The notes under the pieces are model-generated. The model did not search any database. It was not told the DNA's origin and saw nothing but the letters and a program-made list of their open reading frames with translations. From Luminiphilus sp. (GTDB lineage Bacteria > Pseudomonadota > Gammaproteobacteria > Pseudomonadales > Halieaceae): 39,872 nucleotides of DNA. Shown here one piece after another: positions 1 through 39,872 of this stretch; position 1 is the first letter of the stretch, and the number at the start of each line of letters is the position of its first letter. Made by a program: the position numbers and the translations under genes. The stretch covers positions 1 through 39,872 of the forward strand of contig JAAXJC010000220.1 in assembly GCA_012270045.1 (NCBI GenBank), in the 5' to 3' direction.

Positions 1-222
1 ATCACCCGGGGACCAGCGCCAGTCCACGTTGGGACAACCGGCGCCAAAATCATTGACACAGGATTCGAAATTGATGCCCGCATCGAAGGCCGCGATGCCC
101 ACATCCCAGGTGGCGCCCACACCACCGTTGGCAACCACCGGCAGACTGGTCTGCTGCGCATGAACCGGCCCAAAGAAGGTGCTCAAACACCAGCAAAACA
201 AACATAAGAAAAACCGCTTCAC
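1..222 (-). CDS. Exported protein of unknown function, N-terminal part (runs off left edge)
   Basis: An open frame reads from a GTG at 220-222 to the left edge without a stop, giving 74 residues; an in-frame stop lies upstream and no other usual start codon intervenes. The product begins with a short basic stretch (MKRFF), a hydrophobic Leu/Phe/Cys core and a PVHA-QQ signal-peptidase site near residue 22, so it should be secreted. The mature part is rich in Gly, Asp and Trp and holds two cysteines in a short Gly-rich segment (ESCVNDFGAGCPN). The style recalls N-terminal regions of marine polysaccharide-acting enzymes, but that is an impression and I assign no family. The ribosome site is weak. 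The gene continues outside the window. Confidence 0.6.
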   Translation of the reverse strand, partial: MKRFFLCLFCWCLSTFFGPVHAQQTSLPVVANGGVGATWDVGIAAFDAGINFESCVNDFGAGCPNVDWRWSPGD

Positions 223-408
223 ACTCTCAACCCGCTGCGGCCCAAGCCAATTGCTGGGACCGGATTATTTGGATGGCATGGGAGGATATCTGCCGGCAGG
301 CCTTACCACCGGGCCCACAGATGACAGTAAAGCTGCGCAAGCCCTGCAGCGCCGCGACAACCGCCTCCCCCAGTGTTCAAGGATACGTTAGTAGGTGTTT
401 GAATCCCA

Positions 409-1857
409 TTACTTCCGGGCGAGGGGGAAAACCCAGTGGCCTGCGGCCACCACGGCAAGATTGACGACAAGCCCCACGGTGCCCGGGTGCAGACCCAGGG
501 GCATCCATCCCAGTGACCAACCGGCAATGGCGGTTACCAACCCCGCCAGCAGTCCCATCAGGATCGGCTTGGCCTGCAGGGATGGAAAGTTGACCCCCAG
601 ATAAAAAGCGGGCGCGACCTGCAGCAGGATTTCAAACTTCAGCACGAACAGGCGATATAAGGTGAGATCTTCCACCGTGGTAATCCAAATCAGGACCGCC
701 AGCACCGACCATACGAGCCACTGCCCCGCCCGGGCACATTCCCGATCACCGGCACCGGGACGCAGGTACGGGCGGTAGACATCTTTGGCAAAGATCGCCG
801 ACAGGGACAGCAGTGCCGAGTCGGCGGTGCTCATCAGGGCGGCGAGAATGGCGCCCAGGAGCAACGTCACCACGATCTGGCCCAGCCAGCCAGTGGCCAA
901 CACATCCCGCAGGATCAATACCATGACCTGGTCCGCGGCGCTTCCCTCCAGCCCGGGGTAGCGGGCAATGGCAACAAAACCCAGTGCCAACACCACCACT
1001 ACGGCAAAAAGGGGCAGCACCGCCATGCCGGCCAGTGACTTTTTCAGAATGTCAGCTGATCCCGCCGCATAGATGCGCTGTATCGCCTGGGGGTAAACCG
1101 AGGCACCCACGCCAATCAAAATAACAGTGGAGAACCAGGTGACGGCGCCCCGGCCCGAAGGGGGCTGTAATTTCCCGGGGGCGACCTCACGCAGTTCCGA
1201 AAAGGCGGTCAGCCAACCCCCCAGATCCCGGTGCACAATAACGGCAATCAGGATGAAACCTGTCAGCATCATTGCGCCCTGTATCGCGTCGGTCCACGCC
1301 ACGCTGCGCAAGCCACCCAGGGTGGAGTAGACCAACATGATGACAGCCAGCAGGACCACTCCCCAGACCCCATCCACCTGCCCACCGCTCAGCCCCTGCA
1401 CCACGTGCCCCATGACCTTGAGCTGGGCGAGCACGTAGTTCACCAGCACGACCATCAGGCAGACCACCACCAACGCCCCCAGTGCCCGGGAAGGAAACCG
1501 GAAAGCAATGTAATCGCTGGGGGTAACGAATTGCTTTTCCCTGGAGAGTCGATACAGCTGCGGCGCGAACAGCAGGTAGCCTGCCACCACGGCGATCATG
1601 CTGTGCAGGATGCTGAGCCAGGTAAATCCGGCCCGATAGGCCTGTCCCGTGAAACCAAACAGCGCATTGCCGCTGTATTGGGTGGCAAACAGGGTCAGCA
1701 TCAACACTCCCAGACCCATGCTGCGGCCGCCCAGGTAGTAGTCCGACAGGCTGTCGTCCCGTCGCCGGCTGCGGGCGAACCAACCCACCGCCAATACCGA
1801 GGTCAAATACACCGCAACGAAACCGAGGCTCCAGGACGCCAGGGGCAGACCCTGCAT
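409..1857 (-). CDS. Sodium:solute symporter (SSS family)
   Basis: A 482-residue polytopic membrane protein with about 13 predicted transmembrane segments and the SSS (PutP/PanF/SGLT) pattern: an early DYYLGGRSMG segment, a GNALFGFTGQAYRAG segment, STLGGLRSVAWTDAIQG in the fifth-sixth helix region, and an LMSTADSALLSLSAIFAKDVYRP segment split over the sodium-binding helix, whose Ser/Thr residues are typical. Family members couple sodium entry to uptake of small organic solutes; the substrate cannot be read from sequence. It starts 2 bp after the stop of a small membrane protein gene, so the two are probably translated together. The C-terminus is short and ends just after the last helix. Confidence 0.88.
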   Translation of the reverse strand: MQGLPLASWSLGFVAVYLTSVLAVGWFARSRRRDDSLSDYYLGGRSMGLGVLMLTLFATQYSGNALFGFTGQAYRAGFTWLSILHSMIAVVAGYLLFAPQLYRLSREKQFVTPSDYIAFRFPSRALGALVVVCLMVVLVNYVLAQLKVMGHVVQGLSGGQVDGVWGVVLLAVIMLVYSTLGGLRSVAWTDAIQGAMMLTGFILIAVIVHRDLGGWLTAFSELREVAPGKLQPPSGRGAVTWFSTVILIGVGASVYPQAIQRIYAAGSADILKKSLAGMAVLPLFAVVVVLALGFVAIARYPGLEGSAADQVMVLILRDVLATGWLGQIVVTLLLGAILAALMSTADSALLSLSAIFAKDVYRPYLRPGAGDRECARAGQWLVWSVLAVLIWITTVEDLTLYRLFVLKFEILLQVAPAFYLGVNFPSLQAKPILMGLLAGLVTAIAGWSLGWMPLGLHPGTVGLVVNLAVVAAGHWVFPLARK

Positions 1858-1859
1858 GC

Positions 1860-2072
1860 TCAGTCCCGATCCTCATCGGGCCAGGCGCCCAGGGCACCCC
1901 AGACCACCAGTCCCGCAAATAACCACGATGCCGCCAGGGAAACCCAAACCCAGTTGGGAACCAGCCAGCCGTCCAACGCGCTGTCACTGGGCCAGTACCA
2001 GGGAACACCTATGAACAGCACAAGCGCTACCAGCAGCAACCAGATTCCACGTTTTACAGACTGTCGCGGCAT
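1860..2072 (-). CDS. Small two-helix membrane protein paired with the symporter
   Basis: A 70-residue protein with a basic start (MPRQSVKRG), two hydrophobic helices (about residues 9-25 and 43-61) and an acidic end (WPDEDRD). Short two-helix proteins commonly precede SSS transporter genes (YhdT before PanF, YjcH before ActP are known cases), and this one lies 2 bp upstream of the symporter start in the same direction. I infer an accessory membrane role, perhaps in folding or stability of the carrier. No domain assignment is certain. It ends before the PsiE gene, 45 bp away. Confidence 0.72.
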   Translation of the reverse strand: MPRQSVKRGIWLLLVALVLFIGVPWYWPSDSALDGWLVPNWVWVSLAASWLFAGLVVWGALGAWPDEDRD

Positions 2073-2117
2073 AGAGACCGGGGCACCCCAGGACGCGCCA
2101 CGGGGGCGCTCGTGGGC

Positions 2118-2570
2118 TTAGTCTAGCGACTGGCGGTCACCGGCAGAACTTTTTTTGTTGGTGCGAAAACGCTCTGTCGCCCAGCTGAGCACGCCGTAGC
2201 CCACCGCCAACAGCAGCACAGCACCGGCCTCGAATACCAACTGGGTGGGCTCAAACTCTTTGCCCTGTAAAATAATCAGTCGGGTGATACCGGTAATTGC
2301 GATCAGTACCGGCAGCGTTACCGGCACGCTTTGGGTGGCATAGTAGGCACAGGCCATGCCCACCACCTCAAGGTAGATGAACAGCAGCAACAGGTCAGCC
2401 AGGCGCACGCTGCCTTCCCGGGAAAACTCAATTAATTCCATGGCAACGGCAACCATGGCCAATATGCCAATCAGCACCAGCACAAGACGCTCGCCCACAC
2501 TGAACAGGTTCAGGACCACGTGGTCAAAACCCGCCAGAAACCGATCTTCTTCCTTGTCCCGCTCGCTCAT
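2118..2570 (-). CDS. PsiE-family membrane protein
   Basis: A small inner-membrane protein of 150 residues with four hydrophobic helices and the PsiE (phosphate-starvation-inducible protein E) pattern: a charged N-terminus, an early VGERLVLVLIGILAM helix, a LLLLFIYLEVVGM helix, and an ITGITRLIIL helix followed by a charged loop. The frame extends upstream to 2603, but the ATG at 2568-2570 has a GGAG with a 7-base spacer and is the better start. PsiE proteins are induced by phosphate limitation in E. coli; their biochemical role is unknown. It stands alone between an oxidoreductase gene and the symporter pair. Confidence 0.82.
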   Translation of the reverse strand: MSERDKEEDRFLAGFDHVVLNLFSVGERLVLVLIGILAMVAVAMELIEFSREGSVRLADLLLLFIYLEVVGMACAYYATQSVPVTLPVLIAITGITRLIILQGKEFEPTQLVFEAGAVLLLAVGYGVLSWATERFRTNKKSSAGDRQSLD

Positions 2571-2692
2571 AACATTGCTCCACGACGCCATAGCCGGATG
2601 CACGGCACCGGCAGGTCTTGTGGAAAATACGCGAGAGTGGCCCGGGGGGATTACCTGACCCTGCCGGTGGCATCAGGCCGGCGCGGGACCCG

Positions 2693-3850
2693 TCAGCGAC
2701 GGGTACCGCCGTAAATCCAACGCCGCACTACCACGGGGTACAGGAAGCGGGTGACCAACCATCGGGGCACACGCCAGCGCCTGCCGGTGGCGGCATGCAG
2801 GGACAAGCCGTTGGGCTGGAGACCCAGTATCGAACCCCAGCGGGCAGCGGGTGGATCAAACCGGGCCGACGGCGGTCGATCGGCGATCCTGTCGACAATG
2901 TTCCGACACAGGATCCGGTAGGCCCAGTTGCGTGCCGAGCAGCGCAAGGGATCCGTGGCCGCAACATCACCGATGGCAAAAATCCGCTGATACCCGGGAA
3001 CGTTCAGATGGACATCGGTGGGCACAAAACCCTGGGCATCCAGCATGTCCCGGGGCAAAAAGGCCGTATGGGGACGCAGCTTGCCGGTGGTCCAGATGAT
3101 CAGGTCCGCCGGGATATCCGGGGTGCCGTCGGCAAACCGCAGTACCCCTCCGGCCATCTGACAGAGCTCGGCATCGGCGGGCAGCTGTGCACGGCTACCG
3201 GTCACCAGGGACACGCCCTGTTGCAGCAACTGGTCGCGGTGATGGCGACGGGTGGCATCGGCGTAACCGGGCAGGGGCAGCGAGTCCGACAGGCACAGGG
3301 TCACCGCCTTCCCGGGATAGCGCCGTTTCAGGTTGAAGGCCGTGCTGGTGCCGCAGGGCCCGCCCCCCACGACGGCGATGGTATCGGCGGCCGCCACCGA
3401 TGCCACCTGTGCTGCCAGTCGCTGCTCGATGCCGTCTGCCGTGTCGAGATCATCGTCGCGCCAGAATCCGTTGCCCACGCCGGTGGCGATAACCAGATAA
3501 TCCCAGGCCAACCTGATCTGGTCGCCGCCAGGGTTCAGCACCGTAACCGACCGGCCCTCGGAATCCACCGCCGTGGCCTTGCCATGGATGATTTCGATGT
3601 CTGCCAATCGGCGCAGCTTGTGCAACGGCAGCAGGTAATCCCGGCGCCAGCTGGCATGTTCGGCCAACCTGTGACCCAGCTCCTGGCCACTGACCAAAAA
3701 CGGTTTGGTGGTGACGCAGACCACCCGGCAACTTTTGGGCAGGTGCGCGGCAGTGAGAACACCGGTATCCCCCATGCCGAGAATAAGCACCGTGGGTTGG
3801 GCCGACCCGCTGTCGCCCCCAGGCGCGAGATTTTGCCGACCCATGCTCAC
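2693..3850 (-). CDS. FAD/NAD(P)-dependent oxidoreductase (NDH-2/AIF-like)
   Basis: A 385-residue flavoprotein of the pyridine nucleotide-disulfide oxidoreductase superfamily. The FAD-binding GxGxxG is GMGDTG at residues 25-30, the NAD(P)-binding motif is GGGPCG in the middle, an ATG motif (VIATGVG) precedes it, and the second FAD contact is IFAIGDVAATD near residue 315. No redox-active CxxC is visible, so it is closer to type-II NADH dehydrogenases and AIF-like reductases than to disulfide reductases. The C-terminal tail is basic and could sit on the membrane. The start is GTG, only 4 bp after the stop of the vinyl-reductase-like gene; the two are very likely co-translated. Its electron acceptor is unknown. 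Confidence 0.82.
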   Translation of the reverse strand: MSMGRQNLAPGGDSGSAQPTVLILGMGDTGVLTAAHLPKSCRVVCVTTKPFLVSGQELGHRLAEHASWRRDYLLPLHKLRRLADIEIIHGKATAVDSEGRSVTVLNPGGDQIRLAWDYLVIATGVGNGFWRDDDLDTADGIEQRLAAQVASVAAADTIAVVGGGPCGTSTAFNLKRRYPGKAVTLCLSDSLPLPGYADATRRHHRDQLLQQGVSLVTGSRAQLPADAELCQMAGGVLRFADGTPDIPADLIIWTTGKLRPHTAFLPRDMLDAQGFVPTDVHLNVPGYQRIFAIGDVAATDPLRCSARNWAYRILCRNIVDRIADRPPSARFDPPAARWGSILGLQPNGLSLHAATGRRWRVPRWLVTRFLYPVVVRRWIYGGTRR

Positions 3851-3854
3851 CGCA

Positions 3855-4808
3855 TCAAAACAGTTTGTGCTCGCCCAGTTGCACGCTGTGGTGACCGGCG
3901 AGAATGGCGCGATAGCAATCCGCCAGGGAACGGGAACCCGTTTCCGGGGTCAAGTCCGCCCGGTAGCTGGCCGTCTCCTCGGACCACAGCAGCATGGATT
4001 CGGTGGCGTAGAAATGGGCAATACGCAAAAATTCTGCCCGGTCACGCAGACGGCGGGAGACAGTACCAAAGGGGGTAAGCAGCGCTGCCAGGGCCAGGAA
4101 CAGGCCCGCTGGCAGGGACCGCACCCGCACCGGTTTGCCCATCAAATCACCCAGCATCTCGGCCTGCTGCCGTGGCGTTATCGCGGGACCGGGGCCTCCC
4201 ACAGGCAGCATCGAACCGGCGCTGTCGGGGTCTGCCAAGCGCTCCGTCATGTACGCCGCCAGATCCTGCTCGGCTATGGGTTTACAGGCTGTTTGTGTGC
4301 CGTTGCCGAATACAAAAAAAGGCTTGCCGTCCCGGACCCGCTCGATCTGGCCTGACAGGGATTTGAAGAAGGCGGTCGCTCTGACAATGGTCCAGGGCAC
4401 ACCGGATTGTTGCAGGGCCGCTTCAAAGCGCAGCTTTTCCCGCTGGAAAGCCAGCCTCGGTTTTTGCACACAGATAGCCGACAGCAGCAAAAAGCGAGTA
4501 GCACCCCAATGCTGAGCCGCCGCCAGCACCTCCATATTGGCATCGTATTCAACGCGGCGGGCATCATCAGGACCACCGGTGCGGCTGGCCAGGCAGGACA
4601 CCACCAGGGAGCATGCTTTGAGATCCGCAAACCAGGACCCAGAGCCTGTTAACTCAGCGCGCACGAGTTCAAGGTCGGGGTGCTCGAGATGCCAATCACT
4701 GTCGGGGCGCAGCAAGGCGACCACCTGATAGCCCTGGCGCAACAGTTCGGCGACCACATGGCTGCCAATATAGCCACTGGCACCGGCGACCAGGACGCGG
4801 GCAGCCAC
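3855..4808 (-). CDS. Divinyl chlorophyllide 8-vinyl-reductase (BciA/DVR)-like NAD(P)H-binding protein
   Basis: A 317-residue atypical short-chain dehydrogenase. The Rossmann motif GASGYIG is at residues 9-15. The central part carries the segments I recognise from BciA/DVR enzymes: SCLASRTGGPDDA, LLSAICVQKPRLAFQ, AFFKSLSGQ, a GNGTQTACKPI segment, PVGGPGPAITPRQQ, and a late YATESMLLW segment. BciA reduces the 8-vinyl group of (bacterio)chlorophyllide precursors with NADPH. The GTG start has a GGGAG upstream. No other bacteriochlorophyll or carotenoid gene is in the window, so either photosynthesis genes lie elsewhere (bciA is often outside the main cluster) or the protein acts on another substrate. 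Family membership is firm; the reaction is inferred. Confidence 0.8.
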   Translation of the reverse strand: MAARVLVAGASGYIGSHVVAELLRQGYQVVALLRPDSDWHLEHPDLELVRAELTGSGSWFADLKACSLVVSCLASRTGGPDDARRVEYDANMEVLAAAQHWGATRFLLLSAICVQKPRLAFQREKLRFEAALQQSGVPWTIVRATAFFKSLSGQIERVRDGKPFFVFGNGTQTACKPIAEQDLAAYMTERLADPDSAGSMLPVGGPGPAITPRQQAEMLGDLMGKPVRVRSLPAGLFLALAALLTPFGTVSRRLRDRAEFLRIAHFYATESMLLWSEETASYRADLTPETGSRSLADCYRAILAGHHSVQLGEHKLF

Positions 4809-5019
4809 CTCAGTCCTGCTCCCAACCCTGCATAGCCAGCCAGGGGCCGATCATGGGCGCCAAAAAGTGGTGGCCAGAAAAGTAATGGGGGATACGGCGG
4901 TTGCAAGCGCGCGTTGACGGCCAACGGGGACCGACAGCGGTGACACGATGATGATGCGGTTGGCGGCACAGGAGGGGCGCTTGTTGATGCATGGTCATCA
5001 CCCCGGACAGCCTCGTAAG

Positions 5020-6459
5020 CTACACCTGCTCACCGGGAGAGAGTGACTCATCCCGATCAGCGAGGGTCTGCAGGTGCGCCTCGTGTTGGCGACGGTCAAT
5101 ACGGTAAAAACCGATGGCAATCAGCATGATCCCCCACAACAGGTACTGGCTGGGTACCAGCAACGCCCCCAAATTCCAGAGGGTTTCGGGTTCAACATCA
5201 CTGGGTGCGGCGCCTTTGGGAAAGGCAACCAGTTGTAACAACAGTCCGGCGATGAAAGTGCCGATACCCTGGTTGGCCTTTCGGATGAACGTCAGGGCGG
5301 CAAAAAAGACACCTTCGTTTCTGCGCCCGGTTTTGACCTCAGCCTGTTCCACAAGGTCGGCGATCATGGATCCAGAGACAGCCTGCATGGCGATGATCAA
5401 ACCCAGATCAATGGTTTGCAGGGTCAGCAGCATGGGGAACAGGCGGGGGTCACCGTTTTCAGGCAGCCAGCCCAAAAGCCGTAGCACCACCGCCGCCGGC
5501 TGCAGCAGAAAAGCAACCGCCCCCAGGGTGATTACCGCCCGTTTTTTGCCCAGCCTTCGGGCAACACGGGGCGCAACCAGCAGGCCCAGTACGGCGGAAA
5601 CGACCACCATCGCGGTCCAGTAAAAAATCTGCAGGGAAGAAAACTCCCAGAAATAGGTGAGCATCAGGAAGGTCAGGGCAGCCGTCAGACCCGCCGCCGC
5701 GGCACTGGCCATACCCGAGATAAACAGGGCCATGAAACTTCTATCGAGGAGCAGCTCCAGCATCTCCCGAAATATGTCGCTGATCTTTTTGGTGGGTCGC
5801 GGGGGAAAGTCAGTGATCTGGACCCGGCCCTGGGTACCCAGCGCCGACACCAGTATCACCACAAACATCAGGACCCCGGCCAACTGGCCATAAGTCTCAT
5901 AGCCGTCGCGATTCAGGGTGCCGACGGGATACTGCTCCGTGGGCACCAGTAACAGGCCGAACATCACCACCGCCAGAGACGCGCCACCGGCCCAGCCAAA
6001 GAAATGACGCCAGGCCTGAACCGTGGTGCGTTCGTCATAGTCCTGGGTGAGTTCGGGCATAAACGCGGAACTGGGCGTTTCAAAAAATGTGATCAGGGTT
6101 CTGATCAGGATGGCAAAGCCCAACAAATAGAAAAACAGACCCTGGCTGCCCCAGTCCGGGGGCTGCCACAGCAGGTAATAACACAGGGCGACCGGCAGGG
6201 CGCTGGCATACATGAAAGGGTGTCGCCGGCCCAGCCGACTGCGGGTGTTGTCGGACCAGTAGCCGACAATGGGGTCGCTGACCGCATCCACCAGCAGCGC
6301 GATCAGCAGGGCGGTGCCCGCCAGAGCCGGCTCCAGTCCGACCACCGTGCCGTAGAACAACAACAGAAAATAGGCAAAACCGTTGTCCTTGATGCCATAG
6401 GCCACCGAACCCAGACCGTAGGCCAGCTTTACCCGCAGCGGCAGCGCATTCGCGCTCAC
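5020..6459 (-). CDS. GPH-family (MelB-type) sugar/cation symporter
   Basis: A 479-residue, about 12-helix carrier of the glycoside-pentoside-hexuronide:cation symporter family. The start region LPLRVKLAYGLGSVAYGIKDN, a DAVSDPIVGYWSDNTRSRLGRRHPF segment (the conserved acidic and basic residues after helix 2) and a FFETPSSAFMPELTQDYDERT segment are typical. The frame extends to a TTG at 6525, but the GTG at 6457-6459 gives the usual N-terminus of the family and has a purine-rich stretch 7 bases upstream, so I prefer it. Substrates of the marine members are mostly unknown sugars or sugar acids. It is followed by about 210 bp without a clear gene before the vinyl-reductase-like gene. Confidence 0.83.
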   Translation of the reverse strand: MSANALPLRVKLAYGLGSVAYGIKDNGFAYFLLLFYGTVVGLEPALAGTALLIALLVDAVSDPIVGYWSDNTRSRLGRRHPFMYASALPVALCYYLLWQPPDWGSQGLFFYLLGFAILIRTLITFFETPSSAFMPELTQDYDERTTVQAWRHFFGWAGGASLAVVMFGLLLVPTEQYPVGTLNRDGYETYGQLAGVLMFVVILVSALGTQGRVQITDFPPRPTKKISDIFREMLELLLDRSFMALFISGMASAAAAGLTAALTFLMLTYFWEFSSLQIFYWTAMVVVSAVLGLLVAPRVARRLGKKRAVITLGAVAFLLQPAAVVLRLLGWLPENGDPRLFPMLLTLQTIDLGLIIAMQAVSGSMIADLVEQAEVKTGRRNEGVFFAALTFIRKANQGIGTFIAGLLLQLVAFPKGAAPSDVEPETLWNLGALLVPSQYLLWGIMLIAIGFYRIDRRQHEAHLQTLADRDESLSPGEQV

Positions 6460-6617
6460 AGGGTTGCCCCGCTCCAGGGGGTCACGGACCCATGGCCGGA
6501 GCAGTACCCGCCTGTTGTCTGGCAATTGCTTTTCGGTATGTCGCCCAAGGCGTGCACCTTTATTATTGAGACCAGCCCCCGGTCAATGGGGAGAGCCTGA
6601 ACACTATCCGTTAAAAC

Positions 6618-7250
6618 CTACATCATGAATAGGTCGCGAACCGTATCCCTGCTGCGATAGGCCTCATCCCAGCGTCGCAATTCGGTCCTGTTGCCCAGCA
6701 GATCAGTGTCGGTAAAACGCATGAACTGTAGGAAAGCAGCGAGGGTGCAGTCCGCGGTGCTTGGGGCCTGCCCTGAAAGAAACGGCCGGCCGTCGGCCAA
6801 CAGGGTATTGACCCAGTCAAAGCCGGGCTGGATACGCTGGGCCAATTCCGCCGCCCGCTCCGGTTCCGGCGGTAAGCCCAGGGGTGATTTCTGGCAATGC
6901 ACATACCAGGCAAGATCGAAAGTGATACGCACTTCCACCGTGCGCTCGATATTCCGGGCCACCGCCATGGCCTCGGGGTCATCGGGTAGCAGGCGCGGGC
7001 CGGGAACAGCAGCTTCAAGGTAATCAATGATCGACAGGGATTCGGTGATGAAGGTACCGGACGCCAACTCGAGTACCGGCAGGGTACCCCAGGGGTTGCG
7101 CGCCAGGTGCGCCTCCTCACGGTGTTTGCCCTTCAGTGTATTGACGATGATCCGTTCAATGTCAAAGGCGCAGCCCAGGGCCTCCCGCTCAGCGAGATAC
7201 AGGGTGACACGCATGGGGTTGGGTGCCAGGGGTACGGTGTAAAGCTTCAT
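6618..7250 (-). CDS. Glutathione S-transferase family protein
   Basis: A 210-residue two-domain cytosolic GST. The thioredoxin-like N-terminal domain begins MKLYTVPLAPNPMRV and includes the cis-proline segment NPWGTLPVLEL and the glutathione gamma-glutamyl contact TESLSIIDYLE (Glu-Ser pair). The helical C-terminal domain holds the N-capping/hydrophobic-staple segment (PSTADCTLAAFLQF). GSTs conjugate glutathione or act as thiol-dependent isomerases or peroxidases; the class and substrate are unclear. The ATG has an AGGAG 9 bases upstream. It follows the molybdenum hydroxylase genes with a 39-bp gap on the same strand, possibly the end of that transcript. Confidence 0.87.
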   Translation of the reverse strand: MKLYTVPLAPNPMRVTLYLAEREALGCAFDIERIIVNTLKGKHREEAHLARNPWGTLPVLELASGTFITESLSIIDYLEAAVPGPRLLPDDPEAMAVARNIERTVEVRITFDLAWYVHCQKSPLGLPPEPERAAELAQRIQPGFDWVNTLLADGRPFLSGQAPSTADCTLAAFLQFMRFTDTDLLGNRTELRRWDEAYRSRDTVRDLFMM

Positions 7251-7289
7251 CGGAAGAGGCTCCTGTGGGCGCTGTTACAAACGCCGAAT

Positions 7290-9500
7290 CTAGACAATAC
7301 GGAAGCCCTGCCGGCTGATGGGCAGACTCCTGATGCGTTGTCCGCACGCGGCAAAGACGGCATTGCAGACAGCGGGCGCAAGGGGCGGCAGGGCGGGCTC
7401 CCCGGCACCGGATGGCGGGAAATCCGAGGACAAAAATGTCACGCTGATGTCCGGGCGCTGGGGTAACCGCAGCAAGTCATACTGGTCGAAATTACGCTGC
7501 TGGACAGCACCCTCGCGAATGCTGATACGTTGATTGGCGAGGGCGCTGAGGCCATCCACCACGCTGCCCTGGAACTGGTTCTCAGCGCCACTCAGGTTGA
7601 CAATTTGCCCGAGATCAGCCGCCGCCCAGACCTTGTGCACAGTGACGCCCTTGCGTTCATCAACAGACACCTCGGCAACTTCGGCCACATGACCGGCGTG
7701 ACTGAAATAGAAGCCCAGTCCCAGGCCCCGGTTCTCGGGCAGCGCCCGGCCCCAGCCCGCCGCCCGGGTAACCGCCTCGATAACCGCCCTGGCCCGGCCG
7801 GTATGCAATCGGCCCAGATTGCCATCCTCGTACCACTTGTCTTCGCCCAGGGTAGTCATCAGGAATTCCCGGTGATCCCGGTTGGCGGCCAGCGCCAATT
7901 CGTGCAGGAAGCTCTGCTCGGCAAAGGCATAGACGTTGGATTCCGGCGCCCGCCAGGCGCCAGTGGGGGTCACCGAATGAACCAGGCTTTGGGTGACGTG
8001 GACGTTGGCGAGTACTCGATCGGGGAAATCTTTGTTGCGATAGCCGGCACCGTAGTTGGCCTTGTCGCCGTCGGCGGAGGCAGACACCACATGGTTGCGC
8101 CAGGCCACCAGTTCGCCCTGATCAGAGAGAGCACCCTCCAGGCGGTAGTAGGTGGGTGCCCGATAAAAATCGAAGGCCATGTCATCCTCGCGCATCCACT
8201 GCAGCTTGACCGGCTTGCCCACCCGTTGGCTGATCAGCGCCGCCTCCCTGACATACTCGTTGGACAGGCGCCTCCCAAAACCGCCACCACCGCGAACCTG
8301 GTGCACACGGATATTTCCGGCCGGTAGATCCAGCAACTTGCCCAGGGTTATCTGGGCGAAGCCCGGGGTTTGGCTGGATGTCCAGACCTCGGCCCGGTCC
8401 CCGCTGACATGGGCGACACAGCCCTGGGGCTCGAGTTGGGCGTGGGATATGAACTCGGTCAGGTACTGGGCACTGAGCACGCTGGCGGCACTGGCAAAGG
8501 CTCGATCGGGGTCACCCGTTCGCACCAACTCCCGATCACCCTGAACCTGCTCCATGGCCTTGACGGCCTGGGACTCAATGGCCGCGGAATCATCCCGGGA
8601 GGCCCCGGCGGTATCCCATTGCACTTGCAGGGAGCGCCGGGCCTTGAAGGCCGCCCAGGTGTTGGTCGCCACAATGGCAACGCCCCCGGCCACATGGGTG
8701 CTGTTGCGAAGGTCGAACACCGGGGGCACCGCATCCCCCTTGATGAGGAACGCATCAAGTACACCCGGGAGGTTTTTAACGGCGTCAAGGTTTGCGCTGC
8801 TGGGCGTGCCACCCGGCTGGGGACACTTCACATAGGTCGCGTACACCATGTCCGGAACCACCACGTCGATGCCGAACAGGGAATGGCCACGGACAATATC
8901 CTCGGCAGCCGCGTTGACGACACGGTTGCCCAGCAGGCGATACTCCGCCGAATCCTTGAGGGTCACCTCGCCCTCCCCCGGCACCGGCTGCTGGGCCGCC
9001 AGCGCCGCCAGCTCGCCGAAGCTGGCGCGGCGTCCGGTCGCCCCATGCACCACCTGCCCGGGCTCGGTGGTCAGCTGCTCCCGGGGCAGCTGCCAGCTCG
9101 CAGCCGCCGCGCGCAACAGCATTTCCCTGGCCGTCGCGCCCATGGTGCGCAGTTCGTTCCAGCGGTTGCGCACCGACAGGGAGCCACCGGCAAACTGGGC
9201 GCCGTAACGCTGGGGATCCACAGGTGCGGCGATCACCTCAACCGAGGCCCAGTCCGCGTCCAGTTCTTCGGCAACAATCATCGGTAATGACGTGTTGACG
9301 CCCTGGCCGACATCCGGATTGGGGGCAGAGATAAGGACGCGGCCGTCCTCGTGAATCACTATGTAGGGATTGAGCTCGCCCTCCGGCGCAGGCTGCGCCA
9401 TCGCGACCATGTACAAGCCCTGCCCCGTGACGGCCAGTCCAAAACCAGACCAGCGAATGAAGTCGCGGCGATTAACCGTGCTGAATTCACCGAGGGTCAT
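7290..9500 (-). CDS. Molybdopterin-binding catalytic subunit of a periplasmic xanthine dehydrogenase-family hydroxylase (isoquinoline 1-oxidoreductase beta type)
   Basis: A 736-residue large subunit. The N-terminus has a twin-arginine motif NRRDFIR at residues 10-16 followed by a hydrophobic stretch ending AMAQP, so the folded enzyme is probably exported by Tat. The molybdopterin-binding segments include [16 protein letters not shown], a [14 protein letters not shown] loop and the C-terminal [17 protein letters not shown], which keeps the catalytic glutamate of the family. These enzymes hydroxylate N-heterocycles or oxidise aldehydes with water as oxygen source. The gene overlaps the [2Fe-2S] subunit gene by 4 bp (ATGA). 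No cytochrome c partner is in the window, so the electron route is unknown. The substrate is not predictable. Confidence 0.88.
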
Positions 9501-10018
9501 ACTGCAGCACCTCCCCGGTCGCCTGCTGCCTGGGCCGACTCGCCGACCTCATAGCAATCAATCTGCGCGAGGCTCTGGGCCGCGGACTGAACAGCGGCAA
9601 CAATGCGGGTATAGGTACCGCAGCGACAGAGGTTGCCGGCCATGGCGGACTCGATGGCCGCCATGGATGGGCTGGGGTCGCGTTTTAGCAGTGCTGCGGC
9701 GCTCATGATCTGTCCCGCCTGGCAGTAACCGCACTGGGCCACATCGTGTTCAACCCAAGCGCGCTGCACCGGGTGCAACTCATCCTGGCCAAGGCCTTCG
9801 ATGGTGGTGATACGTCGACCCGCCAGGGCACCCACGGTTAATTGGCAGGAGCGCACCGGGTTGTCATCGAGCCATACCGTGCAGGCGCCGCACTGGGCGA
9901 CACCGCAACCGTATTTGGTGCCCACCAGTCCAAGGATATCCCGCAGGGCCCACAGCAGTGGCATCTCCGGGTCTAGATCCCCCAAATCCTGGGCCTGGCC
10001 ATTAATCGTTAACTGCAT
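9497..10018 (-). CDS. [2Fe-2S]-binding small subunit of the molybdenum hydroxylase (isoquinoline 1-oxidoreductase alpha type)
   Basis: A 173-residue protein with two iron-sulfur domains. The plant-ferredoxin-like N-terminal domain has ligands Cys38, Cys43, Cys46 and Cys58 (CGVAQCGAC then C). The helical C-terminal domain has CGYC and, later, CRC (GNLCRCGTY), the standard second cluster. It passes electrons from the molybdenum site on the large subunit. There is no signal peptide; it would be co-exported with the Tat-bearing partner. The ATG has a GGGAG about 7 bases upstream. The gene is immediately upstream of, and overlaps, the catalytic subunit gene. A C-terminal extension of about 20 residues is poorly conserved in character. 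Confidence 0.9.
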
Positions 10019-10082
10019 CCCTGCACTCCCTCCATCATCAACCGGTTGCGGGCCCGGTCGCCATAACCGTCATACAAGCGAA

Positions 10083-11387
10083 TCAGATTTCTCCCCGCAT
10101 GGCCACCGCCCGGGCATAGGCATTGCTGCCCCGCCAATAACACAGCGCCCCCAACAGGCAGGTGGACAGCGCCGCCGCCAATGCCCAGCGGATGGAATCG
10201 GCACCCGCAGTATGAAACATATCACTGAGCACACCCACCAGCAGAGGGCCCAGACCCAGGCCCAGTAGATTAATCGCCAGCAGTAGCAGGGCCGAAGCCT
10301 GGGTACGCCAGTGATTGGGCACCAGGTTCTGCACTGCGGCATAACTGGGTGCGATCCAGAAACTGGCAAACACCGCCGCCACCGCCATAAACAGCAACGC
10401 CACGGGCAGACCATCGGCGCCGCCCAGACGCTGTGACTCGGGCCAGAGCACAAAAGCCAATTGCGTGGGCAACGCGATCAGTAGACCGATCATGGGCACC
10501 CACAACTGCCAGCGGGGATCACGGCGCGCCCAGCGATCCACCAGCAAACCACTGCCTACCGTGCCCAGTGTGCCCCCGAAAACGCCCACCAATCCCAGCC
10601 ACAGGCCGGCATCCACCAGGGACATGCCGTGCACGCGCACCAGAAAACTGGGGGACCATACCCCCAGCCCATAGCCCGCTATACCGGAAAACCCCACCCC
10701 GGCAGCGATCCAAAGAAATCCCGGGATGGCCGCAATGCCTCCCATGGCCACCCACAGGGATTCGTCGCCAGCCGGGCGCCGGGGCGGCCTTGGCGGCTCG
10801 CGCACCGTCAAGTAGAGAACCGCCGCCAGCAGGACACCGGGCAGTCCAAAGAACAGAAACACGGTGCGCCAACCGTAGGCCTCGGCCAGCAGCGCGCCCC
10901 CGAACAGCCCCACCAGGATGCCAATGTTGGGGGCCGCGGCGAGCACGCCCTGGGCGAGTGCGCGTCGCTCCGGGGGGAAATAGTCGGTGATCAGGGACTG
11001 GGAAGGGGGCGTGCCGCCCGCCTCTCCGATGCCCACACCGACCCGGAACAGGGCGAGCTGGGCGAAACTGCCAGCGGTGGCGCACAGCGCCGTGACGGCG
11101 CTCCAGGTAGCCATGGACAGCGCCAACACATTGCGCCGGGACCAGCGATCGGCGAGGCGCGCCACGGGTATACCCAATAGAGCGTAGAACAGCGCAAAAG
11201 CCAGGCCCGACAACAGCCCCATGGCGCTGTCAGAGGCATTGAACTCGGCCTTGATCGGCTCCAGCAGGATGGTCATGACCTGGCGATCAACAAAATTGAA
11301 GACATAGCCCAGGGTCAACAGTGCCAGCACGTAGCTGCGGTATCGGGGCGAGAAACTGCGGTAGGGCTCCGTGTGCGATTCGCTCAT
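10083..11387 (-). CDS. MFS transporter, Spinster-like family
   Basis: A 434-residue, 12-helix major facilitator carrier. Helix 1 contains LLTLGYVFNFVDRQVMTILLEPIK, split here by the family-typical FVDR, and the helix 2-3 loop is the MFS signature region GIPVARLADRWSRRN. The helix 4 segment FRVGVGIGEAGGTPPSQSLI and the following YFPPERRALAQG are characteristic of Spinster-type members common in marine and xenobiotic-degrading proteobacteria. The gene precedes the molybdenum hydroxylase genes by 64 bp on the same strand, so import or export of the substrate or product of that enzyme is a reasonable but unproven role. Confidence 0.86.
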   Translation of the reverse strand: MSESHTEPYRSFSPRYRSYVLALLTLGYVFNFVDRQVMTILLEPIKAEFNASDSAMGLLSGLAFALFYALLGIPVARLADRWSRRNVLALSMATWSAVTALCATAGSFAQLALFRVGVGIGEAGGTPPSQSLITDYFPPERRALAQGVLAAAPNIGILVGLFGGALLAEAYGWRTVFLFFGLPGVLLAAVLYLTVREPPRPPRRPAGDESLWVAMGGIAAIPGFLWIAAGVGFSGIAGYGLGVWSPSFLVRVHGMSLVDAGLWLGLVGVFGGTLGTVGSGLLVDRWARRDPRWQLWVPMIGLLIALPTQLAFVLWPESQRLGGADGLPVALLFMAVAAVFASFWIAPSYAAVQNLVPNHWRTQASALLLLAINLLGLGLGPLLVGVLSDMFHTAGADSIRWALAAALSTCLLGALCYWRGSNAYARAVAMRGEI

Positions 11388-11440
11388 GGCCAGACCAACA
11401 TCAACATAGGGTTGTCCTGGAACACGAAGGGTCGCCGGCC

Positions 11441-12325
11441 TCAGGCGTTATCGACGGGCAGTGGCCGCGGCACCCGGGGCATCAGCGGGCGGGTCTGGCG
11501 CAAATAGGCCTGATAGGCAGGGTCATCACCCCACCGGGACAGACCGCGGCTGGCCAGGGTCGGGATACCGCTGATGCGGGTCAGTAACAGCACGACAAAA
11601 ACCGGTGACAGCAGCGCAGCATGCTGCCAGCCCGCCAGGGCCGGTAATGCTGCCAACCACACGCCAAACCAGAGGATGATTTCACCCAGGTAGTTCGGAT
11701 GTCGGCACACCGACCACAGGCCGTGATGGATGAATTGACCCTGGCGACTGCTGTCCTTGCGAAAGGCCGATTTCTGCGCATCGGCAACGGCCTCGGTCGC
11801 AAAGCCCAGCAGCCAGACACCGATACCCACCCAGGCCAGAGCCGGCACAGCACCCGGCATATCGGTCAGTATGGCGACCAAAGCAGCACTGCTGGTGAGA
11901 CTCACCCAGACACCCTGCAGGGTCCAGATCAGCATGAATCGCCAGAACGACTGCTTGATGCGGCGAAAGCGACGATCTTCGCCGACATCGGCAATGCGCA
12001 GGAACAGGAAGCTACCCAGACGCGCCGCCCAGACAACCACCAGGCCCGCCAACAGGTAATTAAACGTGGACGGTGCCGGGTTGAGCAGCAGGGCAAAGCA
12101 GACCGCCAGGATGAAGGACAAGCTGCCCAACAGGTCGTAGAAGCGCTCAGTATGCCGCCACCAGGCGTGCAGGAAGCCCGCGAGCTGGATCAGGAATATG
12201 ACGGCGAAGATTACCGGCAATACCGGAGCGCGCTGCCAGTAGTAGCCCTCGGGACTGATCACCGCACCGTAGCCCAGGCACAGCAGCGTCAGCAGGGCGG
12301 GCAGCAGACGTTGACCCATATTCAC
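11441..12325 (-). CDS. DUF1295 / steroid 5-alpha-reductase-like membrane protein
   Basis: A 294-residue polytopic protein of the DUF1295 family, distantly related to steroid 5-alpha reductases and isoprenylcysteine methyltransferases. The family signature is in the C-terminal third: GQFIHHGLWSVCRHPNYLGE, where the His/Asn/Tyr cluster binds cofactor in characterised relatives, followed by a helix and a charged segment ending in RTRPLMPRVPRP. About seven hydrophobic helices are visible. The start is GTG at 12323-12325 with an AGGTGG 7 bases upstream. It may act on a lipid or sterol-like substrate, but no specific reaction is known for this branch. Next gene on the strand is the Spinster-like MFS 53 bp away. 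Confidence 0.85.
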   Translation of the reverse strand: MNMGQRLLPALLTLLCLGYGAVISPEGYYWQRAPVLPVIFAVIFLIQLAGFLHAWWRHTERFYDLLGSLSFILAVCFALLLNPAPSTFNYLLAGLVVVWAARLGSFLFLRIADVGEDRRFRRIKQSFWRFMLIWTLQGVWVSLTSSAALVAILTDMPGAVPALAWVGIGVWLLGFATEAVADAQKSAFRKDSSRQGQFIHHGLWSVCRHPNYLGEIILWFGVWLAALPALAGWQHAALLSPVFVVLLLTRISGIPTLASRGLSRWGDDPAYQAYLRQTRPLMPRVPRPLPVDNA

Positions 12326-12398
12326 GTTGCCGCCACCTCGTCATCGGGAGACCGGGCAGCGATTAGGGCCACCGTAGGCCAGAACATATCCATCGACA

Positions 12399-12977
12399 TC
12401 AGGGAGCGGTTTTGGGGGGGAAATCCGCCAGCAACTCGCTGGCTATGGCCATGGTGGCGTTGTAGCGCTCGTTCATGGTCGCATGATCCTTCAACCGACC
12501 TTCTGCGATGCCACGCCAGACTATTTTGCGGGTTTTGGCATCGATCACATCGAGTACCGCCGTACCCTCGTCGTATTCACGGACGCTGGGACCGGAACTG
12601 TAGCCGACAGCAACACCGGTCCCGTAGGTGCCGGCGGAGACACTGCCGTGCATGCCCTGGTCATAACCGGTGGTGTGCACAATCTGCTGACGGTGTTTGG
12701 AAACGCTGTAGTTAATCCAGAAATCGGCCTCTGAGCTGCTGCTCTCGCGCAGGTTATGGCGGGCCAATTCCCTGCCCACGACCTCACGGATGCGCTTATC
12801 AGAGGGATTGAACTTGCGGTATTCCGACTCCCGGGTGTGCACCATGTCGTCGTACCAGTGGTAGGTTTTAAAGCTGGAAAAATCAAAGTTGTGGTCGTAA
12901 TCAAATTCGTAGGTCGGCTTGCTGGCGCAGGCCGCCAGTACAATCAGCATCAGGGCGGAAAAACCTAAACGAGACAT
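12399..12977 (-). CDS. DUF4136 lipoprotein
   Basis: A 192-residue lipoprotein. The signal peptide ends in the lipobox LAAC with the lipidated cysteine at residue 17; the next residues are Ala-Ser, so Lol sorting to the outer membrane is expected. The mature part starts with the DUF4136 pattern (YDHNFDFSSFKTYHW) and ends with a paired pattern in which a conserved DAKTRKIVWRGIAEG strand is followed by a helix. It also carries a short Gly/Ser/Tyr-rich stretch. Function unknown; the family is widespread in proteobacterial envelopes. It is divergent from the phosphopantetheinyl transferase gene, sharing an 80-bp intergenic region. Confidence 0.87.
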   Translation of the reverse strand: MSRLGFSALMLIVLAACASKPTYEFDYDHNFDFSSFKTYHWYDDMVHTRESEYRKFNPSDKRIREVVGRELARHNLRESSSSEADFWINYSVSKHRQQIVHTTGYDQGMHGSVSAGTYGTGVAVGYSSGPSVREYDEGTAVLDVIDAKTRKIVWRGIAEGRLKDHATMNERYNATMAIASELLADFPPKTAP

Positions 12978-13057
12978 TGCGGTAACCTAGAGCATGCGAG
13001 GGCCGGAAGAGAATACACAATTGACCCGGCTTTGACTGCATCGGCGTTTAACCCACT

Positions 13058-13774
13058 ATGACTATCATTGCCCTGCTACCCGATACACTGGCGCTACACG
13101 ACGATACGCTCAACATCTGGGTTAACGGCCTTGGCGACGAGGACCGGCAGCGTATCGGCCACTTCCAAGCCGGCAACCGCCGCCGGGAGTTTGTGGTGGC
13201 CAGGGCATTGCTGGCTGCCCTGGCCCGTGAGCAACTGGGTGCCGTGGCGCGGGTGGCGTCCGCCACCGGCGAACCCCCACGCCTGCTTACCGCCACGGGA
13301 GACAACATGGCCTGCAGTATCAGTCACTCGGGCAATGCCGTGCTGGTGGGTCTCACTGACCAGGGCAGCATCGGCGTCGATGTAGAGCGTCATCGGCCCC
13401 GAACGCTGGACCGCCTGGTGGACCGTTATTTCTGGCAGCAAGGCCGGGACTTTTTCCACAGCCAGACGAGCGAAGCAGCACAGCACTGGTTCTACCGGGC
13501 CTGGTGTACCCGGGAGGCCCTGCTGAAATACCGGGGCGAGGGCAACCTGTTTCAGGCACTGGGTTCGCCCCTGGCTTTGGCGTTTCCGACTGAGGCCCGT
13601 GTCGGACAAAGCGAACAACTGACCCTGGCCACGGTCTTCGACGGTCCCGGGGAGCCCGATGTCGTGGTCGCGGGGGCTGGCAGGGACGGTCGATTGTCCT
13701 TTAGCCCGCCAGAGCCCAGTGGTCCCCTACCCCAGCTCGAGGGCTTAGTTGCTGCACCACCCGGGCCGGTCTGA
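13058..13774 (+). CDS. 4'-phosphopantetheinyl transferase (Sfp/AcpT superfamily)
   Basis: A 238-residue enzyme that should transfer 4'-phosphopantetheine from coenzyme A to a conserved serine of carrier proteins. The magnesium-binding GVDVE motif has Asp108 and Glu110; the second motif reads W149-C-T-R-E153-A-L-L-K157, where Arg152 replaces the usual Lys of WxxKEAxxK, a mild change. The N-terminal half carries a basic FQAGNRRREFVVARALL segment typical of Sfp-type proteins that bind the CoA phosphate. No polyketide, peptide or fatty acid synthase gene is nearby, so its carrier partner is elsewhere. The last 74 bp overlap, tail to tail, the 3' end of the unknown gene on the other strand. Confidence 0.87.
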   Translation: MTIIALLPDTLALHDDTLNIWVNGLGDEDRQRIGHFQAGNRRREFVVARALLAALAREQLGAVARVASATGEPPRLLTATGDNMACSISHSGNAVLVGLTDQGSIGVDVERHRPRTLDRLVDRYFWQQGRDFFHSQTSEAAQHWFYRAWCTREALLKYRGEGNLFQALGSPLALAFPTEARVGQSEQLTLATVFDGPGEPDVVVAGAGRDGRLSFSPPEPSGPLPQLEGLVAAPPGPV

Positions 13775-14090
13775 CCAGCGCCCCGGACAGTAGCGGCAGA
13801 CTTGAAGTCGGTATCCGAAACTCCCGGTGATACTCATAGGCAACCGACTCCATGGGGTAGGACGCCAGGGCCAATGACGCGACAATGATTTCCACCACCG
13901 CTGCTGCACCATGCCTCTGTGCCCAAACCGTCTCTGCCATTTGCCGGGCCAGCTCCGGATTCAATTTCAACAGGGCGAAGGCATCGCCCTGGCAGGAGGG
14001 ATGCAGCACCCGCCCATTGTCCCGGAGGATCGCGTCGGCGGTCTTGGGAGACACCGCCTGCCAAAGAGTTGTCGTACCATCAGCCAGCAT
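13701..14090 (-). CDS. Protein of unknown function, 129 residues
   Basis: The ATG at 14088-14090 has a strong GGGAGG with a 9-base spacer, which supports a real gene. The product has no signal peptide or clear membrane helix. Its layout (short LWQAVSP start, an HP-containing loop, a helix LNPELARQMAETVWAQ, a hydrophobic strand VVEIIVASLALASYP, then an IPTSSLPLLS end) loosely resembles small ADP-ribosylation-fold proteins of the crystallin J1-like kind, but I cannot support that assignment. The last 25 codons are antisense to the 3' end of the phosphopantetheinyl transferase gene and look less structured. It is divergent from modF. Confidence 0.6.
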   Translation of the reverse strand: MLADGTTTLWQAVSPKTADAILRDNGRVLHPSCQGDAFALLKLNPELARQMAETVWAQRHGAAAVVEIIVASLALASYPMESVAYEYHREFRIPTSSLPLLSGALVRPARVVQQLSPRAGVGDHWALAG

Positions 14091-14412
14091 TGAGTAAACC
14101 CTCCCGGTTGCTGTTGGTTGATGGCCCAGTCTTGATTTCCGGTATGGCGATCAAATGGAGTTCAGATGGCAATCGACAGATGAAATCTGCGCAAATATGT
14201 CAGCGGCAAGGCGAGGGGCCGGCACGGATGCCCCCCGCAACTGCATCAGGTGCGCAGATTAAAGAACAGGCGGTGGCGTAGGCAGCGGCTATACTGCGGG
14301 CCTGCTACCAACACCGGGGCTGGCGCAAGTCTGAGAGGGTCCGCCACCCCGCCGCTGGCATGCTCGGTGCCGGCAGCCAATACTTTTCAGCAGCCAGATC
14401 TGACAGACGCCC
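14091..14412. other. 322-bp gene-free divergent region upstream of modF, rich in inverted repeats
   Basis: No plausible coding frame fits here. The region separates the unknown gene (minus) from modF (plus). It contains a long imperfect hairpin (14184-14260) and, closer to modF, two more possible stem-loops: 14316-14325 with 14342-14350 (nine pairs, one bulged C) and 14354-14360 with 14368-14374 (seven pairs with one G-U). A TATACT resembling a -10 box lies at 14290-14295 but has no good -35. No clear Shine-Dalgarno precedes the modF ATG. High GC makes chance hairpins common, so only the first is notable. Confidence 0.5.
14184..14260. promoter_or_regulatory. Long imperfect hairpin (candidate structured leader, sRNA or small repeat element)
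   Basis: A perfect 10-bp inverted repeat (AATCTGCGCA at 14184-14193, TGCGCAGATT at 14251-14260) encloses an inner helix ATG-T-CAG (14197-14203) with CTGCAT (14241-14246), six pairs and one bulged base, and a terminal helix 14211-14219 with 14230-14238, nine positions with a single A/C mismatch and a 10-base loop. The stacked helices make a rod of about 77 bases. It could form from either strand. It does not match riboswitch classes I know by heart. Alternatives are a MITE-like repeat or a protein-binding palindrome. Confidence 0.45.
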
Positions 14413-15810
14413 ATGATTCGAGTCACAGCATTTAAATCCCCGGAACTGGCGATATCGGAGTGGCACATTGCCGAAGGAGATGCCTGGTGTGTGGTGGGTC
14501 CCAACGGCGCCGGGAAGCAGTACGTGGACCAGCTGCTGCTGGGTGAACTGCGGGTCGACCCACCAGGCTCAGTGACCCGTGATCTGGCCCGGGAAGAAAT
14601 CAGCCTGGTCTCCTTTGAGCAGCAGCAGGAAATTTTTGAGCGGGAGATGAAGCTGGCAGCCACCGATCTGCTGCCCGAGAGCGAAACCGCAACCCTGACC
14701 GCGGATTTCCTTCCGGCGGACAGACTGGGCGCGCCCCTGATTGATGCCCTGAACCTGCGCCACCGACTCGACAGTCCCTACAGCCAGCTCAGTACCGGCG
14801 AGAGCCGGAAACTACTGATCGCCCAGGCCGTCCTCACCGGCGCCAAAATGCTGGTGCTGGACAACCCCTTCGACAGTCTCGACCCGGCCGCCTGCAACAG
14901 CCTGTCTGATGCCCTGGAGAGTATCTGGCGTCAGGGCACCGCCCTGGTCCTGCTGCTCAGTAATCGCGGCGACATTCCCCCCTGGTGTCAGTCACTGGCT
15001 GTCGTCAACAACGGTCAGCTCGACGCCCTGGGCGCACTGGACTCACCCGCGTCGGTAGCGGCGCTGGATGATCTGTTCCCGCCGCTGCAGCAACCGGACT
15101 GGCCCGACCAGGCCCTGCGTCTGGAGCAGTTCCCCCACGACTACATTGTGGATATTCGCAACGCCAACGTCCGTTACGGCAGCAAGCAGGTGCTGACCGA
15201 CCTGACCCTGCAATTGGCACCCCTGAAACACACCCTCGTCACCGGTGACAACGGTTCCGGCAAGTCCACCCTGCTGGGACTGATCACCGGGGACAATCCC
15301 CAGTGTTATAGCAATGACGTCCGGGTTCTGGGTTACGCACGGGGTCGAGGGGAATCGATCTGGGAGTTAAAGCAGCAGATGGGCATTGTCAGCAGCGAGT
15401 TGCACCGGCTCTACCGGGTGCGCTGTGACGCACTGACCGTGGTCTGCTCCGGATTTTTTGATTCCATCGGGGTCTATGACACCGTCAACGAAGTACAGGC
15501 GGGGATTGCCCGCCAGTGGCTCACGGCAGCCGGCCTCGCCGGCCGGGATACGGACCCCTTCCACCAAATGAGTTACGGGGAGCAACGGCTGGTGCTGATC
15601 GCCAGGGCGCTGGTTAAGTCGCCCCTGTTGCTGGTGCTGGACGAGCCCACCCAGGGGCTGGACGAACTCAACAGGGCCCGGGTACTGAATCTTTTGACGA
15701 CACTTGAAGCGCGCCGCCACACCACCCTTATATTTGTCAGCCATCGCCAGGATGAACATTTACCCCTGTTTCAGCAGCATTTACACCTGCAATCCCCCGC
15801 TGGCGATTAA
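14413..15810 (+). CDS. modF: ModF/PhrA-type double ABC ATPase with degenerate first domain
   Basis: A 465-residue soluble protein with two ABC nucleotide-binding domains and no membrane segment, matching the layout of E. coli ModF. The C-terminal domain is intact: Walker A GDNGSGKST, a GDNPQCYSNDVRVLGY segment typical of ModF, an SGFFDSIGVYDTV segment, signature MSYGEQRL, Walker B LLVLDEP and a switch histidine in FVSHR. The N-terminal domain is altered: Walker A is GPNGAGKQ (Gln for Ser/Thr) and Walker B is MLVLDNP (Asn for the catalytic Glu), while its signature LSTGESRK is kept. ModF is linked to molybdate metabolism in E. coli, with unknown mechanism; here no modABC is present, but a molybdenum hydroxylase lies 4.4 kb away. 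Confidence 0.85.
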   Translation: MIRVTAFKSPELAISEWHIAEGDAWCVVGPNGAGKQYVDQLLLGELRVDPPGSVTRDLAREEISLVSFEQQQEIFEREMKLAATDLLPESETATLTADFLPADRLGAPLIDALNLRHRLDSPYSQLSTGESRKLLIAQAVLTGAKMLVLDNPFDSLDPAACNSLSDALESIWRQGTALVLLLSNRGDIPPWCQSLAVVNNGQLDALGALDSPASVAALDDLFPPLQQPDWPDQALRLEQFPHDYIVDIRNANVRYGSKQVLTDLTLQLAPLKHTLVTGDNGSGKSTLLGLITGDNPQCYSNDVRVLGYARGRGESIWELKQQMGIVSSELHRLYRVRCDALTVVCSGFFDSIGVYDTVNEVQAGIARQWLTAAGLAGRDTDPFHQMSYGEQRLVLIARALVKSPLLLVLDEPTQGLDELNRARVLNLLTTLEARRHTTLIFVSHRQDEHLPLFQQHLHLQSPAGD

Positions 15811-15913
15811 GCAACCCCCACCGGGTGCCGCGGCAACAGGGGGTGCAGGCACTCGACGAATGTCGGGGTAGGTACTAGGCTCCACCGATACACAGGGCTA
15901 TCGGGAAACCGGC

Positions 15914-18900
15914 GTGGGTTGGATAGCAAAGGCCTTTTTGACACTGGCGCTGATAGCGCTCGCCACTGTAACTGCCGTCTGGGTGGGCAAGGACAGCGAG
16001 CTCTTTCGGGACTTCGTCGCCCATGAAGTGGGCCGCCTGCTGCAGCGCTCGGTTCAGATAGGCGATCTCGATATCGGCCTGGGCCCTGAGCTCAATGTCA
16101 CGGTCAGGGGACTGGTCATAGAGCAACCCCCGGGGCTCAGTGGCCCACCCTTTGTCAGGGTGGCATCGGCCCGGGTACAGGCGAGCCTGAAAGACCTGCT
16201 GGCGCAACCGCCACGTATTCGACAGCTGTCCCTGTCGAACCCGGAGATCGTCCTTCGACAAAGCACCGACGGCCAGACCAGCTGGCAGTTCGGCGAGAAG
16301 AAGGTTGAAGACGGTCGCCCCGAGCCCCCACGGGAACCCCGTATTCCGGTGTTGCTTGATCTCGCTACCGTGCAGAACCTGCAATTGGACTGGATCGACG
16401 CCGACGCGCGGTCCCGCACTTTGGCAGCGGACTGGACGCTGGCGAGCGAGTCCGATGGTTTCAAGCTCAGCCTTGATGGCAGCGTGAATGGCAACCCTCT
16501 CACCACTGACATCAGGATCTTTCCCACCGACGCCGTAATGGCGTTCAAGAAGGTCAACATAGCCGCGGAACTGACCCTGGACGAGGTTAGCCTGGTAGGG
16601 AAAGCCTTCATTGGAGATCTGCTGGCCCCGCAACGACCCAACATTGACCTGACCCTGCGGGGACCCAGCATTGAGTACTTCACCGATCGCCTGAATATGA
16701 CACCGATCAGCTCGGGGCCGCTGGACGTCAATGTCTCCACAGCACCCACCCAGGACAACATGATCGTGAGTGTCAACGGCCTGGTAGGGGATTTCTCCGT
16801 GGTTGTAAGCGGCGAGGTCAACAACCTGCGCACCCTGTCCAAGAGCGATCTGGCAGTGGCCATCAATGGACCTGACATTGGACGCATCGCCGAATTGGCG
16901 GGCATGGAACGGGTGCCCCATGTGCCCTTTAGCCTATCGGGCAAGGTACGGCGAAGGGATAGCCAACTTGAGATCAGCGAATCCAGGTTCAACATCGGCC
17001 GGCTACAGGTCATCGGATCCATGGACATCCCTGATCTGGCCCAACCCACCCGGGCCAATCTGGCGGCGGAGGCTTCGACACCAGCGATTGAGGTTTTCAG
17101 CGATCTCACTGGGCTGCCCGACAGCATCAAGGGCGCTGTCGCCACAGAAATCCAGCTCGATGCCAGCAGCGCCGAGACCACCGTATCGGGGTCCGTGACC
17201 TCGGATTACGGTCAGCTGGCGGTCGATGGTCAGTTGGGCAGCCAGAGCGATTTCTCGGGCACCACCATTAACCTGCGTGCACAGGGGAAAGATCTGCGGC
17301 AACTGCTGGAGGTCGCAGCCGTCGAATTACCCACCACGGGAGAATGGTCTGTCGCCACTGCCCTGTCTGTCACCGCAGACCAGCTGCAACTGTCCTCGGG
17401 CACGGCCCGCTTTGAAGATGTCACCGGCGGCTTCTCCGGGACACTGCCCCGGGAGGCCCCCCTGGCAAACCTGTCCGGTAACCTCAGCCTGTCAGCTGCC
17501 GACCCGCGCCGCAGCGCCCAACCCTGGCTGGGGGCGGATCACGAATTGTTGGCCCTGATCCCGGATAAACCCACAGATGCCCGTTTCTCCGGCGCCTGGA
17601 CCGGAGACCGGCTGGAACTGAAGCAGCTTAACGTGTCCCTGCCTGATGCCAGCATCGAAGGCAAGCTGACATTCAACCCAGAGGGCACTTCGCTGGCAGG
17701 CAGCGTGCTTGTGGTGGGATCGCAGCTGTCTGAATACTTGCCACCCATTGAGGGACTGGACTGGCTACCGCCGGGGCAGCTGGACCTGAATCTCAGGGCA
17801 GCGGGTGATTTTCAACTGCAATCAGGCGCGCTGGCGGTTGAGAACCTTGACTTCAAGTGGGGCGATCTAACCGCGACCGGGCGCTTTACCACCCGGGAAG
17901 ACTTGACCGACCTGGACATCGACCTGTCAGCAGCCAATGCCTACGACTGGTTTGTCATTGATGCCAGGCTGGGCGAGACCGGTACGCTGCCCCTGAGCGC
18001 CAGCATCATTCTGAGTCTGGCGGACGAAACCCTGGACATCAACGAGCTCAATTTGGAAACCGGTCTGGGCGGGATATTCCGATCCAGTGGCGAATTGCAC
18101 TTCGGCGAGTCCTTTGCCGGCACCGGGCTCAAGGTGAAAGTGGATCTGCCGGATATACAGCGTTTCGGCCTGTTGGCCGGTGTCCCCCTGCCCCACATAC
18201 CTTTGCAGGTTGATGCCGCCTTCAGCGGCACCCGCACGCGCCTGACCGCCGAGCAGTTGCAGGTCACATCCCTGGAATCTGAGTTCAGCGGCACCATGGA
18301 GATCAAAAACCCGGAGCACCCCGAGATCAAGCTCAGCTTGACCTCACCCCTGCTCGACATGCGGCCGTTCCTGCCACCGCCCCCGGAGACCCCGGCAGAC
18401 GGGGAAGAGCCGGAGACCACAGCGCCAGCAAAAGCGGGCAAGCGGGATAAAAACGCACGCCTGATTCCGTCCACACCCATAGACCTGAGCCCCTTCGCAG
18501 CCTTTGATGCCGATGTCTCTGTAGAGGCAGACCGGATTGTCGGACACACCCGCAGGCTTAAAGACCTGCAGGTGCTGGCCAGGGTGACCCAGGGCAGCCT
18601 GATCGTTGACGAGGCCTCGGGCACCGATGAATCCCGGGGTAAAATAACCTTTTCCGGTTTTGCCGTGCCCGGGGAAAACGGCCATCGCGTTGGCCTGGAT
18701 GTGGACGGTTTTGATATCAATATTGGCGTTCCCGCTCGCAACCCGGAGGAGGTTGAACTGCTGCCCCGGTTTAACCTGATGGGCGAGATGTACAGCACGG
18801 GCAGCAATCTGCGCGAACTGGCTGCTGGATTGAACGGCGCCCTGCAGGTTACTGCCGGTGAGGGGCGGGTGTACGCCCAGGCCTCGGGATTACTGACCAA

Positions 18901-19408
18901 CGCCTTCTTAGACGAGTTGCTGGATTTGGTTAACCCCCTGCGCCAGGAGGAGGAGTACACCGAAGTTCGATGTTTGACCCTGCTCGCGGAGGTAAAGGAC
19001 GGCAAGCTTAAGGGCGATCCTCTCGCCACCCTGGTCACCAACAAGTTTGCTGTCGTCAGCAAGGCCCAGGTTGACCTGACCAAGGAGAAACTATTCCTGA
19101 CCTTTAACACCATCCCCCAACGCGGGCTGGGGATAAGCGCCAGTACAGCCTTCAAACCCTTTGTCGGGGTCGCCGGCACGCTGGCCCGACCCCAATTGAC
19201 CCTGGACCCCGAGGGCACCATCATCCAGGGCAGTCTCGCCGTTATGACCGGCGGTATTTCCCTGATCGGGAAAAGCGTCCTCGACCGTTTCACCGTATCC
19301 AAAAAATCCTGCCGCAAGGCAGAAGACAGCTTTATTGATGAGCAGGAAGTGGCCGAGGCAGCGTACTTAAAATTCCGGGAACAGGTGCTGGCAGGCGTCG
19401 TAAATTAG
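15914..19408 (+). CDS. AsmA-family protein (large envelope protein)
   Basis: A 1164-residue protein with one N-terminal membrane anchor (about residues 5-24) and a long periplasmic body of repeating amphipathic strands, as in AsmA/TamB/YdbH-type bridge-like lipid transport proteins. The AsmA N-terminal domain (LLQRSVQIGDLDIGLGPEL) and a C-terminal AsmA-like domain (ELAAGLNGALQVTAGEGRVYA, later IPQRGLGISAS) are visible. A Pro/Glu/Lys-rich linker lies near residues 820-850 (18370-18460). Members help maintain outer membrane lipid balance; the role here is inferred. The start is GTG at 15914 with only a weak ribosome site. It follows modF by 103 bp. Long antisense frames over this gene are shadows. 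Confidence 0.87.
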   Translation: MGWIAKAFLTLALIALATVTAVWVGKDSELFRDFVAHEVGRLLQRSVQIGDLDIGLGPELNVTVRGLVIEQPPGLSGPPFVRVASARVQASLKDLLAQPPRIRQLSLSNPEIVLRQSTDGQTSWQFGEKKVEDGRPEPPREPRIPVLLDLATVQNLQLDWIDADARSRTLAADWTLASESDGFKLSLDGSVNGNPLTTDIRIFPTDAVMAFKKVNIAAELTLDEVSLVGKAFIGDLLAPQRPNIDLTLRGPSIEYFTDRLNMTPISSGPLDVNVSTAPTQDNMIVSVNGLVGDFSVVVSGEVNNLRTLSKSDLAVAINGPDIGRIAELAGMERVPHVPFSLSGKVRRRDSQLEISESRFNIGRLQVIGSMDIPDLAQPTRANLAAEASTPAIEVFSDLTGLPDSIKGAVATEIQLDASSAETTVSGSVTSDYGQLAVDGQLGSQSDFSGTTINLRAQGKDLRQLLEVAAVELPTTGEWSVATALSVTADQLQLSSGTARFEDVTGGFSGTLPREAPLANLSGNLSLSAADPRRSAQPWLGADHELLALIPDKPTDARFSGAWTGDRLELKQLNVSLPDASIEGKLTFNPEGTSLAGSVLVVGSQLSEYLPPIEGLDWLPPGQLDLNLRAAGDFQLQSGALAVENLDFKWGDLTATGRFTTREDLTDLDIDLSAANAYDWFVIDARLGETGTLPLSASIILSLADETLDINELNLETGLGGIFRSSGELHFGESFAGTGLKVKVDLPDIQRFGLLAGVPLPHIPLQVDAAFSGTRTRLTAEQLQVTSLESEFSGTMEIKNPEHPEIKLSLTSPLLDMRPFLPPPPETPADGEEPETTAPAKAGKRDKNARLIPSTPIDLSPFAAFDADVSVEADRIVGHTRRLKDLQVLARVTQGSLIVDEASGTDESRGKITFSGFAVPGENGHRVGLDVDGFDINIGVPARNPEEVELLPRFNLMGEMYSTGSNLRELAAGLNGALQVTAGEGRVYAQASGLLTNAFLDELLDLVNPLRQEEEYTEVRCLTLLAEVKDGKLKGDPLATLVTNKFAVVSKAQVDLTKEKLFLTFNTIPQRGLGISASTAFKPFVGVAGTLARPQLTLDPEGTIIQGSLAVMTGGISLIGKSVLDRFTVSKKSCRKAEDSFIDEQEVAEAAYLKFREQVLAGVVN

Positions 19409-19583
19409 GATGATGACTGGCGCAACGGAGTCCCCTGCGCTCCACGCGGGCTACCAGAGCGAGATGCAACGAAAAAGTTAAAACAAAAGTATCCAGTTCG
19501 CGGGCGACGCCAAGCACAGGCTTTCAACGGTATAGCGGCAGCAGTCAACGCCGCGGTAGCGCTGGCCGGCACAGGCTGTATCG
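19409..19583. other. Convergent intergenic region, no recognised feature
   Basis: This 175-bp gap between the AsmA gene and the kinase gene holds no convincing gene and no clear hairpin-plus-T-run terminator for either strand. Short frames cross it on the minus strand but have no ribosome site and the composition of a shadow. An AT-richer stretch (about 19466-19492) interrupts the GC-rich sequence and could be an old junction. Confidence 0.4.
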
Positions 19584-20534
19584 TCACTGGGGATCCCAGG
19601 CCATGGGACCCGAGACGCCCTCGATATCCCGTGAAGCCTGCAGGTGAAAACACAGATCAGCCCTGTCCGGCAGTGACTCCAGCCCCCACTCGGTCAGGCG
19701 CTGGTAGAAGTGCAGGAACCGTTCCAGCGCCGGGCGGTCCATTAATCCCGCCTGACCTGCTGCGCCCTCTCCCAGCCGGGCCCTGAGCTTCTGCTCCTGC
19801 TCCCAGCGCCAGGCGAGCACATGGTCAAAGCTGGGCGCCTTGAGCACAACAAGGGTTTCAATAAGACCAAAGACCTCACGATAGGGACCGGCCAAGGCCT
19901 CGTTGACAGCCGTTCGCCAAACACCATCAGGGTCCTCTTCCCGTTCCAACCGATTAACGGGATGCCCGAGCTCATCTGTGGGCTGGGGCAGCAGGCCAAC
20001 GCACCAACCTTCCAGCAACACAAGGTCAATACTGTCCGCCCTGATATTCAGGCCAGAGGGCGCTCGGTCATCGGCGGCTTTGTCAAAGCTGGGCAGGCTG
20101 ATGGCCCGATCCTCACGGGACTGCAGCGCCCGAATAACCTGTCCAAGAGCGCTGATGTCGTGGGTGCACGGCACACCCCGGGTGGCAAACAACGGATGAC
20201 GGGTTTGGGCCAGGTCAAGCCGCTGGGCGCGGGGCAAATAGAAGTCATCGAGTGACAGGACCAACACCCGTAAACCGGCGACAGCTTCCAACCAAGCCGC
20301 CAACAGCGTCGCCAGGGTGCTCTTGCCAGACCCCTGGCAACCGCATAGGCCGACCACGCCAACCGGCGGCCGTTCAATCCCCGCCGAGCGAGCCCGGTGA
20401 CCCTCTATCAGCCCCGCGGCCAGGGGGCCAAACCAGGTTTCTGCCAGTTCACGATAGGCGCCGGGCAGACGCTCCCGGGCCAGGAACACCCGCCAAAAAT
20501 CATCATCGAGCTGGAGCTCAGGCTGTGCAGGCAT
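19584..20534 (-). CDS. D-glycerate 3-kinase-like P-loop kinase
   Basis: A 316-residue P-loop kinase related to plant glycerate kinase GLYK and bacterial YggC/uridine-kinase-like proteins. Walker A is GCQGSGKST at residues 65-73; the LSLDDFYLPRAQRLDLA segment, the HPLFATRGVPCTHD segment and the acidic LLEGWCVG strand are in the order of that family. The likely reaction is ATP-dependent phosphorylation of D-glycerate to 3-phosphoglycerate, which would feed C2 or sugar-acid carbon into glycolysis. The specificity is inferred from family only. It lies 36 bp downstream of the NhaC-type gene on the same strand and may be co-transcribed with it. Confidence 0.8.
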   Translation of the reverse strand: MPAQPELQLDDDFWRVFLARERLPGAYRELAETWFGPLAAGLIEGHRARSAGIERPPVGVVGLCGCQGSGKSTLATLLAAWLEAVAGLRVLVLSLDDFYLPRAQRLDLAQTRHPLFATRGVPCTHDISALGQVIRALQSREDRAISLPSFDKAADDRAPSGLNIRADSIDLVLLEGWCVGLLPQPTDELGHPVNRLEREEDPDGVWRTAVNEALAGPYREVFGLIETLVVLKAPSFDHVLAWRWEQEQKLRARLGEGAAGQAGLMDRPALERFLHFYQRLTEWGLESLPDRADLCFHLQASRDIEGVSGPMAWDPQ

Positions 20535-20570
20535 GGCAGTAACGCCTGTAAAACAAGGGACAGCAGCGCA

Positions 20571-21911
20571 TCAGAGCACCGCGAGGGCGAGGTAGGAAAA
20601 CGCCGCCAGTGACGCACCCAGTAAGGCATAGGGCAACTGGGTCAGGGCGTGGTCGTAGGTGCGACAACCCGCACCCTGGGCACTCAACACAGTGGAGTCC
20701 GAATAAAAACAGGCGTGGCTGCCAAAACCGCTGGCGGACAACAGGGCCCCCACGACCAGCAACATGTTGACATCCAGGGCCTCCGCCAGGGGAAAGGCCA
20801 CGGGCATGGCAATGGCAATAACCCCCCAGTTCGACCCCGTTGCGTAAGACACCGCTGACATGGTGATGAAGATCAGCACCGGCAACAGCGCCGGGGTCAT
20901 ATAGGGTTCGACCCGGGCGATGACGTAATCCGTCAGGCCGAGGGCGTTGTTGGCCTCAACAAACACGAATAACGCCAACAACATGGACAACACGGGCACC
21001 ATGGATTTGAGCCCGTCCACGCAGGTATCAAACAATTGCCCGGCGGGCATGATGCCAAGCAACAGGTACTGGGCCAGGGTGACGGCAATGCCCAGCATCA
21101 CACCGCGCAGCAGGTCGACCTCTGGAAAAATGGTGAAGCCCAGCAGGGCAATCATGGGAATAAAGAAGACACTGGTTCTGCTGTGGGAAGCCGATTCGAC
21201 CGTCAGTGTCGGGTCCTCGAAGACGCCCAGATCCCCTGTTTCCTCGGCACGCTGCTCCGCCCGTCTCATTGGGCCGACCAGGGGTATCACCCGGAAAATA
21301 ACTAGGGGCACGATCACCAGGGCCAACAGCGGGTAGAACATGTAGGGCACCGATGCCAGGATCATGGCGATGCCCTCACCCCGCTCGGCGACGGCATTTT
21401 TTTCCAGCAGTCCGCCGAAAAACACGCCCCAGCTGGATATCGGTATCAACAGGCACATGGGGGCCGCGGTGGAGTCCACCACATAGGCCAGCATTTCACG
21501 GGAGACCCTGAACCGGTCGGTGACCGCCTTCATGGTGGCGCCCACGGTCAGGGAATTGAGGTAATCGTCCAGAAAAATAAACAACCCCAAAATCCAGGTC
21601 GCGGTCAGACTGCCCCGCTTGCTGCCCAGCCTGCGGGTCAGGGCCTCGCCGAAAGCATAGGAGCCACCGCCCTTGACCAGCAGGGCGATAAAACTGCCGT
21701 ACAGACCACAGACCAGGATGACCCAGGCGGTGGATTCATCCATCAACACCTGGGTTGTTACCTGGGCGAGGCGATCGGCAAAGGACCAGCCGTCCATGAT
21801 GATGAAGGCCAGGATAGCGCCGGCGATCACCGACTCCAGGGTCCGGTGACTCCATATGGCGAGCAATAAAACCAGCCCAGTGGGCAGCAAGCTGATGGCA
21901 CCGTAGTCCAT
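20571..21911 (-). CDS. NhaC-family Na+/H+ antiporter-like membrane protein
   Basis: A 446-residue protein with about 11-12 hydrophobic helices and the NhaC family pattern: WVILVCGLYGSFIALLVKGGG, then FIFLDDYLNSLTVGATMKAVTDR with the buried acidic pair, then DSTAAPMCLLIPISSWGVFF, and near the end ATGSNWGVIAIAMPVAFPLA followed by SGFGSHACFYSDSTVLS, split here for clarity. Related proteins exchange sodium for protons or carry organic anions (malate-lactate type antiporters). The real substrate is not clear. A cytoplasmic loop rich in charged residues (RRAEQRAEETGDLG) occupies the middle. The gene is divergent from the phospholipid operon. Confidence 0.83.
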   Translation of the reverse strand: MDYGAISLLPTGLVLLLAIWSHRTLESVIAGAILAFIIMDGWSFADRLAQVTTQVLMDESTAWVILVCGLYGSFIALLVKGGGSYAFGEALTRRLGSKRGSLTATWILGLFIFLDDYLNSLTVGATMKAVTDRFRVSREMLAYVVDSTAAPMCLLIPISSWGVFFGGLLEKNAVAERGEGIAMILASVPYMFYPLLALVIVPLVIFRVIPLVGPMRRAEQRAEETGDLGVFEDPTLTVESASHSRTSVFFIPMIALLGFTIFPEVDLLRGVMLGIAVTLAQYLLLGIMPAGQLFDTCVDGLKSMVPVLSMLLALFVFVEANNALGLTDYVIARVEPYMTPALLPVLIFITMSAVSYATGSNWGVIAIAMPVAFPLAEALDVNMLLVVGALLSASGFGSHACFYSDSTVLSAQGAGCRTYDHALTQLPYALLGASLAAFSYLALAVL

Positions 21912-22087
21912 GAAACGGGGTCCCGTAGTCCTGTGATTGCGTGTGGCGGATTTCCCACTGTAACCCAGCTGTGATAAATCACCGAAGCCTTCGCGCTACT
22001 ATGTACTTTGCCCACCGTGACCAGCCGTGTATGTTGAACTGGCCAGTGGCGTTATTGCCGCCCCCAACGTCACCAGAGGATTGTTTG

Positions 22088-24346
22088 TTGACTCTTTCAG
22101 AATTGCTTGCCGACATCGAAGCATCGGAGCCCGGGCCGGGCACCGCCGCCATTTTTGATTTCGACGGCACCATTATTGCGGGCTACTCAGCGACGGTATT
22201 TCTCCAGGATGCCCTGACCCGGGGCGAGCTGAAGCCCAATGAACTGTACGAACTGACCCGGGCAATGACCGGGTTTGGATTGGGCAACATGGGCTTCTCC
22301 GCCCTGATGGCCGTTCATGCCCAATACCTTGAGGGGCGCAGTGAGGCGGAATACAGCCGCAACAGCGAACGCTTGTTCCGGAAGAAAATTGCCCGGCTGA
22401 TCTACCCCGAAACCCGGGAGCTGATTGCTGCCCACAAGGCCATGGGGCACACAGTGGCCATTGTCAGCTCCGCGACCCCCTACCAGGTGGAGCCTGCGGC
22501 CAGGGACCTGGATATAGACCATGTGTTCAGTACCCGCCTGGAGGTAAAGGATGGCGCTTTCACGGGCGCCGTGATCAAACCCACCTGCTTCGGCGAGGGC
22601 AAGGTTCAGGCGGCCATGGCCCTTGCAGAAACCACCGGTGCAGACCTGGAGCAAAGCTTTTTTTACTCGGACAGCAGCGACGACATACAGTTGCTGGAGT
22701 ACATCGGGCGCCCGGTGACCCTGAATCCCCGCAACCGCCTCAAGCAAATCACCCGGGAACGACACTGGCCAACCGCCACCTTTGACAGCCGGGGGCGGAT
22801 TTCAGTCAATCGTTTCCTGCGCTCGGTTGCTGCCACGGGCTCCGTGGTCAGCAGTGTTGCCGCTGCGCTGCCCATCTATGCCCTAACCGGCAGCAAACGG
22901 GATTCCCTGAACTTTTCGATATCCCTGTTCGCCGATACCACCAGCGCCCTGATCGGGCTGGACCTTGATGTCAGCGGCGAGGAAAATCTCTGGCGCCAGC
23001 GGCCGGCGGTGTTCATGTTCAACCACCAGAGCAAGGCCGATGTCGCCATCATGGCGCGCCTGGTGCGCCGGGACGTGGTCGGCGTGGGGAAAAAGGAAAT
23101 CCAGCGGATGCCCCTGATTGGACAGGCCATGGGTGCCGCCGGCGTGGTGTTTATTGACCGCTCCGATCGGAGCAAGGCCATCGAATCCATGGCACCGCTG
23201 GTGGCGGCCATGAAAGACGAGGGGAAATCCCTCGTGATTGCACCTGAGGGTACCCGGGCACCGACGCGCAAACTGGCACCGTTCAAAAAGGGCGGCTTCC
23301 ACATGGCCATGCAGGTGGGGGTTCCCATTGTGCCGGTGGTTATCCACAACGCCGGTGATATTGCACCCAAGGGCGATTTTGTCTTTCAGCCAGGCACCGT
23401 GCGGGTGGAGGTGCTGCCCCCCGTGGATACCTCTGGCTGGTCGACGGAACGCATGAACGAACAGGTGACAGAGGTCCGCAACCTGTTTCTCAGGGCGCTG
23501 GGGCAACCGGAGCAAACGGTCGCTGAAGCGCTGCGGGAAAGCAGTGAGCTACCCGAGGACATGCGGCCCGAAAAGGCCGGCAGCACGCGCAAAAAGACAC
23601 CCGCCAAAAAGAAAGCGGGGGTACGGGGCCGACTGGTGAGTGCCGCAAACCGGGTCAGGGGCAAGAGAGCACCGGCGGGTGTGACCATGGACACTGCTCC
23701 GGCAACGACCACCGGCAGCAAGACAGGCGCCAGAGGCACAACAAAACGCAAAACCCAGGCCAAGGCGGCGGGGTCCTCGGGCACAGTAAAGACAAAGGCG
23801 AAGGCAAAGGCAAAGGCAAAGGCAAAATCCAAAACCACCGTGAAGGCCAAAGCTACGGCCGCTAAAGTAGGCGGAAGCCGCGCGACCAAACAGGGGGTCA
23901 GCGCTGTCAAATCCAAGGCGGCAGCTAAGGCAAAGGCGAAAGCAAAGACAAAATCCAAAACCACCTTGAAGGCCAAAGCTACGACCACTAAAGGAAGCGG
24001 CGGGCCAGCGGCCAAGGGGGTGGGCGCTGCCAAATCCAGGGCGACAGCCAAAACGAAGACAAAGGCAAAATCCACAGAGACAGCCAAGGCAGCGGCGAAA
24101 ACAAAGTCAACAACAAGGACCAATGGCAGCAAGACCAGGGCAGCAGCCAATAGCGCGGGCAGCAGAACTACAACCAAGGCCAAAACCAAGGCCAAAGCGC
24201 GGGCAGCCTCCGGCAGCAGCACCGGGAAGTCGTCAACGCAAACTGGCAGCAGGGCGGGCAAGCCCGCAACCACAGCGTCAGCCCGGTCCCGGACAAGGCC
24301 GCCCCGGCGGGCTGCCGTTAAGCCAAAACTGGCAGGTTCTTCCTAA
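22088..24346 (+). CDS. HAD-IB phosphatase / PlsC acyltransferase fusion with a histone-H1-like Lys/Ala-rich tail
   Basis: A 752-residue protein in three parts. Residues about 20-230 are a HAD-IB phosphatase: nucleophile motif DFDGT (24-28), VSSATP as motif II, and YSDSSDD as the metal-binding motif. Residues about 290-480 are a PlsC-type 1-acylglycerol-3-phosphate acyltransferase with HQSKAD (313-318, the HX4D catalytic pair), FIDR and EGTR (387-390). Residues about 496-752 form a low-complexity tail of Lys, Ala, Thr, Ser, Gly and Arg with no aromatic and almost no acidic residue. The frame is open from 21941, but the TTG at 22088 has AGAGGA 7 bases upstream and gives a normal HAD start. It is the first gene of a lipid operon. 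The phosphatase/acyltransferase fusion is known (mycobacterial PlsC); the tail is unusual. Confidence 0.85.
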   Translation: MTLSELLADIEASEPGPGTAAIFDFDGTIIAGYSATVFLQDALTRGELKPNELYELTRAMTGFGLGNMGFSALMAVHAQYLEGRSEAEYSRNSERLFRKKIARLIYPETRELIAAHKAMGHTVAIVSSATPYQVEPAARDLDIDHVFSTRLEVKDGAFTGAVIKPTCFGEGKVQAAMALAETTGADLEQSFFYSDSSDDIQLLEYIGRPVTLNPRNRLKQITRERHWPTATFDSRGRISVNRFLRSVAATGSVVSSVAAALPIYALTGSKRDSLNFSISLFADTTSALIGLDLDVSGEENLWRQRPAVFMFNHQSKADVAIMARLVRRDVVGVGKKEIQRMPLIGQAMGAAGVVFIDRSDRSKAIESMAPLVAAMKDEGKSLVIAPEGTRAPTRKLAPFKKGGFHMAMQVGVPIVPVVIHNAGDIAPKGDFVFQPGTVRVEVLPPVDTSGWSTERMNEQVTEVRNLFLRALGQPEQTVAEALRESSELPEDMRPEKAGSTRKKTPAKKKAGVRGRLVSAANRVRGKRAPAGVTMDTAPATTTGSKTGARGTTKRKTQAKAAGSSGTVKTKAKAKAKAKAKSKTTVKAKATAAKVGGSRATKQGVSAVKSKAAAKAKAKAKTKSKTTLKAKATTTKGSGGPAAKGVGAAKSRATAKTKTKAKSTETAKAAAKTKSTTRTNGSKTRAAANSAGSRTTTKAKTKAKARAASGSSTGKSSTQTGSRAGKPATTASARSRTRPPRRAAVKPKLAGSS
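23795..23824 (+). repeat. Hexanucleotide repeat, five tandem copies encoding (Lys-Ala)5
   Basis: Five in-frame copies of AAGGCA (the first ending in G) encode alternating Lys-Ala in the tail of the HAD/PlsC protein. Copy-number change here would alter tail length by two residues without a frameshift. Confidence 0.8.
23823..24076 (+). repeat. Diverged 39-42-codon repeats in the Lys-rich tail
   Basis: A block beginning CAAAATCCAAAACCACC at 23823 recurs at 23949, 126 bp (42 codons) later, with near identity over about 50 bp (KSKTT-KAKAT in both). A shorter related start, CAAAATCCAC, lies at 24066, 117 bp further on. The spacing keeps frame, so the tail seems to have grown by internal duplication. 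Confidence 0.65.
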
Positions 24347-24355
24347 GCCCGGGGT

Positions 24356-26725
24356 ATGGCCAATCACGCGCCAGACATTGTCCAGAGGGATTCACCCTGG
24401 CCCGACGATGATCGCCCCATCACCTTCCTGTTGGACGCGAACAGTAGTCTGGAGCGGCAACTGCTGGTCGACTGGATAGAAGCCCATCGTCCCCCGGGGG
24501 CGGAAGCTAAGGTTGTCCACCTGTCACTGGGTGACGACCGCAAGCCCCTGGAGGTGACGCCTCTCCTGAATGCCATCGCAAGCGGCTCCAACACCCTCGT
24601 TGCACCGCTGAGGGTGGCCTGGACGCCCAGCGACCGGGCCTATGCGGCGGGGCCGCGGCTGATCGACCTGCTACAGGGCCCGGAACGTCGACCCGGCCCC
24701 CTGCGGGCGCGCTATATCCTCAGACGGCATCCCGAGCGGGTCCACCTGGTAAGGGGATCTCCGGATGGCACGGGCACCATGGCACAGCGGTTCAGCGGCA
24801 AGTACAACCTGGACGCCGAGGGGCACGGGGAAGCCTTCGCCATCTTCGTCGCCCGGCAGGCTGCCATCGTGCTGGATGCTACCGAACGCAAACTACAGGG
24901 CGGTCGGTATAAGGTGCCGCGCTACATTGCCCAGTCATTGCGCAGCAACCAGACCCTCAAGGACCAGTTGTTCGCCATTGCCTCGGAGCGCGGCGAACCG
25001 AGAACCGAGGTCATCGAAGAGGCCAATGAATACTTCAATGAGATGATCTCCATACCCACCAGTTTCTGGCTGGATGTCTGGATCAAGTTCTCCAACTTCT
25101 GCCTGGGTCTGGGCTATGAGAGGCAGCTCAACTACGACCCGGAGGACCTTGAGCGGGTGAGAACCATTGTCCGCAATCATCCCTCGGCGCTGTTGTGGAC
25201 CCACAAAACCTATATCGACGGCTTCGTGGTCCCAAAACTGCTGTTCGACAACAATTTTCCGGTGCCCCATTTTTTCGCCGGGGCCAACCTCAACATTCCC
25301 GTGATGGGGCGCCTGGTCAAACGCGCCGGGGGCGTCTTTATCAAGCGCACCTTTGCCGACAACCCGGTCTATAAAGCCGCCCTGCGCCACTATATCGGTT
25401 ACCTGATGGAGAAACGGTTTCCCCTGACCTGGTCCTTTGAAGGTACGCGCTCGCGCCTGGGTAAATTGATGCCGCCGAAATACGGGGTTCTGAAATATGT
25501 GCTTGAGGGCTGTCACAGCGCAGGCTCCTCCGACATCCATATTATTCCTGTAACGGTGTCCTACGACCTGATCCGCGATGCCGAAGAATACGCCCGGGAA
25601 CAGTCGGGGGTACCCAAGGCCCCCGAATCCCTGAGCTGGCTGGTAGGCTACATCCGCAGCCTGGCCCGACCCATGGGCAAGATCTATGTCGACTTTGGCG
25701 AACCGGTTGTGCTGCCGGAGGCACCCAGCCCCGACGACCGTATGGCCGTAGCAAAGATAGCGTTCCAGGTCGCGGTGGAAGCCAACAGGGTGACGCCCAT
25801 CACCTATCCTGCGGTCATCTGCATGGCATTGCTGGGCGTGTACCCGCGAGCACAAACCGAATCCGAGGTCGCCGCGACCGTGGATGACATCATCACCTGG
25901 GCCAAAGGGCGCAACCTCAGGATGTCATCGGACCTGGACCAGCAGCAACTGCAGGATACGGGACAACTGCTGGACCTGATGATGGGTGAGGGCATCATCA
26001 CCCGCTTCACGGGGGGACCGACCACCGTCTACGGCATTGAAGCGGGCAACGTGGCTGTGGCCAGCTACTACCGCAATACCATCGTGCACTTCTTCGTGAA
26101 CAAAGCCCTCATCGAACTGGCCCTGATTGCAGCAGCGGAAAGCGAAGCACAGGGCAGTGCCTCGGAGCTGTTCTGGCAGGAGGTACTTGAACTTCGGGAC
26201 CTGTTCAAATTCGAGTTTTTCTATCCACCCACCGAAGCCTTCCGGCAGGAGATTGCGGCGGAACTGGAGCTGCTGGACCCGAACTGGGCATCGGAACTTT
26301 CCGAGGGCAGCAAGGGCGCCCGACGCCTGCTGCTGCGGGCCAGCCCCCATGTGGCCCACATGACCCTGCAGATGTATGTGGAGTCCTACAGTATCGCCGC
26401 CGATCTGCTGGCGAACCTGGCGCCCGGGGAAACCATTGGGACAGAGGATTTCATCGATCGCTGCATGAATTATGGTAAACAGGCACTGTTACAGCGGCGA
26501 ATCTCCAGCGAGGCCTCAAACCTGAAACTGTTATTCAAAAATGCCTGGGACATGCTGACGTCCAGAAACCTGACGGACCAGTCGCTGCCGGACTACAGCG
26601 ACGCGCGACTGGCCCAGGCGGCGGCGCTGGATCGACTGATTCACCGGGTAGAAATAAGCCGGGCCTCGGCTATTGCCAGCCGCGGTCGACCCACGATCAG
26701 GGATGGAGCCCGGGGTGGCCTGTAA
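24356..26725 (+). CDS. plsB: Glycerol-3-phosphate 1-O-acyltransferase (PlsB)
   Basis: A 789-residue PlsB-type enzyme, which acylates sn-glycerol-3-phosphate at position 1. The acyltransferase core has HKTYID (residues 283-288, the HX4D catalytic pair), a GVFIKRTF block, FEGTRSRLGKL (starting at 361) and a HIIPVTVSYD block, in the usual order of motifs I-IV. The long N-terminal and C-terminal helical regions are typical of PlsB. The length equals that of mycobacterial PlsB2 as I remember it, and the adjacent HAD-PlsC fusion is also the mycobacterial neighbour. The ATG is 9 bp after the stop of that fusion, and the 3' end overlaps gpsA by 11 bp. The enzyme should act at the cytoplasmic membrane. 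Confidence 0.9.
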   Translation: MANHAPDIVQRDSPWPDDDRPITFLLDANSSLERQLLVDWIEAHRPPGAEAKVVHLSLGDDRKPLEVTPLLNAIASGSNTLVAPLRVAWTPSDRAYAAGPRLIDLLQGPERRPGPLRARYILRRHPERVHLVRGSPDGTGTMAQRFSGKYNLDAEGHGEAFAIFVARQAAIVLDATERKLQGGRYKVPRYIAQSLRSNQTLKDQLFAIASERGEPRTEVIEEANEYFNEMISIPTSFWLDVWIKFSNFCLGLGYERQLNYDPEDLERVRTIVRNHPSALLWTHKTYIDGFVVPKLLFDNNFPVPHFFAGANLNIPVMGRLVKRAGGVFIKRTFADNPVYKAALRHYIGYLMEKRFPLTWSFEGTRSRLGKLMPPKYGVLKYVLEGCHSAGSSDIHIIPVTVSYDLIRDAEEYAREQSGVPKAPESLSWLVGYIRSLARPMGKIYVDFGEPVVLPEAPSPDDRMAVAKIAFQVAVEANRVTPITYPAVICMALLGVYPRAQTESEVAATVDDIITWAKGRNLRMSSDLDQQQLQDTGQLLDLMMGEGIITRFTGGPTTVYGIEAGNVAVASYYRNTIVHFFVNKALIELALIAAAESEAQGSASELFWQEVLELRDLFKFEFFYPPTEAFRQEIAAELELLDPNWASELSEGSKGARRLLLRASPHVAHMTLQMYVESYSIAADLLANLAPGETIGTEDFIDRCMNYGKQALLQRRISSEASNLKLLFKNAWDMLTSRNLTDQSLPDYSDARLAQAAALDRLIHRVEISRASAIASRGRPTIRDGARGGL

Positions 26726-27716
26726 AATAGCAGTGATGGGAGGCGGCAGCTGGGGCACCACGGTGGCCTCGCTGGTGGCCCGCAACGCCGAGGTCATGCT
26801 CTGGGCCAGGGACAGCGGCACCGTTGACGATATCAACACAAACCACAGAAATAGCCGTTATCTGGGTGATGCGGCATTGCATGCATCCCTGCGCGGTACC
26901 ACCGATCCGGAACAGGCCGTGGCCAGGGCGGATGCCGTCATCATGGGTATACCGTCCGATAACTTCCGCAACGTTCTCAGTGACATTGCCCCGTTGCTGC
27001 CCGGGGGCGTGCCCCTGATCAGTCTGACCAAGGGACTGGAGCGGGGGTCGAAGTTACGCATGACCGAAGTCTGTCGGGAGGTAGCCCCGGGGCGGCCCGT
27101 CGGCGTGCTCACCGGACCCAACCTGGCACGGGAAATTATGGCGGGACAGGCCGCCGCCAGCGTCCTGGCACTGGACGACCCGGCGCCCCAAAGCTGGCTG
27201 CAACCCCTGCTCAATGTCGGCCTGTTCAGGGTCTATACCAACCCGGACCATGTCGGCTGCGAATTGGGCGGTGTGTTCAAAAATATTATTGCCATCGCGG
27301 TGGGCATGGGCGATGGCCTGGGTGCCGGGGACAATACCCGCGCCGCGCTCATTACCCGGGGGCTGGCGGAGATGACCCGACTGGGAACCGTGCTGGGCGG
27401 TCGGCCGGAGACTTTCGCCGGACTGGCTGGCATGGGCGACATGATCGCTACCTGTACCAGTCCCCAGAGCCGCAACCGGCATGTCGGTATTGAACTTGCC
27501 AAGGGACACAGCATCGACGCCATTATCGACAGCATGCATATGGTCGCCGAGGGTGTGAAGAGCGCACCCACGGTGATCGAACTGGCCCAGGAACACGACC
27601 TCGACATGCCCATCTCCCAGGACGTGTTCAAGGTCGTGACCGGCGCGGCGAATGCCCGGGGGGTTTACCGCGGCTTGCTGCGCACCCGGGCGGCGGCGGA
27701 GTCCGAACCGGGCTGA
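26715..27716 (+). CDS. gpsA: NAD(P)+-dependent sn-glycerol-3-phosphate dehydrogenase
   Basis: GpsA reduces dihydroxyacetone phosphate to sn-glycerol-3-phosphate, the acceptor used by PlsB just upstream. The nucleotide-binding motif GGGSWGT is at residues 9-15, the TGPNLAREI block follows, and the catalytic lysine is Lys189 in GVFKNIIAIA, with the GLGAGDNTRAALITRG substrate loop. I chose the GTG at 26715 because GGAG sits 6 bases upstream and the N-terminus matches the family; it gives 333 residues, the normal length. ATG 26703 and TTG 26673 are possible longer starts. The start lies inside the plsB end, so translation is probably coupled. A 5-bp GC stem (27718-27730) follows without a T-run. 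Confidence 0.93.
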   Translation: MACKIAVMGGGSWGTTVASLVARNAEVMLWARDSGTVDDINTNHRNSRYLGDAALHASLRGTTDPEQAVARADAVIMGIPSDNFRNVLSDIAPLLPGGVPLISLTKGLERGSKLRMTEVCREVAPGRPVGVLTGPNLAREIMAGQAAASVLALDDPAPQSWLQPLLNVGLFRVYTNPDHVGCELGGVFKNIIAIAVGMGDGLGAGDNTRAALITRGLAEMTRLGTVLGGRPETFAGLAGMGDMIATCTSPQSRNRHVGIELAKGHSIDAIIDSMHMVAEGVKSAPTVIELAQEHDLDMPISQDVFKVVTGAANARGVYRGLLRTRAAAESEPG

Positions 27717-27809
27717 CGGCGGGTCCCGCCCGCTTATTGCGTATCAGCATGGAGGCGGCGCAGGTCTCGGTATTTAAGCGCGCGACAGGGAAACGAACAG
27801 AGGTAGCAA

Positions 27810-28631
27810 ATGAGTCGGCTCATCAAACAAGCAGCCGTTCTGGCATTGGCCACGGTGCTGACGGGCTGCGCGACCAGCCCCACCGGCCGCAGCCAGTTCA
27901 TGCTGATCTCCCCCGAGGCGGCGATCGTCGAGTCCGAAACCGCCTACTTGAGCACCGTTGGGGAGCTGGACCGGGAGGGGAAACTGGTTACCGACCCCGA
28001 ACTGGTGGGCAGAATCGCCCGCATCACAGGGCGCCTGGTAACCGTCGCCGAGCAGACGTTTCCCGCCAGCCGGGACTGGCAGTGGAGCGTTGCCATTATC
28101 GACGATCCGGATACGGTCAATGCCTGGTGCATGGCCGGCGGTCGTATGGCGGTGTACACGGGCCTGATTGAACAACTGCAACTCACCGACGACGAACTGG
28201 CCCAGATCATGGGGCACGAGATCTCCCATGCCCTGGCCAACCACACCGCTGAGCGTATGTCCCGGGCCATTGCCACCTCCATCGGCGTGGTGGCGGTGGG
28301 GGTTGCGGCAGACAACAGCGCCACCGCCATGGCCGGCGCTGCCCTGGTGGCCAATGTCGCCCTTACCCTGCCCAACTCCCGCACCGCCGAGACCGAGGCC
28401 GACAGTATCGGCATGGAACTGGCCACCCGGGCCGGCTATGACCCGGAAGCAGCGGTTACCCTGTGGCAGAAGATGGGAAGCCTCAGCGACAAGAGGCCCC
28501 CCGAGGTTCACAGCACCCACCCAGAACCGGACAATCGACAGGCGGCACTGGAGCGCCAGATTCCCGCCATGCTGACGCTCAACCCCGATCGAACCAAGGC
28601 GCCGGTCACTGAAATCGATATGGTGCTCTAA
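27810..28631 (+). CDS. M48-family metalloprotease lipoprotein
   Basis: A 273-residue lipoprotein with lipobox LTGC, lipidated Cys at residue 20. The zinc-binding HEISH is at residues 136-140 and the third ligand lies in ETEADSIG, as in the M48 (Oma1/LoiP/YggG) family. Such proteases act in the periplasm on outer-membrane or misfolded proteins. The ATG has AGAGG 6 bases upstream. The gene lies 93 bp after gpsA and may have its own promoter. Its stop codon overlaps that of the convergent BCCT gene by two bases, with no room for a terminator between them. The length is normal for single-domain members without TPR repeats. Confidence 0.88.
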   Translation: MSRLIKQAAVLALATVLTGCATSPTGRSQFMLISPEAAIVESETAYLSTVGELDREGKLVTDPELVGRIARITGRLVTVAEQTFPASRDWQWSVAIIDDPDTVNAWCMAGGRMAVYTGLIEQLQLTDDELAQIMGHEISHALANHTAERMSRAIATSIGVVAVGVAADNSATAMAGAALVANVALTLPNSRTAETEADSIGMELATRAGYDPEAAVTLWQKMGSLSDKRPPEVHSTHPEPDNRQAALERQIPAMLTLNPDRTKAPVTEIDMVL

Positions 28632-30613
28632 ACGCCGCCGTGACGAACAGTGCGCAGGAAATGCAGGTGGGTTTCATACTGGTTTAGCATATCCAGGACC
28701 ACCTGCTCCTGGGTCCAGCCCATAATGTCGTAGTCCTGTCCCCCTTCGGCAAGGTGGACCTCAGCGCCATAAAATATCGCGTCCTCGGGCAGGTCCTCCA
28801 GGGCTTTACCCGCCACAGACCGATCGGGTCGGGGATGACGCCAGACCTGTACCTCGTAGACGAAATCAATTTCCTCCCCCTGGGCAACCTCCAGGCGCAG
28901 GGAGCCCCGCTCGTTGACCTGATTGACGATGTTGGTGCGCACATCATGCTCGTTCAGCTCCTGGGCGAAGCTGTGCATGGCGGGAAACACCACCCCGCGC
29001 TGGAAGTCCTGCACTACCGCTTTCCCGGGATAAGCCAACAGCCGGGTAAGCCGCTTGCGCCAGTCGGTATCACCAGCCTCGGCAGGGGGGTGCATAGAGG
29101 TCACCTGCCGTTTCGCACCATCGACCATTAGCGCCTTGCCGAAACCCCAGAATGCGCCCAGCAGCGCCAGTGAGAACGGCAGGGCGCTGGCAATGGTCGC
29201 GGTCTGCAGTGCCTGCAAACCGCCCCCGACCAGCAGTATGGACGCTATCAGGGCAATCACCAGGGTCCAGACTGAGCGCTGCAGTGCCGGAGTGTTGTCG
29301 TCGCCCCGGGCACTGAGCATGTTCAAGACCATGGCGCCGCTGTCGGCAGAGGTGACAAAGAAGATGACAATCATCGCCAGGCAAACCACGCTCATCATTT
29401 CGGTGCCAGGCAGGAACTCCAGGAATCGAAACAGGCCGACCGCCTGGTTCTCCTGCACCGCCACACCCAGCTCGGTGAAGCCCTGGTTGGTGATCAGGTC
29501 AATGGCGCTGCCCCCCAACACACCCATCCACAGGCAGATAAACAGGGTCGGTACCACGGTGACGCCGATCAGAAACTCCCGGATGGTCCGTCCCCTGGAA
29601 ATACGGGCGACAAAAACCCCGACAAAGGGTGTCCAACTGATCCACCAGCCCCAGTAAAAAATGGTCCAGCCCCCCAGCCAGTCCGAGGGCGCATAGACAT
29701 AGAGATCGAGGGTTTGGGGAATCAGGCCGGCGACGTAGCCGCCAAAGTTTTGCAGCGTGCCGGATAACAGCAAGGCGGTGGGTCCGGCAATGAGAATCAT
29801 CATGAGTAACAGCACGGCCAGAACGGTGTTGATTTCGGACAGGCGTTTAATGCCGGCGTCGAGCCCCATAATCACCGATACCGTGGCCAGGGCCATGGTG
29901 CCGAAGATCAACATTACCTGCACCCAGACGTTGATGGGTAGATCGAACAGGTAGTTAAAGCCGGTGTTGATCTGTAACACCCCCAGACCGAGGCTCACCG
30001 AGATGCCGTAGGTGGTACAGATCACCGCGAAGACATCTACAGCAGCGCCCAGGGGACCGTAGATACGCTCGCCGATCAGCGGATAAAAGGCCGAGCGCAG
30101 GGTGAGGGGTAAGTCGTGCCTGAAAGCGAAATAGGCGAGCACCATGGCCACGACGGCATAGGTAGCCCAGGCATTGAAGCCCCAATGGAAATAACTGATC
30201 TGTATGGCCTTGGCCGCCGCCAGGCTGGTACCCCCCTCCCCCACCGGCGGTGCCAGAAAGTGCATGACCGGCTCGGCGATGCCATAGAACATCAGGCCGA
30301 TGCCAATGCCCGCTGCGAACAGCATTGAAAACCAGGACAGGAAGCCGTAGTCGGGTTCGGAGTGATCTGGGCCCAGCTTGATGTCACCGTAGCGGGATAC
30401 CGCCAACACGATCACCATCACCCCAATCAGCGCCACCACCAGAACATAGAACCAGCTGGCAGTGCGCACGATGGTGGACTGTAGCGCAGCGAACAGGTCT
30501 GCTCCCTCGCCCGGCAATGACAGCACCAGCAACACGGCACCGAACAGCAACACCAGGGCGGGGTAAAAAACCGCTGGATCAATTTTAAACCCGGGCCCGG
30601 ACTGATCGGACAT
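28628..30613 (-). CDS. BCCT-family transporter (BetT-like)
   Basis: A 661-residue betaine/choline/carnitine transporter with 12 helices. The family signature is present in helix 8 region: FYWGWWISWTPFVGVFVARISRG, interrupted here after GWWISW to note the Trp-rich substrate site, and the early GIGIGLMFYGIAEPVMHF block matches too. The large soluble C-terminal region (about 140 residues after the last helix) is like that of BetT, where it senses osmotic state. The likely substrate is a quaternary amine such as choline or glycine betaine, or a related sulfonium compound, used as osmolyte or nutrient. The ATG has AAGGA 6 bases upstream. No betaine-metabolism gene is adjacent. Confidence 0.9.
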   Translation of the reverse strand: MSDQSGPGFKIDPAVFYPALVLLFGAVLLVLSLPGEGADLFAALQSTIVRTASWFYVLVVALIGVMVIVLAVSRYGDIKLGPDHSEPDYGFLSWFSMLFAAGIGIGLMFYGIAEPVMHFLAPPVGEGGTSLAAAKAIQISYFHWGFNAWATYAVVAMVLAYFAFRHDLPLTLRSAFYPLIGERIYGPLGAAVDVFAVICTTYGISVSLGLGVLQINTGFNYLFDLPINVWVQVMLIFGTMALATVSVIMGLDAGIKRLSEINTVLAVLLLMMILIAGPTALLLSGTLQNFGGYVAGLIPQTLDLYVYAPSDWLGGWTIFYWGWWISWTPFVGVFVARISRGRTIREFLIGVTVVPTLFICLWMGVLGGSAIDLITNQGFTELGVAVQENQAVGLFRFLEFLPGTEMMSVVCLAMIVIFFVTSADSGAMVLNMLSARGDDNTPALQRSVWTLVIALIASILLVGGGLQALQTATIASALPFSLALLGAFWGFGKALMVDGAKRQVTSMHPPAEAGDTDWRKRLTRLLAYPGKAVVQDFQRGVVFPAMHSFAQELNEHDVRTNIVNQVNERGSLRLEVAQGEEIDFVYEVQVWRHPRPDRSVAGKALEDLPEDAIFYGAEVHLAEGGQDYDIMGWTQEQVVLDMLNQYETHLHFLRTVRHGGV

Positions 30614-30729
30614 AAAGCTTCCTTATTGTTCTGGTACTGGATTGTTCAGGTGCGGGCAGTATACGTGTCTGATTCAACGGTTCAGCCCGTTGGGATCGCG
30701 GCCTTGCTCAAGAGCCCCCAATACACCCG

Positions 30730-30761
30730 TCCCGATTCCCGATTCCCGATTCCCGATTCCC
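30730..30761. repeat. Heptanucleotide tandem repeat, 4.6 copies of TCCCGAT
   Basis: Perfect tandem copies of TCCCGAT (GGGAATC-type on the other strand) fill this stretch in the region between the BCCT and receptor genes. Similar heptamer arrays are scattered in some gammaproteobacterial genomes, Xanthomonadaceae among them as I recall. It is non-coding, so variation would affect spacing only. Confidence 0.85.
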
Positions 30762-30945
30762 ATCGAGTGTGGAGGTGAATGTAAATATTCCACCAAAACC
30801 CCCAGAGCCCCCAACCCGCTCCTGCAGCCGGCGGCTGGGTTTGAGGCCTGACCGTGATCAACTTCCAGAAGGCAGACAGGCCGTCGAGGGCAAGCCCAAA
30901 TTGCAGGATGCAACACCCCGGGGCAGGCAAACCTAAAACAAAACT

Positions 30946-30967
30946 TGACCTCTACAAAAGAGGGTCA
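30946..30967. promoter_or_regulatory. Operator-like inverted repeat / small hairpin
   Basis: TGACCTCT (30946-30953) and AGAGGGTCA (30959-30967) pair over eight bases with one bulged G and a 5-base loop. It lies about 230 bp upstream of the receptor start. It may be a regulator site or a small terminator-like stem without a T-run; the owner is unknown. Confidence 0.3.
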
Positions 30968-31194
30968 GGCAATGTTGCAAAATCGAAATGCGGGCGGGTA
31001 TGCGGATTCATGAAAATCCTCGCCAGCGAGCTTCTGCCGGGCCGATTGCACCCTCCCGGGTAGCACAAATGAGCGGCGTCACAGATGCCAAATCAGGGGA
31101 TGCAACCCGAAATTACTTGGGTTAGGGTTAGACTGAGCAAGTAACATTTAAATAATAACCATATTCCTAAAAAATATAGAAGCGAGGAGCTCCC

Positions 31195-33846
31195 ATGAGG
31201 AAACTCAAGACCCTGCAACGCAACCCGCTCGCCACCGCTGTGGGTGTAGCTGTTATGCCAATGCTGGCTGCTACCACGGCCCAGGCCCAACTGGAGGAGG
31301 TGGTGGTCACCGCGACCAAGCAGGAGGCCAGCCTCCAGGACGTGGCGGTTGCCGTATCGGCCCTGACCGAAGAGAGCCTGAACCAGCGCGGTATCACCAA
31401 CTTTAATGATTACCTGATTGAACTGCCCAACGTCACCGCCGGCGGCGCCGGCCCGGGACAGTCCACCATGTATATCCGTGGCGTCGCCTCAACGACACCC
31501 AACCTGACCACCTCCGGTGTGGCGGGCCTGAGCCCCAACGTGGCGATGTACCTGGACGAGCAACCCCTGAGCCAGCCCGGCCGTAACCTGGACGTCTACA
31601 TCGTCGACATGAACCGGGTTGAGGTGCTGGCGGGTCCCCAGGGCACCCTGTTCGGCGCCAGCTCCCAGGCGGGCGTGGTACGACTGATTACGAACAAGCC
31701 AGATCCCACTGAATTCTCCGGAAAAGTGTCGGCGGGCACTTCCTGGATGAAAGACGGTGAGATGAACTACAACATCAACGCCACCATCAACATTCCACTG
31801 GGTGACAGTGCCGCGATTCGCGCATCAGTCTTCACCGACGAGCAGGGTGGCTACATCGACAACATCCCAGGCACGCGTTCAACCCGGGAAAGCGCACGTT
31901 TCCGCCCTGCGGGTACCATTCGCTCAAACGGCACGGTAGTGCAGTCCTATCGGGGCGGCTTCCAGGCGGGCGCCGACCTGAGTAACGTCAACTTCATCGA
32001 TGCCAACAATGCCGACCTGGTTGAGGAGGACTTCAACGATACCTCCTACCGGGGTGGACGCATCAGCGCCCTGTGGAACATCAATGACGACTGGAGCGTC
32101 CAGGTGGGCGCAATGGTCCAGGAAATCGACAGTGACGGCACGTTTTACGCCGACCCCAACCTCGATGATGACTACCAGATCCAGCGCTTCGAGCGGGACT
32201 TCATCAAGGACGATTACACCAGCTTCAACTGGACCCTTGAGGGCCGGTTAGGTGCTCTCGATGTCATCTATACCGGAGCATTTACTGACCGTGAGACCGA
32301 TCAGCGAACCGACTATTCGGACTACCTGTTCATCGGCCAGTATATTCCCTACTACATCTGCGACTACTACGTGTCCTACACGTCCTTCGCGCCCGGTGGC
32401 GTGCCAACCGGAACCTGTTACTCGCCCAACCTGTACACCACCAACCTGGTGGAGAGTGAGTTCCAGACCCACGAGCTGCGCTTCAGCACCGACCAGAGCA
32501 AGCGTGTTCGTGTGACCGCCGGTGCCTTCTACAGCGACATGGAACTCACCGAACGGGTTGATTTCTCCTATCCCAGCAACCAGCTGGTTGATGCCTGGGG
32601 TGCGGGATCGGGTAACGGCTTTGGCTTTGCCCCCAACTCCAACTACCCCTACGACGGTGAGGGCGGCTATCGGGTGGGCGAGGGTCCCTACCCGGCAGAT
32701 ACCATCTTCCGCAACGATATTCTTCGTACCGACGAGCAGATGGGCATATTCGGTGAGGTCAGTTACGACCTCTCGGACAGCCTGACCATTACCGGTGGCC
32801 TGCGCTACTACGACTACGAGGTGGATCTGGCGGGCAGCGCGAACTCGTCGTTCTACAATATGAGCGGCAGCGACTACAACAAGTTCGGCACCAACATCAA
32901 TGACCTGTACGACGGAGACCAGTCCATACGCTGGACTTATGCTGGCTTCTTCCCCTACGAGGACAGCCCGGTGTACACACCGAACAACCTGCCCTCTGAA
33001 GACGACCCCAACTATCAGCGTATCGTCAACAGCATCTATGCACCTGACGTGGCAGAGGACGATGGCGTCATTGGCAAGGTCACCCTGTCCTGGTCCCCGG
33101 ATGAGGACCGGCTGTACTACCTGACCTACTCCGAGGGTTTCCGTACCGGTCTGCTGAACCGGCCGGGGGGTGCGGTCCAGTCCGCCACCAACTACACCGT
33201 GCCCTTTGACGTAAAATCGGATGAGCTGACCAACCTGGAAGTGGGCTGGAAGCTGGACCTGATGGACGGCAGGCTGCGCTTTAACGGTGCCCTGTTCCTG
33301 GTCGACATCACCGACCTGCAGACCACCATCTTCGATACCAGCATCGTCAACCTGTTCTTCTCGGACAACGCGGCAGATGCTGACGTGAAAGGTGTGGAAG
33401 GTGACATCACCTGGCTGCCGACAGATAACCTCACCATCGGTGCCGCGTTCTCGCTGCTCGATACCGAGGTAACCGCCAGCAATACACCCAGCCAGGACGT
33501 TATTGTCGGCTCTGAGCTCGCCTATGCGCCCAACTACCAGGGCAATCTCTGGGCGCGCTACGAGTGGAACATCGGTGACGGATGGACCGGGCACTTCATG
33601 CCCTCAGTGGCGTTCTCTGATTCTTCCTACAGTGACATTATCTCCATCAATGCCATGGAGGTGCCCAGCTGGACGAGAGTCAACCTGACCGCCGGCATCA
33701 CCGCCGACCGTTGGATGGTGGAGGCCTTCGTCGACAACCTGACCGACGAGCAGGTGGTCACGGGCGCCAACTACGTTAACGACCGTGAGCGACTGGCGCT
33801 GGCACCGCCGACCACGGCCGGTATTCGCGTGGCCCTCGAGTTCTGA
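31195..33846 (+). CDS. TonB-dependent outer-membrane receptor
   Basis: An 883-residue receptor. The signal peptide is cleaved after TTAQA (residue 31); the TonB box LEEVVVTATK is at 33-42; the plug domain holds the YIRGVA and VLAGPQGTLFGA segments; the rest is a 22-strand barrel ending in RVALEF with the terminal Phe needed for BAM assembly. The layout is that of the IroN/FecA-like receptors of marine gammaproteobacteria whose substrates are usually unknown. One predicted surface loop is very rich in Tyr (six Tyr in residues 383-395) and holds Cys389 and Cys408. The gene has a GAGGAG site, a strong terminator and is followed by a sulfotransferase gene. Confidence 0.93.
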   Translation: MRKLKTLQRNPLATAVGVAVMPMLAATTAQAQLEEVVVTATKQEASLQDVAVAVSALTEESLNQRGITNFNDYLIELPNVTAGGAGPGQSTMYIRGVASTTPNLTTSGVAGLSPNVAMYLDEQPLSQPGRNLDVYIVDMNRVEVLAGPQGTLFGASSQAGVVRLITNKPDPTEFSGKVSAGTSWMKDGEMNYNINATINIPLGDSAAIRASVFTDEQGGYIDNIPGTRSTRESARFRPAGTIRSNGTVVQSYRGGFQAGADLSNVNFIDANNADLVEEDFNDTSYRGGRISALWNINDDWSVQVGAMVQEIDSDGTFYADPNLDDDYQIQRFERDFIKDDYTSFNWTLEGRLGALDVIYTGAFTDRETDQRTDYSDYLFIGQYIPYYICDYYVSYTSFAPGGVPTGTCYSPNLYTTNLVESEFQTHELRFSTDQSKRVRVTAGAFYSDMELTERVDFSYPSNQLVDAWGAGSGNGFGFAPNSNYPYDGEGGYRVGEGPYPADTIFRNDILRTDEQMGIFGEVSYDLSDSLTITGGLRYYDYEVDLAGSANSSFYNMSGSDYNKFGTNINDLYDGDQSIRWTYAGFFPYEDSPVYTPNNLPSEDDPNYQRIVNSIYAPDVAEDDGVIGKVTLSWSPDEDRLYYLTYSEGFRTGLLNRPGGAVQSATNYTVPFDVKSDELTNLEVGWKLDLMDGRLRFNGALFLVDITDLQTTIFDTSIVNLFFSDNAADADVKGVEGDITWLPTDNLTIGAAFSLLDTEVTASNTPSQDVIVGSELAYAPNYQGNLWARYEWNIGDGWTGHFMPSVAFSDSSYSDIISINAMEVPSWTRVNLTAGITADRWMVEAFVDNLTDEQVVTGANYVNDRERLALAPPTTAGIRVALEF

Positions 33847-33873
33847 GTTCCAAGCGTTTATAGCGTAAGATAG

Positions 33874-33899
33874 AAAGTGCTCCTTCGGGGGCACTTTTT
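33874..33899 (+). terminator. Rho-independent terminator with a UUCG loop
   Basis: A ten-pair stem (AAAGTGCTCC with GGGGCACTTT, one G-T pair) closes a C(TTCG)G tetraloop, the very stable type, and runs into five T. It sits 28 bp after the receptor stop and 28 bp before the sulfotransferase start, so it ends or attenuates the receptor transcript. Confidence 0.88.
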
Positions 33900-33926
33900 C
33901 TTTGTGTGGCCAATTTGTGACCCGGT

Positions 33927-35924
33927 ATGACTGATACCCAGACCCCAAGCCCCGAGGGATTGGCGGCAATCCAGGCCCTGATACAGCAGGGCAACATCCC
34001 AGGGGCCCTGTCTGCCCTGGATCAACTGGATGATCCCGACCGGGAATCCCAGATGGGCCTGTACATGCGCGGAGTATGTCTGCGCCACAGCCGGCAAGCC
34101 GCCGACGCTGAACGGTTCTTACTGAAGCTGATCGAAGGCTTCCCCAGTTACGGACGGGGGTTTCAGGAACTGGGCCACCTGTATCGCGACACCCTTAGAA
34201 ACGCCGAGGCGGTCAGTGCCTACGCTACCGCCTGCCATCTGAACCCGGCCCTGAAAGCCAGTTGGCTGGGACAGTTCAAGCTGCTGGACAGGGCACGCTC
34301 CCCGGAACGGGTTGCACAGATTGAGGAACGACTGAACTGGCTGCAAAGCCTGGCGCCGCCCCTTTTGGCCAGCCTGGACATGCTGCATGAGGGCAAGTTG
34401 CTCAAGGCTGAACACCTGTGCCGCAGCTATATGCAGAAGAACCCCACGGATGTGGAGGGTATGAGGGTACTGGCCGACATCGCCCAGCGCCACGGTGTGC
34501 TGGAGGATGCGGAGTTCCTGCTGGAAAGCGCGGTCGCTTTCGCCCCCGAAAACCAGAAGGCCCGCATAGACTACATCCAGACCCTGGGTAAGCGGCAGCG
34601 CTACCAGCAGGCCACCGAGGCCGCCAGGGAGCTGCTGGCAAGCGACCCGGAGAGTCCCATGCTGCAGTCCCTGTATGCCATCCAGAGCATGCAGCTGGGA
34701 GACTACGAGACCGCACTGGAACTGTTCGACAAAATCCTCCAGCGGCTGCCCGGGGATCCGGTCACCCATATCTCCCGGGGCCATGCCCTGAAGACCGGCG
34801 GGAAGGCGGACGAGGCCATACTTGCCTATCGGGCCGCCATCGATGCCCAGCCACTGCACTGTGAAGCCTGGTACTCCCTGGCCAATCTGAAAACCTATCG
34901 CTTCCAGGACAGTGAACTTGAGACCATGCTGCAGTTGGACCAGCATCCCCAATTGGCGGGGCAGGACCGTGTCTATCTGCAGTTCGCCCTGGGCAAGGCC
35001 TTTGAGGATAGGGAGCAGTATGAGCGCTCGTTCCAGCACTACCACAAGGGTAATGGCCTGAAGAAAATCCAGCTTCAATACCGGGCTGAAGGCACCACCA
35101 GTGAGTGCGATGCCCAGATTGCCGCCTGTACCAGCGAGTTGTTTCAACAGGCCGTGGGCGCACCCGACCCCGATCCGATTTTCGTGGTCGGCCTGCCCCG
35201 GGCGGGCTCCACCTTGCTGGAGCAGATACTGTCCTCCCACAGCCAGATTGACGGCACGCTGGAACTACCCAACGTACTGTCTATCAGCGGTAAGCTGCGG
35301 CGCATGGGACAGGGCAAGGATGCCCGGCCCTACCCCCAAAACCTTGCCGACCTGAGCCCGGAGCAGTTGCAGGCCTATGGCGAGGAATACATTCGTGACA
35401 CCCGCATCCATCGGCAAAATGCGCCTTTTTTCATCGACAAAATGCCCAATAACTTCCGCCATATCGGCCTGATCCGGCTGATGCTGCCCAATGCCAAAAT
35501 CATTGATGCCCGGCGCGACCCCATGGCCTGCTGCTTCAGCGGTTTCAAGCAGCTGTTCGCCGAGGGGCAGATGTTCAGTTACGACCTGGAGGATGTTGCC
35601 CGCTACTATCGGGACTATGTGCGCCTGATGAACCACTGGGATGCGGTGCTACCGGGTTACGTGCTGCGGGTCCAGCACGAGGATGTAGTCGCGGACCTCG
35701 AGACCGAAGTCCGGCGCATGCTCGACTTCTGTGGCCTGCCCTTCGAAGAGGCCTGCCTGCAGTTCCATAAAACCGAGCGCAATGTCCGCACCCCCTCCTC
35801 GGAACAGGTACGGCAACCGGTGTACGCCACCGGGCTGGAGCAGTGGAAGCACTACGAGCCCTGGCTCGGGCCCCTCAAAACTGCTCTGGGCGACCTGTAC
35901 AGCGAGCGCGCCCCTGAAAGCTGA
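33927..35924 (+). CDS. TPR-repeat sulfotransferase
   Basis: A 665-residue protein without a signal peptide. Residues about 10-370 are tandem tetratricopeptide repeats (for example the AEAVSAYATACHLNP and ETALELFDKILQRLPGDP helices). The C-terminal domain is a PAPS-dependent sulfotransferase: the 5'-phosphosulfate loop is LPRAGST (423-429) and the 3'-phosphate segment is ARRDPMACCFSGF (from about residue 528). This domain order is shared by bacterial proteins related in part to tyrosylprotein sulfotransferases; the acceptor is unknown. A strong terminator separates it from the receptor gene upstream, so expression may need readthrough or its own promoter. The ribosome site is weak. Confidence 0.88.
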   Translation: MTDTQTPSPEGLAAIQALIQQGNIPGALSALDQLDDPDRESQMGLYMRGVCLRHSRQAADAERFLLKLIEGFPSYGRGFQELGHLYRDTLRNAEAVSAYATACHLNPALKASWLGQFKLLDRARSPERVAQIEERLNWLQSLAPPLLASLDMLHEGKLLKAEHLCRSYMQKNPTDVEGMRVLADIAQRHGVLEDAEFLLESAVAFAPENQKARIDYIQTLGKRQRYQQATEAARELLASDPESPMLQSLYAIQSMQLGDYETALELFDKILQRLPGDPVTHISRGHALKTGGKADEAILAYRAAIDAQPLHCEAWYSLANLKTYRFQDSELETMLQLDQHPQLAGQDRVYLQFALGKAFEDREQYERSFQHYHKGNGLKKIQLQYRAEGTTSECDAQIAACTSELFQQAVGAPDPDPIFVVGLPRAGSTLLEQILSSHSQIDGTLELPNVLSISGKLRRMGQGKDARPYPQNLADLSPEQLQAYGEEYIRDTRIHRQNAPFFIDKMPNNFRHIGLIRLMLPNAKIIDARRDPMACCFSGFKQLFAEGQMFSYDLEDVARYYRDYVRLMNHWDAVLPGYVLRVQHEDVVADLETEVRRMLDFCGLPFEEACLQFHKTERNVRTPSSEQVRQPVYATGLEQWKHYEPWLGPLKTALGDLYSERAPES

Positions 35925-35979
35925 ATCCATGCTTGAGTCAGCACCGTGGGTATACGCAGCCGAAAATAGGGCTCTGTCC

Positions 35980-36012
35980 AAAACCCAAACCAGAGGCCTG
36001 TCCGGGTTTTTT
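35980..36012 (+). terminator. Candidate rho-independent terminator after the sulfotransferase gene
   Basis: AAAACCC (35980-35986) pairs with GGGTTTT (36004-36010), followed by two more T. The 17-base loop contains the palindrome AGGCCT. Stem and loop are less compact than usual, so this is weaker than the terminator after the receptor gene. Confidence 0.45.
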
Positions 36013-36044
36013 GAGTGCGGTCTAATCCAGGTGAACGCTGCTGT

Positions 36045-38036
36045 GTGCCCAGCCCTGTGACCACGACTGTGCCCAAGCGAGCCCTGGGCTACCTTGCCGA
36101 TATTGACGGTCTGCGGGCGGTAGCGGTGCTGGCCGTCGTCCTGTTTCACCTCGACATCCCGGGTTTTGCCGGGGGCTATGTGGGTGTGGATATTTTCTTC
36201 GTTATTTCGGGTTTCCTGATTTCCGGACTTATTCGAGACAGGGCCGCCGCAGGGCAGTTTCGTTTCAGCAGCTTCTATGCAGGCCGGGTGCAGCGACTGC
36301 TACCCGCGGTGCTGGCGACGGTCATGGCGACGACGATAGCCGCCATGCTGATACTGCAGCCTGGCATGATGTCAGCGTTTGCAATGTCGGCGAGCGCAGC
36401 GGTCTTCAGCGCCGCCAACTTCGTCTTTTATTTTGAATCCGGGTACTGGGACGCGACAGCGGAATTAAAGCCTCTGCTGCATTTGTGGTCCCTGGGGGTA
36501 GAAGAACAGTTCTACCTGTTCTGGCCCGGCTTACTGCTGCTGCTCTACAAGTTGCCGCAGCGGCTGTATCTGGTCGGTCTGGGCTTGATTACGCTGGCCA
36601 GCCTTGCTGCCTGTATTGTCATGACTCCCATTGACAGCGCCGCTGCTTTTTACCTGTTGCCCTTCCGTATCTGGCAGTTTGCCCTGGGCGCACTGGCGGT
36701 AGAGTGGTGGCGTCATAACGCTTTCAATGAGTTCAGTCGACAACTGCTGCGTTCAATCGGGCTGGCACTGTGCGGCGTCAGCATTGCCTCTTTTGGTGAT
36801 GGAACCGCGTTCCCAGGCTGGCTGGCGCTGATTCCCAGCGTGGGTGCCGCCCTGGTCCTTCTCGCCAGCCATGAGACCTCTGGCAGCGTCTGGCTCTCCA
36901 ATTCCACCGCCCGGTGGTTGGGTCGGGTGTCCTATGCCATGTATCTGGCACACTGGCCGCCCATTGCCCTGTACCGGGCCTACACGCTGCAGGAACTGAC
37001 ACCGACCATTCAGGCCCTGTTGGCCGTCGCTACGCTGCTGCTGACACTCGTACTGCACTATGGAGTGGAACGACGGTTTTACGTGCGCGCCTCGGGCCAA
37101 CCCAGCGGCTGGCACAAGGGAGCCAGCCTGACCCTGGGCAGCGCATTGATCATGGCCCTGTTACTGCTGCTGCCCACACAGATGCCCGATACATTCACGC
37201 GACGAGGTGACGTGCTGCTATCCGCCGCGGACATCGAGGGATACCAACAGGGGCGTTTCGAATGGGTGCGACGCCAATGCCGGGTCGACAAAGTAGGCGT
37301 GCTGGAGCGCTGTTCTCTGCCCCCTGATGGTGAGGCGATCCTGTTTATCGGCAACTCCCATGAGCCAGACGCCTTCAACATTCTTGCTGGAGCCCTTGGC
37401 ACGGCCCACCTGGCGTCCAGCATTCGCTTTGGTTCGACAAACGACTGCGGTCCGCTACGCGTTGAGGGAAACTGGGTAAGCTCCGCTGCGCCCGACTGTC
37501 AGACGCGCTTGGATGCCCTTGGGACGCTGCTGGAAACCATCCGCTTCAAAGCCATCGTTTACAGTGCCCGGCGACCCTATGCCGGCAACAAGAAGGCACT
37601 GGTTACTGTTTTGGGCACCGCCAGGGCTCGCCAGCCCGGTGTGCCACTTATCACCTTCGAGGACTACTTTTCAACCCGGGAAGCTTGCGCGAGCCTGATC
37701 AATCAATACGGCTCATACAGTGCGTGCAGCCGGTTGGAGAACCTTGAACACTTCCCCGGACTGATCCCCGATGCAGTACCCCTCGAAGAGCAGGTAACAG
37801 CCCTGAGCGACTATAAATTCAGCAAATTGGACTTGCTGTGCGGTGATGGCAGGCCCGAGAGCTGTCCAACCAGCACCCCCGATGGCGATCCGGTCTTCGT
37901 GGACAGGCATCACCTGACCCGGGAGTTCGCAGTCTGGACCGGCCACCTGTTGGCCCAGCAAAATCCAACCTGGTTGCAGGCGGTGGCAGCAACACCCTCA
38001 GATCAGCCCAAAGACAGGCTCGATTCCGGCCAGTGA
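36045..38036 (+). CDS. Acyltransferase-3 / SGNH O-acetyltransferase (OafA-like)
   Basis: About 663 residues in two parts. The N-terminal half has ten hydrophobic helices of the acyltransferase-3 family, starting with YLADIDGLRAVAVLAVVLFH (the conserved acyl-handling His) and including GGYVGVDIFFVISGFLIS and LWSLGVEEQFYLFWP. The C-terminal half is a periplasmic SGNH domain with block I FIGNSHEPD and the catalytic DRHH near residue 618. Such proteins O-acetylate lipopolysaccharide O-antigen, peptidoglycan or other glycans. The frame begins at a GTG at 36015, right against a likely terminator; GTG 36045 has AGGTGA 10 bases upstream, and GTG 36057 is a third choice. No glycan cluster is adjacent. 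Confidence 0.85.
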   Translation: MPSPVTTTVPKRALGYLADIDGLRAVAVLAVVLFHLDIPGFAGGYVGVDIFFVISGFLISGLIRDRAAAGQFRFSSFYAGRVQRLLPAVLATVMATTIAAMLILQPGMMSAFAMSASAAVFSAANFVFYFESGYWDATAELKPLLHLWSLGVEEQFYLFWPGLLLLLYKLPQRLYLVGLGLITLASLAACIVMTPIDSAAAFYLLPFRIWQFALGALAVEWWRHNAFNEFSRQLLRSIGLALCGVSIASFGDGTAFPGWLALIPSVGAALVLLASHETSGSVWLSNSTARWLGRVSYAMYLAHWPPIALYRAYTLQELTPTIQALLAVATLLLTLVLHYGVERRFYVRASGQPSGWHKGASLTLGSALIMALLLLLPTQMPDTFTRRGDVLLSAADIEGYQQGRFEWVRRQCRVDKVGVLERCSLPPDGEAILFIGNSHEPDAFNILAGALGTAHLASSIRFGSTNDCGPLRVEGNWVSSAAPDCQTRLDALGTLLETIRFKAIVYSARRPYAGNKKALVTVLGTARARQPGVPLITFEDYFSTREACASLINQYGSYSACSRLENLEHFPGLIPDAVPLEEQVTALSDYKFSKLDLLCGDGRPESCPTSTPDGDPVFVDRHHLTREFAVWTGHLLAQQNPTWLQAVAATPSDQPKDRLDSGQ

Positions 38037-38070
38037 CCCGAGCAACGGGGGCCGGAGATTGATGGGGGTG

Positions 38071-38964
38071 TCAGCTGCTCCTGATCCGGTTGAGGATAGA
38101 GGAAAAATCAGTGGTCCCGTGGCCATCGGCCTGGTGCGCCTCGTACTGTGCCAGGGCCAGCCTGCCCAAGGGGTTGTCGATACCGCTGCTTTTAGCCACC
38201 GCCATGGCCAGACCCAGGTCCTTTACCATCAGGTCAACCATGAACCCCGGTTGGTAGTCGTTGCTCGCCGGGGATCCCTCCATCACATCGGGCCAGGGGT
38301 TGTAGACCTGCAGGGACCAATTGTTACCCGAACTCGCCTTCATGATCTCGGACAACACACCGGGATCGAGACCGGCATTGGCGCCCATGGCCAGGGCCTC
38401 GCAGGTACCGATCATGTGAATGGCCAACACCATGTTGTTGGCCGCCTTGGCCACCTGCCCGGCACCGGCCGGCCCGGCGTGGAAGATTTTCTCGGGGTTG
38501 CCCATGTCGGCGAGTACCGGCTGGGCCCGACGGAAAGCCTCTTCGGTACCGCCGCACATGAATGCCAGGGTTCCCGCCTGGGCGGCAGCGACGCCACCGG
38601 ATACCGGGGTGTCCATAAATGGGATACCCATCTCAGCCGCGGCCAAGCCAACCTCCCTGGCGGTTTCACTGTCGATGGTGCTGGCATCAAGGCACAGGGT
38701 GTCCGGTGACAGCGCCGCTAGTAAACCGTCGTCACCGGTGTAAACCTGGCGCACGTGTTTGCCCGCAGGCAGCATGGTGATCACCACCTCGGCCCCCTCA
38801 CAGGCGGCCGGGGCCGACGCCGCAATCTGGCCGCCCGCCTCGGCGACATCCCCGAGGGCTGACTCGGAGAGATCGAAAATACGCAGGCTGTGGCCAGCGG
38901 CCAGCAGGTTCCTGGCCATGGGTCCCCCCATGTTGCCAAGGCCAATAAACGCAATGCTTGTCAT
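38071..38964 (-). CDS. mmsB: 3-hydroxyisobutyrate dehydrogenase
   Basis: A 297-residue beta-hydroxyacid dehydrogenase that oxidises 3-hydroxyisobutyrate to methylmalonate semialdehyde with NAD+ in valine degradation. The nucleotide-binding motif GLGNMGGPMARNL is at the N-terminus, the substrate-binding DTPVSGGVAAAQAGTL block lies mid-chain, and the catalytic lysine is in GAGQVAKAANN. The ATG has GGAG 7 bases upstream. It follows the CoA hydrolase-like gene by 21 bp, and the pair gives two successive steps (3-hydroxyisobutyryl-CoA to the free acid, then to the semialdehyde). The methylmalonate semialdehyde dehydrogenase is not in the window. Confidence 0.92.
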   Translation of the reverse strand: MTSIAFIGLGNMGGPMARNLLAAGHSLRIFDLSESALGDVAEAGGQIAASAPAACEGAEVVITMLPAGKHVRQVYTGDDGLLAALSPDTLCLDASTIDSETAREVGLAAAEMGIPFMDTPVSGGVAAAQAGTLAFMCGGTEEAFRRAQPVLADMGNPEKIFHAGPAGAGQVAKAANNMVLAIHMIGTCEALAMGANAGLDPGVLSEIMKASSGNNWSLQVYNPWPDVMEGSPASNDYQPGFMVDLMVKDLGLAMAVAKSSGIDNPLGRLALAQYEAHQADGHGTTDFSSILNRIRSS

Positions 38965-38985
38965 GGTGACTCTCCCGGGGTCTTG

Positions 38986-39872
38986 TCAGGGCAAATCCAG
39001 GTCGGGGGCGTCGTCGGGCTGGGCAAAAAAGTTGTCCAGCACTTCGCCGGGTACCGCTGCCACCGACGGGTACGTCCACTGGGGATTGCGATCCTTGTCG
39101 ACCAGCAGCGCGCGCACACCCTCCCCGAACTCCGGATGTCGCATGATGTGGGTGGCCAGACGCAACTCCGATGCAAATACTTCTTCCAGTGTGGCATGCC
39201 GGGTACTGTTGAGTTGGCGAAAGATCCAGCTGGCAGCCAGTTTGGAACCGTGTACCAACCCGTCCCGGGCGCGGCTGAGCCAGGGGTCATCGCCCTGCCA
39301 GGCCACTACCCGGTCGACAATGGCGGCCAGATCCTCGCCCGCCATCCAGGTGTTGATGGTCGCCATATGGGGCTCAACCTGGGCCGCCGGCCGGTCCACG
39401 GCCGGGGCCAGGCCGGCGATCACGTCCGCAACCACATCGGCCGGGTCCCGCTCCGACCACTGGCCATCGACCAGGGCCGCCAAAAACATGTCGTGCTGAC
39501 TGTGGGCGAGAAAATGACTGCCAAGACCCGCGAACAGGGCGTCGGTGGCGTTGATGTTCGCGGCGGTCAGGGCGAGAAATCGGCCCAGTTCACCGGGCAT
39601 TCGATTCAGGAACCAACTGCCCCCGACATCGGGAAACAGCGCAATGGTGACTTCTGGCATGCCAATCCGGGTTCGCTCACTCACCACCCGATGACTGCAG
39701 CCCGCGAGAATCCCCAGGCCACCGCCCATCACCACACCGTGCCCCCAACAGATAACCGGCTTGGGATAGGTGTGCAGGATGTAATTCATCCGGTATTCAC
39801 GGGCGAAAAAATTCTCGGCATAGTCACAGGGGCCACCGGGGGTTCCGATCGAGGAATCCCGCAGGGCCTGCA
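38986..39872 (-). CDS. 3-hydroxyisobutyryl-CoA hydrolase / enoyl-CoA hydratase-like protein (5' end outside window)
   Basis: The frame runs from a stop at 38986 to the right edge without a start, so the N-terminus is missing. Codons upstream of the internal ATG at 39789 remain in frame and read FFAREYR, as expected before NYILHTYPKP in this family. The oxyanion-hole region is GVVMGGGLGILAGCSHRV and the catalytic segment is MPEVTIALFPDVGGSWFLNRMPG, written here as two blocks: MPEVTIALFPD and VGGSWFLNRMPG. The long C-terminal part with RHATLEEVF and LVDKDRNPQW is typical of 3-hydroxyisobutyryl-CoA hydrolases rather than plain crotonases. Its place directly before mmsB supports the valine pathway. 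Confidence 0.88.
   Translation of the reverse strand, partial: QALRDSSIGTPGGPCDYAENFFAREYRMNYILHTYPKPVICWGHGVVMGGGLGILAGCSHRVVSERTRIGMPEVTIALFPDVGGSWFLNRMPGELGRFLALTAANINATDALFAGLGSHFLAHSQHDMFLAALVDGQWSERDPADVVADVIAGLAPAVDRPAAQVEPHMATINTWMAGEDLAAIVDRVVAWQGDDPWLSRARDGLVHGSKLAASWIFRQLNSTRHATLEEVFASELRLATHIMRHPEFGEGVRALLVDKDRNPQWTYPSVAAVPGEVLDNFFAQPDDAPDLDLP

Follow-up and report, generated by a model that had tools for sequence, protein, structure and literature searches.

The window, i.e., the whole stretch of DNA that was analysed (39,872 nucleotides of a Luminiphilus sp. contig), holds on its forward strand a gene for a two-domain HAD-PlsC protein with a long polycationic C-terminal tail, followed by plsB and gpsA (Table 1); an M48 peptidase gene comes next after gpsA. 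The reading frame 21941-24346 (+) is uninterrupted across the whole tail. Since homologues start 10-11 codons before their conserved core (ATG or TTG at this distance in 8/8 homologues inspected, the distance for L189 being taken from its shorter match), one of the two TTG codons given in Table 1 is the likely start. The product would then comprise approximately 495 enzyme and 258 tail residues, which fits the 495-residue enzyme part of the original prediction. An ORF on the reverse strand (23386-24273) overlaps the HAD-PlsC gene and was taken as a shadow of its Lys/Ala-rich frame.

Table 1. Features of the HAD-PlsC locus, in window positions
Feature	Position	Strand	Evidence or remark
HAD-PlsC gene	22088..24346	+	likely TTG start 22085 or 22088; longest ORF from GTG 21941
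HAD-IB phosphatase-like domain	22148..22699	+	PF12710 E 1.1e-33; TIGR01490 157.7 bits, cut-off 98.3
PlsC-type 1-acylglycerol-3-phosphate acyltransferase domain	22964..23344	+	PF01553 E 7.5e-34; TIGR00530 112.2, cut-off 102.95
Junction between enzyme and tail, 21 residues	23507..23569	+	by-eye homologue comparison
Polycationic tail, predicted disordered, 258 residues, net +69	23570..24343	+	composition; pLDDT mostly <50; purifying selection on charge in relatives
Tandem repeat, AAAGGC hexamer (Lys-Ala)	23788..23826	+	Tandem Repeats Finder; repeat length as assembled
C-terminal end motif V-K-P-K-L	24317..24331	+	motif class kept in relatives' tails; synonymous sites vary
PlsB-type glycerol-3-phosphate acyltransferase, partner gene	24356..26725	+	PF19277 E 5.1e-72; PRK03355 711.6 bits
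gpsA, glycerol-3-phosphate dehydrogenase	26718..27716	+	PRK12439 462.7, cut-off 436

The HAD-IB and acylglycerol-phosphate acyltransferase models (TIGR01490 and TIGR00530) both scored above their cut-offs in the window protein, and both Pfam enzyme domains (HAD, PF12710; Acyltransferase, PF01553) lie N-terminal to the tail. The catalytic residues of the two domains, which we take to be DxDGT, Ser, Lys and Asp for the HAD part and NHxxxxD and EGTR for the acyltransferase part, are invariant in all 14 aligned cores (the window protein and 13 others at 53-79% identity). When a profile of these cores was searched against known structures, the acyltransferase part matched PDB 5kym (E 6.8e-28), the PlsC of Thermotoga maritima; the HAD part matched the uncharacterised protein 3fvv, and structures of phosphoserine phosphatases were also among the best ones. 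A junction related to the one between enzyme and tail was also seen by eye in tail-reduced Luminiphilus.

The plsB gene begins 9 bp downstream of the HAD-PlsC gene, and its product scored just under the cut-off of PRK03355 (721), a model that we take to describe PlsB of actinobacterial type, and fitted the canonical PlsB model TIGR03703 far less well (173.2 bits). Among the matches listed, 67 of the 74 tailed loci with a core identity of at least 60% have plsB no more than 500 bp downstream, and it was not found in the 1.7-1.8 kb of downstream DNA of the other seven. Within the genus, HAD-PlsC (searched at E 1e-40) and PlsB occurred in the identical 33 out of 57 genomes and neither was found in the other 24, while gpsA was present in 48/57, including some genomes without the pair. 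Because the two genes are found together or missing together and gpsA occurs without them, the pair looks accessory, and HAD-PlsC looks like one half of an accessory HAD-PlsC/PlsB pair more than like a housekeeping phosphatidate maker. Six PF01553 matches were found in the window genome, one of them a separate small PlsC-like acyltransferase. The phosphatidate-making enzyme of the original prediction stands as a complete HAD-PlsC; the pair to which it belongs was not found in those 24 genomes and goes with WS/DGAT neutral-lipid genes (see below).

The tail contains 52 Lys and 20 Arg vs. 2 Glu and 1 Asp, 87.6% of it is made up of K/A/T/S/G/R, and F/W/Y are absent. A tail of about 257 residues dominated by these six residues, free of aromatics and placed after a complete HAD-PlsC enzyme had been described beforehand, and this observation is confirmed (258 residues counted, both Pfam domains upstream). 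An AlphaFold2 model of modest confidence (15-sequence input alignment, mean pLDDT 65.7, pTM 0.42) shows secondary structure, both helices and strands, as far as approximately residue 492 and none in residues 496-752, nearly all of which have a pLDDT <50, and the tail is predicted to be intrinsically disordered. The likening to histone H1 held for the polycationic composition and failed at the level of models, as the window tail matched no Pfam family up to E 0.1 and no NCBIfam histone H1-like model up to E 0.001; in relatives, PF07382 (HC2) gave 32.5, 21.1, and 37.2 bits (L034, L158, and L213), all below the cut-off of 40, and no match on L163. KPAA repeats and PAKKA motifs are both absent from the window tail; among the matches listed, the former occur at least once in 22 and the latter in 13 of 99 tails, and 7/99 contain an aromatic residue. 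The spacing of Lys differs between tails of different lineages, which suits electrostatics and not one fold.

Stretches of this type are rare in the congener Luminiphilus syltensis, in a sample of 40 evenly spaced 20-kb pieces from the first 2.13 Mb of its genome (800 kb, 24.5%; its own tailed gene was split by a sample edge and left out). Only 2 of the 688 gene proxies (ORFs ≥100 aa) contained a comparable 60-residue stretch, defined by thresholds of our own choice (≥25% K/R, ≤10% D/E, no aromatics, ≤15% hydrophobics); one of the two looks TolA-like and the other is probably a spurious frame. BLAST of the window tail against its own genome returned the self-match only, which says little about an origin from another H1-like gene since low-complexity matches score poorly.

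The enzyme was searched for at three further levels of relatedness, the genus and family being taken as Luminiphilus and Halieaceae on account of named loci that are identical or nearly so. In the family, 108/140 Halieaceae genomes gave a match at 1e-60 (some via a paralogue only), an order sample gave 25/293 genomes at E 1e-100, and relatives in named genomes were represented by the best 80 of at least 286 loci; 176 sequences were retained after identical entries, incomplete cores and cut-off tails had been dropped. A C-terminus of 30 residues or more was called a tail if its K/R content reached 20% and its net charge +6. By this definition, and among the matches listed, 74 of the 93 distinct orthologues whose core shares 60% identity or more with that of the window carry a tail (10/10 at ≥72% and 64/83 at 60-72% identity), and at lower identities it was seen in 21/35 (53-60%), 3/9 (45-53%), and 1/39 (<45%), with a WS/DGAT-like domain instead of a tail in 8 of the last 39 rows. 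As such tails occur in frame in independent genomes and in so many close orthologues, a frame or assembly error as their source was ruled out, and the distribution across these sequences indicates that the tail is a lineage-wide trait and not a one-off. The homologue comparison proposed together with the original prediction therefore came out in its favour: the closest orthologues carry the tail and the frame is sound.

The 19 untailed sequences at 60-72% identity (among the matches listed) are 18 from Luminiphilus or Halieaceae, with C-termini of 63-90 residues that end in ATRH in 16/18 cases, and L130, whose C-terminus has 123 residues and 17% K/R. In a FastTree core tree, these 18 sequences form one Luminiphilus clade (support 100) together with a single tailed row, L032, the tail of which is barely above the threshold. 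The tail label takes 12 changes on this tree, at least 8 of them forced by well-supported branches, the tree having long branches and unsure deep placements. Outside Gammaproteobacteria, and again among the matches listed, tails were present in Sphingopyxis, other Sphingomonadaceae, a MAG labelled Kordiimonadaceae and one Actinomycetales MAG (L213, 199 residues), with the reservation that the labels of these two MAGs may be wrong. In family f24, the C-terminus spans only 5-10 residues in enzymes at 53-56% identity, 26-56 residues (17-23% K/R) in the copies at 41-45% identity, and 15 in L144 (39% identity). This family was assigned to Spongiibacteraceae on the grounds that L143 and the Zhongshania locus L192 share an identical C-terminus.

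In order to see what is conserved in the tails, 24 pairs were drawn from 96 tailed orthologues (tail ≥35 residues, ≥24% K/R), with each sequence used once and cores 86-98% identical. Tails were aligned by per-codon nucleotide identity without amino-acid information and compared with a neutral simulation, in which the same tails were evolved to the core synonymous divergence of each pair and aligned in the same way. Tail pN was 0.232 and pS 0.494, resulting in a pN/pS of 0.47 vs. 1.03 in the neutral simulation and 0.09 in the cores. Single-base K-R differences were about as frequent as expected (22 vs. 24.6), whereas K-E differences were rare (4 vs. 25.6 expected; Fisher 0.0007 for the ratio to K-R); K-N differences were also low (8 vs. 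28.0), and the neutralising changes K-T (20 vs. 32.2) and K-Q (20 vs. 31.6) were only mildly reduced. The KR fraction was 0.33 vs. 0.18 under simulated drift, aromatics made up none of the partner tails vs. 1.5%, and the share of acidic residues was practically that of the simulated tails (0.055 and 0.056). The low K-E count, the K-R count as expected and the kept K/R content indicate that positive charge is maintained by selection while the sequence itself is held loosely and drifts.

A further element is kept near the C-terminus. Among the matches listed, an end motif of the class [V/A][K/R]PK[L/S/A/G/I/N/T] was found within the last 30 residues of 50/74 tails with a core identity of at least 60%, compared with 2.0 (maximum 10) after shuffling, a control that takes no account of relatedness, and in 1/24 tails at 45-60%. 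An RNA-level cause, i.e., the ribosome site of plsB, was ruled out as third codon positions vary (26 of 50 compared). These data bear on the view of the tail as passive low-complexity sequence, expandable by nature, that repeat slippage has lengthened and that is merely tolerated. Tail lengths from 36 to 279 residues (99 tails among the matches listed, the lower end being set by the 30-residue threshold), the presence of hexamer repeats, of which the AAAGGC repeat in the window is a possible site of length change, and a tail pN/pS well above that of the core would all fit such an extension. However, charge is held against mutation, the end motif is kept far beyond the shuffled expectation, and few comparable stretches occur in the quarter of the L. 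syltensis genome that was sampled, so that we regard passive growth as highly doubtful.

The enzyme co-occurs with WS/DGAT. In the order sample of 293 genomes, PF03007 was found in 25/25 HAD-PlsC genomes vs. 90/268 others, a contrast whose p of 1e-11 overstates the association because the genomes are related, in which 2 of the 115 WS/DGAT matches lie below the cut-off, and in which some of the 268 others (e.g., G132) hold a HAD-PlsC that missed E 1e-100. In the family outside the genus, WS/DGAT was present in 79/83 genomes. Among the matches listed, and in named loci no shorter than 8 kb, a WS/DGAT gene lay within the locus in 14/25 with and 15/34 without a tail, and the 14 tailed ones are mostly of Sphingomonadaceae type and include no Halieaceae. 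In Geodermatophilus and Pseudonocardia, WS/DGAT is fused to the C-terminus of HAD-PlsC (at least 8 rows in one clade, support 100; PF03007 E 2.5e-51 in L203, the sole fusion scanned). The window genome has a single PF03007 match, located on another contig (C86) than the HAD-PlsC gene (C145), and there is thus no WS/DGAT in the operon of the latter. A strict coupling of tail and WS/DGAT was ruled out: no WS/DGAT was found in 6 of the 12 Luminiphilus whose tail could be seen, and two of these 6 genomes are at least 97% complete; Spongiibacteraceae f24 has many WS/DGAT genes, yet its closest enzymes are untailed. Within the genus, WS/DGAT was found in 6/12 tailed vs. 1/19 reduced-tail genomes (p 0.007; G028 and G043 were left out as their tails were not seen), a contrast that goes back to what is essentially a single event in evolution, that depends on incomplete MAGs, and for which an independent-pairs test has no power.

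The closest known counterparts are the HAD-PlsC proteins of actinobacterial TAG operons, i.e., Rhodococcus jostii atf9-plsB-plsC and Mycobacterium tuberculosis Rv2483c, which share with the window the two enzyme domains, the adjacent plsB and the association with WS/DGAT (PMC4850399, PMC10699116, PMC10351704). For the Rhodococcus protein, acyltransferase activity and possible phosphate removal were proposed (PMC4850399, Sci Rep 2016), Rv2483c is among lipid-inclusion-associated proteins (PMC10699116), and some members of the Actinomycetota, Alpha- and Gammaproteobacteria were reported to have HAD-AGPAT next to WS/DGAT, with a function called unresolved there (PMC10351704). Unlike the window protein, the five Rhodococcus, Rhodococcoides and Nocardia homologues inspected (L209, L212, L217, L218, L223) end 1-20 residues past the core, and in contrast to the R. 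jostii atf operon the WS/DGAT of the window genome is on a separate contig.

Comparable tails are known from storage-granule proteins. AlgP, which sits on polyphosphate granules (PMC9239181), and PhaF, the PHA counterpart, are Pseudomonas proteins with Lys/Ala-rich H1-like C-terminal tails thought to tether their granules to the nucleoid (PMC9239181, PMC13052382); they differ from the window protein in having no acyltransferase, N-terminal domains of their own and KPAA repeats. MLDS of R. jostii, a lipid-storage protein of the lipid-droplet surface, binds DNA via its Lys-rich C-terminus (PMC5504291) and differs by its PAKKA motifs. As the known bacterial bearers of such tails link storage bodies with anionic surfaces, we favour, tentatively and at somewhat less than an even chance, an accessory, storage-lipid-type Kennedy-pathway HAD-LPAAT whose disordered tail is an electrostatic tether, with nucleoid DNA as its likeliest target. 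We infer that the neighbouring PlsB would make lysophosphatidate, that the PlsC domain would turn it into phosphatidate, and that the HAD domain possibly dephosphorylates phosphatidate to diacylglycerol for WS/DGAT. The tail would then hold the enzyme, which may reside on the membrane or on lipid bodies, or the lipid body that it would help to form, to a polyanion. Nucleoid DNA is the likeliest one, in the way thought for the AlgP, PhaF, and MLDS tails. A tethering role had been suggested in the original prediction and is plausible by these analogies; its interpretation as a whole is partly supported. Several observations count against the favoured tether to DNA, i.e., the window tail without KPAA, PAKKA or H1-like model matches, the merely mild reduction of K-T and K-Q changes, the acidic fraction at its simulated level, the separation of tail and WS/DGAT in Luminiphilus and f24, and the lack of Halieaceae among the listed tailed WS/DGAT loci.

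HAD-PlsC enzymes and H1-like tails are each known, and, in agreement with the original prediction, no description of a tailed acyltransferase, of a PlsC-WS/DGAT fusion or of the conserved, charge-selected combination was found among the open PMC papers listed. H1-like nucleoid tethers have already been recognised on PHB granules, polyphosphate granules and Rhodococcus lipid droplets; here the H1-like tail sits on an enzyme and not on a structural granule protein. The main text of a 2025 review on bacterial organelle positioning contains the term 'lipid droplet' 0 times (PMC13052382). It is conceivable, if rather unlikely, that a lipid-synthesis enzyme with its own histone-like nucleoid tether positions phosphatidate/diacylglycerol synthesis or nascent storage-lipid bodies on the chromosome, and that tails arose more than once (at least in Proteobacteria and an actinomycete) where other lineages fuse WS/DGAT. 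A charge-selected tail on an enzyme would offer a genetic handle on the site of phosphatidate and storage-lipid synthesis in Gram-negative bacteria, and would be an example of tail function that is readable from charge selection despite sequence drift.

Two other targets of the tail were weighed against nucleoid DNA. As an anionic-lipid clamp, it would fix the enzyme to charged areas of the membrane or to the phospholipid surface of lipid bodies by binding phosphatidylglycerol, cardiolipin or the phosphatidate that the enzyme itself produces. This agrees with an enzyme acting on membrane lipid, with the charge selection, and with HBHA, which depends on its Lys-rich C-terminus for binding phosphoinositides and for the formation of lipid inclusions (PMC6176652). 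HBHA and TadA (mycobacteria, Rhodococcus) are coiled-coil proteins with no acyltransferase. Against a clamp, 258 residues seem more than it requires, and the tail-less f24 orthologues (53-56% identity) and the reduced-tail Luminiphilus clade presumably function without one; we consider a clamp somewhat unlikely, yet the strongest competitor of a tether to DNA. Acyl-ACP is strongly acidic, and the tail might instead recruit it as acyl donor, or another polyanion such as polyphosphate or RNA, for which the similar tail of AlgP on polyphosphate granules would be a precedent (PMC9239181). Untailed homologues presumably have the same chemistry and no ACP or polyphosphate gene was found among the 19 window proteins scanned, and this recruitment appears distinctly unlikely. 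A phosphopantetheinyl transferase gene (PF01648) that could activate ACP lies approximately 8 kb upstream in the window, in a separate operon.

The gene for HAD-PlsC (HAD-IB phosphatase-like and PlsC-type acyltransferase domains) and the adjacent glycerol-3-phosphate acyltransferase gene (PlsB) are gained or lost together in Luminiphilus, with both present in the same 33 of 57 genomes and neither found in the remaining 24, whereas gpsA was present in 48/57.

In one Luminiphilus subclade (loci L017–L033, L108, L109, L146, L147, L182, L188, and L208; L032, just over the tail threshold, was counted as tailed), the cationic tail of HAD-PlsC was replaced by a shorter, near-neutral C-terminus, ending in ATRH at most of the short-C-terminus loci. 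Among relatives, one short motif, V/A-K/R-P-K-x, was retained close to the tail end (within the last 30 residues), and the tail sequence outside it drifts. Several Halieaceae encode a second HAD-PlsC copy (L101–L107), a paralogue at 39–41% identity, from which the cationic tail was absent.

Window coordinates of the features considered
Feature	Position	Remark
4'-phosphopantetheinyl transferase-like gene	13058-13774	PF01648; ~8 kb upstream of the HAD-PlsC gene
HAD-PlsC + PlsB	22088-26725	
V/A-K/R-P-K-x motif	24317-24331	

In Geodermatophilus and Pseudonocardia (L201, L203, L207, L210, L214, L221, L222, and L224, where the ORF extends past the contig end), a C-terminal domain resembling the neutral-lipid synthase WS/DGAT was fused onto HAD-PlsC (checked with Pfam at L203 only, among the 8 fusion loci). 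Judged from sequence, this fusion is a natural single polypeptide of predicted phosphatase, acyltransferase and TAG synthase. Spongiibacteraceae-type genomes carry a WS/DGAT-like gene directly after HAD-PlsC (L133, L134, L136–L139, and L141–L144).
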